Of a stretch of 64,000 nt of DNA, positions 1 through 64,000 are shown in pieces; positions within the stretch are counted from its first letter, which is position 1, and every line of letters starts with the position of its first letter. Source of the DNA: Bradyrhizobiaceae bacterium (lineage in GTDB: Bacteria > Pseudomonadota > Alphaproteobacteria > Rhizobiales > Xanthobacteraceae); the NCBI GenBank assembly GCA_947479905.1, contig CANKBJ010000001.1, positions 87,152 through 151,151 of the forward strand. The letters run 5' to 3'. The translations under genes were made by a program, and so were the position numbers. The notes below the pieces were generated by a model. It made no database searches. It saw only the letters and a list, made by a program, of their open reading frames with translations, and was not told the DNA's origin.

Positions 1-2
1 GG

Positions 3-323
3 CTTCGCCTGTTGCTCGACCAGGTGCTCGGTAAAGCCGGCATCGTGCCGAACATCGTCCTCGAAGTCGAAGCCATGCCATCGACCCTCAACCTGGTCGA
101 GCAGGGGATCGGCTACACCGTGCTATCCTATTCGACCGTGCATCACCTGGTGAAGTCCGGGCGGATCAAGTGCTTCCCGATTGTTCGCCCGCAACTCACA
201 AGGCAGTTGCTGCTGTCGACCTCCAGCCAACGCCCCATGACGCTGGCGACGCGGGTTCTGACCAAGATGGTCGGCCTTCAGGTCCGCGAACTCGTCCGCG
301 ACGGCTTGTGGCATCCACGCTAG
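3..323 (+). CDS. LysR-family transcriptional regulator, C-terminal part (5' end outside window)
   Basis: Open frame runs in from the window edge; effector-domain pattern 'NLVEQGIGYTVLSYSTVHHLVKSGRIKCFPIV'. Confidence 0.75.
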   Translation, partial: LRLLLDQVLGKAGIVPNIVLEVEAMPSTLNLVEQGIGYTVLSYSTVHHLVKSGRIKCFPIVRPQLTRQLLLSTSSQRPMTLATRVLTKMVGLQVRELVRDGLWHPR

Positions 324-338
324 TCGCGTCCGGCAGCG

Positions 339-1214
339 TCAGGTCTGCATGCCCCAGCGCCTGATCGTCATCTTTTCCGCCGTGAGGAAGATGAAATTCT
401 CGACGATGAGCCCGAGCAGAATGACGGTCAGCAATCCAGCAAACACCGACGGAATCTCCAGCGAGTTCTTGCTCTGGAAAATGAACCAGCCTAGTCCGCC
501 GCCGCCGGAATTGGCGCCGAACACCAGTTCCGCGGCGATCAGGGTGCGCCAGGCGAACGCCCAGCCGATCTTGAGTCCGGTCAGGATGCTCGGGAATGCG
601 CCAGGGATCAAAATGCGGGTGACGTAGCCGAAGCTCGACAGGCCGTAATTCTGGCCAACCATCCGCCAGGTCGGGCTGACGCCGCGAAACCCGGCATGCG
701 TGTTCAGCGCCACCGACCACAAAACCGCATGGATCAAAACGAAAACGATACCGGCATTGCCGAGGCCGAACCAGATCATGGCCAGCGGCAGCAGCGCGAT
801 CGACGGCAGCGGGTTGAACATGGCGGTGAGCACTTCGAGCAGATCGGCGCCGATCCGCGTGGCGCTGGCGAACGCCGTCAGCAGTCCGGCGAGGATCAAG
901 CCGGCGGCATAGCCCTGAAACAGGATCTTCATCGAGTACCAGGTCGCCTTGATGAGCTCGCCGGTCACAAACGCATCCCAGAAGGCGACGATGGTCGCGC
1001 TGAAGGTCGGGAACAGCAGGTCATTAGCGAGCCAGCGCGCATAAACTTCCCAGATGAGAGCGAGAACAACCAGCACCAGAACCTTGCGCAGGCCGCCGTG
1101 ATTGGCGAGCCGCTGGTACAGCGACAGCGGCCGTTCAACGACGCCGACACCTGTGTTCGTCACCTCGTAGGTGACGTCCGGGCGGGCGGTGAGGACTTGA
1201 CGGGCGTCAGTCAT
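339..1214 (-). CDS. ABC transporter permease, SsuC/TauC type
   Basis: 291 aa, hydrophobic, 'PLPSIALLPLAMIWFGLG' permease motif; next to ATPase and SBP genes. Confidence 0.88.
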   Translation of the reverse strand: MTDARQVLTARPDVTYEVTNTGVGVVERPLSLYQRLANHGGLRKVLVLVVLALIWEVYARWLANDLLFPTFSATIVAFWDAFVTGELIKATWYSMKILFQGYAAGLILAGLLTAFASATRIGADLLEVLTAMFNPLPSIALLPLAMIWFGLGNAGIVFVLIHAVLWSVALNTHAGFRGVSPTWRMVGQNYGLSSFGYVTRILIPGAFPSILTGLKIGWAFAWRTLIAAELVFGANSGGGGLGWFIFQSKNSLEIPSVFAGLLTVILLGLIVENFIFLTAEKMTIRRWGMQT

Positions 1215-1995
1215 GGGTCATGCTCCTCTCAGCGACTTGTTGTTCGAACAACAAGTGCTGGATGCGTTCGGAAAACGGCTTGCCATCGGCGCCGACGTCG
1301 TCGTTGCCGCTGCTGTTGATCTCACCGCGGACCTGGCCGGGGTGTGGGGTCAGCAGCAGAATACGGTTGCCGATACGGATGGCTTCGGAAATCGAATGGG
1401 TGACGAACAGCACGGTGAACTTGGTATCGTCCCACAGTTGCAGCAGCTCTTCCTGCATCTTGGCGCGCGTCAGCGCGTCGAGCGCCGCAAAAGGCTCATC
1501 CATCAGTAAAATCGCGGGCTCCATCGCCATGCCGCGGGCGATGGCGACGCGCTGCTTCATGCCGCCGGACAAAGTGTGCGGGTGGTTGTCGGCAAATTTG
1601 GTCAGGCCAACCTTGGCGATATAATGTAGCGCGCGTTCATCGGCTTCCCGGCCGCTCATCTTGCCGCTGGCCGTCAGCGCGAAGGCGATGTTCTGCTTGA
1701 CGGTTTTCCACGGCAGCAACTGGTCAAATTCCTGAAACACCAGAACGCGGTCAGGGCCGGGTTTAGTGATAGCGGCGCCATTGAGCCGGATCTCGCCTTC
1801 GACAGGGCGTATGAACCCGCCGACCGCCTTCAGCAGCGTGGACTTGCCGCAACCGGAGGGCCCCAGGATCACATAGCGATCCGAGCGGTGGATATCGAAA
1901 CTGACGCGGTAGGTCGCGGTGACCAGATGATCGTGGGTCCGATATTGCAAGGTCACGTCTTTGACGGCGAGAAGGGGGCTTGCACCTGAGTTCAT
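1207..1995 (-). CDS. ABC transporter ATP-binding protein, SsuB/TauB type
   Basis: Walker A GPSGCGKST, signature LSGGMKQR, Walker B ILLMDEPF. Confidence 0.93.
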   Translation of the reverse strand: MNSGASPLLAVKDVTLQYRTHDHLVTATYRVSFDIHRSDRYVILGPSGCGKSTLLKAVGGFIRPVEGEIRLNGAAITKPGPDRVLVFQEFDQLLPWKTVKQNIAFALTASGKMSGREADERALHYIAKVGLTKFADNHPHTLSGGMKQRVAIARGMAMEPAILLMDEPFAALDALTRAKMQEELLQLWDDTKFTVLFVTHSISEAIRIGNRILLLTPHPGQVRGEINSSGNDDVGADGKPFSERIQHLLFEQQVAERSMTHD

Positions 1996-2074
1996 TTTCG
2001 TCGGGCTCCGAATTAAGAAGGCCCGGGACCGCGCGATTGGCGCTGCCCCGGGCCGTTAGTTGCCTCAAGGGCGG

Positions 2075-3073
2075 TTAATTACCGCCGCCGAGCGAGCCTG
2101 CGTCAAAGAACAGATCGTTGAGCGAGGCCGCCTTGTTCTTGAGCGAGCCGATTTCGTTCATGAAGGTCGCGTACTTCATGACGCCCTCCGGCTTGGTGGT
2201 GTAGTAGGTGTCCTTGTCGTCAAGCATCTTGGCGAGTTCGTCGACATCCCAGCCCTTGCCGCCCATCGATTCGAGCAGCACCTGCGCGGCGGCCTTCTTG
2301 TCCTTCTTGATCATGTCGAACGACTGCTTGAGCGCAGCGACGAAGGCCGAGTAGACCTTCGGGTTTTCATTGTGGAACTTCGTCGTCGTCGAGATCATGG
2401 TGAATGTCTGCGGTCCGCCCATGACATCATTGGTGTTCTGGATAGTCCGGGCGCCGGCTTCCTTCAACTCGCGCTGATGAAACGGCGCCGAGGCGTAGTG
2501 GGCGGTGATCTGCTTGTTGCCGGACACGATGGCGACCACGGCGTCCGGGTGCTGCATCGACACCGTATACTTGTCGAACTTGTAGGCGTCCGCGCCCGAT
2601 TTCTTGGCGTACATCTGCATGATGATCGCCGGGATCGACACCTTGACCGCGGTCACGGCGATCTTGTCGTCGTCCTTGAGGTCTTCGAGCTTCTTGAGGT
2701 GATCGGCGCGGGTGTTGAGATACATCGGGATGGTGCTCATTGCCGCCACGCCCTTGACGTCGCCCTTGCCCTTGGTGCGATCCCACAGGATCAGGAAGGC
2801 GGGCGGGCCGGCGGAAATGAAATCGGCCGAGCCGGACAGCAGGGCGTCGTTCATCACCGACGGACCGCCGATATTGGCCCAGTTGACGGTAATCTTCAGG
2901 CCGGATTTGGTCGCTTCCTTTTCGATCAGCTCGTACTTCTTCATCATATGGAGCGGCAAAAATCCGAAGCCGCCGGCGCCGAGCGGAACCTTCAGTTCGC
3001 TGACTTCGGCGCGGGCCGAAAGCGGCATCAAGGCAATGGCGCCGAGCGCAAGGATTGCGGCAAGTCTGTTCAT
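2075..3073 (-). CDS. ABC transporter substrate-binding protein (NMT1/THI5, NrtA/SsuA-like)
   Basis: 332 aa with signal peptide 'MNRLAAILALGAIALMPLSARA'; operon context. Confidence 0.85.
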   Translation of the reverse strand: MNRLAAILALGAIALMPLSARAEVSELKVPLGAGGFGFLPLHMMKKYELIEKEATKSGLKITVNWANIGGPSVMNDALLSGSADFISAGPPAFLILWDRTKGKGDVKGVAAMSTIPMYLNTRADHLKKLEDLKDDDKIAVTAVKVSIPAIIMQMYAKKSGADAYKFDKYTVSMQHPDAVVAIVSGNKQITAHYASAPFHQRELKEAGARTIQNTNDVMGGPQTFTMISTTTKFHNENPKVYSAFVAALKQSFDMIKKDKKAAAQVLLESMGGKGWDVDELAKMLDDKDTYYTTKPEGVMKYATFMNEIGSLKNKAASLNDLFFDAGSLGGGN

Positions 3074-3157
3074 GATTTCCTCCTGTTTTTTAAAGTTTTG
3101 TCGTGGGCTACTGATAGGCTTTGAGCAGCGAGAGCGCCACCATTGACTTAGGCCATA

Positions 3158-3979
3158 CTATTGTGTCGCAGGCGGCGCCGGCAGGGGTTTCGGATCGGCA
3201 TCGAGACGCGCCGCCCAGCTTTCCATGTTGGGCCGCGCCGGTGGATAGATCGCGAGAACGAGAGGGTCGTGTCCCGGTACGACATGGTGTTTCGATGAGG
3301 CGAGGGCCTCCACTTTGTCGTATCCGTCCAGAACGTCGCCAATATTGTATGTGATCGGAAATACGCTGCGTTGCCGGAGATGGGCATAAAAATGCGCGGC
3401 GTCGGAGGCGAGAACGATCCAGCCGCGGCGCGTCTTTACCCGAACCGACTGCAGCCCCTTTGAATGGCCGCCGATGAGGTGTACCGAGAGGCCGGGCGCC
3501 AGTTCCTTTGCGCCGTTGTGGAACGCCACCCGGTCCTCAAAGACGCGGTTCACCATTGCGGTGACGTCGCCTACCTCGAATGGCATGCGCAGCATGGCGT
3601 GGCACATGCAGCGGCCGGTCGCATAACTCATCTCGCAGTCTTGCAAGTGATAGCGGGCATTCGGAAAGAGGCCGTCATTGCCAGCATGGTCGTAATGCAG
3701 GTGCGAAATGATGACGTCTTTGACCGAGGCCGGATCGATGCCGAGCTCACGCAGGCCTTCGCCGACCGGCTTGGTGATGTTGCGGTCGCGCTTCTGAGCC
3801 GCCTTCTGGTCGAAGCCGGTATCGAGTACGAAAGTGCGGGTGGCGCCGACAATCGCCCATACGTAATAGTCCAGCGGCATCGGAAAATCGTGCGGGTCGC
3901 CGCCGATGAAATTGGCCGGCGTGTTCCGCTCATGGCGTCCGTATTTGATCGCGTAGACTTCGTAGACGTCGTCGCTCAT
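3158..3979 (-). CDS. N-acyl homoserine lactonase-like metallo-beta-lactamase fold hydrolase
   Basis: HLHYDH motif, 'FVLDTGF', 'VPGHDPLV'. Confidence 0.85.
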   Translation of the reverse strand: MSDDVYEVYAIKYGRHERNTPANFIGGDPHDFPMPLDYYVWAIVGATRTFVLDTGFDQKAAQKRDRNITKPVGEGLRELGIDPASVKDVIISHLHYDHAGNDGLFPNARYHLQDCEMSYATGRCMCHAMLRMPFEVGDVTAMVNRVFEDRVAFHNGAKELAPGLSVHLIGGHSKGLQSVRVKTRRGWIVLASDAAHFYAHLRQRSVFPITYNIGDVLDGYDKVEALASSKHHVVPGHDPLVLAIYPPARPNMESWAARLDADPKPLPAPPATQ

Positions 3980-4275
3980 CGGGTCGCTTCCCTCGGTGTT
4001 TCCGCTGTCACCGGGTCGAGCGCGCCGATGAGCAAGGCCGGAATGCCGGCTAAACGCTCCGAATCCCCATCCGGCCCGGCGCGCGGCGGCTCCGCCGGTC
4101 CAGTTTTTTTATGTTATCATATGATTGTACCGCGCGACCGTAGACGAAAGCGATATATAATAATTGTATATCAGAATTTCAGTTAGGCGATGTTTCTGGC
4201 TGTGCCCTCCGGCCCGCGAATAGTCTATGCGAGGCGTGAAATTGCGCGGGCGAGCCGCGCAAAGGATCGGCGTCT

Positions 4276-5076
4276 ATGTCCAGCCTGCCAGAGTATGAAC
4301 TCTTTGCGCTGCGCTATGCGATGCGCGATGCGCGGCGGAGCGACCATTTCATTGGTGGCGATCCGCATGACGGCCCGATGCCGATGGACTATTTTCTTTG
4401 GGTCGCCGTTTCCGACGAGCGGACTTTCGTTATCGACACTGGTTTCACCGCCGAAGTGGCGGCTCGGCGCAAGCGCACCTTTCTCCGCTGCCCAATCGAC
4501 GCGCTGAAACTTTTGGACGTCGACGCCGAAACGTTAGGCGACGTCATTCTTACGCACCTGCACTACGACCATGTCGGCAATTTTCACCGCTTCCCGAAAG
4601 CGCGTTTCCATCTGCAGGAGGCGGAGATCCACTACGCTACCGGCCATTACATGGGTCACTCCCGGCTGGCGCATTCGTTCGAGGTCGATGACATATGCGG
4701 CATTGTACGGCTGAATTTCGCGCAACGTGTGCAATTTCATTTTGGCGACATCGAACTCGCGCCGGGCATTTCGCTGCATGCCGTCGGGGGCCATTCGGCG
4801 GGGCTGCAGTTCGTCCGTGTGCACACGAGGCGCGGCTTCGTGGTGTTGGCGTCCGACGTCAGCCATTTCTACGAAAATCTCGAAAGGCGCAGACCTTTTG
4901 TCACGTCGTTTCATGTGGGCGAAATGCTCGATGGCTTCGACGCCTTGCTGGCACAAGCGCCGACACCAGCGCACATCGTGCCGGGGCATGATCCGCTGGT
5001 GATGAAGCGTTATCCGGCGCCGAGTCGCGAACTTGAAGGAATTGCTATTCGGCTCGACGTGATGCCGAGCGAGTAG
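4276..5076 (+). CDS. N-acyl homoserine lactonase-like metallo-beta-lactamase fold hydrolase (paralogue of 3158-3979)
   Basis: HLHYDH motif; collinear similarity to the divergent neighbour (FIGGDPHD, HLHYDH, GGHSxGLQxVRVxTRRG, VPGHDPLV). Confidence 0.85.
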   Translation: MSSLPEYELFALRYAMRDARRSDHFIGGDPHDGPMPMDYFLWVAVSDERTFVIDTGFTAEVAARRKRTFLRCPIDALKLLDVDAETLGDVILTHLHYDHVGNFHRFPKARFHLQEAEIHYATGHYMGHSRLAHSFEVDDICGIVRLNFAQRVQFHFGDIELAPGISLHAVGGHSAGLQFVRVHTRRGFVVLASDVSHFYENLERRRPFVTSFHVGEMLDGFDALLAQAPTPAHIVPGHDPLVMKRYPAPSRELEGIAIRLDVMPSE

Positions 5077-5175
5077 GCGTCAGGTTGACCGGCAGGGACT
5101 GCGTTAATATGGTTCGCGCGCGCGGGCGGACCGAAGCGAAAAACAGAAATTGAACCTAAAAAGTGAGTCATAGAC

Positions 5176-6093
5176 ATGGCAGCGAAAACCGTAGGCTTGG
5201 TTGGTGTCGGGATGATGGGTTGGCCCATGGCAAACTGCATGGTCCAGAAGGGCATCGACTTGTTGCTGTATGACGTCGATGCCGCGCGCAGTGCCAAATG
5301 CGCGAGTGAGGTCGGCGGCAAGGCCGTTACTTCGTTGAAAGATATCGGTCAGCGCGCCGACGTGATCATCACCATGCTGCCGAATAGCGAGATCGTCTCA
5401 AGCGTTTTTTTCGGCGAGGGCGATCCGCTTGCCGAGGCTCTGCGGCCCGGTACATCTGTGATGGAGATGAGCTCGGGCTCGCCGGATGTGACGATCGACA
5501 TCGCGGCCCGTCTCGCCGCCAAGGGCGTCACGATGATCGATGCGCCGGTGTCGGGTGGCGTTCCACGCGCGGTCGCCGGCACCCTGACGATCATGGCCGG
5601 CGGCGATGCCGCCGTCGTCAAGGATTGCACCCCCATTCTCGAAACAATGGGCTCGGTTACGCATGTGGGAATTCTCGGCGCTGGGCAGGCGATGAAGGCC
5701 TTGAACAATCTTGTTTCGGCCGGCGGCTTACTCATCGGTATCGAGGCGCTGTTGATCGGCCAGAAGTTCGGGCTGGATCCCGATCGGATGGTCGATATCC
5801 TCAACACGTCGTCGGGCATGAACAACAGCACCCAGAAGAAATTCAAGCAGTATGTCCTGTCGCGCAAGTTTGACGATGGCGGCTTCGCCCTGGGGCTGAT
5901 GGCCAAGGACGTCGGCATCGCGCTCGATGTCGCCAGGGGCACCGGAACGGCGGCGCCATTTTCGGCGCTATGCAGCCATTTGTGGAACGCGGCGTCGGCG
6001 ATGCTTGGTCCGAAGCAGGACCACACCGCCATCACTCTGATGTGCGAAACCTTCGCCAAGGCGAAGCTGGGCGAGGCGCAGCCGAAAAAATAG
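5176..6093 (+). CDS. NAD(P)-dependent oxidoreductase, 3-hydroxyisobutyrate dehydrogenase family
   Basis: GxGxMG 'VGLVGVGMMGWPMA', 'MIDAPVSGG', 'LGAGQAMKALNNL'. Confidence 0.9.
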   Translation: MAAKTVGLVGVGMMGWPMANCMVQKGIDLLLYDVDAARSAKCASEVGGKAVTSLKDIGQRADVIITMLPNSEIVSSVFFGEGDPLAEALRPGTSVMEMSSGSPDVTIDIAARLAAKGVTMIDAPVSGGVPRAVAGTLTIMAGGDAAVVKDCTPILETMGSVTHVGILGAGQAMKALNNLVSAGGLLIGIEALLIGQKFGLDPDRMVDILNTSSGMNNSTQKKFKQYVLSRKFDDGGFALGLMAKDVGIALDVARGTGTAAPFSALCSHLWNAASAMLGPKQDHTAITLMCETFAKAKLGEAQPKK

Positions 6094-6191
6094 CCACCCT
6101 GTACGCGACGCATCGCGGCCGGCGACGCGGGACAGGCGGCGGCGCGTCGCGCCAGGACGTCCCAGACAAGCGATAAAGGATCACGAATAAA

Positions 6192-7568
6192 ATGAGCAGT
6201 CCGACGACTTTGGCCCTGCAATTGGCGGAGTTTGTGGTTCATACGCCGCCCACAGCCATTTCCGCGGTGGCGATGGAGCGCGCGAAGATGAGCCTGGCGA
6301 GCACTGTCGCCAGTGCTTCCATGGGCTACGGAATCGAGTCGGCCTCGATCATCCGGCGGCTCGAGTTGAGCAATGCGGGAGCCGGCCTTGCATCGGTCTG
6401 GTTCGAAGATGTGAAGCTGCCGCTTGCCGCGGCGGTTCGGGTCAATGCGGTCGCCAGCGACGCCGCCGCCTCCGACGACAGCGACCTGCGCAGCATCGCC
6501 CATATAGGCACGATCGCATCGACAACGGCGGTGGCGCTGGGTGAGCATACCGGCGCGACCGGCAATGAAATCCTGGCGGCGATGGTCCTAGGCTACGAAG
6601 TCGCGGGACGCATCGATGAAGCTCTTACGCCCGGACGCATGCAGCGCGGTTTCCATGGCTCGGTCTCCACCGTTTTCGCCGGCGCCGTCGCGACGGGGCG
6701 GTTGCTGAAACTTCCGGTCAAACAGATGGGCCATGCCATTGCGCTGGCCGCGACGTCGATCGGCGGCATGGCGGTTTCCGCGGATACCAGTTGCGCGCGC
6801 GAATATCACGCCGGTCTCTCGGCGGCGACCGGCGTGCAGGCCTCACTCGCGGCGCAGGCCGGATTTCAGGCGGAACTGACGGTGCTCGATCGGCCGCGCG
6901 GATTCCTCGCGGCGATGGGCGGTCAGGCTCTCGACGATATCACGCGCGATCTCGGTTCATCCTGGGACATCGTCACCGACATGGCCATCAAGCTGATGCC
7001 GGGGGCTCACCCGTTCCACGCGACGGCAGAAGCCGCGGCCGATGCCGCGCGGTTAGGGAAGGTCGCTGTCGAGGACATCGAACAGGTCGTTATCTCGGCC
7101 GCCGTCCAATGGACCAATTTCAAGGGCGATCCGCACCCGCGCAACCTCGTCGATGCCGCCCATAGTCTGGTGTATTTTGTCGCTGCCGCCATTGCCGATG
7201 GCGGCTTCGACTGGAAGCACATGGACGTGCAAAAGATGGCCGATCCGGTCATCGCGAGGCTGCAGGACAAGGTCGTGTTCGATCCGTCGCCGCCGCCCTT
7301 GCCGGATCGGTTTCCGCATCGCCACGGCGGCTCGGTCACCATTCGCCTGAAGGACGGTCGCGAATTCCGCTCGACATGCACGGCCCCGCGCGGGTCCGGC
7401 CCACGCGGGGTCGAATGGGTCGACGTCGAGCGCAAGTATCGCGATCTGTCGCCGCTTGCCGGACTCACACAGAGCCAGGTTGAGGCGAGCCTCGCGGCAA
7501 TCCGCCGTCTGGACGATGGCACGAGTATCGACGAGCTTATCAAGCTGCTTCGACCGATCGGCCGATAG
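6192..7568 (+). CDS. MmgE/PrpD family protein
   Basis: 458 aa; 'KLMPGAHPFHATAEAAADAA', 'GFHGSVSTVFAGAVATGRLLKL'. Confidence 0.85.
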   Translation: MSSPTTLALQLAEFVVHTPPTAISAVAMERAKMSLASTVASASMGYGIESASIIRRLELSNAGAGLASVWFEDVKLPLAAAVRVNAVASDAAASDDSDLRSIAHIGTIASTTAVALGEHTGATGNEILAAMVLGYEVAGRIDEALTPGRMQRGFHGSVSTVFAGAVATGRLLKLPVKQMGHAIALAATSIGGMAVSADTSCAREYHAGLSAATGVQASLAAQAGFQAELTVLDRPRGFLAAMGGQALDDITRDLGSSWDIVTDMAIKLMPGAHPFHATAEAAADAARLGKVAVEDIEQVVISAAVQWTNFKGDPHPRNLVDAAHSLVYFVAAAIADGGFDWKHMDVQKMADPVIARLQDKVVFDPSPPPLPDRFPHRHGGSVTIRLKDGREFRSTCTAPRGSGPRGVEWVDVERKYRDLSPLAGLTQSQVEASLAAIRRLDDGTSIDELIKLLRPIGR

Positions 7569-7737
7569 CCTGGCGCCGATCGAAAATATACGACGTTTGA
7601 TTTTCACTTCGCGTCTCATAGGCGCCTCCGCTTTCGACAACGCCAAAATCATGGCTGCGTTGGCAGAGAAGGTCATTTCGACCGGTGTTCTCTTGCTCCG
7701 GCGGGCAAGTGATCAACCAAATAAAAAGGGAATAGCC

Positions 7738-9084
7738 ATGCAGCACGAACCCGGCGTCACGCAGAAACTGGCCCAATTCGTGGCTGCAACCCATTGGGAT
7801 GACATTCCGGCGCCGGTTGGCCACCAGGCCAAGCGCTCCCTCATGAACTTCTTCGCGGTCGCGCTCGCTGGCTGTCGCACCGCGCCCGTCGAAATCGCGC
7901 TGACTTCGCTTGCCGAATTTTCCGGGGGAAGGCAAGCAACTGTGGTTGGCAGGCCCGAGCGCATCGACGCGCTGAGTGCGGCGTTTCTCAATGCCGCCGG
8001 CGCCAACGTCTACGATTTTTGCGACACCCATGTGCGTACGGTTATCCATCCGACCGCGCCGGTAGCGCCCGCGCTGCTGGCACTGGCCGAATTGTGTCCC
8101 GTGAGCGGGACAGACCTGCTGCTTGCTTTTATTCTCGGCAACGAGGTGCAGGCGCGCATCGGGCTCGCGATATCGCCCAACCACTACAACAAAGGCTGGC
8201 ATATCACGTCTACCTGCGGCGTGTTTGGCGCGGCCGCGGGCAGCGGCAAGCTGCTCGCGCTGGATGAGAAGAAAATGATTTGGGCGTTTGGCACAGCGGC
8301 CACGCAATCGTCGGGCCTCTGCGAATGTCTCGGCACGCCGGCAAAAAGCGTCAGCGTCGGCAATGCCGCGCGCAACGGGCTGTGGTCGGCGCTGCTGGCG
8401 GACAGAGGCTTCGAGGGGCCTCCCGAGCCGATCGCCGGTGTGCAGGGCTTCTACAATGCCGTTGACGGCGCGCCGAACCTGTCGCCGGTTACAGATGGCC
8501 TGGGCGCGACATGGGAACTGATGCAGACGTCGTACAAGCCTTATCCGTGCGGTTTTGTGATCCACCCTGTGCTCGATTGCGTGCTGGATTGGCGGCGCGA
8601 CAATCCGGCGGCTGTCGTGACGCGAGTGGTCGCCCGCGGCAACCCGCTGTTGGCAGCACGCACCGACCGACCGAACATTTCCAACGGGCGTGAATCGCAG
8701 GTGAGCGTGCAACACGCGGTTGCCGCAGCGCTGGTCACCGGCAAGGCCGGGCTCGATCAGTTCACCGACGCCTGCGCCTGCGATCCCAACGTTGTTGACC
8801 TGCGAGGCAAGATCGAGGTGCAGCGCGATCCGTCGCTCTCGACGATCGCTGCGGAGGTCGAGATCACCACCGTGGACGGCAAGACGCACCGGCTGTCGCA
8901 GAAAGCGGCGCGCGGTAGCGACGCCAACCCGATGAGCGACCGGGACCTCGAGGGTAAATTACGAACGGCCGCCGCCGGTTGGAATCCGCGGCACGACATA
9001 GCTCCGTTGATCGACGCTATCTGGGCGCTTGATAAGAGCCACGATGTCGCAAAGCTCGCGGCGCTCAGCGTGCCGGAAAATTGA
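7738..9084 (+). CDS. MmgE/PrpD family protein
   Basis: ATG at 7738 preceded by purine-rich aaaaaggga; 'KPYPCGFVIHPVLD' motif. The ORF-track start at 7456 overlaps the previous gene and is unlikely. Confidence 0.87.
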   Translation: MQHEPGVTQKLAQFVAATHWDDIPAPVGHQAKRSLMNFFAVALAGCRTAPVEIALTSLAEFSGGRQATVVGRPERIDALSAAFLNAAGANVYDFCDTHVRTVIHPTAPVAPALLALAELCPVSGTDLLLAFILGNEVQARIGLAISPNHYNKGWHITSTCGVFGAAAGSGKLLALDEKKMIWAFGTAATQSSGLCECLGTPAKSVSVGNAARNGLWSALLADRGFEGPPEPIAGVQGFYNAVDGAPNLSPVTDGLGATWELMQTSYKPYPCGFVIHPVLDCVLDWRRDNPAAVVTRVVARGNPLLAARTDRPNISNGRESQVSVQHAVAAALVTGKAGLDQFTDACACDPNVVDLRGKIEVQRDPSLSTIAAEVEITTVDGKTHRLSQKAARGSDANPMSDRDLEGKLRTAAAGWNPRHDIAPLIDAIWALDKSHDVAKLAALSVPEN

Positions 9085-9273
9085 GTTGCCATCACGCACG
9101 GTGAGGCAATCGGCGTAGCGGGCCGCAGCTGACTCTTGGCAGCGCTGGGCCAGCACCAGCACATTCTCAAGCTGGGTTGCTTTCGGCTACGAGTGTCGAA
9201 CGATGCGCGCGCCCCAGGGCCGTCGGCTTCCCGATTCGAACAGCCGAGGTTCGACTCCTCTCGGAACCGCCGG

Positions 9274-10272
9274 TCACCCGACCCGCGCCGCCACCTTCGG
9301 CATCACCTCGCGCATCATCCGTTCCATCGACTCATGCACCAGTGGCTGAGCCAGCATGCCGAAATTCTGCAGCGCCGAGACATGGCGTACGCCCATGCGA
9401 TGCAGCGCCACCAGTTTGTTGACCACGGTCTCGACCGAGCCGAACAGATGCACCTCGTTGCGTATGGCGTCGTCATAGGTCGATTTCTTGGCATAGAGCC
9501 TTGTATCGACGTAGAGGTTGAACGCGGCTTCCGCGTTGCGGCGCGCAGCCGCGTCGCTCTCGGCGACATGCGTATGTAAGGTCACCACGGCGTCGTCGTC
9601 CGACGGCGCAAAGCCGGCCTCGGCGCGACCACGCCGGTAGTCGCCGATCAGATCGCCGATCTCATTGAAATGATCGACCGAGGCATAGGGCACGCACATC
9701 AGGTTGTTGCCTTGCCTGCCAATGTGAAAGGCGGCCTCGCGCCGCAGCACAGCGACGTAGATCGGTACTTCTCTTTGCAGCGGCCTGACATTGAGCGCCA
9801 CCGCATCGACATTGCTGAAGCGGCCCTTGGCGCTGACGCGCTCGCCGGCGAGCAGGCGGCGCACGATCGCGAGGTTCTCGTCGAAGCGGTCGCGCTTTTC
9901 GGCCGGATCGATGGCGTAGCCGGCGAATTCGTGCGGCAGATAGCCGGAGCCGACGCCATAGACCAGTCGCCCGCCCGACAGCACGTCGACCATGGCGTAG
10001 TTCTCCGCCACCGTCAGCGGATTGTGAAAAGTGAGAATGGAAATCGCGGTGCCGAGCCGCAGCCGCTCGGTGCGTTGCGCCAAAGTTGCCAGCATCAGCG
10101 CCGGATTGGGCACCACGCCATATTCGTGGAAATGATGCTCGGCGACCCAGAACGTGTCATAGCCGATGCGGTCGGCGAGCTCGGCCTGCGCGATCACCTC
10201 GCTGTAGAGCTGCGCCACGCTGCGGGCGCCGGCGGGGTAATGATCCTGCACTGAAAAGATCGATAGGCGCAT
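9274..10272 (-). CDS. LLM-class flavin-dependent oxidoreductase (luciferase-like)
   Basis: 332 aa from MRLSIFSVQDHYP; 'FWVAEHHFHEYG', 'LGTAISILTFHNPLTVAENYAMVDVLSGGR'. N-terminal extension of the ORF-track entry rejected. Confidence 0.9.
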   Translation of the reverse strand: MRLSIFSVQDHYPAGARSVAQLYSEVIAQAELADRIGYDTFWVAEHHFHEYGVVPNPALMLATLAQRTERLRLGTAISILTFHNPLTVAENYAMVDVLSGGRLVYGVGSGYLPHEFAGYAIDPAEKRDRFDENLAIVRRLLAGERVSAKGRFSNVDAVALNVRPLQREVPIYVAVLRREAAFHIGRQGNNLMCVPYASVDHFNEIGDLIGDYRRGRAEAGFAPSDDDAVVTLHTHVAESDAAARRNAEAAFNLYVDTRLYAKKSTYDDAIRNEVHLFGSVETVVNKLVALHRMGVRHVSALQNFGMLAQPLVHESMERMMREVMPKVAARVG

Positions 10273-10316
10273 GGTGCGCTCACTCCCGTTACTTCTTGCC
10301 TGATATTTCTTGCCTG

Positions 10317-11099
10317 CTATTTCCTGCAGGCGATGAAATCCCACACCAACTCCGGCGTCTCCCAGTGCGCGTTGTGCGCGGCGCCAGCGAATGTCCGCGC
10401 CGCCGGATCGATGGCGCGCATCTGGTCGAGCGACACCATCGGGTCGTTTTCGCCAGCGGCGAGCCGAAGCGGCGACGCCGTGAGGCGTAACAGTTTGTCG
10501 AGAGCGGGGCCGACCGCGCCGTAGCAGCGTGGGTCCATGGCGACCCGCCAGTCTCCCTCGCTGCCGGTAATGCCCGAGGCTGCCGCGTCCGACGCGGGAT
10601 CGACCAGTCCGAATAGGCCGGACGATTTCAGGAACCGATCGACGGCCTCCGCGCGCGTCGCAAAAATGCGGGTAGGGCGCTGCGCCAGTTCGTGCGCCTT
10701 GGCTTCCTCCTCCGCAGTCCACACGATCTTGACGCCGAAAGCGGCGATGTCTTTCACCCGCGGCCCGAACCAGCCAGTGCCGGTCATCGCGGCGACCACG
10801 CCACCGAAGGAATGGCCGGCCAGCGTGACGTTGCCGCCCGGCTCGTCGCGAATGAGCTCGGCGATATCCGCGGCGTGCATCGCGTAGCCGTACGGGCCCT
10901 CGCACAGCGAGCGGCCGTGGCCGCGCAGGTCCGGCGCTATCCAGCGTCCCGGCCAGTGCTTATCGGCCATCCCGATCATGCGCTGCCACACCAAGCGATT
11001 GGCGCCGAGCCCGTGCAGCAGCACGACCAAAGGCTCGCCTTTGCCGCCGTGCGACACGCTCAATCCACGCGATGACTTGAATTCGTCAGCCATCGTCAC
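10317..11099 (-). CDS. alpha/beta hydrolase
   Basis: 'VVLLHGLGANRLVW', nucleophile elbow GHSFGG. Confidence 0.88.
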   Translation of the reverse strand: MTMADEFKSSRGLSVSHGGKGEPLVVLLHGLGANRLVWQRMIGMADKHWPGRWIAPDLRGHGRSLCEGPYGYAMHAADIAELIRDEPGGNVTLAGHSFGGVVAAMTGTGWFGPRVKDIAAFGVKIVWTAEEEAKAHELAQRPTRIFATRAEAVDRFLKSSGLFGLVDPASDAAASGITGSEGDWRVAMDPRCYGAVGPALDKLLRLTASPLRLAAGENDPMVSLDQMRAIDPAARTFAGAAHNAHWETPELVWDFIACRK

Positions 11100-11797
11100 A
11101 GCCCCAGATAGGCTTCGCGCACGCGTGGATCGTCCGCCAAAGTCGCACTCGGGCCGTGAAGCACAATGCGGCCGGTTTCGATGACATAGGCGCGGTCGGC
11201 GATGGCGAGCGCCGCGTTGACGTTCTGCTCGACCAGCAGAATGGTGACGCCGGCCTTGCGCAGTGCAACCACGGTGTCGAGGATCTGATCGACCAGCACC
11301 GGCGCCAGCCCCATCGATGGCTCGTCGAGCAGCAGCAGGCGCGGGCCGCTCATCAGCGCGCGGCCGATCGCCAGCATCTGCTGCTGGCCGCCCGACAGAT
11401 TACCGGCGGCGATGCCGCGCTTCTCCGCCAGCGCCGGAAACAGCGCATAGACGCGATCGAGCTCGCGCGGTACGTCGGCCGCGGCCCGACGGAAACCGCC
11501 GAGCAGCAGGTTGTCATCGACCGACAAAGGCGCAAAGACCTGGCGCGCTTCCGGTACCTGGGCGATGCCGCGCACGACGCGCATATGCGCCGGCAGGCGG
11601 TCGATCTCCTCTTCGTCAAAGACGACGCGGCCGCCGATCATCGGCAGGATGCCGGAGATGACGCGCATCAACGTCGTCTTGCCGGCACCGTTGCTGCCGA
11701 TCAGCGAGACGATCTCGCCGACGCCGACTTCAAGCGAGACGCCGTGCAGCACCTCGATCCGGCCGTAACGGCAAACGACATTCTCGACCTTAAGCAC
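11096..11797 (-). CDS. Branched-chain amino acid-type ABC transporter ATP-binding protein (LivF-like)
   Basis: Walker A GSNGAGKTT, LSGGQQQMLAIGRALM, LLLDEPS. Confidence 0.93.
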   Translation of the reverse strand: MLKVENVVCRYGRIEVLHGVSLEVGVGEIVSLIGSNGAGKTTLMRVISGILPMIGGRVVFDEEEIDRLPAHMRVVRGIAQVPEARQVFAPLSVDDNLLLGGFRRAAADVPRELDRVYALFPALAEKRGIAAGNLSGGQQQMLAIGRALMSGPRLLLLDEPSMGLAPVLVDQILDTVVALRKAGVTILLVEQNVNAALAIADRAYVIETGRIVLHGPSATLADDPRVREAYLGL

Positions 11798-12584
11798 GCG
11801 CGGCCTCCCGCTGGCCGTGCCGGCCGAGATAGGCGGCGATCACCCGCTCGTTGGTGCGTACCTCCGACGCCGAGCCTTGAGCGATGGTGTGGCCCTGGTC
11901 GAGCACATGAATGCGGTGCGAAATCTTCATCACCAGCTTCATGTCGTGTTCGACCAGCACGACGGCGACGCCGGTCGCCGCGATCTTCTGAATCACATTA
12001 TCGATCTCTTCGGTCTCGACCGGGTTGCAGCCGGCGGCCGGCTCGTCGAGCAACAGGATTTTCGGCTCGGTCGCCAGCGCGCGGGCGATTTCCAGCCGGC
12101 GCAACGCGCCATAGGGCAGGTTGCCGGCGGTGCGGTCGGCGACGTCGGAGAGATCGACAAAGGCCAGCAGTTCCTCGGCCTTGGCGCGTGTGACGCGGTT
12201 CTGCGCCAGCACCGAGGGGAGCGTGAACAGATGCGCGAGCACGTTGCGCTTCTCGTGCATGTGCCGGCCGACCATGACGTTGTCGGCGGCGCTCATGCGG
12301 AAGAACACCTGCAGGTTCTGGAACGTGCGTGACAGCCCGCGCCGCGCCAGCTTGAACGGCGGCAGGCCGGTCACATCCTCGTCGTTGATGCGCACGCGGC
12401 CCTGCCGCGGCGGATAGAGCCCCGAGACGACATTGAACAAGGTCGTCTTGCCGGCGCCGTTGGGGCCGATAATGGCGAAAATCTCGCCGGCTTCGACGTT
12501 GAACGACACGTCGGTCAGCGCGGTGACGCCGCCAAAGCCAATGCCAAGCCGTTCGACAGCGAGCCTGCTCACGACTTCCTCCAT
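11790..12584 (-). CDS. Branched-chain amino acid-type ABC transporter ATP-binding protein (LivG-like)
   Basis: GPNGAGKTT, LPYGALRRLEIARAL, LLLDEPAAGCNP. Confidence 0.93.
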   Translation of the reverse strand: MEEVVSRLAVERLGIGFGGVTALTDVSFNVEAGEIFAIIGPNGAGKTTLFNVVSGLYPPRQGRVRINDEDVTGLPPFKLARRGLSRTFQNLQVFFRMSAADNVMVGRHMHEKRNVLAHLFTLPSVLAQNRVTRAKAEELLAFVDLSDVADRTAGNLPYGALRRLEIARALATEPKILLLDEPAAGCNPVETEEIDNVIQKIAATGVAVVLVEHDMKLVMKISHRIHVLDQGHTIAQGSASEVRTNERVIAAYLGRHGQREAARA

Positions 12585-13516
12585 CCGAGCAGATTGGCAA
12601 GCGATGGCACGATGCCGGCCGGCACGAAGATCATGACGACGATCATGACCAGCCCGAGCGCGATGTGCTCGTAATCGTGAAACACGGTGAGTAGTTGCGG
12701 CAGCAGCACCAGCAGCGCCGCGCCGACGATGCCGCCGAGCGTCGAACCCAGTCCGCCGAGCACGGCCATGGTGACGAACTCGATCGAGCGCAGGAAGCCG
12801 GATGCTTCCGGCGTCACCAGCCCGTCGAACATCGCCAGATAAGCGCCGGCGATCGCGGCATAGACCGCCGACAGCACGAAGGCGATCAGCTTGTAGCGCG
12901 CGACGTCGATGCCGAGCACCTGCGCCGCGGTCTCGCTGTCATGGATGGCGCGCAGCGCGCGGCCGGTTGGGCTGGCGATGACATTGGCGGCGATCCAGGC
13001 GCCGATCACCAAGGTCACGCCGGCGATCCAGTACCAGGTCCACGGGCCGCTCATGCGCCAGCCGAACAGGACAGGGCGCGGCACCGGCATGCCGTCCGGG
13101 CCGCCGGTCCAGGCCGACTCGTTGGCGAACACCATGGCGAACAAAAGCCCCATGCCGAGCGTCGCCACCGCGAGATAGTGGCCGCGCAGCCTTAAGATCG
13201 GCCGGCCGACCAGGAAGGCAACGACGCCGGCGGCGATGGCGCCGAGGATTAGCGCCAGCCCCGGCGGAATGCCGAGATGCGTCGGCCCGATTGCAACAGC
13301 ATAGGCGCCAATGCCGAAGAAGCCGGCATGGCCAAGGCTCACCTGTCCGGCAAAGCCGATCAAGAGATTGAGCCCGACCACGGCGAGCGCGAAGATCCAG
13401 ATCAACGCGGCGACACGCAGATAGAACGTCGACGGCAGCACCAGCGGCAGAATGGCGATGACGATCGCCAGCGCCAGGACGACGGCATATGGACTCTGGA
13501 CGAAGCGGCGCATCAT
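12569..13516 (-). CDS. Branched-chain amino acid-type ABC transporter permease (LivM-like)
   Basis: 'GQVSLGHAGFFGIGAYA', 'LRGHYLAVATLGMG'. Confidence 0.92.
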   Translation of the reverse strand: MMRRFVQSPYAVVLALAIVIAILPLVLPSTFYLRVAALIWIFALAVVGLNLLIGFAGQVSLGHAGFFGIGAYAVAIGPTHLGIPPGLALILGAIAAGVVAFLVGRPILRLRGHYLAVATLGMGLLFAMVFANESAWTGGPDGMPVPRPVLFGWRMSGPWTWYWIAGVTLVIGAWIAANVIASPTGRALRAIHDSETAAQVLGIDVARYKLIAFVLSAVYAAIAGAYLAMFDGLVTPEASGFLRSIEFVTMAVLGGLGSTLGGIVGAALLVLLPQLLTVFHDYEHIALGLVMIVVMIFVPAGIVPSLANLLGWRKS

Positions 13517-14404
13517 CTAGACACGCTCCACGCCGCCGCGGCCGAACAGGCCGTGAGGCATCAGGAACAGCACGCCGAGTATGACCAGGAAGGCGACTGC
13601 GTCCTTGTAGCTCGACGAGATGTAGCCGGCGCTGAAGGCCTCCAACAGGCCGACGACAAGCCCACCGACCACCGCGCCGATCGGATTGCCCATGCCGCCG
13701 AGCATCGCCGCGGCGAAGCCTTTGAGCGCCAGCAGTGTGCCGGAATCGTAACTGGTGAAGGTGATCGGCGTCATCAGGATGCCGCCGAGGGCACCGATCG
13801 CCGCCGACACCGCGAAAGAGAGTCCGACCACTGCGTTGGTGTTGATGCCGACGAGGCGCGCGGCCAGCCTGTTGGCTGCGGTCGCCAGCACGGCCTTGCC
13901 GGTGAGCGTGCGGGTGAGGAAATACCAAAGTGCGACGACGATCGCGGCGGCGCCGCCGAGAACGATGAGGCTTTGCGGCAAGAGCGCCGCGCCGCCGACG
14001 ATCCAGGGCGCACTTCCGGCATAGGGCGGCAGCGTATGAAAATTCTTGTCGAACACGATGCTGGTGGCGCCGCGCAGCAGGATCGACGCGCCGATGGTGA
14101 TGATGATCAGCGACACAGCCGAGGCGCCGCGCGCCGGCTCGATCGCGAACCGGTAGAGCACCAAGCCGATGACAACGGCCGAGACGAGGGCGGTCAGGGC
14201 AGCGAGAGGCAAGGGCAAGCCCGCCGCATGCGCGAAGACCGTCACCATGCCGCCGAGCATGACGAATTCGCCTTGTGCGAAATTGATCACACCGGAAGCG
14301 TTGTAGATTAGCGTGAAGCCGAGCGCGACCAGCGCGTAGATCGCGCCCACGGTCAGCCCGGAAAATGCGAATTGCAGGAATTCGGGCATCTCTACTCCCG
14401 TCAT
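13517..14404 (-). CDS. Branched-chain amino acid-type ABC transporter permease (LivH-like)
   Basis: 'GLTVGAIYALVALGFTLIYNASGVINFAQGEFVMLG'. Confidence 0.93.
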   Translation of the reverse strand: MTGVEMPEFLQFAFSGLTVGAIYALVALGFTLIYNASGVINFAQGEFVMLGGMVTVFAHAAGLPLPLAALTALVSAVVIGLVLYRFAIEPARGASAVSLIIITIGASILLRGATSIVFDKNFHTLPPYAGSAPWIVGGAALLPQSLIVLGGAAAIVVALWYFLTRTLTGKAVLATAANRLAARLVGINTNAVVGLSFAVSAAIGALGGILMTPITFTSYDSGTLLALKGFAAAMLGGMGNPIGAVVGGLVVGLLEAFSAGYISSSYKDAVAFLVILGVLFLMPHGLFGRGGVERV

Positions 14405-14521
14405 TCCGGGGCGCCGCCATAAGCGCGCTTATGGCGGCGAGCCCGGAATCCAGAGGTAAGCGCGGTGTCTATCGTAGCTGGATTCCGGGTTCGCGGCCTG
14501 CCGGCCGCGCCCCGGAATGAC
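14400..14521. repeat. Intergenic palindromic mosaic element between SBP and permease genes
   Basis: Outer inverted repeat gtcattccggggcg (14400-14413)/cgccccggaatgac (14508-14521); internal 28-bp perfect palindrome 14412-14439 (cgccgccataagcgcgcttatggcggcg); inner IR cccggaatccag/ctggattccggg. Confidence 0.9.
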
Positions 14522-14546
14522 AGATGTGCCGTACCGCCTAGCGGCC

Positions 14547-15698
14547 TCAGTTCGCCAGGGTCCAGTCGCCGTTCTTGATCTCGAGCATACGGAAGGCCGT
14601 GAGATCGAGACCGAGATGGTCGGTCGCCGACATGTTGACGACGCCGCCGGTGCCCATGAAGTTCTTGGTCGCCTCGATGGCGTCGCGCACCTTCGCCTTG
14701 TCGGCACTCTTGGCGCGCTTCATCGCATCGACCAGGATCATCAGCCCGTCATAGGCGTGGCCGCCGAAGGTCGATACCGGCTGGCCAGTATTCTTTTCAT
14801 AGGTCGTCTTGTAGTCGACCACGACTTTCTTCTGCGGATCGCTGGCCGGCAGCTTGTCGGCGACGAGCAGCGCGGCGGCCGGCAAGCGGACGCCGTCGGC
14901 GGCGGCGCCGGCGAGATCGATGAACTGCTTCGAGCCGACACCGTGGCTTTGGTACAGCGGCACCTTGATGTCGAGCTGCTTGTAGTTGCGCGTGACGATC
15001 GCCGGGCCCTGGCCGAAGCCGGGATTGACGACAGCCTGGATGCCGGCGGTGCCCTTGATGTTGGTGAGCTGCGGCGTCATGTCGGTGTCGCCGGGGCCGT
15101 AGGTTTCCTGATGCAGCACGTCGATGCCGTACTTGGCGTTGACGGTCATGCACTGCTGCTGCATCGAGGCGCCGAATGCGTCCTTGCCCGAGATCATGGC
15201 GATCTTGGTGAGGCCGCGCTTCTTGAGGTCCTCGAAGATCTTCTCGCACGCCATCAGGTCGGTATGCGGCGTCTTGAAGATATAGGGCTTGGCCGGGAAC
15301 ACCGCCTGGACCGCGCCGGCGAAATTGATGAAGGGTATCTTAGCTTCTTCCGCGAGCGGAATGATCGCCATGCTGGTGGCGGTGGTCGATCCGGCAAGCA
15401 GCGCATCGACGCCGTCCTGCTCGATCAGGCGGGTGCCGAAAGTGCGGGCCTGATTGGGATTGCCGGCATCGTCATAGATGATCAAGTTGATCTTCTGGCC
15501 GTTGACGCCGCCCTTGGCGTTGATGTCGGCGACGTACATTTCCAGCGTCTTCTTTTCCGGATCGCCGAGGAACGAGGCGGGTCCGGTGACCGAAAGCACC
15601 GCGCCGATCTTGATGTCGGCGTGAGCGGCGCTGGCGGCCACAATGAATGCGGCCGCGGCCATCAGTCGGGGCAGGCTCCTTCGCATGTATGTCGTCAT
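14547..15698 (-). CDS. ABC transporter substrate-binding protein (LivK-like)
   Basis: 383 aa from MTTYMRRSLPRLM with signal peptide; 'KIGAVLSVTGPASFLGDPEKKTLEMYVADINAKGGVNGQKI'; gggagga upstream. Confidence 0.9.
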   Translation of the reverse strand: MTTYMRRSLPRLMAAAAFIVAASAAHADIKIGAVLSVTGPASFLGDPEKKTLEMYVADINAKGGVNGQKINLIIYDDAGNPNQARTFGTRLIEQDGVDALLAGSTTATSMAIIPLAEEAKIPFINFAGAVQAVFPAKPYIFKTPHTDLMACEKIFEDLKKRGLTKIAMISGKDAFGASMQQQCMTVNAKYGIDVLHQETYGPGDTDMTPQLTNIKGTAGIQAVVNPGFGQGPAIVTRNYKQLDIKVPLYQSHGVGSKQFIDLAGAAADGVRLPAAALLVADKLPASDPQKKVVVDYKTTYEKNTGQPVSTFGGHAYDGLMILVDAMKRAKSADKAKVRDAIEATKNFMGTGGVVNMSATDHLGLDLTAFRMLEIKNGDWTLAN

Positions 15699-15739
15699 TT
15701 TATCCTCCCGTGGTGGATTCTGATTGTTGTCTTGTTGCT

Positions 15740-17404
15740 CTAAGCCGCCCTCTGACGGCGGATCGTAGCGACGCGGAATCGGTTGGCGACGAAAGCCGCG
15801 TCGGTCAGGCACGCATTGCCGGCGGGATTGGCGCCGGTGACGTGATAGTCGCTGAAGGCGGCGGACTGGTTGACGTAAACCCCGCCGGTGAGATTGACCG
15901 ACAGCGCCACGCCGGCGCGGGCGAAGGCGTCGGCCGCCGCGTCGATGGTGGCGTCGTCGGTGGCGTAGAGCGACGCGGTGATGGCGCCCTTGCGCCGCGC
16001 CGATTCCGCGGCGCGGGCGATGGCGTCTGCGGTCGAGGCGGCCTTGACGATGAAACTGATCGGGCCGAAGCGTTCCTCGCCCCAGGCGGCTTCGTCGGCG
16101 GCATCGACCGCCAGCACCAGCGGGCTGGCGGTGCGCGCGTCGGCAAAACCGGCAACGGGGACAGTCGCGGAATCACGGACGATCCGGCCGAGTTTGCGAG
16201 CAGCGTTAACGCGCGCCACCGTGTCCTCGTTCTGAACGGCGCCGAGAATGCCTGCGGCGCGCTCGGGCTCGCCCAGGAGTTTGTCGATCGCCGTGGCGAT
16301 GCCGGCGGCAACCTCGTCGAAGCTCTTGTGGCCGTCATTGGTGTCGATGCCATCGGCCGGCACGAAAATATTCTGCGGCGCAGTGCACATCTGTCCCGAA
16401 TAGAGCGACAGCGAGAAGGCGACGTTGCCGCACAGGCCGCGGAAATCGTTGGTCGAGGCGATGACGATGGGGTTGATGCCGGCTTCCTCGGTGAAAACCA
16501 GATCGGTCTTGGCGTTGGCGCGCAGCCACGAGCCGAAAGCGGGTCCGCCGGTGAAGTCGACGATGGCGATGTCCGGCCGCATGACCAGATCCTTGGTGAT
16601 CGGCGCGTCCGCCTCGTCGGCGGCGAGCATCAGCACGTTGGGATCGAAGCCGGCTTCGCGCAAGACCGCGCGCGCGATCTGCACGGTCAGCGCCAGCGGC
16701 AAAATGGCGCCCGGATGCGGCTTGACGATGACGGTATTGCCGGTCGCCAGGCTGGCGAAAATGCCGGGATAGCCGTTCCAGGTCGGGAAGGTGGCGCAGC
16801 CGATGGTCAACGCGACGCCGCGCGGCACGATGCGCCAGGCTTTGTCGAGCACCAGCGGCTCGCCTTTGCCCTGCGGCTTGGCCCATTCGGCGCCGCGCGG
16901 CACGCGATTCATTTCGTCATAGGCGTAAGCGACGGCTTCGAGGCCGCGGTCCTGAGCGTGCGGGCCGCCGGCCTGGAACGCCATCATGAAAGCCTGGCCT
17001 GTCGTGTGCATGACGGCATTGGCCATCAGGAAACTTTGCCGGTTGATGCGATGCAGGATTTCCAGGCAGACGCCGACGCGATCCTCGATCGAAGCCTTCG
17101 CCCAGCCTTCGCCGGCACGTTGCGACGCGGCGATCAATGTGTCCGCTGAAGCGGCCGGATAGGTGATGCCGAGCGTGACGCCGTAGGGAGAGACTTCGTG
17201 GCCGACGCGGCGTTCGGCCGGCTGGTCGAGATCGAAAGGCTTGCCGAGCAGGGCCTTGAACGCGACCTCGCCGTCGGCCTTGGCGGTCTCGCCATAAATT
17301 TTGCCACTGGCCGATTCCGGAAAAGCGCTCCAGTAGGTTCGCGCGCGGCAAGCCTCGACGGCACGCTCAAGCAGGGCGCGATGCGCTTCGAAAAAGCGGC
17401 TCAT
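15740..17404 (-). CDS. paaN: Phenylacetic acid degradation protein PaaN (ALDH-family, stand-alone type)
   Basis: 554 aa ALDH-like protein with 'TFPTWNGYPGIFASLATGNTVIVKPHP', no C-terminal MaoC domain; adjacent to paa genes. Confidence 0.85.
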   Translation of the reverse strand: MSRFFEAHRALLERAVEACRARTYWSAFPESASGKIYGETAKADGEVAFKALLGKPFDLDQPAERRVGHEVSPYGVTLGITYPAASADTLIAASQRAGEGWAKASIEDRVGVCLEILHRINRQSFLMANAVMHTTGQAFMMAFQAGGPHAQDRGLEAVAYAYDEMNRVPRGAEWAKPQGKGEPLVLDKAWRIVPRGVALTIGCATFPTWNGYPGIFASLATGNTVIVKPHPGAILPLALTVQIARAVLREAGFDPNVLMLAADEADAPITKDLVMRPDIAIVDFTGGPAFGSWLRANAKTDLVFTEEAGINPIVIASTNDFRGLCGNVAFSLSLYSGQMCTAPQNIFVPADGIDTNDGHKSFDEVAAGIATAIDKLLGEPERAAGILGAVQNEDTVARVNAARKLGRIVRDSATVPVAGFADARTASPLVLAVDAADEAAWGEERFGPISFIVKAASTADAIARAAESARRKGAITASLYATDDATIDAAADAFARAGVALSVNLTGGVYVNQSAAFSDYHVTGANPAGNACLTDAAFVANRFRVATIRRQRAA

Positions 17405-17514
17405 GGCATTTCCTCCTAGCGCCTCGCGGTCGTTCTGGCGGCCTTCGATGAACCAGTCCGGTTCGCCTTCGGCCGCCGCGCCGCGTTGACACCTCTAACT
17501 CGCGTGGCCTATTA

Positions 17515-17536
17515 ATTAGCCGACCGGCCGGTCAGT
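17515..17536. promoter_or_regulatory. Putative TetR/PaaR-type operator between paaN and paaG
   Basis: attaGCCGacCGgcCGGTcAGT, centre gaccggccggtc is a perfect palindrome, in the divergent paaN/paaG intergenic region. Confidence 0.5.
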
Positions 17537-17607
17537 CAAGTATTATTCGATCAAGGCGCTCAAACTCCTCAGCGAGGGACGAAGAAGCGCCGATCGGGGA
17601 GGACGCC

Positions 17608-18402
17608 ATGGACGAGACCCCCATCCTCGTCGACAAACGCGCAGGCTATTACGCGGTCACATTGAATCGGCCGGACCGCCTCAATTCGTTTACCGAGGCC
17701 ATGCACCGCGCCTTGATGGCGGCGTTGACGCAGGCCGAGGCCGACCCGGATTGCCGCGCGTTGCTGCTCACCGGCGCTGGGCGCGGCTTCTGCGCCGGAC
17801 AGGATCTCGGCGACCGGCTGGCGAGCGGCGACACGAAGCCCGATCTCGGCGCCACCATCGGCACTTTCTACAATCCGCTGGTTCATAAGTTGCGCGCGCT
17901 TCCGTTTCCGGTGGTCGTGGCGGTCAATGGCGTCGCCGCCGGCGCCGGCGCCAACATCGCGCTCGCCTGCGACATCGTGCTGGCCGGCAGAAGCGCCAAA
18001 TTCGTCCAGGCCTTCGCCAAGATCGGCCTCGTACCGGATTCCGGCGGCACCTGGTTCCTGCCGCGCCTGGTCGGCGCGGCGCGGGCGCGGGCGCTGTCGC
18101 TCTTGGCCGAACCCTTGCCGGCCGAGACGGCGGAGCAATGGGGCCTGATCTGGAAGGCGGTCGACGACGACAAGCTTTTGCCCGAGGCGGAAAAGATGTG
18201 CGCGCAATTCGCCACCGGCCCGACCTTCGGCCTGGCGCTGATCAAGCGCGCGCTCGATGCCTCCGAGAGCAACGATCTCGGCACGCAGCTTGAGCTCGAG
18301 CGCGATCTGCAACGCAAGGCCGGCTTCTCGCCGGATTACGCCGAGGGCGTGCGGGCTTTCATGGACAAGCGGGCGCCGGTCTTCACCGGCAAGGGGGACT
18401 AA
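17608..18402 (+). CDS. paaG: 2-(1,2-epoxy-1,2-dihydrophenyl)acetyl-CoA isomerase
   Basis: Enoyl-CoA hydratase/isomerase fold 'AGRGFCAGQDLGDR', 'FAKIGLVPDSGGTWFLPRLVG'; paa context. Confidence 0.9.
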   Translation: MDETPILVDKRAGYYAVTLNRPDRLNSFTEAMHRALMAALTQAEADPDCRALLLTGAGRGFCAGQDLGDRLASGDTKPDLGATIGTFYNPLVHKLRALPFPVVVAVNGVAAGAGANIALACDIVLAGRSAKFVQAFAKIGLVPDSGGTWFLPRLVGAARARALSLLAEPLPAETAEQWGLIWKAVDDDKLLPEAEKMCAQFATGPTFGLALIKRALDASESNDLGTQLELERDLQRKAGFSPDYAEGVRAFMDKRAPVFTGKGD

Positions 18403-18840
18403 GTGACCGCCGACGAATTGGCACAGGCCTGCGCCCAGGCGATGTGGGCGGACGACGAGGCCAGCCGCGGGCTCGGCATCGAACTGATCTCGGTCGGGCC
18501 CGGCCGCTCGGAGGTCGCGCTGACCGTGGCCAAGCGCCACGTCAACGGTCATAACATCTGTCACGGCGGTTTTATCTTTACGTTGTCGGATTCCGCCTTC
18601 GCCTTTGCCTGCAACACCTATAACCAGCGGACCGTCGCTCAGCACTGCGCCATCACCTTTCTGGTCGCCGGCAAATTGGGCGACCGCCTGACCGCGCGCG
18701 CCGCCGAGCGCCACCGCGCCGGCCGTTCCGGCATCTACGACATCACGGTCACGCGGCAAGACGGCACTGTGATCGCCGAATTCCGCGGTCATTCGCGCAC
18801 CATCGAAGGCGAACTCGTGCCGGGTCTTAAGGCCGGCTGA
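18403..18840 (+). CDS. paaI: Hydroxyphenylacetyl-CoA thioesterase PaaI (GTG start)
   Basis: Hotdog motif 'NGHNICHGGFIFTLSDSAFAFACN'; starts right after the paaG stop. Confidence 0.9.
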   Translation: MTADELAQACAQAMWADDEASRGLGIELISVGPGRSEVALTVAKRHVNGHNICHGGFIFTLSDSAFAFACNTYNQRTVAQHCAITFLVAGKLGDRLTARAAERHRAGRSGIYDITVTRQDGTVIAEFRGHSRTIEGELVPGLKAG

Positions 18841-18857
18841 GCGGGGAGGAGGCAAAG

Positions 18858-20168
18858 ATGCTCGACAAGTCCTACCGGCCCTACGGCCTCGAACCCATCG
18901 AGACGGCGTCGCGCGACGAGATCGCCGCGTTGCAGACCCAGCGCTTGAAATGGTCGCTCACGCACGCCTATGACAATGTCGCCGCCTATCGCCGCAAGTT
19001 CGACGAGGCCGGCGTGCATCCGGACGACTTCAGGACATTGAGCGATCTCGCCCGGTTTCCGTTCGCCACCAAGCAGGACCTGCGCGATAACTATCCGTTC
19101 GGCATGTTCGCGGTGCCGCAGGAGAAAGTCGCGCGCATTCATTCCTCGTCCGGGACGACCGGCAAGCCGACCGTGGTCGGTTACACGCAAAAGGACATCG
19201 ATATCTGGGCCGACATGATGGCGCGCTCGATCCGCGCCTCCGGCGGCCGCCCGGGCATGAAGGTGCATATTTCCTACGGCTACGGCCTGTTTACTGGCGG
19301 TCTGGGCGCGCACTACGGCGCCGAGCGGCTCGGCTGCACCGTCATCCCGGTGTCGGGGGGCATGACCGAGCGTCAGGTTTCTCTCATCACCGATTTCAAG
19401 CCCGACATCATCATGGTGACGCCGTCCTACATGCTGGCAATCCTCGATGAGTTCCGCGCCAAGCAGATCGACCCGCGCGATAGTTCTCTCAAGATCGGCA
19501 TTTTCGGCGCCGAGCCATGGACCAATTCAATGCGCGCCGAAATCGAGAAAGCCTTCGACATGGATGCGGTCGACATTTATGGCCTATCGGAAGTGATGGG
19601 GCCGGGCGTCGCCAATGAATGCGTCGAGACCAAGGACGGGCTGCACATCTGGGAAGATCATTTTTATCCGGAGGTGATCGATCCTGAAACCGGCAAGGTG
19701 CTGCCCGACGGCGAGCGCGGCGAACTGGTGTTCACTTCGCTGAGCAAGGAAGCGATGCCGGTGATCCGATATCGCACCCGCGATCTGACGCGGCTTCTGC
19801 CGGGTACCGCGCGCAGCATGCGGCGGATGGAGAAGGTCACCGGCCGTTCCGACGACATGATGATCGTACGCGGCGTCAACGTGTTCCCGACGCAGATCGA
19901 GGAGCAGCTCCTGCGTTGCGACGGCTTGAGCCCGCATTTCCTGATCGAGCTTGACCGCGAGCAGCGGCTCGACGTCGTGCGCCTGCATGTCGAAGCGCGC
20001 GCCGACCATGCCGATGAGGCTTCGCGTGCCGCGCAGGCCGCGCTGCTCGCGGCCCATATCCGTAATGTCGTCGGCATCGGCGTCGACGTTGTGGTCGCCG
20101 ATCCGGGCGGCATCGAGCGATCGATGGGTAAAGCCCGCCGCATCATCGACAATCGGCCGAAGGCGTAG
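18858..20168 (+). CDS. paaK: Phenylacetate-CoA ligase
   Basis: 'HSSSGTTGKPTVVGYT', 'YGLSEVMGPGVANEC', 'GRSDDMMIVRGVNVFPTQIE'. Confidence 0.95.
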   Translation: MLDKSYRPYGLEPIETASRDEIAALQTQRLKWSLTHAYDNVAAYRRKFDEAGVHPDDFRTLSDLARFPFATKQDLRDNYPFGMFAVPQEKVARIHSSSGTTGKPTVVGYTQKDIDIWADMMARSIRASGGRPGMKVHISYGYGLFTGGLGAHYGAERLGCTVIPVSGGMTERQVSLITDFKPDIIMVTPSYMLAILDEFRAKQIDPRDSSLKIGIFGAEPWTNSMRAEIEKAFDMDAVDIYGLSEVMGPGVANECVETKDGLHIWEDHFYPEVIDPETGKVLPDGERGELVFTSLSKEAMPVIRYRTRDLTRLLPGTARSMRRMEKVTGRSDDMMIVRGVNVFPTQIEEQLLRCDGLSPHFLIELDREQRLDVVRLHVEARADHADEASRAAQAALLAAHIRNVVGIGVDVVVADPGGIERSMGKARRIIDNRPKA

Positions 20169-20174
20169 CAAAAA

Positions 20175-20798
20175 ATGGCGCGTCCTCGCTCGGCGGATTA
20201 TGACGGCAAACGGCAGGCGATCCTCGATCGCTCAGCTGCGGTCTTCGCCAAACATGGTTACGATCGCGCCTCAATGGCGCAGGTCGCCAGGGCCTGCAAA
20301 GTCTCCAAGGCGCTGCTCTACCATTATTACGTCAACAAGGCGGAGCTGCTGTTCGATATACTGCAAGCTCATTTGCAGGAATTGCTCGACGCGGTCGCCG
20401 CGGTCAGCCGCACCTTGCCACCCCGCCAACGGCTGCGTGCTTTGGTCGGCGCGCTGCTTGAGGTCTATCGCGACGCCGACGACGAGCACAAAATTCAGCT
20501 CAACGAACTAAGCAAGCTACCAACCAAGCGCAAGAATCTGTTGACCGACATGGAGCGCGACCTGGTGCGCGAATTCGCCGACGCGATCGCCGCGGTCAAT
20601 CCAGCCATCGGCGCCGACAAAGTGCTGCTCAAGCCGGTGACCATGTCGCTGTTCGGCATGATCAATTGGCAGTTCATGTGGTTTCGCGACGGCAAGCCGC
20701 TGACGCGCGAAGATTACGCCGATCTGGTCACCACTTTATTGGTCGAAGGCGCCGCGGCGCTGACGCCGGCGTCGGTCAAGCGCGCGGTTAGCCGCTAG
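20175..20798 (+). CDS. TetR-family regulator (candidate PaaR)
   Basis: N-terminal HTH 'AVFAKHGYDRASMAQVARACKVSKALLYHYYVNKAELL'; directly after paaK. Confidence 0.88.
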   Translation: MARPRSADYDGKRQAILDRSAAVFAKHGYDRASMAQVARACKVSKALLYHYYVNKAELLFDILQAHLQELLDAVAAVSRTLPPRQRLRALVGALLEVYRDADDEHKIQLNELSKLPTKRKNLLTDMERDLVREFADAIAAVNPAIGADKVLLKPVTMSLFGMINWQFMWFRDGKPLTREDYADLVTTLLVEGAAALTPASVKRAVSR

Positions 20799-21865
20799 AC
20801 TTGGTCGTAGTCGAGTACGACGTTCGGCGTCACCGGATGCGCCTGGCAGGTCAGCACGTAGCCGGCTTCCAACTCCCACGGCTCCAGCGAATAATTGGTG
20901 TCCATACGCACTTCGCCTTGCGTCACTTTTGCACGACACGTGCAACACATGCCCCCCCGACATGAATAGGGCATGTCCAGACCGGCGCGCAGTCCCGCAT
21001 CGACGATGGTCTCGCCGGAACGCACCGGAATCGCGTGCCGGGCGCCGTTGAGCATGATTTCGGCTGTCGAGTCGCGCCCATCCGCGGCCGTGCCGACCGC
21101 CGCGCGTGTCTCGATCGGCAGTCCGTCGGTCGAGAAGTATTCAACATGAATGTGTCCCGGTGGGACGCCAACTTGGCTCAGCGCCGTCTTGCCGCTCTCG
21201 ACTAGCCCGCCCGGCCCGCACAGGAAAGCGTGGTCGATTGAGCCCTGCGGCAGCGTGCCCAGCAGCGCCGATATCTTGGCGGTATCGATGCGGCCGTCGA
21301 GCAAGGCGATTTCCTGCGGTTCGCGCGACAGGACGTGATGGATCGCTAAACGGGACAAGAACCGGTCCTTCAGATCTTCGAGCGCCTCGCGGAAGATGAT
21401 GCTCTGCGTGGTGCGGTTGCCGTAGATCAGGACGACGCGGCTCATTTTCTCGTGTGTCAGAATGGTGCGCAGCATCGACATCAAAGGCGTAATGCCGGAG
21501 CCGGCGGCGATCGCCACATAAGTCCGCGCCGCGTCCGGATCGAGCGCGACGCCGAAGCGGCCCTGCGGCGTCATCACGTCGATCTCGTCACCGGCCGTGA
21601 TCGAACTGTTCGCGAGCGTCGAGAATACGCCGCCATCGACCTTCTTCACCGCGACGCGCAGTTCGCCGTCATCCGGCGCAACGCAGATCGAGTAGGATCG
21701 CCGCACCTCGGCGCCGTCGATCTTCGTGCGCATGGTGACGTGCTGGCCCGGCGTGAAGCGATAGGCCTCGGCCAGTTCGCGCGGCACCGCGAAAGCGATC
21801 GACACCGCGTCTGGCGTTTCGCGCCGCACATCGGCAATCTTCAGGCGGTGGAATTCGACGGCCAT
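20795..21865 (-). CDS. paaE: Phenylacetyl-CoA 1,2-epoxidase, reductase subunit
   Basis: FNR-type reductase 'RRSYSICVAP' plus C-terminal plant-type ferredoxin 'CRGGMCCTCRAK'. Confidence 0.93.
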   Translation of the reverse strand: MAVEFHRLKIADVRRETPDAVSIAFAVPRELAEAYRFTPGQHVTMRTKIDGAEVRRSYSICVAPDDGELRVAVKKVDGGVFSTLANSSITAGDEIDVMTPQGRFGVALDPDAARTYVAIAAGSGITPLMSMLRTILTHEKMSRVVLIYGNRTTQSIIFREALEDLKDRFLSRLAIHHVLSREPQEIALLDGRIDTAKISALLGTLPQGSIDHAFLCGPGGLVESGKTALSQVGVPPGHIHVEYFSTDGLPIETRAAVGTAADGRDSTAEIMLNGARHAIPVRSGETIVDAGLRAGLDMPYSCRGGMCCTCRAKVTQGEVRMDTNYSLEPWELEAGYVLTCQAHPVTPNVVLDYDQV

Positions 21866-21872
21866 AGCGTCC

Positions 21873-22382
21873 TCAGATGCATTTGAAATAGTCGAACGGC
21901 TCGGCGCAGGCCTTGCAACGCCACAGCGCCTTGCAGGCGGTCGAACCGAATTCGGAGATACGTGTCGTGTCGGCCGAGCCGCAATGCGGGCAGGCGACCT
22001 TGTCCTCGCCGAACAGAGCGCGGCGCCCAGCCTTCGCCGCCGGCGGCGCGATGCCGTATTCGCGCAGCTTCGCCTTGCCGGCCTCGGTCATCCAGTCGGT
22101 GGTCCAGGCCGGCGACAGCACGGTGGTGACCTTGGGCCTGGCGAAGCCGGCATTCTCGAGCGCGACTTCGATCTCGAGCGCGATCATGTTCATCGCCGGG
22201 CAGCCGGAATAGGTCGGCGTGATGATCGCCTCGACGACGCCGTTCTCGATCCTGATGTCGCGCAGCACGCCGAGATCGGCGATACCGAGCACCGGAATTT
22301 CCGGATCGCAGACGCTCGCCGCCGCGGCCCAGGCGCGCTCGCGCAGCGTCGGATCGGCGGAGGTGGTCGCCATCGCGCTCAC
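21873..22382 (-). CDS. paaD: Phenylacetyl-CoA 1,2-epoxidase subunit PaaD
   Basis: DUF59-like 'DPEIPVLGIADLGVLRDI', 'PTYSGCPAMNMI', C-terminal Cys-rich 'CPHCGSADTTRISEFGSTACKALWRCKACAEPFDYFKCI'. Confidence 0.93.
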   Translation of the reverse strand: MSAMATTSADPTLRERAWAAAASVCDPEIPVLGIADLGVLRDIRIENGVVEAIITPTYSGCPAMNMIALEIEVALENAGFARPKVTTVLSPAWTTDWMTEAGKAKLREYGIAPPAAKAGRRALFGEDKVACPHCGSADTTRISEFGSTACKALWRCKACAEPFDYFKCI

Positions 22383-23134
22383 CAGGTGGCGCCCGGATAG
22401 GCGCGCTGCAGGAACTGCAATTCGGACAGAATGTGGCCGAGATGCTCGCTGTGATGGCCGATACGGCCGCCGCTCTGCATATAGCCGTCGCGCGGGCGCT
22501 CAAGTGTCGCCTCGCTCAGTACGTGATCGAGCGTCTTGTCCCAGGTCGCGCGCAGCGATGCCGCATCGATGGCGACGCCGGCTTCGATCAGAGCGGGCTC
22601 GACCTGATCGGTTTCGAACATCTCGGCGGTGTAGGGCCACAGTTCATCCAGCGATTCCTGCGCGCGCCGATGGCTTTCCTCGGTGCCGTCGCCGAGCCGG
22701 ATGATCCACTCGGCGCTGTGGCGCAGATGGTAAGCCATTTCCTTCACCGACTTGGCGGCGATGGCGGCGAGCATGGCGTCCTTGGAGCGCGCCAGTGCCT
22801 CGAAATAGGGATGCGCAAAGGCGGCATACAAGAGCTGCCGCAGCATGGTCGCGGCGAAGTCGCCGTTCGGCTGTTCGACCAGCAGGATGTTGCGATATTC
22901 AGGAGCGTCGCGCAGATAGGCGAGCGCGTCCTCGTCGCGGCCTTTGCCCTCGATCTCGCCGGCATAGCTGTACAGCGAGCGCGCCTGGCCGATCAGGTCG
23001 AGACCCATATTGCCGAAGGCCAAGTCTTCTTCGATCACCGGCGAATGCCCGACCCATTCGGACAGCCGATGGCCGAGCACCAGCGCGGTGTCGGCCAGCC
23101 GCAGCGTGTATTGGAGAAGGGGTGTGTCGGTCAT
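22379..23134 (-). CDS. paaC: Phenylacetyl-CoA 1,2-epoxidase subunit PaaC
   Basis: 251 aa from MTDTPLLQYTLRLADTALVLGHRLSEWVGHSP; 'EDLAFGNMGLDLIGQARSLYSYAGEIEG'. Confidence 0.93.
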   Translation of the reverse strand: MTDTPLLQYTLRLADTALVLGHRLSEWVGHSPVIEEDLAFGNMGLDLIGQARSLYSYAGEIEGKGRDEDALAYLRDAPEYRNILLVEQPNGDFAATMLRQLLYAAFAHPYFEALARSKDAMLAAIAAKSVKEMAYHLRHSAEWIIRLGDGTEESHRRAQESLDELWPYTAEMFETDQVEPALIEAGVAIDAASLRATWDKTLDHVLSEATLERPRDGYMQSGGRIGHHSEHLGHILSELQFLQRAYPGATW

Positions 23135-23136
23135 GG

Positions 23137-23424
23137 TCACATATGCCCGACTTCGTCCGGGATTTCGTAGAACGTCGGATGCCGGTAGATCTTCGAGGCG
23201 GTCGGCTCGAACATCATATCCTTGTCCGCCGGATCGGAAGCGGTGATCGACGCCGATGGCACCACCCACACCGACAGGCCTTCGCCGCGCCGGGTATAGG
23301 TGTCGCGCGCGGCGTGCAGCGCCATCGTGGCGTCGACGGCATGTACGCTGCCGACATGGCGATGCGCCAGACCGTTGCGCGTGCGGATGAAGACTTCCCA
23401 CAAAGGCCAGCTCTGGTCGCTCAT
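23137..23424 (-). CDS. paaB: Phenylacetyl-CoA 1,2-epoxidase subunit PaaB
   Basis: 95 aa 'WPLWEVFIRTRNGLAHRHVGSVHAVDATMALHAARDTYTRRGEG'. Confidence 0.95.
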   Translation of the reverse strand: MSDQSWPLWEVFIRTRNGLAHRHVGSVHAVDATMALHAARDTYTRRGEGLSVWVVPSASITASDPADKDMMFEPTASKIYRHPTFYEIPDEVGHM

Positions 23425-23463
23425 GGCGTGATCCCTTTTTAGCGTGTGCCTTTTCAGGCCATT

Positions 23464-24465
23464 CTATTCGGCCGCGATCGGCATGGCGGCGGCACGTTGT
23501 TGCCGTTTTCGGGCGTAGGCGTTCGCCGCTTCGCGCACCCAGGCATTGTCGGCGTGCTTGGCGCGCATCTGCTTCATGCGCTGCCGGTTGCACGGGCCAT
23601 CGCCGGCAACGACGCGCTTGAATTCGGTCCAGTCGATATCGCCGTAATTCCAGTGCTGCGTGCCCGCGTCGAACTTCAATGCCGGGTCGGGAAACGTCAG
23701 GTCGAGGAACTGGCCCTGCGGCACGGTGGCGTCGATGAATTTCTGTCGCAGTTCGTCATTGGTGAAACGTTTGATCTTCCAGCGCATGGCGCTTTCGGTG
23801 TGCAGGCTGTCCTTGTCGGGCGGGCCGAACATCATCAGCACCGGCCACCACCAGCGGTTCAGAGCTTCCTGCGCCATCTGCTTCTGCGCCGGCGTGCCTT
23901 TGCACAGCGCGATCATGATCTCGTAGCCCTGGCGCTGATGGAAGCTTTCTTCCTTGCAGATGCGCACCATGGCGCGCGCATAAGGCCCGTAGCTGCAACG
24001 GCACAGCGGAATCTGGTTCATGATCGCCGCGCCGTCGACCAGCCAGCCGACGATGCCGATGTCGGCCCAGGTCAATGTCGGATAATTGAAGATCGACGAA
24101 TATTTGGCGGCGCCGGAGAGCAACTGCTCTTCCATCTGCTCGCGCGAAGTGCCGAGCGTCTCGGCGGCGGCGTAGAGATAGGCGCCATGGCCGCCTTCGT
24201 CCTGCACTTTGGCGAGCAGCGCGGCCTTGCGCTTCAGCGACGGTGCGCGCGTGATCCAGTTGCCTTCCGGCAGCATGCCGACGATTTCCGAATGTGCGTG
24301 CTGGGCGATCTGGCGCGTCAGCGTGCGCCGATAGGCCTCTGGCATCGCGTCGTTCGGCTCGATCTTTTCCTCGGCGTCGACGCGTGCCTGGAAGCGGGCG
24401 TCGGCCTGCGGATCGCTCTTGGCCGCCGGCGCTGAGTCCTGTGTGTTGAGGGCTTGCGTGTACAT
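23464..24465 (-). CDS. paaA: Phenylacetyl-CoA 1,2-epoxidase subunit PaaA
   Basis: 333 aa '[39 protein letters not shown]', '[15 protein letters not shown]'. Confidence 0.96.
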
Positions 24466-24551
24466 CGACGTTTCCTTTGGACGTTTCCTCTGGACGCTTC
24501 TTAGCCGTCTCGCGACTGCCGACGCCGGACCGTGTTTTTTTGATTGGTGAA

Positions 24552-24594
24552 ATAATACGTTACAGGAATTATAATCGTCAAGTAATTTCGTAAC
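24552..24594 (-). promoter_or_regulatory. Putative paaA promoter with GTTAC/GTAAC arms
   Basis: Minus strand TTGACG (24581-24576), 18-nt spacer, TATTAT (24557-24552); GTTAC 24559-24563 and GTAAC 24590-24594 form an inverted repeat across it. Confidence 0.45.
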
Positions 24595-24636
24595 ATTCGG
24601 CCCTTCCCGCCGCCCGCGGAAATGTGTAAAATCCCG

Positions 24637-25512
24637 CTATTTCGGGGCAAAACGGGCGCGGAACCCTGGCTCGGCCGCCGGAAGCGGGCCTTTTTCGTCC
24701 TGGGCATTGGCGTCGAGATAGCGCTCGGAATCCGCGACCAGTTTGCAGTAGAGCCGGCCGGCTAGTTGCCGCGCCGCCGCGCCCGGCCAGTCCGCCGGCA
24801 AAAGGGCGGCCGGTAGCCCCGGATCGCGCAGCACGACGCGCCTGAATTCGTGGATCAGCAGCACGCGCGCCACCAGCGCATCGTCGGCTGCGATGCGGCT
24901 GTGCTTGTCGAGCGCGGCATCGAGTGGCGCGAAGCGTGCGATGAAGTCGCGGTAGTGCTGCGCGATCGGCGCGAGCTTCCACGCCGCCACGGCGAGCGCG
25001 CGGGCCGTGTCGTCCGCTTCCGCGTGCAGCAGGAAAAGCCCGTCGGTCTTCGGCAGCTTCGCGGTCGGCTCGTTGAAGGCGATGAAAGTCGCCGGCGTCA
25101 GCGCGGCAAAGCCGAAGCGCTCCAGCGCCGGCCGCACTGAGGCGGCCACGCCGGGGCCGAGCAAGGCAAGGCGCAGGCGGCCGTCGAAATCAGGTTCGTC
25201 GGCAAAATAGATACGCTGCGTCGCGGCGGTGAAGCTGCCTTCCTCGCGCCGCGTCAGCCTGTAGTAGCTGTTGCGGCCGACCTTGACGCGCTTGAGCCAG
25301 CCGTCGGCGGTCAGTCGCGACATCGCGGTGCGGACATGACCGGCATCGACGCGGAACAGCGCCATGATCTCGCTGAGCGAGCCGAGCCACAGGCTGCCGC
25401 CGCGCGGCACAATGGCATCGCCGTAAAGCGTGATGATGAGCGACCATGCCCGCATCGGCCGCTTGGCGTGAAACTGGTTGAGCAGAGTGGCGACGGCGGC
25501 GGAAATCGTCAT
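24637..25512 (-). CDS. paaX: PaaX-family transcriptional regulator
   Basis: 291 aa from MTISAAVATLLNQF; 'YGDAIVPRGGSLWLGSLSEIMALFRVDAGHVRTAMSRLTADGWLKRVKVGRNSYYRLT'. Confidence 0.88.
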   Translation of the reverse strand: MTISAAVATLLNQFHAKRPMRAWSLIITLYGDAIVPRGGSLWLGSLSEIMALFRVDAGHVRTAMSRLTADGWLKRVKVGRNSYYRLTRREEGSFTAATQRIYFADEPDFDGRLRLALLGPGVAASVRPALERFGFAALTPATFIAFNEPTAKLPKTDGLFLLHAEADDTARALAVAAWKLAPIAQHYRDFIARFAPLDAALDKHSRIAADDALVARVLLIHEFRRVVLRDPGLPAALLPADWPGAAARQLAGRLYCKLVADSERYLDANAQDEKGPLPAAEPGFRARFAPK

Positions 25513-25793
25513 GGCGGTGTCAAATAGCACAACGGAGCGATTGCGGGCCAGTTGCGGTTTCTTTTGATTCAAAACGGATTGGCCGATGCGAGGAAACCGG
25601 CAGCGAGGCTGAGAAGCATAACGGCATGCCGGCATGGCTTTCGCAGCACATGAGCCGTGCCTTTTCTGCCGGGGCCGGCTTAGATCCAGCTCTTTGCCGG
25701 GCTGGAAATCATCGCCAATACGCCCTAAGGAGAGGCAATCGGTCCGGACACGTCGGCTCACTCACGCCGAAATCTTCGCAATTGCCCGAAAAA

Positions 25794-25920
25794 ATGCAGC
25801 AAAGACGCTTCTCAATCGCCCCGATGATGGAGAGGGCGTTTGAACTTAAATAATGCTTTGTTTCCATGCATATAGTTAGAGTTGCAAGGTGTTATGTTGT
25901 ACCGCTTGGTGTACTTTCTT
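25794..25920 (+). repeat. Dispersed repeat, copy A (dusA-like core)
   Basis: gcagcaaagacgcttctcaatcgccccgatgatggagaggg followed downstream by gttgtaccgcttggtgtacttt; shares both blocks with copies at 33868 and 63691. Confidence 0.8.
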
Positions 25921-26030
25921 GGGGTCATCATTGCCCGATCATGACATGGACGGGTACGATGCCCGGTCGGTGACTCAAACGTTTCCTTGATCGTTTGCTG
26001 GGTCGTCGGTATCGATATGGCCGACCACGG

Positions 26031-26306
26031 TCAGCATCCGCTGGATATCGATTTGAGAAGCTTGTCGCCGATCGGGTGGCCGAGTGAATCATTGATATGT
26101 TTGAAGCCGTCGAGATCCAGGAATAACACGGCCACGCGTTTGCCATGGCGTTGCGCCGCAGCTATCGCCTGGTTGATTCGATCGTTTAGCAGCATGCGGT
26201 TCGGCAGTCGCCAGACCAGAAAGACGAAGTTCACCAAAAATGGGAAGACGATGGATTCATTAGAAAGAAGGGTCAGGTCGCTGTAAAATGCCATTGGCAT
26301 GGGCAT
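26031..26306 (-). pseudogene. GGDEF-domain fragment fused to a membrane segment
   Basis: '[54 protein letters not shown]' then stop before the GGDEF signature; preceded by TM-like '[13 protein letters not shown]'. Confidence 0.75.
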
Positions 26307-26766
26307 CCAGGTAAAGGCCGAGCAGTATGAAGTTCATCATGACGAAATAGCCGAGAATGACGGTTGGCCCGGTGATGATTCGCTTCCGATCGCGCAGCAG
26401 AAAATACCGGGTGCCCCAGTTGCCTTCCCAACCGTGAGTCGCCATCCCCTGAAAGACGATCCCGACAAGCCAGCGCGCACGCTGGCGATAGGCGCCGCGT
26501 ATTTTCGAGGGAAAGAACTCCCGCGTCGCAATCGGCAAGGTGCGCTTGACATAGACCGGCGCGACCGCGTCGCGCTGCATATCGATCGTGTAGTTGACCG
26601 GGCACGACACGAACGTCGTCCTCAAGCCCAATGCCCGCAATCGGAACGCGATGTCGTAATCCTCGGTAAAGCTGGTGATCTGGAACTTGGCCCCCATGTT
26701 GTTCTCGGCCAGCGCCACGACCGCGTCCCGGCTGAAACAAGCCGAAACGCCGGCGAGCAACTATAA
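26260..26766 (-). pseudogene. Truncated NfrB-like family-2 glycosyltransferase
   Basis: 'GVSACFSRDAVVALAE...TEDYDIAFRLRALG...REFFPSKIRGAYRQRARWLVGIVFQG'; N-terminal half missing with a TAG immediately upstream. Confidence 0.75.
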
Positions 26767-26802
26767 GGAGTAGGCGGCGTTGTTTCCATAGATCGTCGTT
26801 TA

Positions 26803-27003
26803 TTGGATGACAACTCTATGGCTTTGCATATAGCAACGGACGATGTCTGTAGGCGCTGCGAACAGCTTATCCGGATTGCATTTATTTCGCGCCACCCAAC
26901 GATCCCGCGCATGGCGCAGCGATCCATTGAATGTATGAATTGCGGTTATGTAGCGATCGCGGATTTGCCGCTTGGTCCCGTTAATTCGGCGGCTGTGCAG
27001 TAA
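26803..27003 (+). CDS. Small hypothetical protein with two CxxC pairs (zinc-ribbon-like)
   Basis: 66 aa 'DVCRRCEQLIRIAFISRHPTIPRMAQRSIECMNCGYV'; no clear RBS. Confidence 0.4.
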   Translation: MDDNSMALHIATDDVCRRCEQLIRIAFISRHPTIPRMAQRSIECMNCGYVAIADLPLGPVNSAAVQ

Positions 27004-27246
27004 AGATTGTCGATCATCGCTTCCCTTTGCGAACCCTGCGTTAGTGCCGGCGCCGCCAGTTTGCGTCCTCGCAATTCCAGCGGCCGTAATGAACTCTGCG
27101 CGGACTCAGGAATGACGGTGCGTGGTGTCTGCCTATGACCCAAAGCTGACAACTAATGAAGAAAATAATACGCCATCTATACCCAACCGGACACTGGGTT
27201 CTGGATTCGCATCAGAATTGCCCTCAGGATCAGACGAATTTATTGC

Positions 27247-28566
27247 CTAACAACAACTATCCGATATTGAGAGATTCGGTTTGAACTTAAAGAACCCTAC
27301 GTCGATGGCGTCATTGCGAAAGCCTGCCTCACAATAGCACAGATAATAGTCCCACATTCGCTTGAACGTGTCGTCGAAGCCAAGCTGCTTGATCTCGGGC
27401 CATGCTGCGAGAAATCGCTCGCGCCAGACGGCTAGCGTGCGCGCGTAGCTGTCGCCGAAGGGTTCGTACGCAATCAGTTCGAGGCCGACACGGGCGGCTT
27501 GTGTGCGGATGATCTCGACCGTCGGCAGCACACCACCCGGGAAGATATAGCTCTGAATGAAATCGGGCTGCCGGCGATATTTCTCAAAGCGGTCGTCGGC
27601 GATGGTGATGGCTTGCAACACCACGGTACCCTCCGGCGTCAGGGCCTTGCGCAGCGTCTCGAAATAGAGTGGCCAATAACGCTCGCCGACCGCCTCTATC
27701 ATCTCGATCGACACGATGCGGTCGTAGCGCGCCTGGATATCGCGGTAATCCTGCAATCTCAAATCGACGCCGCCGGCCGCCGTGCCGCGCAGCCGCTGTT
27801 GTGCGAAAGCGAGTTGTTCGGCCGACAGCGTGATGCCGCTCACCTGACAGTGCGGCTTGAGGCGTTCCATTAGCGCGCCCCAGCCGCAGCCGATTTCGAG
27901 TACGCGTTCGCCGCCGGCGATGTCGAGCAGTTGCATGACACGGGCGAGCTTTGCGTCCTGGGCGGCCTCGAGCGTCTGACGATGGTTCGAAAACAGCGCG
28001 GAGGAATACTGCATGCCGCGATCGAGCCAGAGCGCGTAGAAGGCATTGCCGAGGTCGTAATGCGCCGCGATGTTGCGGCGGCTGCCGCGGCGGGTATTGC
28101 GGTTGCTCCAGTGCCGCAGCCGGCCCATCAGGCGCTGGACGAACGTGCCGGAAATGGCGTGCTGCATGCCGGTATCGTTGCGTGCGCCGAACTCGAGAAA
28201 CGCGACGAGACTGGGCGTCCACCAGTCGCCGGCGATAAAGGCATCGGCGAATGCGAGTTCGCCGCCGGTCATCAGGCGCCAGACCGCGCGCCAGCGGCGG
28301 ATCACCAGTTTGGCGCTTGGCCCCGGGTTGGGCGCTTGATGTTGCAGCGTCTCGCCGTTCGGCAGCACCACGGTAATGTCGCCATAGGCGACTTGCGACA
28401 GGAAGCGCTGCAATTGCCGCGTCAAAAACGGCATGGTGAGCGCCTTGCGCCGCCTGGAGGCCGGACGCGGCAATGGCGTACTGATGTCTGTCGTGATGTC
28501 GGACCTTGCGTCGGTCATTACGTCAGTCATTACGTCGGTCATTACGTCGGTCATGGCGAATCCCAT
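27247..28566 (-). CDS. Cyclopropane-fatty-acyl-phospholipid synthase-family methyltransferase
   Basis: SAM motif 'VLEIGCGWGALMERL', 'NIAAHYDLGNAFYALWLDRGMQYSSALF', 'FIFPGG'-like 'SYIFPGGVLPT'. Start uncertain because of repeated in-frame ATGs (MTDVMTDVMTDV). Confidence 0.92.
   Translation of the reverse strand: MGFAMTDVMTDVMTDVMTDARSDITTDISTPLPRPASRRRKALTMPFLTRQLQRFLSQVAYGDITVVLPNGETLQHQAPNPGPSAKLVIRRWRAVWRLMTGGELAFADAFIAGDWWTPSLVAFLEFGARNDTGMQHAISGTFVQRLMGRLRHWSNRNTRRGSRRNIAAHYDLGNAFYALWLDRGMQYSSALFSNHRQTLEAAQDAKLARVMQLLDIAGGERVLEIGCGWGALMERLKPHCQVSGITLSAEQLAFAQQRLRGTAAGGVDLRLQDYRDIQARYDRIVSIEMIEAVGERYWPLYFETLRKALTPEGTVVLQAITIADDRFEKYRRQPDFIQSYIFPGGVLPTVEIIRTQAARVGLELIAYEPFGDSYARTLAVWRERFLAAWPEIKQLGFDDTFKRMWDYYLCYCEAGFRNDAIDVGFFKFKPNLSISDSCC
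28509..28556. repeat. Four-copy 12-bp tandem repeat (cgtcRgtcatta)
   Basis: cgtcggtcatta/cgtcagtcatta/cgtcggtcatta/cgtcggtcatgg read directly; lies in the DUF1365/cfa overlap. Confidence 0.95.
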
Positions 28567-29359
28567 AAGCGTTGGAAGGCACTATGGTGATGGGTGAAGG
28601 CGCGGACGGGCGTGGGCGCAACCGCATGCCCTTGATCCAGAGCAGCAGCGCCTCCCAATGGATGCCGGCGATGACCTTCAGCGTCATTAGCGGGAAGGAC
28701 AGGAAAGCGCGCAGCAGCGCGCCGTCCGTCAATGCACCGCGCTCGCCGGCGAGCGAGGCGACGAGGACCGGCCCTTGCGCGTCCGAGCCTTCGATGGTCA
28801 GCGCGACGCGCTTGTCCGGCGGCTGCACGCGAAAGCGATAGGCAATTTCCATATCCATGAAGGGGGAGACGTAAAACGCCTTCAGGCAACGCTGTTCCAG
28901 CGGCTTACCGGCTTCGGCCTCGACCGGAATCAGATAGCTATGCCGTTGCCCGAACGTATTGTGCACCTGATAAAGCAGCGCCCTGAGCGCTGCGCTGCGA
29001 TCGTAGCAATAGTAAACGCTGATCGGATTGAACACGAAGCCGAGAATTCGCGGCATGCACAACAGCCGGATGGCGCCGCCATCCAGCGTCAGGCCGGCGG
29101 CGGCAAGATACGCTTCGACTTGTTCGCGCAGCGGACGGCTCGAGCCGTCGCCGTGATCGGCATTGCGGAAGCCGAACAGGTTGAAGCCTTCAAGCGAGAA
29201 AAATCGCAGCCGGGTCGAAAGGCGCGGCAACTCGTCGAGATCCAGCAATGTCCAGAACACGCGGTAGTTCAGCCGGTGCGTGCGCGGCTTGAAGCGCCGA
29301 TGCATGACGGTGCCGGTGTATAGGCAGGAGGACAGTTCTTCGTCTCGATGGGTCATCAT
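28523..29359 (-). CDS. DUF1365 family protein
   Basis: 'LYTGTVMHRRFKPRTHRLNYRVFWTLLDLDELP', 'PRILGFVFNPISVYYCYD'. Confidence 0.9.
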   Translation of the reverse strand: MMTHRDEELSSCLYTGTVMHRRFKPRTHRLNYRVFWTLLDLDELPRLSTRLRFFSLEGFNLFGFRNADHGDGSSRPLREQVEAYLAAAGLTLDGGAIRLLCMPRILGFVFNPISVYYCYDRSAALRALLYQVHNTFGQRHSYLIPVEAEAGKPLEQRCLKAFYVSPFMDMEIAYRFRVQPPDKRVALTIEGSDAQGPVLVASLAGERGALTDGALLRAFLSFPLMTLKVIAGIHWEALLLWIKGMRLRPRPSAPSPITIVPSNAYGIRHDRRNDRRND

Positions 29360-30711
29360 CGCACCGGTTCCGATGCCGTAGCTACGCGGCCGGCATCGAG
29401 TTGGATGCGTCCGGATTCGTTATCGACATTCCACGGCCGCCGCACGCCGCCGAGCGCCTCGGCGACGGCGAGGCCCGATTGCAGGCCGTCTTCATGGAAG
29501 CCGGCGCCGAAATAGGCGCCGCAGAACCAGGTGCGATTGCGGCCCTGCAGCGACCATAATTTGCCCTGGGCGGCGATTGCCGCCGTGTCGAGCACCGGGT
29601 GTTCGTAGATTTCCGAATGGAATATCGTGCCGGCACGCGGCGGCCGCGCCGGATTGAGAGTCACGAACAGCGGCGTATCGGTGTCGAGCTTCTGCAGCCG
29701 GTTCATCCAATAGGTCACGGTCAGCGCGTCCTCGCTCCCGTCCTGGCCGCTGCCGATATAATTCCAGCTCGACCACACCGCGCGGCGCTTGGGCATCAGC
29801 TGCCGGTCACAATGCAGCACCGCGAGGTTTCGACTGTAGCGGAACAGCGTCAGCAGCGCCCGCTCCGCCGGGCTCGGCTCCGCCAGTAAATTCAGCGCCT
29901 GATCGGCATGCGTCGCCATCACGACGTGATCGAACCGCTCGGTGCCGGAATTCGCCGTCGTGACGTCGACGCCATCGGCATGCCGCTCGACCGAGAGGAT
30001 GGCCTGGTTGAGCCGTATGCGTTCGGCATAGGGCTTGGTGAGCCTGGCGACATAAGCGCGGCTGCCGCCTCTGACGGTGCGCCACACCGGCCGGTCGGAT
30101 AATTTCAAGAGGCCGTGGTTCTCCTGAAACCGGATAAAGGCCGCGGCCGGGTAATCGAGCATCGCCTGCGCCGGTGCCGACCAGATCGCCGCCGCCATCG
30201 GCAACAGGTGATCGTCGCGGAAGGCTTCGCCGTAACCGCCGATTTTCAGATAGTCGCCAAGCGTCGCTTGGTGGCCGAGCCGGCGCATGTCGGCCGGCGC
30301 GTCGCGGTAAAATCGCCGCAGGTCGCGCAGCATCGACCAGAAGCGCGGGCTGAAGAAATTGCGTTTCTGAGCGAACACCGTGGCGAGGTTTTCGCCGGCA
30401 TATTCCAGTTGCCCGTCCCTGAGTGAGACGCCCAATGACATTTCGGTTGCTTCCGACGCCACGCCCAGGTGTTCGAACAGAGCGGTCAGGTTGGGGTAGG
30501 TGTGCTCGTTATAGACGATGAACCCGGTATCGACCGCCACCGTGCCGTGCGCGGTGCGGGCGTCGACGGTGTTGCTGTGGCCGCCGATGCGGTCGGCGCG
30601 CTCATAGACCGTCACCTCGTGGCGGGTGGACAGCAGCCATGCCGCCACCATGCCGGAAATGCCGGTGCCGATGACGGCAATTCTCAGTGGTGCCGACGTA
30701 CCGTTATGCAT
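29356..30711 (-). CDS. FAD-dependent amine-oxidase-like protein
   Basis: 'IAVIGTGISGMVAAWLLSTRHEVTVYERADRIGGHSNTVD', C-terminal 'WFCGAYFGAGFHEDGLQSGLAVAEALGG'. Confidence 0.92.
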   Translation of the reverse strand: MHNGTSAPLRIAVIGTGISGMVAAWLLSTRHEVTVYERADRIGGHSNTVDARTAHGTVAVDTGFIVYNEHTYPNLTALFEHLGVASEATEMSLGVSLRDGQLEYAGENLATVFAQKRNFFSPRFWSMLRDLRRFYRDAPADMRRLGHQATLGDYLKIGGYGEAFRDDHLLPMAAAIWSAPAQAMLDYPAAAFIRFQENHGLLKLSDRPVWRTVRGGSRAYVARLTKPYAERIRLNQAILSVERHADGVDVTTANSGTERFDHVVMATHADQALNLLAEPSPAERALLTLFRYSRNLAVLHCDRQLMPKRRAVWSSWNYIGSGQDGSEDALTVTYWMNRLQKLDTDTPLFVTLNPARPPRAGTIFHSEIYEHPVLDTAAIAAQGKLWSLQGRNRTWFCGAYFGAGFHEDGLQSGLAVAEALGGVRRPWNVDNESGRIQLDAGRVATASEPVR

Positions 30712-30774
30712 CGTTCCTGAGCGCTCCTGAGATGAACCAGATCGGGCTGACGGGCACTACTGCCGCTGAGGATT

Positions 30775-30802
30775 GATACGTGGCGGCTCGTCCGGTGGAT
30801 CA
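30775..30802 (-). promoter_or_regulatory. Putative ECF-sigma promoter for the FAD-oxidoreductase/DUF1365/cfa operon
   Basis: Minus strand TGATCC (30802-30797), N16, CGTATC (30780-30775). Confidence 0.75.
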
Positions 30803-30803
30803 C

Positions 30804-30831
30804 TGATCCAAACCGGTCCGGCTGGCGTATA
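30804..30831 (+). promoter_or_regulatory. Putative autoregulated ECF-sigma promoter for sigma/chrR/DUF1295
   Basis: TGATCC (30804-30809), N16, CGTATA (30826-30831). Confidence 0.75.
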
Positions 30832-30918
30832 TTGCCAATGCAGGTCATGGATCAGGGGTGCATTTCGGACGGCGGCCTTGGGCCGCGCCGGCAATCGAAA
30901 ACGGGCTTTTTCCGGACC

Positions 30919-31497
30919 ATGGCAATGCCGACCGAAGCTAACGGGATAAAGAACGCGGCGGATTTGGCGCGGCTGATCGAGGCGGTCGCCGCTACTCGGG
31001 ATCGCGAGGCGTTTGCGGCTCTGTTCGATTATTTCGCGCCCCGCATCAAAAGCGTTCTGATGCGGTCCAATACGCCGCCGGCCGCCGCGGAAGAGTTGGC
31101 GCAGGAAGCCATGCTGACGGTGTGGAGCAAGGCGGCGCAGTTTGACCGGACGCGCGCGGGCGCTCCGGCCTGGATATTCACAATCGCGCGCAACTTGCGC
31201 ATCGACGCGGTCCGGCGTGAACAGCGCGCCAAAGTGCTCGATCTGGAATCAACCGAATTCCTGGAGCCGCCGCAACAGCCTGACGACGAGCTGGATGCCG
31301 GCGAGCGCGAACAGCGGGTGCGCCGGGCGATTTCCGCTTTGCCGGACGATCAGTTGAAGGTCATGCGGCTGTCGTTTTTCGAAGGCAAGGCGCACGGGGA
31401 TATTGCGCTCGAACTTCAACTTCCGCTCGGGACGGTCAAATCGAGGATACGCCTCGCGATGAACCGCCTGAGAGATTTGCTTGGTGACCTGACATGA
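30919..31497 (+). CDS. ECF RNA polymerase sigma factor (RpoE/ChrR-partner type)
   Basis: 'ETFAALFDYFAPRIKSVLMRSN'-like region 2, 'ARNLRIDAVRREQRAK', region 4 'LPLGTVKSRIRLAMNRLRDLL'; next gene is ChrR-like. Track start at 30832 abuts the predicted -10, so MAMPTEANG is preferred. Confidence 0.9.
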   Translation: MAMPTEANGIKNAADLARLIEAVAATRDREAFAALFDYFAPRIKSVLMRSNTPPAAAEELAQEAMLTVWSKAAQFDRTRAGAPAWIFTIARNLRIDAVRREQRAKVLDLESTEFLEPPQQPDDELDAGEREQRVRRAISALPDDQLKVMRLSFFEGKAHGDIALELQLPLGTVKSRIRLAMNRLRDLLGDLT

Positions 31498-32141
31498 GCC
31501 GACACCACCCGAAGAATACGACACTGGCCGACTTCGCCGCCGGTATGCTGGACGAGGGCCGCAGCCTGGTCGTCGCCAGCCATCTTGCCATGTGCGGCCA
31601 TTGCCGTACGTTCGTGGCGGCGCTTGAAGAGGCCGGCGGTCAGTTGCTGACCGAAGTCGCGCCGGTCGCGATGGCGTCGGACGCCGCCGCGCGCGCGTTG
31701 CGCGTTTTGGATAGCGAGGCGAATGCGCCGCGCGCCGGCGAGCGCAAGAATGCCGCGATGCCGGTGTGGCAGCCGGAACGCAATACATTGCTCGATTATG
31801 AACTCGGGCCTTGGCGCCAGGTCGCGCCGGGGCTGCATCACCGCGTCGTCAAAGTCCCGCCGGGCGGCGGCACGCGCGTATTCATGCTGAAAGCAGCGCC
31901 CGGCATGAAGATTCCGGAGCATACCCACACCGGCACCGAACTGACCTGCGTTTTATCCGGCGCCTTTATCCATGAAGGCGGGCGCTTTGGTCCGGGCGAT
32001 TGCGACGATGCCGATGATCTCGACGGCCACACCCCACTCATCGACGGCGATGAGGCATGTATTTGCCTCGTCGCCATGCAAGGCGAGCTCAAGCTGTCGG
32101 GCCTACTCGGCCGACTGATGCAGCCCTTCGTTCGCATATAA
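31494..32141 (+). CDS. chrR: ChrR-family cupin anti-sigma factor
   Basis: Zinc-binding N-terminus 'HLAMCGHCRTFVAALEEAGG', cupin 'IPEHTHTGTELTCVLSGAFIHEGGRFGPGDCDDADD'; 4-bp overlap with sigma gene. Confidence 0.92.
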   Translation: MSRHHPKNTTLADFAAGMLDEGRSLVVASHLAMCGHCRTFVAALEEAGGQLLTEVAPVAMASDAAARALRVLDSEANAPRAGERKNAAMPVWQPERNTLLDYELGPWRQVAPGLHHRVVKVPPGGGTRVFMLKAAPGMKIPEHTHTGTELTCVLSGAFIHEGGRFGPGDCDDADDLDGHTPLIDGDEACICLVAMQGELKLSGLLGRLMQPFVRI

Positions 32142-32145
32142 AGCA

Positions 32146-32946
32146 ATGATGGCCCTGAATTCCATTGTCGCGCTGATGGTGATTGCGGCCGCTTTGTCCG
32201 CGATCATGACGGCGGCGTGGCTCATTCAGCAGCGCACCGGCAATTCCGGCTGGGTCGATACGATCTGGACATTCGGCGTGGGGCTGACGGGCGCTGCCTC
32301 AGCTCTCACGGCGGGCGTCGAGGTAAGGCAGCTACTGGTGGCGGCATTCGCTCTTGTCTGGGCCTTGCGACTGGGTCTGCATATCGCCCGCCGTAGCGCC
32401 CGCGTCGCCGACGATCCGCGCTATGCCGCGATGATCAAGGAGTGGGGCGCGGATGCGCCCCGCCGCATGTTCCGGTTCCTTCAGATTCAGGCGCTGGCCG
32501 GCATTCCGCTGGTGATGTCGATGTTCATTGCGGCCAGCCGTCCGTGCTCCGGACTTACGATCGGAGATGCGGCCGCGATCCTCGTCATGACGATTGCGAT
32601 TCTTGGCGAAGGGCTGGCCGACCGGCAGTTGGAACTGTTCCAGGCGAACACCGGCAACAAAGGCGCCATCAACGACGGCGGGCTATGGCGATGGTCGCGT
32701 CACCCGAATTATTTTTTCGAATTTCTCGGCTGGATCGCTTACCCGCTGATCGCCATCGATCTATCGGGCCATTATCCGTGGGGATGGTTGGCACTGGCCG
32801 GTCCGGCCTGCATGTATTGGCTGCTGGTCCATGTGTCGGGCATTCCGCCGCTGGAAGCGCATATGTTGCGATCGCGCGGCGATGCCTTTCGCGCCTATCA
32901 ACGGCGCACCAATGCGTTTTTCCCAGGGCCGCCGCGCCGCGATTAG
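32146..32946 (+). CDS. DUF1295 (steroid 5-alpha-reductase-like) membrane protein
   Basis: 'GLWRWSRHPNYFFEFLGWIAYPLIAI', 'SGIPPLEAHMLRSRGDAFRAYQRRTNAFFP'. Confidence 0.92.
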   Translation: MMALNSIVALMVIAAALSAIMTAAWLIQQRTGNSGWVDTIWTFGVGLTGAASALTAGVEVRQLLVAAFALVWALRLGLHIARRSARVADDPRYAAMIKEWGADAPRRMFRFLQIQALAGIPLVMSMFIAASRPCSGLTIGDAAAILVMTIAILGEGLADRQLELFQANTGNKGAINDGGLWRWSRHPNYFFEFLGWIAYPLIAIDLSGHYPWGWLALAGPACMYWLLVHVSGIPPLEAHMLRSRGDAFRAYQRRTNAFFPGPPRRD

Positions 32947-32951
32947 CGGAT

Positions 32952-33368
32952 TCAGGCCGTGCCGAGCCAACCGCCGACCGTCCGCGTGATGTAAAACGAG
33001 GCGGCGCCGGCCAGTCCCGAAGCGACGGCGCCCCAGGCCATATCGGCCAGCGTCAGTTGCAGGGTCCAGTTGCGTAAGGTGGCTTGGTTGGTCAGGTCGT
33101 AGGTGGCATAGGCCAGCAGGCCGAACAACGCGCCGTACATCAGCGCCGGCCCGACCGAGCCGGCTTTCAGCGCGGGCAGGGTGGCAAACACCAGGATGCC
33201 GATCGGATAGATCAGATAAAATGCGATCGCCGCCGGGAGGTTGACGTTTGTTAGCAGGATGTCGCCGAGGGTCGGCCGGTAGAGCCTGGGGCCCATGAGG
33301 CTGAGCCAGACGGCGTCGAGCATGCCAAAAGGCAGCAGAATGGCGAGATAGGTGACGGCATACATCAT
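32952..33368 (-). CDS. DUF2177 family membrane protein
   Basis: 'MLDAVWLSLMGPRLYRPTLGDIL', 'GALFGLLAYATYDLTNQATL'. Start moved from 33395 to MMYAVTYL because a promoter-like site lies at 33398-33425. Confidence 0.85.
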   Translation of the reverse strand: MMYAVTYLAILLPFGMLDAVWLSLMGPRLYRPTLGDILLTNVNLPAAIAFYLIYPIGILVFATLPALKAGSVGPALMYGALFGLLAYATYDLTNQATLRNWTLQLTLADMAWGAVASGLAGAASFYITRTVGGWLGTA

Positions 33369-33397
33369 GGAATCCACCCGGGTTCGGCTTCCCATGT

Positions 33398-33425
33398 AAT
33401 ACGGACGGGATGGGCTAGCGGATCA
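33398..33425 (-). promoter_or_regulatory. Putative ECF-sigma promoter for DUF2177 gene
   Basis: Minus strand TGATCC (33425-33420), N16, CGTATT (33403-33398); same geometry as the two sites near 30.8 kb. Confidence 0.75.
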
Positions 33426-33867
33426 CCCGGCATGTCGGTGGCGAGTTTGCGCCAGCTATTGATGCTGCGCAGGGCTCCTCCACCGACACGTGAGTTCCAT
33501 GTCAAAGGTCGGATCCCGCTGTGGTGGACAATCGCAGCACCGCAACATTTTGTCCGCTGCTGGCACAAAACGGACATTAATGATGGGGTCGACGCTATCG
33601 ACGGTGCCGAATTTACAAGGGCAGGGCGCTAGTGTCGGGCCGATCACCGTACCGCTGTTGTACTTTAAGCGTACTCAAATAGTTCGGCAGAAATCTGCCG
33701 ACATTGGCGACGCTCTGTTCTGCTGTGGTACGCAAATCATCTTTTGCCGGCGAGAAATGCCTTCTTTTGGGCGCAATAAAATGTGCGGCTATAAGGTGAC
33801 AAAGATCGCGAATAAGACAGAATTAGTCGTGAGTTGGCCCCCAGCTATGCAAGCGAACACGCCAAAA

Positions 33868-33995
33868 CTGCTGCAAAGACGCTTCAGTATCGCCCCGATG
33901 ATGGAGAGGGTCTGCTGAGCGGGAATATCTATTGTTCTCTAATGGCTTAGCTTGGGTGCGCAAATCGGATGTTGTACCGCTTGGCGCAATTTGAG
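33868..33995 (+). repeat. Dispersed repeat, copy B (dusA-like core)
   Basis: ctgcaaagacgcttcagtatcgccccgatgatggagagggtctgctga plus gtgcgcaaatcggatgttgtaccgcttggcgcaattt. Confidence 0.85.
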
Positions 33996-34062
33996 ATCGC
34001 ATTTCGCGGGGTGGATCTGGCCGCCGCCATCGACGCGAGGACTTGGCCGGAGACGAAGTCGC

Positions 34063-35442
34063 TCAGGCCTTTCGAGGCTCGGAGCGTATCGCAACCTGCT
34101 TTTCGTTAGCGGTTTGATTGATCGCGTCAAAGGCGGCACCGATGTCGCCGCCTTTGCCGTACTGCCGCAAATTGCGAAACGTCGCTTCGGCTGTACGGCC
34201 GAGCACCGGTTCGGCCAAGCCGAGAAATTTTCGTTCCAGATCGTCCCACTGCATCGGGTTTCCTGGGTTACCGAGTGCCAAGGGCGTTTCGGCGACGATG
34301 CGGCTGCCATCGGTCAGGGACACGGCAATCGAGGCCGCCGTCTTCGACATGTCCGGCACGATATTGAGCGTCACGCGAGCGACAAGATTGCGCAGCACCG
34401 GGTCGTTCAGGCGGTCGCTGGAAAAATCCGGTGCCGCGGCGACATGACCGGCGAGCGCCAGTGCAACGCAATAGGCGGTGCTGAACTTCCCCTGAAGCGG
34501 CGTCTGTGGCGACGGGTTGCCGGCGAGTTGAACGGTCATCGGGTGAACGTTGACCTGAATGGCTTCGATGGTGCGGCTGGCAAGCTGCGCCCGCACCTTG
34601 CGCGCCGAGTCGATGACGGGATGGGTCAGCAGGCACGACGCATAAGGTTTGAAAGTATTTTGCAGGATTTCCCAGTCGCCCGCCGCGAATGTCATCGGAG
34701 CGATGGCGCGCGAGCAATCCTGAATCAGGGCAGGGGACATTCCGGTCGCTGGTTCGAGCAGGTCATGAGCCGCGGTGAAGCCGGCTTTGGCAAGCTGTAC
34801 GGAAAGCACGCCATTGAATGCCGCCTTGCCGGCGTGGAACGGCTTGCTCATCGTGCCGAATGATCCTGTAAGCCCCGAGGCCTGCGTTGCGGCAGCGCCC
34901 AGGGCGTTGGCTGTCTGCCCTGCGTCGAGGCCGTACAGCACGCTCGCGGCTGCGGCGGCGCCGAGGCAGCCGCAAAACCCGGTCGAATGCAGGGCGCGGG
35001 TATTCAACGCATCGCCGAAGCCACCCCTGCCGATCCGTGCGCCGATTTCAAACCCGGTGACGAAGCCGCGCAGCATGGCGGCGGGCTCCGCCTTGGTCGC
35101 CGTGCCGACGGCCAGAGTCGCCGCCCAGGTTGGCCCGCTCAAATGCGCCAGCGAACCGACATGGGTATCGTCGAAATCCAGGCAATGCGCCATCGTGCCA
35201 TTGATCAGGGCAGCGAACGGCTCATCGGTTGGCGATCCAAACAGCACTTGCGCCGAACCGCCACGGCCGCTGGCAACCTTGCGCACGACCTGGGCCGCGC
35301 CCTCGTCGCGGGCGGCAATGGCGACGCCGAACCAGTCGACGAGGCACATGCGGGCGGCATCGAGGACGTCGTCCGGCATCGCCCGCGTCCGCGTCCCGGC
35401 AATATACGCGCTGGCGGCATTCGTATTCGGCGTTTCCGGCAT
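34063..35442 (-). CDS. MmgE/PrpD family protein
   Basis: 'DDTHVGSLAHLSGPTWAATLAVG', 'KPYASCLLTHPVIDSARKV'. Confidence 0.87.
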   Translation of the reverse strand: MPETPNTNAASAYIAGTRTRAMPDDVLDAARMCLVDWFGVAIAARDEGAAQVVRKVASGRGGSAQVLFGSPTDEPFAALINGTMAHCLDFDDTHVGSLAHLSGPTWAATLAVGTATKAEPAAMLRGFVTGFEIGARIGRGGFGDALNTRALHSTGFCGCLGAAAAASVLYGLDAGQTANALGAAATQASGLTGSFGTMSKPFHAGKAAFNGVLSVQLAKAGFTAAHDLLEPATGMSPALIQDCSRAIAPMTFAAGDWEILQNTFKPYASCLLTHPVIDSARKVRAQLASRTIEAIQVNVHPMTVQLAGNPSPQTPLQGKFSTAYCVALALAGHVAAAPDFSSDRLNDPVLRNLVARVTLNIVPDMSKTAASIAVSLTDGSRIVAETPLALGNPGNPMQWDDLERKFLGLAEPVLGRTAEATFRNLRQYGKGGDIGAAFDAINQTANEKQVAIRSEPRKA

Positions 35443-35457
35443 ATTCGGCTCCCGTTG

Positions 35458-36681
35458 TCAGCTGCCGACGATATTGTTGCGTCGAAGCTGCGTTCGTTCG
35501 GCTTCATTGTAGCCGAGGCTTTCGAGAATGGCGTCGTTGTCCGCGCCCAGGGCCGGCGCGCCACGGCGCCTCGCGTCCACAAGGCCGCTGACGGCCAGCG
35601 GATTGGCGATCTGCGGGATACGTCCTTCGACCGGATGTTCGATCCATTCGATCAACCCGCGGTCGCGCACATGCGGGTCCTGCAAAGCCTCGTCCGGATC
35701 GTTGACCGGAGAGATCGGAATATCGGCCGAAAGCATCTTCTCGATCAGTTGATGGCGCGGCATCGACGAGCAGTAGTCCTGGATCGCCTTGCGATAAATC
35801 GCGGAGCGTTCGCCGTGGCTGGTATGGCGGTCGCTTGGCGATTCATTCTCCGACACCAGATCCGGCCTCTGGATGAGATGACAGAACGACTTCCAGATGC
35901 CGGCTTCAAGCAGCGACACCGCGATGGCGCGACCGTCCTGCGCGGTATAGATCGAATAGCGCGGATTGGCGCCCCAGACCTCCATTGCCTGAGCCCCGCG
36001 GTTACCCGCGATATGCGCCATGCCGGACGTCAGGACGATGTTGCACATGCTGAACAGGCTGTCGAACATCGACGTGTCGATATAGCAGCCGACGCCGCTG
36101 TCGCGCCGACGGTACAGAGCGGCGAGTACGCCGATCGTGGCATAGGCGGCGGCGGCATAGTCGCCAGCCTGAAAGCCGGGAACGGTGGCCGGGCCATTGG
36201 ACGCCGCCGCGCCGATGAGCCCGGTCGCGGCCTGCACCACAAGGTCATGCCCGGGGATACCCGCATAAAGACCGGTCTGTCCAAAGCCGGTTATCGAACA
36301 ATACACGATGTCGGGTTTGAACGTCTTGGCGGTGTCGTAGTCGATCTTCAGCTTGGCGGGCACGCCGCGTCGGAACGATTCCACCACGACATCGGCCTGT
36401 GCCAGCAGACGATGCGCGATCTCTCGGCCATCCGGCTTCGCCAGATCGAGCGACAGGCTCGATTTATTGCGATTGACGCTGTTGAAGTAAACGCTGCTGT
36501 CGCGGTAGCTCGGCGGATTGTGCCGGCTCAGGTCGCCATTTCCGGGCTGCTCGATCTTGATCACGTCGGCGCCGAGATCGCCCAGCATCTGGGTGCACCA
36601 AGGGCCTGGCAGCAGACGGCTGAAGTCGAGCACGCGCAGCCCCGCGAGGGGCAGGCGCGTGTCCTTGCTATGAGACGGCAT
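35458..36681 (-). CDS. CaiB/BaiF family CoA transferase
   Basis: 'LRVLDFSRLLPGPWCTQMLGDLGADVIKIEQPGNGD', 'YIDTSMFDSLFSM'. Confidence 0.92.
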   Translation of the reverse strand: MPSHSKDTRLPLAGLRVLDFSRLLPGPWCTQMLGDLGADVIKIEQPGNGDLSRHNPPSYRDSSVYFNSVNRNKSSLSLDLAKPDGREIAHRLLAQADVVVESFRRGVPAKLKIDYDTAKTFKPDIVYCSITGFGQTGLYAGIPGHDLVVQAATGLIGAAASNGPATVPGFQAGDYAAAAYATIGVLAALYRRRDSGVGCYIDTSMFDSLFSMCNIVLTSGMAHIAGNRGAQAMEVWGANPRYSIYTAQDGRAIAVSLLEAGIWKSFCHLIQRPDLVSENESPSDRHTSHGERSAIYRKAIQDYCSSMPRHQLIEKMLSADIPISPVNDPDEALQDPHVRDRGLIEWIEHPVEGRIPQIANPLAVSGLVDARRRGAPALGADNDAILESLGYNEAERTQLRRNNIVGS

Positions 36682-36703
36682 CGTGATACTCGCTTTTCTT
36701 CTT

Positions 36704-37519
36704 CTACTTGCCCGTGAACTTCGCCGGTCGCTTCTCCAGGAATGCGGAAATGCCTTCCTTGCGGTCCTGCGAGCCATAGATCGTGGTGACGAGGAACGCC
36801 TCGAACTCCAGCGAGGAGGCTAGATCCATCTGGAGGCCGCGATAAACGACGCGCTTGATGAAGGCGAGGCTCAGCGGTGCCCGGTTCTCGTAGACCTTGA
36901 TCATCTTCTTGGCTTCTTCGACCGCCGTGCCCTTGGCGACCTTGCGATTGACCAAGCCGATGCGGTGCGCCTCTGTCGCATCGATCGGATCGGCCGCGAA
37001 CATAATCTCGATGGCCTTGGACGGGCCGACGAGGCGCGCCAGACGCTGCGTGCCGCCGGCGCCGGCGACGGTGCCGATCTTCGAACTGGTGATCGCGAAG
37101 GTCGCATCCTCGGCGGCGATGCGAATGTCGCAGGCCATGGCGAATTCGCAGCCGCCGGTCATGCAGAATCCTTCGATTGCCGCAAAAACCGGCTTGGTCA
37201 GGTTTTCGTAGACGTCGCACAGCCTGTGCCAGCGCTTGAAGTAGGCGAGGCCGTCGGCGGCGCCGCTGATGGCGAGTGCGTCATTGAGGTCGGCGCCGGC
37301 GGAGAAATAATCCATGCCGCCAGTCAGGATGACACCACGCACCTCGGGAATGGCATCGGCGGTCTGCGCTGCATCGATAAGCTCGTCCATGGTGGCGACG
37401 CTGATCGCGTTGCGCCGTTCGGGACGGTTGAAGGTGATGATGAAGGCAGAGCCGTCCTGGCTCGTCTTTATGTACTTGTAGGCCACGTTGCAGGTTCCTT
37501 TCGTAACGTCGGTCTTCAT
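36704..37519 (-). CDS. Enoyl-CoA hydratase/isomerase family protein
   Basis: 'FFAAIEGFCMTGGCEFAMACDIRIAAEDATF' type crotonase motif (sequence 'VFAAIEGFCMTGGCEFAMACDIRIA'). Confidence 0.92.
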   Translation of the reverse strand: MKTDVTKGTCNVAYKYIKTSQDGSAFIITFNRPERRNAISVATMDELIDAAQTADAIPEVRGVILTGGMDYFSAGADLNDALAISGAADGLAYFKRWHRLCDVYENLTKPVFAAIEGFCMTGGCEFAMACDIRIAAEDATFAITSSKIGTVAGAGGTQRLARLVGPSKAIEIMFAADPIDATEAHRIGLVNRKVAKGTAVEEAKKMIKVYENRAPLSLAFIKRVVYRGLQMDLASSLEFEAFLVTTIYGSQDRKEGISAFLEKRPAKFTGK

Positions 37520-38325
37520 TTATCTTTCAAAAAGCGCAGCAACAGCTCGTTGACCGTGTCGGCGGATTCATACTGAACCCAGTGGCCGGCGCCCGCTACC
37601 AGTCTGATTTCAACATCCGGCCGCACGGCTCTGCATTCGGCCGCGCGTGCCTCGGGTGAAGGATAGGCGACGGTATCGTTCGCCCCCCAGATCATCAGGA
37701 GAGGGCACGACACGGCGCCGAGATCCTTGAGGATCGTCGGTCGCAGACTGACCTTGAGGCTGTTGAAACGGCTGCCCGCAATATTACGGCATTGAATGTC
37801 GATCGTGCGCTCGTCGATGCTGTCGGGATTGTGCAGCATCATGGCCAAGAGATTGTGCCGGATAACAGCGCGGTAGCGGGGATCGGTCTCGATGGCGGTG
37901 GGCGGCGACTTCAGGTCGAGCACGCGCCCCGTGGCTTCGCCAAATCCGCCCGGACCAAGAAGCGCCAGCTTGGTGCAGCACGCGCCGAGCCTGCGGGCTA
38001 GATCGGCGGCCACGGCGCCACCGAACGAGAAGCCGATGACGGCGGTCGGCCGGTCACCGATCAATATGCCGATGCCGGCCGCAACCAGCGCCAGATAGTC
38101 GTCCGGGTCGATGTCGCGGGCAACGTCCGGCGCGTCGCCGAATCCGGGCAGGTCGAGCGCGATGACGCGATAATGCCGAGAAAGCGCCTCGATATTGCGC
38201 ACCCAATGGCTATGCGACCCGCGGCCGCCGTGAATCAACACGACATTGTCGCCGGAGCCGGATACATGCGCCGCGAGGGACATTCCAGCCGGAGTATTTG
38301 CACTCATGGAGACAGTCGCGTTCAT
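37516..38325 (-). CDS. alpha/beta hydrolase
   Basis: 'VVLIHGGRGSHSHWVRN', elbow GFSFGG, 'AGAGHWVQYESADTVNELLLRFL'. Confidence 0.9.
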   Translation of the reverse strand: MNATVSMSANTPAGMSLAAHVSGSGDNVVLIHGGRGSHSHWVRNIEALSRHYRVIALDLPGFGDAPDVARDIDPDDYLALVAAGIGILIGDRPTAVIGFSFGGAVAADLARRLGACCTKLALLGPGGFGEATGRVLDLKSPPTAIETDPRYRAVIRHNLLAMMLHNPDSIDERTIDIQCRNIAGSRFNSLKVSLRPTILKDLGAVSCPLLMIWGANDTVAYPSPEARAAECRAVRPDVEIRLVAGAGHWVQYESADTVNELLLRFLKDK

Positions 38326-39059
38326 GCTTCGGCGTCGAGCGCCTCTAGCGGCTTGCCAAGATATGACTCGATCACCTCCGGATGGGCGATGACGTCGTCC
38401 GGCTTACCCTGGAACAGTTCCTGGCCAAAATTCAGCACGAAGACATGTTGCGCCAGAGCGATGATGACGTGCACCAGATGTTCGATCATCAGGATGGTCA
38501 CACCATTGGCATGGATACGCTTGAGCAGTTCCATCAACTCGTCGATGTCGCTCTGCGGCGAGCCGGCCATGACCTCGTCGAGCAGCAGAAGCCGCGGCTT
38601 CGTCGCCAAAGCGCGGGCCAGCTCGAGTTTCTTCTTTGCGCCAAGGGTGAGCGCGCCGGCCATGACATCCGCCTGGTGGGCGATGTCGACCATTTCAAGA
38701 GCTTCCATGGCGCGGTCACGGGCCTTGCGAATGGTCATACCGTCGCGAGAGAACAGCGCGCCGGTCATCGCGTTGTCGAGGACGCTCATTTCGGGGAACG
38801 GCTGCACAACCTGAAAGGTGCGGGCTATGCCGAGCCGGCAGATTTCATAGGGACGTTTACCGTCAATGCGCTCGCCTTCGAAAAATATCTTGCCCTGGCT
38901 CGGCCGGTAGTAGCCGGTGATCAGGTTCAGCAAGGTGGTCTTGCCGGCGCCGTTCGGGCCGATGACGCCGAGGAACTGGTCTTTCTTCACCGATACTGTC
39001 AGGTCGTTGATCGCTAGCAGGCCGCCGAAGCGCTTGGACAGGTTCTGAATATCGAGCAT
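38322..39059 (-). CDS. Branched-chain amino acid-type ABC transporter ATP-binding protein (LivG-like)
   Basis: GPNGAGKTTLLNLITG, LTLGAKKKLELARAL, LLLDEVMAG. Confidence 0.93.
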   Translation of the reverse strand: MLDIQNLSKRFGGLLAINDLTVSVKKDQFLGVIGPNGAGKTTLLNLITGYYRPSQGKIFFEGERIDGKRPYEICRLGIARTFQVVQPFPEMSVLDNAMTGALFSRDGMTIRKARDRAMEALEMVDIAHQADVMAGALTLGAKKKLELARALATKPRLLLLDEVMAGSPQSDIDELMELLKRIHANGVTILMIEHLVHVIIALAQHVFVLNFGQELFQGKPDDVIAHPEVIESYLGKPLEALDAEA

Positions 39060-39074
39060 CGCGTTCCTCGGCCT

Positions 39075-39809
39075 TTATGCGTTGCTACTGGGATTGTGCG
39101 AGCCCAGGAAGGAACTCTGAAGAGCGCCGGACTTCGTCAGTTCGGCAATCGAGCCGCTGGCGGTGACGCGGCCCATGGCTATGGCATAGCCGCGCTTGGC
39201 GACTGCAAAGGCCGCCTGCGCATTCTGCTCGACCAGTAGAATGCTGATGCCGCTCTTGGCCACTTGTGCGATGGCGCCGAACAGGACCTGCACCATCTTG
39301 GGCGACAGACCGAGCGACGGCTCGTCAAGCAGCAGCATGCGCGGCTTGCTCATCAGCGACCGGCCGACGGCCAGCATCTGCTGTTCGCCGCCCGACATCA
39401 GGCCGGCCTTCTGCATGCGGCGTTCGGCCAGCTTCGGGAAGAGGGTGTAGACGCTTTCCAGCGACGCCTTGCGAGACGGCCGCGAGCGCGGGCAGAAGGA
39501 GCCCAGGAACAGATTTTCTTCCACTGAGATATTCGGGAAAACCTGCCGGCCTTCCGGGCAAAGCGCGATGCCGAGATCGACCCGTTTGTGCGGCTCGACG
39601 GCGAGAAGGTCCTGATCGGCGAACGTGATCTTGCCGTCGAACGGCCGGATCAATCCCGTGACCGCGCGCATCGTCGTGGTCTTGCCGGAGCCGTTGGCGC
39701 CGAGAAGGGCAACGACTTCGCCTTCGTTGACGGTCAGGCTGACGTCTTCCAGAACGACAGAGTCGTCGTAACCGGCGCGCAGACCTTCCAGACTGAGCAG
39801 AGGCTTCAT
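39075..39809 (-). CDS. Branched-chain amino acid-type ABC transporter ATP-binding protein (LivF-like)
   Basis: GANGSGKTTTMRAVTG, MSGGEQQMLAVGRSLM, LLLDEPSLGLSP; start at MKPLLSLEGL. Confidence 0.93.
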   Translation of the reverse strand: MKPLLSLEGLRAGYDDSVVLEDVSLTVNEGEVVALLGANGSGKTTTMRAVTGLIRPFDGKITFADQDLLAVEPHKRVDLGIALCPEGRQVFPNISVEENLFLGSFCPRSRPSRKASLESVYTLFPKLAERRMQKAGLMSGGEQQMLAVGRSLMSKPRMLLLDEPSLGLSPKMVQVLFGAIAQVAKSGISILLVEQNAQAAFAVAKRGYAIAMGRVTASGSIAELTKSGALQSSFLGSHNPSSNA

Positions 39810-40771
39810 GGCGTGGCCGCCTTCGTCGCTGACGGAGCGGTGGGGGTGGTTTGGCGTTTGCGTTGCGACCAGGTCAGCCACGTGCCGTAGATTCCTTTCG
39901 GCATACACAGAATGGAGAACACCAGGATCACGCCATAGACGAGCAAGCTGAAGCCTTGCTCGCCGACCATGACGCGCGTAACTTCCGAAAGACCGATAGT
40001 GGCGAATGCCCCGATAATAGGGCCTGCAAGCGTATGAATGCCGCCGAGGATCGGAGCGATCTGCGCCAGGATGGTCACGTGGAGATCGAAGCCGATGGCG
40101 GGATCGAGAAAGCCGCTGTACCAGATGTTCACGCCGCCCGCGAGCGATGCCATCGCGCCGGACAGGCTCAGGACGGCGATACGGAAACGCAGCGGATTGA
40201 TGCCAAGCATCTCCGCCGCGTTCTCATTGTTGCGCATCGCGCGGCAGGCGTAGTGAAACGGCGTCAGCGAAATCCAGTAGGCAATGATTGCGCACCCAAC
40301 CGCGCACGCCGCCGTAACCATGGCCACGGTCTGCGTGCTCGGCCGCAGGGCTTGATCGATGAAGACGCCGGCGCCGCCGCCGGTGAATTCCGGCGTCATC
40401 ACGGCGATGACGCGCAGACCTTCCGAGAGCGCCAGCATGGCGATCGCAAAAAATATGCCTCGTAGCCGGCCGGTGATCACCGCAATGGCCGCGGCCGAAA
40501 TCGCGCCGATCAGCATTGCCGGGATGAGCGACGCGAAGAACGGCCAGCCGAGGCGATTAGCGACCAGCAGGGCCGCATAGCTGCCCAGGCCCCAGAAGGC
40601 GGAGTGGCCGAGAGAGATCAGGCCGGCGTTGGCGGCGAGGTTCCAGCTAATCGCCAGGATCATAAGGCTGCCGACGCGTAGGATCAGGTTGTTCATGACC
40701 GGCGGCGCCACAAGGGGCAATAGGATCGCCGCAATCGCCAGCAGGGCGTAGATGACGAAACGCGCTTGCAT
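39806..40771 (-). CDS. Branched-chain amino acid-type ABC transporter permease (LivM-like)
   Basis: 'NAGLISLGHSAFWGLGSYAALLVANRLG', 'GRLRGIFFAIAMLALSEGLR'; start at MQARFVIYALLAI. Confidence 0.92.
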   Translation of the reverse strand: MQARFVIYALLAIAAILLPLVAPPVMNNLILRVGSLMILAISWNLAANAGLISLGHSAFWGLGSYAALLVANRLGWPFFASLIPAMLIGAISAAAIAVITGRLRGIFFAIAMLALSEGLRVIAVMTPEFTGGGAGVFIDQALRPSTQTVAMVTAACAVGCAIIAYWISLTPFHYACRAMRNNENAAEMLGINPLRFRIAVLSLSGAMASLAGGVNIWYSGFLDPAIGFDLHVTILAQIAPILGGIHTLAGPIIGAFATIGLSEVTRVMVGEQGFSLLVYGVILVFSILCMPKGIYGTWLTWSQRKRQTTPTAPSATKAATP

Positions 40772-41649
40772 CAGTGCACCGCCACCGCTTGTCCAAGAAT
40801 GCCCTTTGGGCGGATGATAAGAACGCAGAGGAGAACGACGAAGGACACGCCTTCCGCCCAACCGCTGCCGTCGGGAACGTAATAGCTCACCCAGGTTTCG
40901 GCGAAAGCGAGCGCGAAGGCGCCGAGAATGGTGCCAGGAACGCTGCCAAGGCCGCCCAGCACGACAATCGCAAATGCCTTCACCAGCATATGGAAGCCCA
41001 TGAACGGTGTGACGGTGAGCAAGAATGCACTGATTGCGCCAGTCGCCGAGCCGAGCGCGGCGTTAATCCCGAAGGAGATCATGTACATACGCGACACGTT
41101 GATACCCATCAAAGTCGCTGCCTGACCGTTTTCGGCGACGGCGCGTGTCGCCCGTCCGAGTTCGCTGAAGTGCAACCAGCAGAACAGGGCGACAATGAGA
41201 ATGGCGGCGGTGACAAAGGCGATCACGCGGCCGTGCGGGACAAGCAACGTGTCGAATTCGAAGGCAGTCAGCGCGTAGGGCGTCGAGACGGAGCGCGCAT
41301 CGCCGGTCCACAGGATGGCGGCGACGTTCTGCAAAACGAGTCCAATGCCGAAAAGCAGCAGAATCTGGTTGATGTGCGGCGCATCGAGCACTTTCTCAAT
41401 GAGCCCCTTGAAGAGCAGCGCCGAAGCGGCGGCCACGAGGACAGCAACGACCGGCAGCGACAGCAGCGGATCGACCCCCAACAGTATAGAAGCGAAGTAT
41501 GCGCCATAGGCGCCGAACATGATCATCTCGCCATGCGCGAAATTGATGATGCGTGTGACGCCGAAGCCAAGTGAAAGGCCGATCGCCATGAGGCTGTAAA
41601 GCCCACCGAGCAAAATCGCGTCGACGAGGCATTGCAATAGGAGAGACAT
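40771..41649 (-). CDS. Branched-chain amino acid-type ABC transporter permease (LivH-like)
   Basis: 'LGGLYSLMAIGLSLGFGVTRIINFAHGEMIMFGAYGAYF'; start at MSLLLQCLVDAI. Confidence 0.93.
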   Translation of the reverse strand: MSLLLQCLVDAILLGGLYSLMAIGLSLGFGVTRIINFAHGEMIMFGAYGAYFASILLGVDPLLSLPVVAVLVAAASALLFKGLIEKVLDAPHINQILLLFGIGLVLQNVAAILWTGDARSVSTPYALTAFEFDTLLVPHGRVIAFVTAAILIVALFCWLHFSELGRATRAVAENGQAATLMGINVSRMYMISFGINAALGSATGAISAFLLTVTPFMGFHMLVKAFAIVVLGGLGSVPGTILGAFALAFAETWVSYYVPDGSGWAEGVSFVVLLCVLIIRPKGILGQAVAVH

Positions 41650-41687
41650 GGAACATCGGCTCCGCGAAGGCAATTATTCAATAAGTG

Positions 41688-41719
41688 CCGGCCCGCAACG
41701 AACGTGTGTCGCGGGCCGG
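41688..41719 (-). terminator. Hairpin between livK-like and livH-like genes (attenuator/mRNA stabiliser candidate)
   Basis: ccggcccgc / gcgggccgg, 9-bp perfect stem, 14-nt loop; no T-run. Confidence 0.55.
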
Positions 41720-41729
41720 GAAGACGCTG

Positions 41730-42938
41730 TTATTTCTTGAGCTGCAGCTTGCCGTCAGCCGCATCCGGCGGATAAAGCACGACGAACTTCTCGCCGACGC
41801 GCTGGAACACGACCATGTCGTTGAACGCCTGATGCAGGGCGCCGCCCGGCGTCGGCGCGAAATTGGAGCTGCCCAGCATGGTTTGGATGTCGAGCTTCGT
41901 GAATTCCTTGGCCACCTTCTCCTTGTCGGTGCTGCCGGCGCGTTCGATGGCGACGAGCAGCATCATCATGGAAGTGTAGTTGGTGACATCAAGAAACTCG
42001 GGTTCGCGATTGTAGCGCTTCTTGAAGTCCACTTCCCAGTCGGTCAGGGAGGGAAACAGCTTCGCCAGCTTTGGATCGGCCGCGCGCTTCATGCCCGGCA
42101 GATAAGTGGTGACGCCGATCCAGCCATCTGCGGCTTCGCCGGTGGCTTGCGACCATTCCTGAAGTTGCGGATAGGCCGTGCCGACGAGAACCGGAATATT
42201 CAGTTTTGCAACGTGAATCTGCTTGGCGAGCTGAATGCCGTCGGTGGTCTGAACGATGCCGACAAGAACGTCGGGACGTGTCTGCCGGATGCGCTGCAGA
42301 ACCGGATTGAGATCGGCTGAGCCCTCGCGAACCAGTTCGGTCGCGACGATGGTGAAGCCGTTCTTGGTGTAGAACTCCTTGGCCCACGGCAGCTGTTCGC
42401 GGCCATAGGCGCCGTCCGAATAAACGATCGCGACCTTCTTGCCTTTTCCCATCGCATCGGCCAGCGATTTCGCGGCCCCTTCATGATACTGATAGGCCCA
42501 AGGATAGGTGTGGAAGAAAAGCGGTTCACCCTTCATTGCATCTTCGAGCTGCGTCGAAGACGAGCCAGGCACGATCCACAGCGGCTTGGTTTGGCGCCAT
42601 GCCGGAACGGACGCCGCGACGATGCCAGACGCGATCGGGCCGATGACGAAATCGACCTTCTCCTGCTGCGTGAGTTCGGTGAATGCTGTCACCGCGGCTT
42701 GGTTGTTGCTCTGAACGTCGCGATAGAGAACTTCGATCTTCTTGTTGCCGATCTTGCCGCCGTAGATATCCACGGCCATTTCGACGCCGCGCTTTCCTTG
42801 CGCGCCGTAGGCAACGAAGCGTCCGCTCAATTCAAACGGCGCGCCAATTCGAATCGTGTCTTGCGCATAGGCGTGTGTCGAGGCGAGTGCGCCAACGAGT
42901 ACGGCCATGCGTCCCAGGTTTTCCATTAGTGAAGTCAT
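41730..42938 (-). CDS. ABC transporter substrate-binding protein (LivK-like)
   Basis: 'IRIGAPFELSGRFVAYGAQGKRGVEMAVDIYGGKIGNKKIEVLYRDVQSNNQAAV', signal peptide. Confidence 0.9.
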   Translation of the reverse strand: MTSLMENLGRMAVLVGALASTHAYAQDTIRIGAPFELSGRFVAYGAQGKRGVEMAVDIYGGKIGNKKIEVLYRDVQSNNQAAVTAFTELTQQEKVDFVIGPIASGIVAASVPAWRQTKPLWIVPGSSSTQLEDAMKGEPLFFHTYPWAYQYHEGAAKSLADAMGKGKKVAIVYSDGAYGREQLPWAKEFYTKNGFTIVATELVREGSADLNPVLQRIRQTRPDVLVGIVQTTDGIQLAKQIHVAKLNIPVLVGTAYPQLQEWSQATGEAADGWIGVTTYLPGMKRAADPKLAKLFPSLTDWEVDFKKRYNREPEFLDVTNYTSMMMLLVAIERAGSTDKEKVAKEFTKLDIQTMLGSSNFAPTPGGALHQAFNDMVVFQRVGEKFVVLYPPDAADGKLQLKK

Positions 42939-43179
42939 GTCTCTCGCTTCCTCCGCGTCTGTTGCTGCTCCCGTTTCTGACGCCGGATAGCAGCAAGCGT
43001 TGACAAACCGTCGATGCCAATTCTATGGTGTGGAACACGTTCCGTCTAGTGGACTGGATGCCACAGGCAATAAAACAATGGTTGAGATCGTCTAGCCGCA
43101 CCAAAGACTTCTCGTCACGGTGCGATAACCGCCGGTCATGGCTCTTCGGAGCGACCGCCATCTCGAGTGAGTATTTGGA

Positions 43180-43977
43180 ATGACGCAGTTCGAAGACATT
43201 ACGTATGCGGCGCAAGGTGGCGTCGCGAATATCGTTATCAATCGTCCGAAAGTGCGCAATGCCGTGCGGCCGCAGACCTACGAGGAACTGACGCGCGCGA
43301 TCTCGCTAGCGGCGGACGATCCCGAAGTTGGTGTGGTGGTGATGTCCGGCGCCGGGGACAAGGCGTTCTGCGCCGGCGGCGACGTCGGCGACCAGCAGAA
43401 ACGGTATCCGGAAGTGGGGCGCACCCATATGCGCCGCCTGATCGCCCTTTCCACGGCCATGCGTATGATCGACAAGCCGATTATCGCGAAGGTTCGCGGT
43501 TATTGCGTCGGCGGCGGCAACGAAATCCACCTGTTCTGCGATCTGTCGGTGGCGTCGAGCGACTCCAAGTTCGGCCAGACCGGGCCGCGGGTGGGCAGTA
43601 TTCCGATCTGGGGCGCCTGCCAGCTGCTCGCCCGTTATGTCGGCGAACGCAAGGCGCGGGAGATGGTCTACACCTGCAGGCTTTATACGGCGCAACAGGC
43701 CCTCGACATGGGGCTGATCAACGAGGTGTGTGAGCCGGAAGAACTCGACGCCCGCGTCGATGCGCTTTGCCAGGACATTCTCGACAAGAGCCCGCAAAGT
43801 CTTCGGATTGCAAAACTCGCGCTCAATGCCGGCTCGGACCAGGAGTTTTATTCGTCGTACTTCCCAACAGCCGAATTGCTCGCGTCGATCTACGGCAACA
43901 CCGAGAACATGGAAGGCATTCGTGCTTTCCTCGAAAAGCGCAAGCCGAACTTCCGCCAGTACCGGGCGAAGCGCTGA
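43180..43977 (+). CDS. Crotonase-superfamily protein, 2-ketocyclohexanecarboxyl-CoA hydrolase (BadI)-like
   Basis: 'FCAGGDVGDQ', 'VRGYCVGGGNEIHLFCDLSVASSDSKFGQTGPRVGS', C-terminal 'EGIRAFLEKRKPNFRQYRAKR'. Confidence 0.85.
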   Translation: MTQFEDITYAAQGGVANIVINRPKVRNAVRPQTYEELTRAISLAADDPEVGVVVMSGAGDKAFCAGGDVGDQQKRYPEVGRTHMRRLIALSTAMRMIDKPIIAKVRGYCVGGGNEIHLFCDLSVASSDSKFGQTGPRVGSIPIWGACQLLARYVGERKAREMVYTCRLYTAQQALDMGLINEVCEPEELDARVDALCQDILDKSPQSLRIAKLALNAGSDQEFYSSYFPTAELLASIYGNTENMEGIRAFLEKRKPNFRQYRAKR

Positions 43978-44014
43978 GTATGGTGCGCTGCGGTAGATAT
44001 TCGTCAAGATAGGG

Positions 44015-44809
44015 GTGAACGTGGATTACGGGATAAAAGGACAGTCTGTTCTCATCGTTGGCGGCGCGCGCGGCATCGGCTATGCAGCCGCGGAACTGCT
44101 GGCGGCAGAAGGTTGCGGCGTGGCGCTGGCCGACATCAACGGCGACGCTGCGAAGCGGGCTGCGGAAAAGCTTGCCAAGGATAGTGGCGCCAAGACTGTT
44201 GGCATCAAGGTCGACGTGACCAATACCGATCAGGTGAAAACCATGATCGCGGCGGCTGAGAAAGAAATCGGCCCGCTGTCGGTCCTGGTGAACTGCGCGG
44301 CCGTGCTCGACGACAAGTTGTTCATGGAGTCTGGGCCGGCCGACTGGAAGCGAATGATTGAGGTCTGCCTTTACGGGCCGATGAACGTCATCCACGCGGT
44401 ATTGCCGGGGATGGCCGAGCGGAAATACGGCCGCATCATCTGTCTCGCGTCGGACTCGGCGCGCATCGGGCAGGCAAGGCTTTCTTATTACGCCGCCGCC
44501 AAGGCTGGCGTCATCGCGCTGGTGAAATCGGTGGCGCAGGAGGTCGGTAAGGACGGAATTACACTTAATGTCGTCTCGCCGGGCGCAACCAACACCGAAC
44601 TCCGCCAGGAACGCGAGGAAGGCATGCGCGCCCAGATGGGCGACGAGAAATACGCCAAGCGCGTCCAGACCGTCCTCAAAATGTACCCGACACGCCGCAT
44701 CGGCGAACCCCTCGATATCGGCTCCGCCATCGCTTTCCTCGCCAGTCGCAACGCATCCTGGGTCACCGGCCAGGTTCTCAGCGTCAACGGCGGCTTTGTC
44801 ATGCCCTGA
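44015..44809 (+). CDS. SDR-family oxidoreductase (BadH-like), GTG start
   Basis: 'LIVGGARGIGYAAAELLAAEGCGVALADIN', 'YYAAAKAGV', 'WVTGQVLSVNGGFVMP'. Confidence 0.9.
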   Translation: MNVDYGIKGQSVLIVGGARGIGYAAAELLAAEGCGVALADINGDAAKRAAEKLAKDSGAKTVGIKVDVTNTDQVKTMIAAAEKEIGPLSVLVNCAAVLDDKLFMESGPADWKRMIEVCLYGPMNVIHAVLPGMAERKYGRIICLASDSARIGQARLSYYAAAKAGVIALVKSVAQEVGKDGITLNVVSPGATNTELRQEREEGMRAQMGDEKYAKRVQTVLKMYPTRRIGEPLDIGSAIAFLASRNASWVTGQVLSVNGGFVMP

Positions 44810-44823
44810 TCGGACAACAAGCC

Positions 44824-45978
44824 ATGCAATTTGCGCTCTCTGATGAACAGAATATGGTGCGCGACTCCGCCATCCGCATGGTGGATCGCGATATCCAGCC
44901 CGTGCTCGATCGCAATCCGCCGGATCAGCCGCTGCCGAAGGATGAGATGCTGGCCATCTACAAGGTGCTGGCCAGCCAGGGCCTGACCGCGCCGCGTCTG
45001 CCGGAAGAGGCAGGCGGCTCCGGCATGAGCATGCTCAATTACGGCCTGATGTTCGAGCAGTTGCCGGCCATGGTCGCCATCTCGCTGCTCGCCCATGAAT
45101 GCACCATCGCCCGCATCTATGCCGAGAGCACACCTGAACAACGCGAGCGCATCCTTACCCCGCTATTCGCGGGTGAGAAAATTTGCTGCACCGGCACGAC
45201 CGAACCGGACATCGGTTCCGATCCCCGCGGCGTCAAGACGCGCGTGCGAACCGAAGGCGACATGCTGGTGATCAACGGGAGTAAGGCTTGGATCACCAAC
45301 GCCTCGATCTGCGACACGATCAACGTCACCTGCGGCGAAGCTCAAGCTGACGGCTCAATTCGCATGCGCCGCGTCGTCTGTGAACGAGAAAAGTCCTCAT
45401 TCAAGACGCAGGAGACTGCGACGCTTGGTTTGCGCCAGGGCCATCTCGCCGAAGTCTTTTTTGACGACACCAAGACCCCGCTTAACAATGCGCTTGGTGC
45501 CGCTGGCGACGCCGCCCGCGTTCTGACGTTGACCTGGAACGGCAACCGACCGCTCGTCGGGCTCGCCGCCACGCAACTGGCGCAGAAGGCATTCGACGCC
45601 GCGGTTGCCTATGCCGGCATGCGCAAGCAGTTCGGCAAGACGATCGGTGGCTTCCAGCTCATCCAGAAGAACCTCGCCGATATCCAGACCGCGATCACCA
45701 CCAGCCGTCTGCTTTGCTATTACGCGCTCGACGCCATCGATCGCGGCGAGCGCGCCAATGGCAGTTCGGCCATGGCCAAGCGGTACGCCACAACCGCCTG
45801 CCATGACGCCATTTCGCTGGCGATGCAGGTCCATGGTGCCATGGGCATCAGCCGTGAAGCGAAGATCGAAGGGCTCTATCGCGACGTGCGCATGCTGCCT
45901 ATCCCGGATGCGACCAACGAGATCCTCGCGCTCATTCAGGGCCGCGAAATCACCGGGCTGGACGCCTTCCGGAGCTGA
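44824..45978 (+). CDS. Acyl-CoA dehydrogenase family protein
   Basis: 'CCTGTTEPDIGSDPRGVKT', 'HGAMGISREAKIEGLYRDVRMLPIPDATNEI'. Confidence 0.92.
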   Translation: MQFALSDEQNMVRDSAIRMVDRDIQPVLDRNPPDQPLPKDEMLAIYKVLASQGLTAPRLPEEAGGSGMSMLNYGLMFEQLPAMVAISLLAHECTIARIYAESTPEQRERILTPLFAGEKICCTGTTEPDIGSDPRGVKTRVRTEGDMLVINGSKAWITNASICDTINVTCGEAQADGSIRMRRVVCEREKSSFKTQETATLGLRQGHLAEVFFDDTKTPLNNALGAAGDAARVLTLTWNGNRPLVGLAATQLAQKAFDAAVAYAGMRKQFGKTIGGFQLIQKNLADIQTAITTSRLLCYYALDAIDRGERANGSSAMAKRYATTACHDAISLAMQVHGAMGISREAKIEGLYRDVRMLPIPDATNEILALIQGREITGLDAFRS

Positions 45979-45983
45979 CCGCA

Positions 45984-47792
45984 ATGAATGCGCAAGGCGC
46001 GCTCAGCGGCATTAGGGTGGTGCAACGCGAAGGGCGGCATGCGGTCGCTGTGTGCGCCCGCCTGCTGGCGCAGCTTGGCGCCGATGTTGTGCGTGGCGCC
46101 CCGGGGTCTAGAGCCGACGTTGTCGTTGGCGCGCCGGATGGGATGCAGGCGAGCGCCGACGTCGTCCGCTGCGCCATTTCCTCGACCGGAGCGCTGCACC
46201 ATCCTGACATTGCCACGGATGCACCTGAAATCGTCATGCAGGCACTTGGCGGCTTGATGGGAACCACCGGTGACGCCGATGGTCCACCACAGGCGGTAAT
46301 GATCCCGGTGCTCGAAACTTTCACGGGAATCGATGCTGCCGCATCAATTCTCGCAGCGCTGCGCGTTGTCGAGGCAGGCGGGCCCGCGCAGGCGATCGAC
46401 GCCGCGGTGTGGGACACTAATGCCAGCCTGCTCGGTACCTTCATTGCGCAGGCCACCGCCGGCAAAGCGTCGGGTTATCGCGACGGCGCGCGTCATTCGA
46501 TCTGCGCGCCGTGGAACGCTTATGCCGCGCGCGATGGCTTCGTCATGGTTTGCACGAGTTCCGATGCGCAGTGGAAGAAGTTGCTCGGCGTCATGGGGCA
46601 GGGCAGCAAGTTCGCCGATCCGGCTTTTAGCGACATGAATGCTCGCCAATCCAATATCGCGGCGGTCGACGCATTGGTCGAGTCCTGGACGCGGACGATG
46701 TCGGTCGCGGACATCGCGACCTTGCTCAAGAAGAACGGCATCCCGTCCGGCGCCATCGCTTCGGGCGAGACAGACGGCGAGGACCGCCTGCCTTTTGGGC
46801 TTACCGCCATGACGGTGCAAGGTGCGCCGGCGCAGCGCCGGCGAAAAGCGAGCGCCGCGGCGCCGCTCCAGGATATCCGGGTGCTGGAAATCGGTCCCTT
46901 TACCGCTGGACCGGTGACCGGCCGTTCGCTCAGCGATCTTGGCGCCGAAGTCGTCAAGGTCGAGCCGCCCAAGGGCGAGGTGTCGCGCACCTGGTCGCCG
47001 CGGGCCGGTCATGTCAGCGGCTATTTCGCCCACTACAACACCGGCAAGAAATCCATTGTCCTCGATCTCGGGGATGACGCGGACTGCGCCACGTTCGAAA
47101 AACTTCTCGGCAGCGCCGATGTGGTGGTGCAGAATCTGAAGGCGGGCGCGCTGGAGAAACTCGGTTTCGGCGTCGAGGCTGTCACCCGCCGCCATCCGCA
47201 TATCGTCTATTGTTCGATTTCCGGCTACGGCCACCATGGCGCGCCCGATGCCGCACTCGATACGGTCATCCAGGGCGAAAGTGGCATCATGTCGAAGGTC
47301 GGCAACGGCGCCGCGCCTTGCAAGGTCGGCTTTTCGGTCGCCGATCTGATCGCCGGCCATCTCGCAGTACTCGGCATCCTCGCAGCCTTGCGCCGCCGCG
47401 ACCGAGACGGCGTCGCGCAGCATGTCGACATCTCGATGCTCGACGCGCTGAAATGGTTGATGGGGCAGGGCCGCGACTATCCGCCCGCCTTGTTCGAAGG
47501 AACAGCGGTCAAGAACGATGACGGCCGGTGGGTCTTTCGGCGTGCGGCGGCCGGCGACGTGGCTATCCGCGATTTGGGCGATGTCTTTGCCGACGGCAGC
47601 TTGATGACGCGGGGCATGTTGCGTCGCGTGCCGTCGTCGGGCCGCGACTCGGCCTCTATTCTGGGCTCGCCCTATCCGCTGACGCTGACGCCGCCGGTGC
47701 CCGGTCCGATGATTGGCGAACCCGATGCCGATCGCGACGCAATTCTGCGGGCCTGGACAGCCGAGTTCGTCACGCATGGAGAAGTCGCATGA
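45984..47792 (+). CDS. Tandem (two-module) CaiB/BaiF family CoA transferase
   Basis: 602 aa; two module starts 'LSGIRVVQREG..LLAQLGADVVRG' and 'LQDIRVLEIGPFTAGPVTGRSLSDLGAEVVKVEPPKGEVSR'. Confidence 0.9.
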   Translation: MNAQGALSGIRVVQREGRHAVAVCARLLAQLGADVVRGAPGSRADVVVGAPDGMQASADVVRCAISSTGALHHPDIATDAPEIVMQALGGLMGTTGDADGPPQAVMIPVLETFTGIDAAASILAALRVVEAGGPAQAIDAAVWDTNASLLGTFIAQATAGKASGYRDGARHSICAPWNAYAARDGFVMVCTSSDAQWKKLLGVMGQGSKFADPAFSDMNARQSNIAAVDALVESWTRTMSVADIATLLKKNGIPSGAIASGETDGEDRLPFGLTAMTVQGAPAQRRRKASAAAPLQDIRVLEIGPFTAGPVTGRSLSDLGAEVVKVEPPKGEVSRTWSPRAGHVSGYFAHYNTGKKSIVLDLGDDADCATFEKLLGSADVVVQNLKAGALEKLGFGVEAVTRRHPHIVYCSISGYGHHGAPDAALDTVIQGESGIMSKVGNGAAPCKVGFSVADLIAGHLAVLGILAALRRRDRDGVAQHVDISMLDALKWLMGQGRDYPPALFEGTAVKNDDGRWVFRRAAAGDVAIRDLGDVFADGSLMTRGMLRRVPSSGRDSASILGSPYPLTLTPPVPGPMIGEPDADRDAILRAWTAEFVTHGEVA

Positions 47793-48529
47793 TCCGCGTG
47801 TTGCATAGGGCGCTTGCCGTGCTTGAGTGCTTCAGCGACGACAAGCCGCGCATGACACTGCAGGAGATTTCGCAGGAAATTGCGCTGCCGAAGACGACGA
47901 CGTTTCGCATTCTGGCGACCCTGGTTGGCTCGGGCTATCTCGTGCAGCTCGAGAACCAGTCTTACGGCCTGTCGCACAAGCTGATGACGCTTGCCAGCAT
48001 TGCGCAAAAATCGCTCGGCATTCGCGACATCGCTCATCCGTTTCTGGAGGCGCTGGCCGCCAAGACCGGCGAAACCGCAGAAATAAGTATGCTTGATGGC
48101 GATCATCGCGTCTGTCTGGACGCAGTCGAAAGCAATTCATCCCTGAAATCGATTGTGACGCCAGGCGCGCGCCTGCCGTTGCTGCACGGGGCGACCGGCA
48201 AGATGTTTCTATCTGGCATGAAGGACGCGGAGGTCGACCGTGTCGTCAAGACGCAGGCGAAGCCGAATGAAGTCGACAAGCAGCGTTTGAAGCGCTCCCT
48301 CGCGAAGATCAAGAAGCAGGGATATGCCGTCACCCATAATGAACGTGTGCGCGGCGCCACCGCCATTGCCGCGCCGGTCTGGAGCCATCAGGGCCAGGTC
48401 TATTGCATCACCGTGACCGGACCGAGCGGCCGGTTTGATGGCCGCGAGGACAAGTTGCGTGTGTTGGTCGTCGAGACGGCGAACCAACTGTCGACATTGC
48501 TCGGCATGCGGCTGGGGCGCACGGCATGA
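47789..48529 (+). CDS. IclR-family transcriptional regulator
   Basis: 246 aa 'HRALAVLECFSDDKPRMTLQEISQEIALPKTTTFRILATLVGSGYL'; ATGA overlap with previous stop. Confidence 0.92.
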   Translation: MIRVLHRALAVLECFSDDKPRMTLQEISQEIALPKTTTFRILATLVGSGYLVQLENQSYGLSHKLMTLASIAQKSLGIRDIAHPFLEALAAKTGETAEISMLDGDHRVCLDAVESNSSLKSIVTPGARLPLLHGATGKMFLSGMKDAEVDRVVKTQAKPNEVDKQRLKRSLAKIKKQGYAVTHNERVRGATAIAAPVWSHQGQVYCITVTGPSGRFDGREDKLRVLVVETANQLSTLLGMRLGRTA

Positions 48530-49734
48530 TCGACGGCTTAATGCATGACAAGGCTCTTTCGGATGTCCGCGTGCTCGATATCAGCCAACAGCTTGGCTAT
48601 GCCAGCAAGCTGTTTGCCGATCTCGGCGCCGATGTCACGTTGGTCGAGCCGCCCGGTGGTATCGAGGCTCGCCGTCATGCGCCTTTTCTTGGCGGCCGCC
48701 GGGATGGCGAGGCCAGTCTGCATTTCCAGTATCTCAGCGCCGGCAAGCGGAGCGTTGTCATTGATCTGGCGGTTGAACGCGACCGCGTCCTGTTTCGCGA
48801 GATGCTGCGCCACGCGGATATCGTCGTCGACGACCGGCTTCAGGCCGATTGGCGCCGCGACGGTTTTGCCTATGACGAAGTCGCCAGCGTCAACCCGAAC
48901 ATCGTTTGGTGCGCCGTGACGCCTTTCGGGCAGACCGGACCGCGCGCGCAGGACGCCGGAGACGATATGGTCGCAATGGCCTCCGGCGGTATGGCGTGGC
49001 TGACCGGCTATGCCGATCGCGGTCCGCTGGTTTCAGAGGGTGAACTCGCGGTCTACAGCAGCGCGCAGTACGCCGCGGTCATGGGCATGATCGCCTATCT
49101 CGGCAGGGAGGCGACGGGCGGCGGCCAGTTCATAGATATTTCGATGCAGGAGGTCGTCGCGCTTGGCACCGAGACCGCTCCACAATTCCTGACGCTGAAA
49201 GGCGTCGAACGCCGCCGGCTTGGTGAGGACGAGCGTCAGGCCGGTATCGGCATTTATCCGTGCCGCGATGGCTATGTGCTGCTGTATGCCGCCGACTCCG
49301 GTCTGGGCACCGGTTGGTCCGACGTCGTTGCCTGGTTGCGGGAAAGCGGCACGCCGGACGCCGACAGTCTCAGCACGCCCGAATGGTTCGACAATGCCTT
49401 CAAGGCGAAGCCGGACAGCAAGGCGCGCTTTCGCACCATCTTCACGGAGTTCGCCAGAACCCGCGGCAAGCAGGAATTGTTTGAGCAGGGGCAGGCGCGC
49501 CATATCGCGATTGCGCCGATCAATGACAGCGGCGAAGCCTTCAACGACGCGCATCTCAACGCCTGCGGCTTCTTCACGCGAATTGGCGCCATCAGCAGCA
49601 CCGAACTCAAGGGTCCCGGCGCGCCGTACCATCTGACCGAAACGCCCTGGACCGCGGGCTTGCGTGCGCCAAGTCTCGGCGAACACACGGACGCCGTCCG
49701 CAAGGCCATGCTGGCGCAAAAGGAGTTTGCATGA
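48526..49734 (+). CDS. CaiB/BaiF family CoA transferase
   Basis: 'VRVLDISQQLGYASKLFADLGADVTLVEPPGG', 'FIDISMQEVVALG'. Confidence 0.92.
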   Translation: MIDGLMHDKALSDVRVLDISQQLGYASKLFADLGADVTLVEPPGGIEARRHAPFLGGRRDGEASLHFQYLSAGKRSVVIDLAVERDRVLFREMLRHADIVVDDRLQADWRRDGFAYDEVASVNPNIVWCAVTPFGQTGPRAQDAGDDMVAMASGGMAWLTGYADRGPLVSEGELAVYSSAQYAAVMGMIAYLGREATGGGQFIDISMQEVVALGTETAPQFLTLKGVERRRLGEDERQAGIGIYPCRDGYVLLYAADSGLGTGWSDVVAWLRESGTPDADSLSTPEWFDNAFKAKPDSKARFRTIFTEFARTRGKQELFEQGQARHIAIAPINDSGEAFNDAHLNACGFFTRIGAISSTELKGPGAPYHLTETPWTAGLRAPSLGEHTDAVRKAMLAQKEFA

Positions 49735-50912
49735 CCGGCAAACTTCCGCTGAGCGGCATTTGCGTTATCGATTTCACCTGGGTCGGCGCCGGGCCGTTCA
49801 CAACCAAGATCCTCGCCGACTTCGGCGCCGAGGTGATCAAGATCGAGTCGCGTACCCGGCCCGACCAGTTGCGGCGCGCCGAGCCCCTCGTGGGTTCGCG
49901 CGGCCTGGAAGAGAGCGGGTATTTCGCGGTGCGCAATACCAACAAGAAAAGCGTCTCCATCGACATGAAGGAGCCGGGCGCGCGCGGCCTTGTGCTCAAT
50001 ATGGCGCGTAATGCCGACGTCATGGCAAACTCGTTCTCGCCGAAGGCCATGAAGAAGTTCGGCCTCGAATATGCCGACGTCGCGGCGGTCAACCCGCGCA
50101 TCGTCTTTCTGTCGATGCCGATGGCCGGCGCGAGCGGGCCTTATCGCGACTATATCGGTTACGGCATGAGCATTGCGGCGATCGCCGGCATGTTCGGTCT
50201 CGGCGGTGCGCCCGGCCGGCCGCCGGTCGGCACCGGGACGAACTATCCCGATCATCTGCCCAATCCGCTGCACGCAGCGTTCTCCGTGCTTGCCGCGCTT
50301 GCGTGGCGCCGGCGTTCCGGCAAAGGGCAGGAGATCGCTATTTCGCAGATCGAGTCGACCATGGCGGCGTTTCCCGATGCCGTGCTGGATTATGCCGCCA
50401 ACGGCCGCGTCAGCCGACCGGGCGAGGCAAGCGAAGGCTATGTGCTGCGCGGCGTCTATCCTTGCGCAGGGGAGGAGCGCTGGTGCGCCATCGCCGTTCG
50501 CAACGGCGCGATGCTCTCGGCCCTTTGCCAGGTCATGGGCCAGCCGGCGCTGGCCTCGCGTTCGCGCGCGGATATTGACGAGGCGTTGCGGGCATGGACC
50601 CGCAGTCAGCCCGCGGAAGCGGTCGAGCGCCTTTTGCAATCGTCAAGCATCCCGGCCAGTGTTGTCGCGCAACCGGCCGATCTGATTGCGGAAGACGGGC
50701 AATTGAATGCTCGCGGATTCTGGCAGCATCTCGATCACCCGGTCATGGGGCGGACGCTCTACCACGGCATCGCCGCCAAATTTTCGCGCACGCCGACCAA
50801 CTATCGAAGCTGTGCGCCGCTGCTCGGTCAGCACAATGATGAATTGCCGGCGATTGCCGGTTTGAGCGCCGAGCAATGCCAGGCTTTGGCCGCGCAAGGC
50901 GTGATCAAATGA
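49731..50912 (+). CDS. CaiB/BaiF family CoA transferase
   Basis: 'GICVIDFTWVGAGPFTTKILADFGAEVIKIESRTRPDQLR', 'AISQIESTMAAFPDAVLDYAANG'. Confidence 0.92.
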   Translation: MTGKLPLSGICVIDFTWVGAGPFTTKILADFGAEVIKIESRTRPDQLRRAEPLVGSRGLEESGYFAVRNTNKKSVSIDMKEPGARGLVLNMARNADVMANSFSPKAMKKFGLEYADVAAVNPRIVFLSMPMAGASGPYRDYIGYGMSIAAIAGMFGLGGAPGRPPVGTGTNYPDHLPNPLHAAFSVLAALAWRRRSGKGQEIAISQIESTMAAFPDAVLDYAANGRVSRPGEASEGYVLRGVYPCAGEERWCAIAVRNGAMLSALCQVMGQPALASRSRADIDEALRAWTRSQPAEAVERLLQSSSIPASVVAQPADLIAEDGQLNARGFWQHLDHPVMGRTLYHGIAAKFSRTPTNYRSCAPLLGQHNDELPAIAGLSAEQCQALAAQGVIK

Positions 50913-52114
50913 CCGACAACACGATGAACTTTGATCTGCCCGAAGATGTCCGGATGATCCGTGACGTGGTGGCCCGCTTCACGCGCGAAAAGCTGCTGCC
51001 CTTGGAGCAGACGGTCATTCGCCGCGAAGCCGAGCGTGGCTTTTCCGATACGCCGCTGTTGCCGCCCGACATCGCAAAGAAGCTGCAGGACGAAGCCAAA
51101 GGAATCGGTCTCTGGGGCATGGACGTCCCGGAGGAGTTCGGCGGGCAGGATCTCGGCGCGCTTGCCAAGATCGTCGCCATTGAGCAGCTCAAGCTGTCGA
51201 TCGTTCCATTCGTTCTGCCGCCCGACAGTCCGAACCTGCATTTCCTCAAGGATTGCTGCAAAGGCGATCAGGTCGAGCGCTATCTGCTGCCATATGCGAC
51301 CGGCGCCAAGAAATCCTGTCTGGCGCTGACCGAGCCGGGCGCCGGCTCGGATGCCGGCGCCATTGCCATGAAGGCGGAACGGCGCAACGGCAAATGGCTA
51401 CTCAACGGCACCAAGATCTTCATCAGCGGTGCCAAGGATGCCGATTTCATCATCACCATTGCGGTGACCGATCCAGCAAAGAAATCCCGCGGCGGGATGA
51501 CGGCATTTCTCGTCGACAAAGGCACGCCCGGCCTGACCATCCCCGCGTCCTTTCCGATGATCGGCGAGTACCATCCTTATGAAGTGCACTACGAGAATGT
51601 CGAGCTCGACGACAGCCACGTGCTTGGCGAGGTTGGCCAGGCCTTCGTGCCCTTACAGCGCCGCCTGAGCATCCGCCGCGCCGAGATCGCGGCGCGTTGC
51701 CTGGGCTTCGCGCGCCGCTGCATCTCGATGATGATCGAGCAGGCCAACGCGCGCTCGACTTTCGGCAGCAAGTTGGCCGACCGGCAGACCGTGCAGTTCT
51801 GGATCGCCGACAGCTACCAGGAAATGGAGGCGTGCCGGTTGGCGGTCTACCGCCTCGCCAGCCGCGTCGACCGTGGCGACGAGGACATCCGTCTCGATGG
51901 ATCGATGGTCAAAATCCAGGGCCCCGAAATGGTCGGCCGCGTCATCGATCGTGCCATCCAGTTGTTCGGCGGCATGGGCGTCAGCAAGGAATTGCCGCTC
52001 GAATATATGTACCGCGTGACGCGGGCCTATCGCATCGTCGAAGGACCGTCGGAAGTGCACCGCTGGACCATCGGCCGCGATCTTATCCGCAACGGTCTGC
52101 CGGAGGTGCGCTGA
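50909..52114 (+). CDS. Acyl-CoA dehydrogenase family protein
   Basis: 'LALTEPGAGSDAGAIAMKAERRNGKWLLNGTKIFISGA', 'QLFGGMGVSKELPLEYMYRVTRAYRIVEGPSEVHRWTIGRDLI'. Confidence 0.94.
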   Translation: MTDNTMNFDLPEDVRMIRDVVARFTREKLLPLEQTVIRREAERGFSDTPLLPPDIAKKLQDEAKGIGLWGMDVPEEFGGQDLGALAKIVAIEQLKLSIVPFVLPPDSPNLHFLKDCCKGDQVERYLLPYATGAKKSCLALTEPGAGSDAGAIAMKAERRNGKWLLNGTKIFISGAKDADFIITIAVTDPAKKSRGGMTAFLVDKGTPGLTIPASFPMIGEYHPYEVHYENVELDDSHVLGEVGQAFVPLQRRLSIRRAEIAARCLGFARRCISMMIEQANARSTFGSKLADRQTVQFWIADSYQEMEACRLAVYRLASRVDRGDEDIRLDGSMVKIQGPEMVGRVIDRAIQLFGGMGVSKELPLEYMYRVTRAYRIVEGPSEVHRWTIGRDLIRNGLPEVR

Positions 52115-52884
52115 TGAATATTTCCGTCTCCGGCAGCGGCTTCGTCTCGATCATCACCTTGGATCGCGCCGACGCGCGCAACGCGCTGTCGCTCGACATG
52201 CGGGTTTCGCTTGAAGCGGCGCTGCTCGCGTTCGACGCCGATACGACGAAGCGCGTCGCCGTGCTCATTGGCTCGGGGGACAAGGCATTCTGCGCGGGTG
52301 CGGACCTGACGGCGCCGCCGGCGGCCGGTTCGGGACCGGCGGCCCAACTAGATCGCAGCAACCGCAGCCTGGTGCGCGACCTCAATCTGACCAAGCCGGT
52401 GATTGCGGCGATTAACGGCATGGCGCTGGGGGGCGGACTGGAACTGGCGCTGCTCTGCGACATCCGCATCGCCGCGAAAAATGCCACCTTCGCGCTGCCC
52501 GAGGTCAAGATCGGCAGCATGCCCGGCAGCGGCGGCACCCAGCGGCTGAGCCGTATTGTCGGTCTGGGACGCGCGATGCATCTGGCCCTGTCGGGCGATC
52601 GCATCTCCGCCGAGGAGGCATTGCAGATGGGTCTCGTCAGTCAGGTCGTCGAGCCAGCAGACCTCATGGCCACGGCCACGCAACTGGCGGAACGCATCGC
52701 CGAGAACGCGCCGCTGTCGGTGCAGATGACGCGCAAGGCGATCCGCGAAGGAGCCGACTTGCCGCTCGCGCAAGGGCTCGCGCTCGAGCGCACATTGTTC
52801 ACGATCATTCGCGATACGCAGGACCGCGCTGAAGGCCGGCAGGCGTTCCGCGAAAAGCGCAAGCCGGACTTCAAGGGACGATAA
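52114..52884 (+). CDS. Enoyl-CoA hydratase
   Basis: 256 aa 'INGMALGGGLELALLCDIRIAAKNATFALPEVKIGSMPGSGGTQRLSRIVG'. ORF-track extension to 51697 lies over the previous gene. Confidence 0.93.
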   Translation: MNISVSGSGFVSIITLDRADARNALSLDMRVSLEAALLAFDADTTKRVAVLIGSGDKAFCAGADLTAPPAAGSGPAAQLDRSNRSLVRDLNLTKPVIAAINGMALGGGLELALLCDIRIAAKNATFALPEVKIGSMPGSGGTQRLSRIVGLGRAMHLALSGDRISAEEALQMGLVSQVVEPADLMATATQLAERIAENAPLSVQMTRKAIREGADLPLAQGLALERTLFTIIRDTQDRAEGRQAFREKRKPDFKGR

Positions 52885-52889
52885 TCGAA

Positions 52890-54032
52890 ATGAGTATTTC
52901 CGGCAGGGCCGCAATCGTAGGGGTTGGAGCGACGGAGCAGGGCACGCTGCAAGGCCGCACGCCTCTCGATCTGGGTATCGAGGCCTTCAAACGCGCCATT
53001 GCCGACGCCGGCCTGCGCAAGGAGGATATCGACGGCTTGCTGACCATGCCGGGCACGACCTCGCCGGAAGCCAGCCTGCATTATCTACGCTTCGGCGAGG
53101 CGGTCGGCATCAATCCGCGATACACCGGCAGCATGACCATGGGCGGCGCGACCGCCGGCTGTCTGGTGCAGATGGCGGTGATGGCGATCCACGCCGGTCT
53201 TGCCTCGACGGTCGCCTGCGTATTTGGCGATACCGCCAAGACCGGTGGCGTCACGTTCAACCGCGCGAGCGGCGGTGAACTCAGTTGGGGCCTGTGGGGC
53301 ATGCTGGGCGCCGCCGCAAACAGTGGCATCGCTGCCGACCGGCACATGCATGAATACGGCACCACCAGCCGTCAGCTTGCCGAAGTGGCGGTCGCCTGTC
53401 GCAAGCATGCGTCGATGAACGAACACGCGGTGATGCGCACGCCGATCACGATCGAGGATCACCAGAATTCGCGCATGATCGTGCGACCGCTGCGGCTGCT
53501 CGACTGCTGCCTGATTTCGGACGGCGGCGTCTGCATCATCGTCACCGGCATCGACCGTGCCCGCGACCTGAAAAAAAAGCCCGTCGCCATCAAGGGCATG
53601 GGTCAGGCACATACGACAATGAACATGGAGCACGAGCGCTGGTGGTATGTGCCGCACCAGAAGCAGGCTCTGTCCGACGCTTTCCGCATGGCCGGCCTCG
53701 GTCCGAGCGACGTCGATGTCGCGCAGCTCTACGACAACTTCACGATCTCGGTGATCCTGTGGCTGGAGCACGCCGGCTTCTGCAAGGAAGGCGAGGGCGG
53801 CAGCTTCGTCGAGGGCGGTCGTATCCAGCTTGGCGGCGATCTGCCGGTGAACACCGCGGGCGGCAATCTTTCAGAAAGCTACATGGAAGGCTGGCTGCAT
53901 ATCGTGGAAGGTGTTCGGCAGATCCGCGGCGAAAGCAGCGCGCGGCAAGTGGCTGACGCTGAAACCTGCCTCGTAACCGGACGCGGCATGTCGCTCAATT
54001 GCTCCAACGCCATGATACTGCAGGGCGGATGA
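52890..54032 (+). CDS. Thiolase-superfamily / lipid-transfer-like protein, possible Ltp2-type aldolase
   Basis: 'LYDNFTISVILWLEHAGFC', 'NTAGGNLSESYMEGWLHIVEGVRQIRG'. Confidence 0.85.
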   Translation: MSISGRAAIVGVGATEQGTLQGRTPLDLGIEAFKRAIADAGLRKEDIDGLLTMPGTTSPEASLHYLRFGEAVGINPRYTGSMTMGGATAGCLVQMAVMAIHAGLASTVACVFGDTAKTGGVTFNRASGGELSWGLWGMLGAAANSGIAADRHMHEYGTTSRQLAEVAVACRKHASMNEHAVMRTPITIEDHQNSRMIVRPLRLLDCCLISDGGVCIIVTGIDRARDLKKKPVAIKGMGQAHTTMNMEHERWWYVPHQKQALSDAFRMAGLGPSDVDVAQLYDNFTISVILWLEHAGFCKEGEGGSFVEGGRIQLGGDLPVNTAGGNLSESYMEGWLHIVEGVRQIRGESSARQVADAETCLVTGRGMSLNCSNAMILQGG

Positions 54033-54463
54033 TCCCGATGAACGCACCCACCAAAAAGCCCGCGCCGCAAATCACCGCCTTGACGCAGCCGTTCTGGGAC
54101 GCCGCCAGCAAGGGCGAACTGCGCATGCAGAAGTGTCAGTCTTGCGGTCATATTCGCTTCCCCATCGGCCCGGTTTGCACCGCCTGCCTGAGCGACAAGT
54201 CGGACTGGGTGAGGATGTCCGGTCGCGGCACGGTGCTGTCACATCTCGTCTTCCATCGGGCCTATAGCCCGGCCTGGAAGGATCATGTGCCGTACAGCGT
54301 CGTTATGGTTCAGTTGCCCGAGGGGCCGCGCATGTTTACCGACATCGTCGATCTCGAGCGCAAGTACATCGATCAGGACCTGGTCGGCCGGACCGTCGAG
54401 GTCTTGTTCGATACAGTGGAGGGCGATGTGGCCGTGCCGCGCTTCAAGGTGGCCGAGCCATGA
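54029..54463 (+). CDS. OB-fold / DUF35 zinc-ribbon protein
   Basis: 'LRMQKCQSCGHIRFPIGPVCTACLSDKSDWVRMSGRGTVLSHLVFHR'. Confidence 0.92.
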   Translation: MIPMNAPTKKPAPQITALTQPFWDAASKGELRMQKCQSCGHIRFPIGPVCTACLSDKSDWVRMSGRGTVLSHLVFHRAYSPAWKDHVPYSVVMVQLPEGPRMFTDIVDLERKYIDQDLVGRTVEVLFDTVEGDVAVPRFKVAEP

Positions 54464-56529
54464 CCGCGCCTCGCCCGCTCGATGGCATTGTGGTGCTTGA
54501 ATTCGGTCGCCGGCTGGCGTGCGGCGCGACGGGATCCTTGCTGGCGCAACTCGGCGCGACGGTGTTCTTCACCGAAACGGACGGCGCAACTCCCGACGCT
54601 TCGTTCGAGGACAAGTTCAGTCAGCGCGATCTTTTCGCCTACGGCAAACAAAGCCTGCGCTGGAGCGGCAAGGCCGGCGACAATGCCTTGCTGCAGTTGA
54701 TCGCCGCCGCTGATGTTGTGATCACCTCGTCCGATGCCGACGCCGTGGCACTGCCGGGACCGCCATCGCCATCGGCCATCGTCTGCGACATCACCGCGTT
54801 CGGTGCGCGGACAACCGAACGGAGTGCCGTACCGGTTTCGGATTTCCTGCTGCAAGCGATCAGCGGCATCGCCGATACGACAGGCGAGAGCTCTGGCCCG
54901 CCGGTTTCTGTTGGCGCGCCCGTGGTGGAATTCTCGACCGCGCTTTATGCCGCCGCGTCGATAGTCGCAGGCCTGCGCGTGCGTCGTCTCAGCGGCATCG
55001 CGCAGACGATCGACATGGCGCTGTACGACTGCGCCGTGAATGCGATGGCGACGTTTTTCCCCTCGCATTTCGGTGGCGGCAAGCCGCGCCGTCTCGGCAA
55101 CCGCCATTCGATGGCGGCGCCGTGGAACGCCTATCGCGCCAGCGATGGCTGGGTGTTGTTGTGTTCGGCATCCGAAGCGCATTGGCAGAAAATCTGCGAA
55201 GTGATCGGCCAGCCGGAACTCGGCCGCGACCAGCGTTACGCAAATTTGGGCGCGCGCATGTTGCGGCGCGACGAAGTCGACGATCATGTCGCCGGCTGGA
55301 TGGCCAGGCATCCGGCGAAAGACTGCATTGCCGTGCTGAGCGGCGCCAACATCGCCTGCGGCGAAATCGTGCCGGTGGGCGCGCTGGCCGACGAGCCTAA
55401 TCTGCGCCATCGTCATTCGGTACACCAGGTGGTCGGTCCGGGTGGCCGCATGCTCCGCGTTGCCGGCAATCTGTTCGCGCCGGGCGAGGCGGCCTACGGT
55501 TCCGGCACAATTCCCGCGCCTGATAGCGGCCGGACCCGCATCCCCGAAAATCTTTCTGCGACGCTCGCGCCGCAAGCCGCCGAATTGCCGCTCAAGGGCA
55601 TCCGCATTGTCGAACTTGGCCAGTACACAACCGCGCCGTTGGCCGGCCGTCATCTGGCGACGCTTGGCGCGGAGGTCATCAAGATCGAGCCGCTCGAAGG
55701 CGATTCCGCCAGACAATGGGCGCCGCACCGCGATGGCATGAGCTACTTCTTCGTCATCAGCAATGCCGGCAAGTGTGCCATTGGCGTCGATCTGCGCAAC
55801 GAGAAAGGGCTCGATTTCTTCCGCAAACTGTTATGCAGCGCCGATGTACTGGTTGAGAACATGAAGCCGGGTTCGCTGGCGCGGCTTGGCTTCTCTGCCG
55901 AGGTGCTAGCCGAACTCAATCCAAAGCTTGTCTACACGTCCATTACCGGCTTTGGCGCCGATGCCGCCTATCAAGAGCGGCCAGCCTTCGACACCGTGGT
56001 GCAGGCCATGTGCGGCCTGATGGATGTGACGCGCGCCAATGATATACCGTTGAAAGCCGGTATTTCGATTGCCGACATCTGCGGCGGTCAGCTTGGGCTG
56101 CTCGCCATTCTCGCCGGGCTTGAACAGCGCGACCGCAGCGGCCGCACGCCGCGTTACGACCTGTCGATGCAGGACGTGGCTTCCTGGCTCACGCAGTTGA
56201 GCTGGAATGGGCAGCGCGCCGAGGTGGGCAAGGTCGCCGCTGAGGGCGATGGCTTTATTGCGGTCGATCTTGGCGGCGCCACGGCTCCGGTCAAAAGCGT
56301 GGCGCAAGTTGCCGAGGCGCCGCTTACCAAAGCGCGCCAGCTCATCGTCATGTCCAGCGACGCGGACCCGTGGCCTTTGCTCGGGTCGCCGCTTCGCCTC
56401 GGAGCCACCCCGCCGCGCGTCGCCCGGGCGATCGGTCAACCGGAATCCCTGTCGGATGCTCTGGCGCGTGAATTAGGCTTGGACACTTCGCCAAAGCCGG
56501 CGCCGGCAAAGCCGGAGTTGAGGTCATGA
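54460..56529 (+). CDS. Tandem (two-module) CaiB/BaiF family CoA transferase
   Basis: 689 aa; module starts 'LDGIVVLEFGRRLACGATGSLLAQLGATVFFTE' and 'LKGIRIVELGQYTTAPLAGRHLATLGAEVIKIEPLEGDSAR'. Confidence 0.92.
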   Translation: MTAPRPLDGIVVLEFGRRLACGATGSLLAQLGATVFFTETDGATPDASFEDKFSQRDLFAYGKQSLRWSGKAGDNALLQLIAAADVVITSSDADAVALPGPPSPSAIVCDITAFGARTTERSAVPVSDFLLQAISGIADTTGESSGPPVSVGAPVVEFSTALYAAASIVAGLRVRRLSGIAQTIDMALYDCAVNAMATFFPSHFGGGKPRRLGNRHSMAAPWNAYRASDGWVLLCSASEAHWQKICEVIGQPELGRDQRYANLGARMLRRDEVDDHVAGWMARHPAKDCIAVLSGANIACGEIVPVGALADEPNLRHRHSVHQVVGPGGRMLRVAGNLFAPGEAAYGSGTIPAPDSGRTRIPENLSATLAPQAAELPLKGIRIVELGQYTTAPLAGRHLATLGAEVIKIEPLEGDSARQWAPHRDGMSYFFVISNAGKCAIGVDLRNEKGLDFFRKLLCSADVLVENMKPGSLARLGFSAEVLAELNPKLVYTSITGFGADAAYQERPAFDTVVQAMCGLMDVTRANDIPLKAGISIADICGGQLGLLAILAGLEQRDRSGRTPRYDLSMQDVASWLTQLSWNGQRAEVGKVAAEGDGFIAVDLGGATAPVKSVAQVAEAPLTKARQLIVMSSDADPWPLLGSPLRLGATPPRVARAIGQPESLSDALARELGLDTSPKPAPAKPELRS

Positions 56530-57650
56530 CGAGTGCGCTGTTCTCGCCCATCACATTGCGGGGCCTGACATTGGCAAACCGCATCGTCGTGTCGCCGATG
56601 TGCCAGTACAGCGCCGTCGACGGCAGCGCTACTGACTGGCATCTGATGCATCTTGGTAAGTTCGCGGTGTCTGGGGTCGGCCTCGTCATCATCGAGGCGA
56701 CGCACGCCGAAGCGCGCGGACGCATCACGCATGGCTGTCTCGGGCTCTATAGCGATGAAAACGAGCGGCAACTCGGCCGCGTCGTCGAATTCTGCCGCAA
56801 GGTAGGTCAGGCCAAAATCGGCATGCAGATTTCCCATTCCGGCCGGAAGGGCTCGGCACGCCTGCCTTGGGTCGGCCGTGGCGAGTCGCTGCCTGCTGAC
56901 GAGAGCCCTTGGGAAACGATTGCGCCGTCCGCCGTGCCGCATGGACCGGGCTGGCCGGCGCCGCGCGAACTCGACGCCGCGGGGCTCGACGTCGCCAAGG
57001 AGGCCCATGTCGACGCGACGCGCCGCGCCGCCCGCATCGGCATTGATCTGATCGAGGTTCACATCGCGCACGGCTATTTCCTGCACGAGTTCCTGTCGTC
57101 GCTGTCGAACAAGCGCAACGACCAATACGGCGGTAGCCTTGAAAACCGCATGCGTTATCCGCTCGAAGTCTTCAAGGCGATGCGCGCCGTCTGGCCATCC
57201 GACCGGCCGATGGGCGTGCGCCATTCGGTGACGGACTGGGCCGAGGGCGGCTGGACGCCTGAGAACGCAGACGCCTTTGCCGCTGCGCTCAACGCGCTTG
57301 GCTGCGATTACATAACGGCGACGACCGGCGGCCTGTCGGTTCATCAGAAGATTCCGATCGGCGAAGGGCATCAGGTCGAGTTCGCGCGCCGCTTGCGGGA
57401 CAAGACAGGCCTGCCGATGATGGCCGTCGGTATGATCTTCAATCCGCATCACGCCGAGCGAATTATCCGCGATGGCGACGCCGATATGATTGCGCTGGCG
57501 CGCGGCGTGCTGTCCGACCCGCATTGGGCCTGGCGTGCCGCCGCGATGCTCGACGCCGAGGCGGCGTATCCTGTGCAATACGTGCGCGGCTACAAATCCA
57601 ACTGGTTGCGCGCGCAGCGCGGCGCGGGCGAGCGGGGAGCGTCACAATGA
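56526..57650 (+). CDS. NADH:flavin oxidoreductase, Old Yellow Enzyme family
   Basis: 'LTLANRIVVSPMCQYSAVDG', 'IHIAHGYFLHEFLS'-type 'VHIAHGYFLHEFLSSLSNKRNDQYGGSLENRMR'. Confidence 0.94.
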   Translation: MTSALFSPITLRGLTLANRIVVSPMCQYSAVDGSATDWHLMHLGKFAVSGVGLVIIEATHAEARGRITHGCLGLYSDENERQLGRVVEFCRKVGQAKIGMQISHSGRKGSARLPWVGRGESLPADESPWETIAPSAVPHGPGWPAPRELDAAGLDVAKEAHVDATRRAARIGIDLIEVHIAHGYFLHEFLSSLSNKRNDQYGGSLENRMRYPLEVFKAMRAVWPSDRPMGVRHSVTDWAEGGWTPENADAFAAALNALGCDYITATTGGLSVHQKIPIGEGHQVEFARRLRDKTGLPMMAVGMIFNPHHAERIIRDGDADMIALARGVLSDPHWAWRAAAMLDAEAAYPVQYVRGYKSNWLRAQRGAGERGASQ

Positions 57651-59020
57651 GGACTTTAGGGCTGGCTACGGTGGAACAGCGCATCGTCGAGGGCTATGTC
57701 GCGCTCCAGACGGCGAAGCTGCCCGATATTGCCATCGACGCCGGCAAGCAGCTTGTCACCGACTGGCTCGGCTGCGTGTTGATCGGCGCCGAGGCCGCGC
57801 CGGCCAAGGCATTGGTTGCGGCACATGGCGACGAGATTGGGCATGGCGCGGCGACGTGTTTTGTCGGTCCGACCGTTTGTCATCCGGGTCTGGCCGCACT
57901 GATATCCGGCACGGCCTCGCATACGATCGAGCTCGACGACATCTATTCGCCCGCGATGTACCATCCCGGCGTCTGCGTCATTTCGGCGGCGCTCGCTGCC
58001 AGCCAATCGGCGAATGCGTCCGGCGAACGCTTTCTGCACGCTGTTATCGCGGGCTATGAGATTTCCAACCGCATCGGCGCCGGCGTCAATCCCGAGCACT
58101 ACACCTACTGGCACACCACGGGCACCGTCGGCACATTCGGCGCAGCGATCGCAGCGGCGGTCGCGCTTGATCTCGATGCCGGACAGGTGGCCAACGCCAT
58201 CGGCAATGCCGCGTCAATGGCGGCCGGGCTGCAACAGGCCTTCCGCAGCGATGGCATGACCAAGCCGCTGCATGCCGGCCGCGCCGCCGAGGGCGGGTTG
58301 CTTGCCGCGCGCATCGCCAAGAGCGGCTTCACCGGTTCGTCCGACATGCTGTCCGGTCCGGTCGGTTTCGTGCAGGCGATGAGCCACGGCCGCGACATTG
58401 CGGGGCAGTTCGACAATCTGCTGACGGATTGGACGGTGACGCGCAGCATGTACAAGCGCTTCTCGTCCTGCGGCCATATTGCCGCGCCGATCGATGTGGC
58501 GATGGATTTGAAGGCGCGCGAGAACATTGATGCGGCGCAGATCAAACAGATCGATGTCGCGACTTATGCAACTGCATTGAAAGCGGCCGGCATCGTGCAT
58601 CCGAGAAGCGTATTCGAGGCGAAGTTCTCGCTGCCGTTCTGCGTCGCGGCGTCATTGCTTGGCTACGACCTGACCGATCCGACATCGTTCGACAGGCTAT
58701 ACGCCGACCCGGCTATCGGCCGGCTGATCGACAAGGTGACCTTGGCCGAGGATCAGAAGATCACGGCGGCGTTTCCCAAGCTGCGCGGCGGTCGTGTCTC
58801 GATCACCATGAATAATGGAAAAGTCTATGCCGACGTTGCGGTGACGCGGAAAGGCGAACCAACCAATCCGTTCACGGCGGATGAACTGCGCCAGAAATTC
58901 AAGCGGCTCGCAAGCGCCACGCGTCAAAAAGGCAACATTGACGCGTGGCTGGCGTGGATCGATGGGCTACCTGGCGGCACCAGCGTGGCGCCGGGGTCAT
59001 TACCGTTGGCCGCACGATGA
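57647..59020 (+). CDS. MmgE/PrpD family protein
   Basis: 457 aa 'TIELDDIYSPAMYHPGVCVISAALA', 'YKRFSSCGHIAAPIDVAMDL'. Confidence 0.88.
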   Translation: MRTLGLATVEQRIVEGYVALQTAKLPDIAIDAGKQLVTDWLGCVLIGAEAAPAKALVAAHGDEIGHGAATCFVGPTVCHPGLAALISGTASHTIELDDIYSPAMYHPGVCVISAALAASQSANASGERFLHAVIAGYEISNRIGAGVNPEHYTYWHTTGTVGTFGAAIAAAVALDLDAGQVANAIGNAASMAAGLQQAFRSDGMTKPLHAGRAAEGGLLAARIAKSGFTGSSDMLSGPVGFVQAMSHGRDIAGQFDNLLTDWTVTRSMYKRFSSCGHIAAPIDVAMDLKARENIDAAQIKQIDVATYATALKAAGIVHPRSVFEAKFSLPFCVAASLLGYDLTDPTSFDRLYADPAIGRLIDKVTLAEDQKITAAFPKLRGGRVSITMNNGKVYADVAVTRKGEPTNPFTADELRQKFKRLASATRQKGNIDAWLAWIDGLPGGTSVAPGSLPLAAR

Positions 59021-59053
59021 TGATATGCTCGGGCCTCAGCCGGAGTTTGTTCC

Positions 59054-59989
59054 ATGAGTAGACGCTTTCCGCCGCTCAATCCCTTGCGCACCTTCGAGGT
59101 CGCAGCGCGTTGCAAGTCGTTTACCGAAGCGGCCGAGGAACTCGGCGTGACGCAGGCCGCCGTCAGCCGGCAGATCGGGGTGCTGGAAGGTTTCTTCAAG
59201 GCGAAGCTGTTCGAGCGAAACGTGCGTTCGGTGGTGCTGACACCGATCGGCCGCCAGTTGCATGAAGACGTATCGTCGGCATTTCAGATCATTCGCTGGT
59301 CGACGGACCGAATCTTCCAGGAAAACGTCCTGGTGCGCGTGCAGACCTATCCGACCTTCGCGGCGCGCTGGCTCATGCCGCGGTTATCGAATTTCATGAC
59401 CAAATTTCCGGCGGTCGATCTGCGCGTGCAGACCGCGATCAAGCCGGTCGACTTTTCCAAGACCGATACCGAAATCGCCATCCAGTTCGGCCGCGGCGAT
59501 TGGCCGGATGTGACGGCGCATCCGCTGGTGGCGGATGCGATCGAGCCGGTGTGCAGCCCGCATCTTACGTCGATTCCGAAATCGGGCGATATCAACGCGC
59601 TGCTGCAGCACACTCTGCTGACGTCGAAATACCGGTCGCGTGACTGGACCGACTGGTTCGAGCATGTCGGCCTGCAGCCGGGGTCGGAAAAGCGCTGGCT
59701 GGCCTTTGAAAGCTCGATCCTGACGTTTCAGGCGGCCATCGAGGCGCTAGGCATTGCCATGGGGCAGACGGCGCTGCTGACCGCGGAATTCAAATCCGGC
59801 GCGCTTATCAAGCCGTTTAATCTGCCGCTGAGACGAAAGCTGCAGTACTGGATCGTATGGCCTGCCGGACGACGCCTGTCGCCCGAGGCGCGCAAGTTCA
59901 TCGACTGGATCATCGCCCAAGCGGACTCGGAGCGGAAAGGGCCGTCCCCGGCGCTGGTGCCGCGGGCTGGGCAGAAGATAGGCACATAA
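59054..59989 (+). CDS. LysR-family transcriptional regulator (GcvA-like)
   Basis: 'LNPLRTFEVAARCKSFTEAAEELGVTQAAVSRQIGVLEGFFKAKLFERNVRSVVLTPIGRQL'. Confidence 0.93.
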   Translation: MSRRFPPLNPLRTFEVAARCKSFTEAAEELGVTQAAVSRQIGVLEGFFKAKLFERNVRSVVLTPIGRQLHEDVSSAFQIIRWSTDRIFQENVLVRVQTYPTFAARWLMPRLSNFMTKFPAVDLRVQTAIKPVDFSKTDTEIAIQFGRGDWPDVTAHPLVADAIEPVCSPHLTSIPKSGDINALLQHTLLTSKYRSRDWTDWFEHVGLQPGSEKRWLAFESSILTFQAAIEALGIAMGQTALLTAEFKSGALIKPFNLPLRRKLQYWIVWPAGRRLSPEARKFIDWIIAQADSERKGPSPALVPRAGQKIGT

Positions 59990-60092
59990 CCAGACCGAAT
60001 ACCTCAATGAGCGATGCGAACTGGCCTCGCGGACCAAAAACTACCGATATGCTACCGGGCTTCGGCCCTTAACTGATGCGTTGTGGGGCGAA

Positions 60093-61253
60093 ATGGATTT
60101 TCAGCTTACCGAGGAACAGCTGCTCTACAAGGATACGGTGCGCAAGCTGGCGCAGAAGCACCTGGCGCCCGGCGCAGTCGCCCGCGCCAATTCGGACGCC
60201 TATCCGTGGGACGTGGCGAAGCTCTTAGCCGAGAACGGGCTCCTGGGCATTACCATGCCGGAAGCCGACGGCGGCCAGGGCGGCACGCTGTTCGACGCGG
60301 TGCTGGCGATCGAGGAGGTCGCACTGGCGTGCCCGCGCAGCGCCGACGTCATCCAGGCCGGCAACTTCGGCGCCATCCGCACCTTCGCTGAATACGCCAC
60401 GCCGGAGCAGAAGAAGCGGTTTCTGCCCGATCTGCTGTCCGGCAAGAAGGCCATCGCCGTGGCGATGACCGAACCGGAGGCCGGTTCCGCGGTGACCGAA
60501 TTGAAATCGTCCGTCACACCGGACGGTAACGGCTTCCGCCTGAATGGCACGAAGGTGTTCACGACGCTGAGCACCGAAGCCGAGCTTTTCCTGGTTTACG
60601 TGCGCTTCGGGCCAGGAACGACGGGGATAGGTTCGATACTGCTGGAGCGCGGTACGCCGGGCTTCAGCCTCGGCCAAAAATCGCGGTTCATGGGTGGCGA
60701 CGCCTGGCAGCAACTCTACTTTGAGAATTGCTTTATCCCACCGGAGAATGTTTTGCTGCCGGCCGGAGGCTTCAAGAAACAAATAGCCGGATTCAACGCC
60801 GAGCGCATTGGCAATACCTCGCGGGCGCTCGCTGTCGGACGGCACGCTTATAACGTTGCCCGCGAACATGCGCGCAATCGTCGCCAGTTCGGCCAGTTGC
60901 TGTGCGAATTCCAGGGCCTTCAGTGGAAGTTCGCCGACATGGCGATCAAGCTGGAAGCGGCGCAATTGCTGCTCTATCGCGCCGCGCTCAACGCCGCGAA
61001 CCAGTTGCCGTCGGAATACGAAACCTCCATCGCCAAGGTCGCGTGCAATCGGGCCGGCTTCGAAGTCGCCAATGAGGCGTTGCAGGTGATGGGAGCACTC
61101 GGCTTTACCGAAGAGAGTATCGTTCAGTATTGCGTACGGCGTACGCGCGGCTGGATGATCGCGGGTGGTTCGATCGAGATCATGCTCAACCGCATCGCCG
61201 GCTCAATCTTTGAAACCAGATCGCGCAAGAAAGCCCTGACGGCGGCCGAATAA
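60093..61253 (+). CDS. Acyl-CoA dehydrogenase family protein
   Basis: 'MDFQLTEEQLLYKDTVRKLAQKHLAPGA', 'QVMGALGFTEESIVQYCVRRTRGWMIAGGSIEIMLNRIAGSIF'. Confidence 0.93.
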   Translation: MDFQLTEEQLLYKDTVRKLAQKHLAPGAVARANSDAYPWDVAKLLAENGLLGITMPEADGGQGGTLFDAVLAIEEVALACPRSADVIQAGNFGAIRTFAEYATPEQKKRFLPDLLSGKKAIAVAMTEPEAGSAVTELKSSVTPDGNGFRLNGTKVFTTLSTEAELFLVYVRFGPGTTGIGSILLERGTPGFSLGQKSRFMGGDAWQQLYFENCFIPPENVLLPAGGFKKQIAGFNAERIGNTSRALAVGRHAYNVAREHARNRRQFGQLLCEFQGLQWKFADMAIKLEAAQLLLYRAALNAANQLPSEYETSIAKVACNRAGFEVANEALQVMGALGFTEESIVQYCVRRTRGWMIAGGSIEIMLNRIAGSIFETRSRKKALTAAE

Positions 61254-61255
61254 GA

Positions 61256-63370
61256 ATGGAAAGCCGGGCAAAGTTACGGCGCGCGCTGTTCGAGCCGGAA
61301 GCGGTTGCGATCATCGGCGCCTCCGATGAGCCTGGCAAGATCGCCGCGCGGCCCCTCGAACTGCTGATGCGGCACGGCTATGCCGGCGAAATCTTTCCGA
61401 TCAACCCACATCGCGATACGGTGCTTGGCCGCAAAGCCTATGCCGGCCTTGACGCGCTGCCGCGTCGGGTTGACCAGGCTTATATCGTCTTGCCGACGGA
61501 GCTGGCGATGGCCGCCGTCGAAGATTGTGTGCGGCACGGCGTCGGAGCGATTTCGATTCTGGCCGACGGTTTCGCCGAAGCCGGTGAGGCCGGCCAGGCC
61601 TTGCAGCGCAGGCTCGTCGGCATGGTCGCCGGCACCGGCACCCGCGTCCTCGGCCCCAACAGTCTCGGCCTGGTGCGGACATGGAACGGCCTGTCAATGA
61701 CCGCGAACGCTGCCTTTGCGCGCGACACGCTTAAAACCGGGCGATGCACCGTGCTGTCCCAGAGCGGCAGCCTGATCGGGACGTTTGTCTCCCGGGGCCA
61801 GGCGCGTGGCATCGGCTTTTCGAACCTCGTTTCAGTCGGCAACGAAGCGGACCTGTCGATCGGCGAGATTGGCGATTGCCTGATCGACGATTCTGAGACC
61901 GATACGTTTCTGTTGTTTCTCGAGACGATGCGCCATGTCGATCATCTCGCTGCCTTCGCCCGCCGTGCGGCGGCGGCCGGCAAGCCGGTGCTCGCCTACA
62001 AGCTCGGCCGTTCCGACATCGGCGCCGAACTGGCGGTGTCGCATACCGGCGCACTGGTCGGCTCGGACGCCGCTGCCGGTGCCCTGCTGCGTGATCTCGG
62101 CATCGCGCGGGTTAATATCTTCGAGGCATTGTTGGAGGCACCGCCGCTGCTGCGGGGACGGCGCCCGGCGACCGCCAGGCCGAGCGTCACCGTGCTGACG
62201 ACGACCGGCGGCGGCGGCGCAATGGTCGCCGACCAACTCGGCACTTTCGGCATCGGCGTGCAGGGCGTCGATGAGGAAAGCCGCGCCAAGCTCAAGGACA
62301 AAGGCATCGTCATCAAGCCGGGGCGGATCGCCGACCTGACCTTGACGGGGACGCGCTACGACACCGTGCGCACCATCATGGATCAGTTGCTGGTCGCGGC
62401 GGAAACGGAAATCCTCGTTTCTGTCATCGGGTCGTCGGCGGAGTTCCTGCCACAGCAGACCGTGGCGCCGATCGTCGATGCTGTAAAGGCGGCCGGTTCA
62501 GGCCACCCGCCGGTTGCGGTTTTTCTAGTGCCGCAAGCCGATCAGGCGATGAGCATGCTGGCCGATGCGGGCATCGCTTGTTTCCGCACCTCCGAAGCCT
62601 GTGCGGACGCGATCCGCGCCTGGGCCGAGCGACAGTCTCCACGCAACGAGGCCAAGCCCTCATTGCTGGCTGCGGCCTCGGCATTGATCGCCGCCAATTC
62701 GGGACTATGGACCGAACGCGACGCGCTGGCGCTGTTCGAAGCCTGCGGCATTGCACCGGTCAGACAGCACATTGTCGCCGTTGACGACATCGTCGCCAAT
62801 AAGCCGCTCGACGCGAGCGTGACATTTCCGCTGGTGGCGAAACTGCTGTCGGCCGCTCTGCCGCACAAAACCGAGGCCGGCGCGGTCGCGCTCGGCATCA
62901 AGTCGCCGGACGAATTGCGCGCGGCCGTCGATCGCATGCTCAAGTCGGCTCATGCCTATGCACCGAAGGCCAAGATCGAAGGCGTGATGTTGCAGCCGCA
63001 ATTGACCGCCGTCGGCGAAGTCCTGCTCGGAATGCGGCGGGATCCGTCCGTCGGTCCGGTAATCACTGTCGGCATGGGCGGCATTGCGACCGAGATTTAT
63101 CGCGATATCGCGCTGCGGATCGCGCCGGTATCGTCCGACGAAGCGATGGCGATGTTCGATGAGGTCCGCGGCTTTGCCATGTTGCGCGGCTTCCGCGGCA
63201 AGCCGCGGGGCGATCTGGCGGCATTGGCGAACGCGGTCTCGCGCTTATCGCAGCTTTGCGCCGACGGCCGCATCGCCGAAGCCGAGATCAATCCGGTTCT
63301 GGTCATGCCCGAAGGGCAAGGTGTCGTCGCAGTCGACGGTCTAATTGTGTTAGGCAATAATATCACCTGA
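61256..63370 (+). CDS. Acetate/acyl-CoA ligase (ADP-forming), fused alpha-beta type
   Basis: 704 aa 'VAIIGASDEPGKIAARPLELLMRHGYAGEIFPINPH', 'SHTGALVGSDAA', C-terminal ATP-grasp-like 'PLVAKLLSAALPHKTEAGAVALGI'. Confidence 0.9.
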   Translation: MESRAKLRRALFEPEAVAIIGASDEPGKIAARPLELLMRHGYAGEIFPINPHRDTVLGRKAYAGLDALPRRVDQAYIVLPTELAMAAVEDCVRHGVGAISILADGFAEAGEAGQALQRRLVGMVAGTGTRVLGPNSLGLVRTWNGLSMTANAAFARDTLKTGRCTVLSQSGSLIGTFVSRGQARGIGFSNLVSVGNEADLSIGEIGDCLIDDSETDTFLLFLETMRHVDHLAAFARRAAAAGKPVLAYKLGRSDIGAELAVSHTGALVGSDAAAGALLRDLGIARVNIFEALLEAPPLLRGRRPATARPSVTVLTTTGGGGAMVADQLGTFGIGVQGVDEESRAKLKDKGIVIKPGRIADLTLTGTRYDTVRTIMDQLLVAAETEILVSVIGSSAEFLPQQTVAPIVDAVKAAGSGHPPVAVFLVPQADQAMSMLADAGIACFRTSEACADAIRAWAERQSPRNEAKPSLLAAASALIAANSGLWTERDALALFEACGIAPVRQHIVAVDDIVANKPLDASVTFPLVAKLLSAALPHKTEAGAVALGIKSPDELRAAVDRMLKSAHAYAPKAKIEGVMLQPQLTAVGEVLLGMRRDPSVGPVITVGMGGIATEIYRDIALRIAPVSSDEAMAMFDEVRGFAMLRGFRGKPRGDLAALANAVSRLSQLCADGRIAEAEINPVLVMPEGQGVVAVDGLIVLGNNIT

Positions 63371-63690
63371 GTATCGTGTCCCAATTCTGGCGCGTTCTTT
63401 GCAGGCGGTGGCCAGTTTTTTAATGATGGGACGGACGCATTCGCCGGCGGCGGAATTGCAAGTGTAGAGACTTGCAGTGGGCAGCTTAGCGTACTGCGGT
63501 CGTGCCACCGACATTTCGCGCATGCGCGGCGACACGCACCGCGTCTCACGCCGAGGCGGCAATCTCAGCCTTGTTTGATGACGTTGCGGGCCGTATAGGC
63601 CTTAGAGTTGCCTCTGCGACGGCTTAGTCTTCTGCGGTGCAACGCCCGGGCCCAACGCGAACCGCATTGTAAATGCCTGATATCAATAGA

Positions 63691-63768
63691 CAATTCTCTA
63701 TCGCTCCGATGTTGGAGAGGGTCGGCTGAGGTGCGCAAATCGGACGTTGTACCGCTCGGCGTACTTTT
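63691..63768 (+). repeat. Dispersed repeat, copy C (dusA-like core)
   Basis: caattctctatcgctccgatgttggagagggtcggctgaggtgcgcaaatcggacgttgtaccgctcggcgtactttt. Confidence 0.85.
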
Positions 63769-63787
63769 CGCTGCGGAAGTGAGTAGG

Positions 63788-64000
63788 TTATACGGCCGTG
63801 TTCTGAATTGGCTCCGTTCCCAAATATGCAACCAGAACGTTCGGATCTGAGAGGACAGCGTCAGGCTTGCCGTCTGCGATAGTGCGCCCGTAATCGAGCA
63901 CATGAATACGGTCGGCGAGGTCTGCGATCATCTGCATATCGTGTTCGATCCAGACGATAGTCATCTTCAGTTCTTGCTTGATGCGGAGAATAAAGCGAGC
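63788..64000 (-). CDS. ABC transporter ATP-binding protein (LivG-like), C-terminal part, truncated by window edge
   Basis: Manual translation: ARFILRIKQELKMTIVWIEHDMQMIADLADRIHVLDYGRTIADGKPDAVLSDPNVLVAYLGTEPIQNTAV*. Not in the ORF track. Confidence 0.85.
   Translation of the reverse strand, partial: ARFILRIKQELKMTIVWIEHDMQMIADLADRIHVLDYGRTIADGKPDAVLSDPNVLVAYLGTEPIQNTAV

Follow-up and report, generated by a model that had tools for sequence, protein, structure and literature searches.

A back-to-back ECF11 promoter pair with a shared 13-bp dyad and a predicted leaderless sigma factor message

What does a perfect 13-bp palindrome between two divergent operons stand for: a switch between two transcriptional outputs, an operator for a further regulator, or two promoters packed very closely together? 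The question is raised by the window, the 64-kb stretch of DNA analysed here as a whole, in which a dyad of two 6-bp arms centred on base 30803 is seen directly in the sequence. A first-pass annotation had described it as the −35 hexamers, one base apart, of back-to-back promoters of the RpoE/ChrR type, and the palindrome, both promoters, their spacers and their elements are as it reported:

30797–30809, no strand: shared dyad ggatcaCtgatcc, that is GGATCA-C-TGATCC, two −35 hexamers with 1 bp between them
30804–30831, plus strand: predicted ECF11 promoter of rpoE-chrR, with −35 TGATCC at 30804–30809, a 16-bp spacer and −10 CGTATA at 30826–30831
30802–30775, minus strand: predicted ECF11 promoter of ufaD-ufaO-ufaM, with −35 TGATCC at 30802–30797, a 16-bp spacer and −10 CGTATC at 30780–30775

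We propose that the region very likely holds the two divergent promoters through which an ECF11 (RpoE/ChrR) system, responding to singlet oxygen or oxidants, regulates itself; both arms would be co-activated, and the sigma factor message is predicted to be leaderless.

Both promoters stand out far above chance. TGATCC-N16/17-CGTAT occurs three times in the window, as the back-to-back pair and one further copy at 33425–33399 (minus strand), against 0.05 copies expected from dinucleotide shuffles (0 of 100 shuffles reached three). Across the 3.79-Mb genome, the broader pattern TGATCC-N15..18-CGTA gave 15 matches and its reversed control only 2. The same elements make up the consensus of the PSPTO_1043 binding sites in P. 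syringae, TGATCC-N16-CGTA (PMC5507510), and in S. oneidensis transcription starts have been mapped downstream of TGATCC-N16-CGTA promoters (PMC4336711). Together with the identity of the adjoining regulators, described below, this comparison identifies both promoters as ECF11 (RpoE/ChrR) promoters, in agreement with the type that the first-pass annotation had assigned. The gene sets that it had placed downstream of each promoter (sigma/chrR/DUF1295 and FAD oxidoreductase/DUF1365/cfa) likewise agree with the Pfam assignments:

30838–31497, plus strand: RpoE, an ECF11 sigma factor of 219 aa when read from ATG 30838 (Pfam sigma r2/r4; PDB 2q1z)
31494–32141, plus strand: ChrR anti-sigma factor, its start overlapping the sigma stop codon (TIGR02451, Cupin_7, PDB 2z2s)
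32146–32946, plus strand: DUF1295 (steroid-5-alpha-reductase-like) protein, third gene of the sigma operon (Pfam)
29356–30711, minus strand: UfaD-like FAD oxidoreductase of the RSP1091/RPA2571 type (Pfam amine oxidase; role from PMC7380195)
28523–29359, minus strand: UfaO-like DUF1365 protein of the RSP1090/RPA2570 type (Pfam DUF1365)
27247–28566, minus strand: CMAS-family methyltransferase, putative UfaM (Pfam CMAS; name from gene order)

Among PDB entries the sigma factor is most similar to R. sphaeroides RpoE (2q1z_A, E = 1.4e-39; runner-up, E = 2.8e-22), as expected of a group IV sigma factor of the ECF11 type, and its own operon is preceded by TGATCC-N16-CGTA, as in other ECF11 systems. 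The cognate anti-sigma factor is encoded beside it and carries the zinc-binding and cupin domains characteristic of ChrR: it scores 174 bits on TIGR02451 (cut-off 124.5), matches Pfam Cupin_7, finds R. sphaeroides ChrR as its best PDB match (2z2s, E = 8.6e-34) and shows the HxxxCxxC and HxHxxxE motifs when aligned to that structure. On the minus strand, ufaD and ufaO form an operon divergent from rpoE-chrR with an ECF11 promoter on each side, the arrangement of an R. sphaeroides-type locus. In R. palustris, RPA2571-2570-2569 correspond to UfaD, UfaO and UfaM, and the domain of UfaO is DUF1365 (PMC7380195). Because the order FAD enzyme, DUF1365 protein, methyltransferase matches RPA2571-2570-2569, we named the CMAS gene ufaM; this name comes from gene order only, and the protein may still be a Cfa. 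By homology and gene order, ufaD-ufaO-ufaM would thus be furan fatty acid genes.

The third copy of the motif lies upstream of a gene for a membrane protein:

33425–33399, minus strand: predicted third ECF11 promoter, TGATCC-N16-CGTAT, upstream of DUF2177 (window motif scan)
32952–33368, minus strand: DUF2177 membrane protein (Pfam; start moved from 33395 to ATGATG 33368/33365)

A DUF2177 start at 33395 would precede the predicted start of its transcript, and we moved it to 33368/33365 for that reason. All six same-genus relatives have the motif ahead of DUF2177, with an N16 spacer in five and N15 in the sixth, and most also show a GGAG-like stretch before the DUF2177 ATG. This promoter would drive DUF2177, extend the regulon and serve as a leadered control for the comparison of start codons below. 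The other exact N16 matches in the genome (L004, L009 and L014) had no convincing downstream gene in this search for the regulon by pattern only.

To see what evolution has held constant at the pair, we compared loci gathered in several ways. When same-genus loci are aligned, the hexamers and −10 cores do not vary and the gap is 1, 3 or 4 bp, the −35 and CGTAT core of the rpoE promoter being kept in 12 of 12 loci. The locus of one of these relatives has the same DNA sequence as that of a MAG named Pseudolabrys sp., which probably puts the window in the Hyphomicrobiales. Among 30 loci chosen by sigma similarity alone, ufaD was divergent from the sigma gene in 24, and 22 of these carried the promoter pair at gaps of 1, 3, 4, 5, 7, 8 or 11 bp, two of them with one mismatch in a −10; the remaining two comprised one locus with a gap of 35 bp and a mismatch and one without an exact minus-strand motif. 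No motif was present in the six loci of this sample that lacked ufaD. A GTDB scan for the exact pattern at gaps of 0–30 bp returned at least 119 loci, mostly from alpha- and gammaproteobacteria; among the matches listed, gaps ran from 2 to 30 bp and most had sigma/chrR and ufaD/DUF1365 as neighbours. Among 398 genomes from the order, the back-to-back pattern was found at gaps of 0–30 bp in 24 genomes (16 genera) and at 31–60 bp in 20 (6 genera), and the reversed control pattern gave no match in either range.

Overall, the hexamers do not change but the gap between them ranges from 1 to 58 bp, and for this reason we view the palindrome as the extreme of tight packing, neither an operator nor a conserved switch. 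Selection preserves each of the two promoters and, in general, keeps them close together; it does not preserve the dyad. Gaps in the GTDB and same-order loci show a weak preference recurring about every 10.5 bp. Counting one locus per sigma cluster, helical phasing at this period gave p = 0.006 (69 clusters), 0.02 (50) and 0.09 (24); with the period left free, p was 0.05 to 0.3, and significance fades when relatives are pooled. Phasing of the opposed hexamers is a weak lead only. In several loci the same promoter pair separates ufaD from DUF2177 (L070, L170, L171, L176, L178 and L185) or from DUF1365 (L057, L084, L093, L119, L153 and L154). Since the ECF11 pair also stands between these other regulon genes, the mirror arrangement seems to be reused beyond sigma/ufaD.

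The first-pass annotation had gone on from the dyad to a mutually exclusive divergent switch. On that model, polymerase bound one way shuts the other direction and the cell picks one output. Geometry lends this idea its appeal, as the footprints of two polymerase holoenzymes should overlap when −35 hexamers lie 1 bp apart; simultaneous occupancy of the window pair is, on these known footprints, probably excluded sterically. Strong activity in one direction of E. coli bidirectional promoters can indeed repress the opposite direction by polymerase competition alone, but competition mattered there only at high activity (PMC12825309). A choice between outputs is further at odds with the use of one and the same sigma factor on both sides, where no second, direction-setting regulator is evident, with the induction of both operons together by RpoE in R. 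sphaeroides (PMC3818230), and with a 1-bp gap that relatives do not conserve. We therefore consider a switch quite improbable. With a single sigma factor for the two arms, and with joint induction of the R. sphaeroides operons, co-induction is the expected behaviour, and co-induction with possible competition at full activity would fit better than a choice between outputs.

The perfect 6+1+6 symmetry could instead mark the operator of a separate dimeric regulator, the resemblance to −35 elements being secondary. Half-sites of such an operator would have to tolerate spacings of 1, 3 and 4 bp within one genus and up to 58 bp elsewhere, and every half-site retains its own N16-CGTA partner. This explanation is highly improbable, and we rejected it on the unconserved half-site spacing.

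The two arms are predicted to differ in how their messages begin. ATG 30838 lies 8 nt after CGTA, in frame with the sigma gene and with no stop between, which places it at or beside the predicted +1; the transcript is accordingly predicted to be leaderless, with a leader of 0–1 nt (the base before this ATG is an A, so a 1-nt leader is possible). In the same-genus alignment, ATGCA[A/G]G recurs at a fixed distance after the sigma −10, ATG 30838 being the instance in the window. On the opposite arm, transcription is predicted to begin near 30768 (minus strand), giving ufaD a 5′ UTR of about 57 nt with AGGA upstream of its ATG.

We extended the start-codon test to 138 loci, identical ones having been removed and most having been picked by the back-to-back pattern. 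In 104 of the 138 sigma loci an in-frame, open ATG or GTG followed CGTA, at an offset of 8 nt in 55 and of 9 nt in 49, and every ATG/GTG at these offsets was in frame with sigma (55/55 and 49/49). The equivalent position was a start codon in only 7 of 124 ufaD loci and in none of 14 DUF2177 loci. A pyrimidine preceded the start codon in 95 of the 104 (91%, against a background of 37%; p ~5e-31 if loci are taken as independent, which they are not fully), and a pyrimidine there is the usual −1/+1 initiator signature. The offset also equals the distance of 9 nt between the mapped start and the CGTC element of the S. meliloti rpoE9 ECF promoter (PMC3616915). By sigma cluster, 48 were leaderless, 21 leadered and none mixed; leaderless outnumbered leadered loci 62 to 7 in named alphaproteobacteria, and in gammaproteobacteria the ratio was 4 to 17. 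All 22 testable loci of the sample drawn by sigma similarity agreed with a promoter-linked sigma start. Where DUF1365 follows the promoter, a start codon lies 8 nt after CGTA in 5 of 11 loci, possibly a second leaderless class.

The promoter ATG might nevertheless go unused; translation of sigma would then start from an internal codon, downstream of an untranslated leader. Every leaderless candidate has an internal ATG, GTG or TTG, although in 23 of the 104 none of these is an ATG. In two plasmid relatives with an in-frame promoter ATG, the NCBI annotation places the sigma start further inside the gene, 41 codons downstream of that ATG in L209 (Shinella plasmid p1) and 34 codons downstream in L211 (an Aminobacter plasmid). 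In the study of B. japonicum ecfF, too, where transcription was mapped to begin at the annotated ATG, the authors preferred a start codon further downstream (PMC3420878). The stretch from ATG(+1) to the conserved sigma body is only weakly constrained at the protein level, and the extension therefore does not by itself prove translation. What speaks against internal initiation is that the sigma frame contains all 104 ATG/GTG codons found 8 or 9 nt after CGTA and stays open up to the promoter, that the equivalent position is rarely (ufaD) or never (DUF2177) a start codon, and that an initiator-like pyrimidine occupies −1. We regard an internal start as unlikely, and ATG 30838 is the most probable start of the sigma reading frame in the window, in preference to the internal ATG 30919 or 30925. 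More generally, it is likely that across alphaproteobacteria the ECF11 sigma start codon is built into its own promoter at +1, with sigma and the coupled ChrR made from a leaderless message and the ufa and DUF2177 products through ordinary ribosome-binding sites.

These elements suggest how the locus could work. Once ChrR is inactivated, the freed sigma factor would direct polymerase to the two mirror-image promoters. The plus arm, through its leaderless message, would yield more sigma factor together with its own inhibitor, an autoregulatory loop; the minus arm, through a message with an ordinary leader, would yield the putative furan-fatty-acid enzymes UfaD, UfaO and UfaM. UfaD and UfaO are needed for the destruction of ChrR in R. 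sphaeroides (PMC3818230, PMC7380195), where RSP_1090/1091 promote ChrR proteolysis and so close a positive loop (PMC3818230); the ufa arm may provide the same positive feedback here. The third promoter copy would drive DUF2177, again from a leadered transcript. When strongly active, polymerases probably compete for the site with the 1-bp gap, and both arms would still switch on together. Because the inhibitor and the genes for its destruction flank one short promoter region, the balance of the feedback arms could be set there.

If the sigma message is leaderless, the two feedback arms come under different translational control, and sigma factors annotated from an internal codon are some tens of residues too short at the N terminus. 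A conserved leaderless start would correct such annotations and make the different translation routes of the two arms testable, and it is this part of the locus that merits experiment. Gaps that range naturally from 1 to 58 bp likewise offer a ready test of competition between opposed polymerases. In the relevant open-access literature that was searched, we found no description of a leaderless sigma factor with ChrR; what would be new here is that, in most relatives, the message encoding the sigma factor is predicted to begin with its start codon.

The divergent layout itself is not new: in R. sphaeroides the RSP_1091-1087 operon lies upstream of rpoE-chrR, and each of the two has an RpoE-dependent promoter (PMC3818230). 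As there, a sigma/anti-sigma operon of the window adjoins an operon led by ufaD-ufaO, with an RpoE promoter for each (PMC3818230, PMC7380195). Unlike the R. sphaeroides locus, the window has ufaM within the ufa operon, in the gene order of R. palustris, and a DUF1295 gene after chrR; the 1-bp distance between its −35 hexamers may be a further distinction. With the P. syringae PSPTO_1043/1042 and S. oneidensis RpoE2-ChrR regulons the window shares the consensus TGATCC-N16-CGTA and an autoregulated sigma/chrR operon (PMC5507510, PMC4336711). In P. syringae, however, the ufaD homologue belongs to a separate phrB-led locus (PSPTO_1121-1114), and gammaproteobacterial sigma genes of the sampled loci are mostly leadered, unlike the predicted leaderless sigma of the window.

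Bidirectional promoters of E. coli have a shared symmetric −10 and starts commonly 10, 18 or 23 bp apart (PMC12825309). The window resembles them in that opposed polymerases presumably cannot bind together, with competition possible at high activity. It differs from them in form: its −35 elements abut, its −10 elements are separate and its predicted starts lie about 70 bp apart, so that neither the shared −10 nor a distance of ~10–23 bp between starts is found. Leaderless transcripts, starting at the AUG, have been reported in S. meliloti and R. sphaeroides (PMC3616915), and the transcription start predicted for the sigma gene would likewise fall at or next to its AUG. In contrast to those cases, leaderlessness is predicted here in many families for a single gene within a single promoter class.
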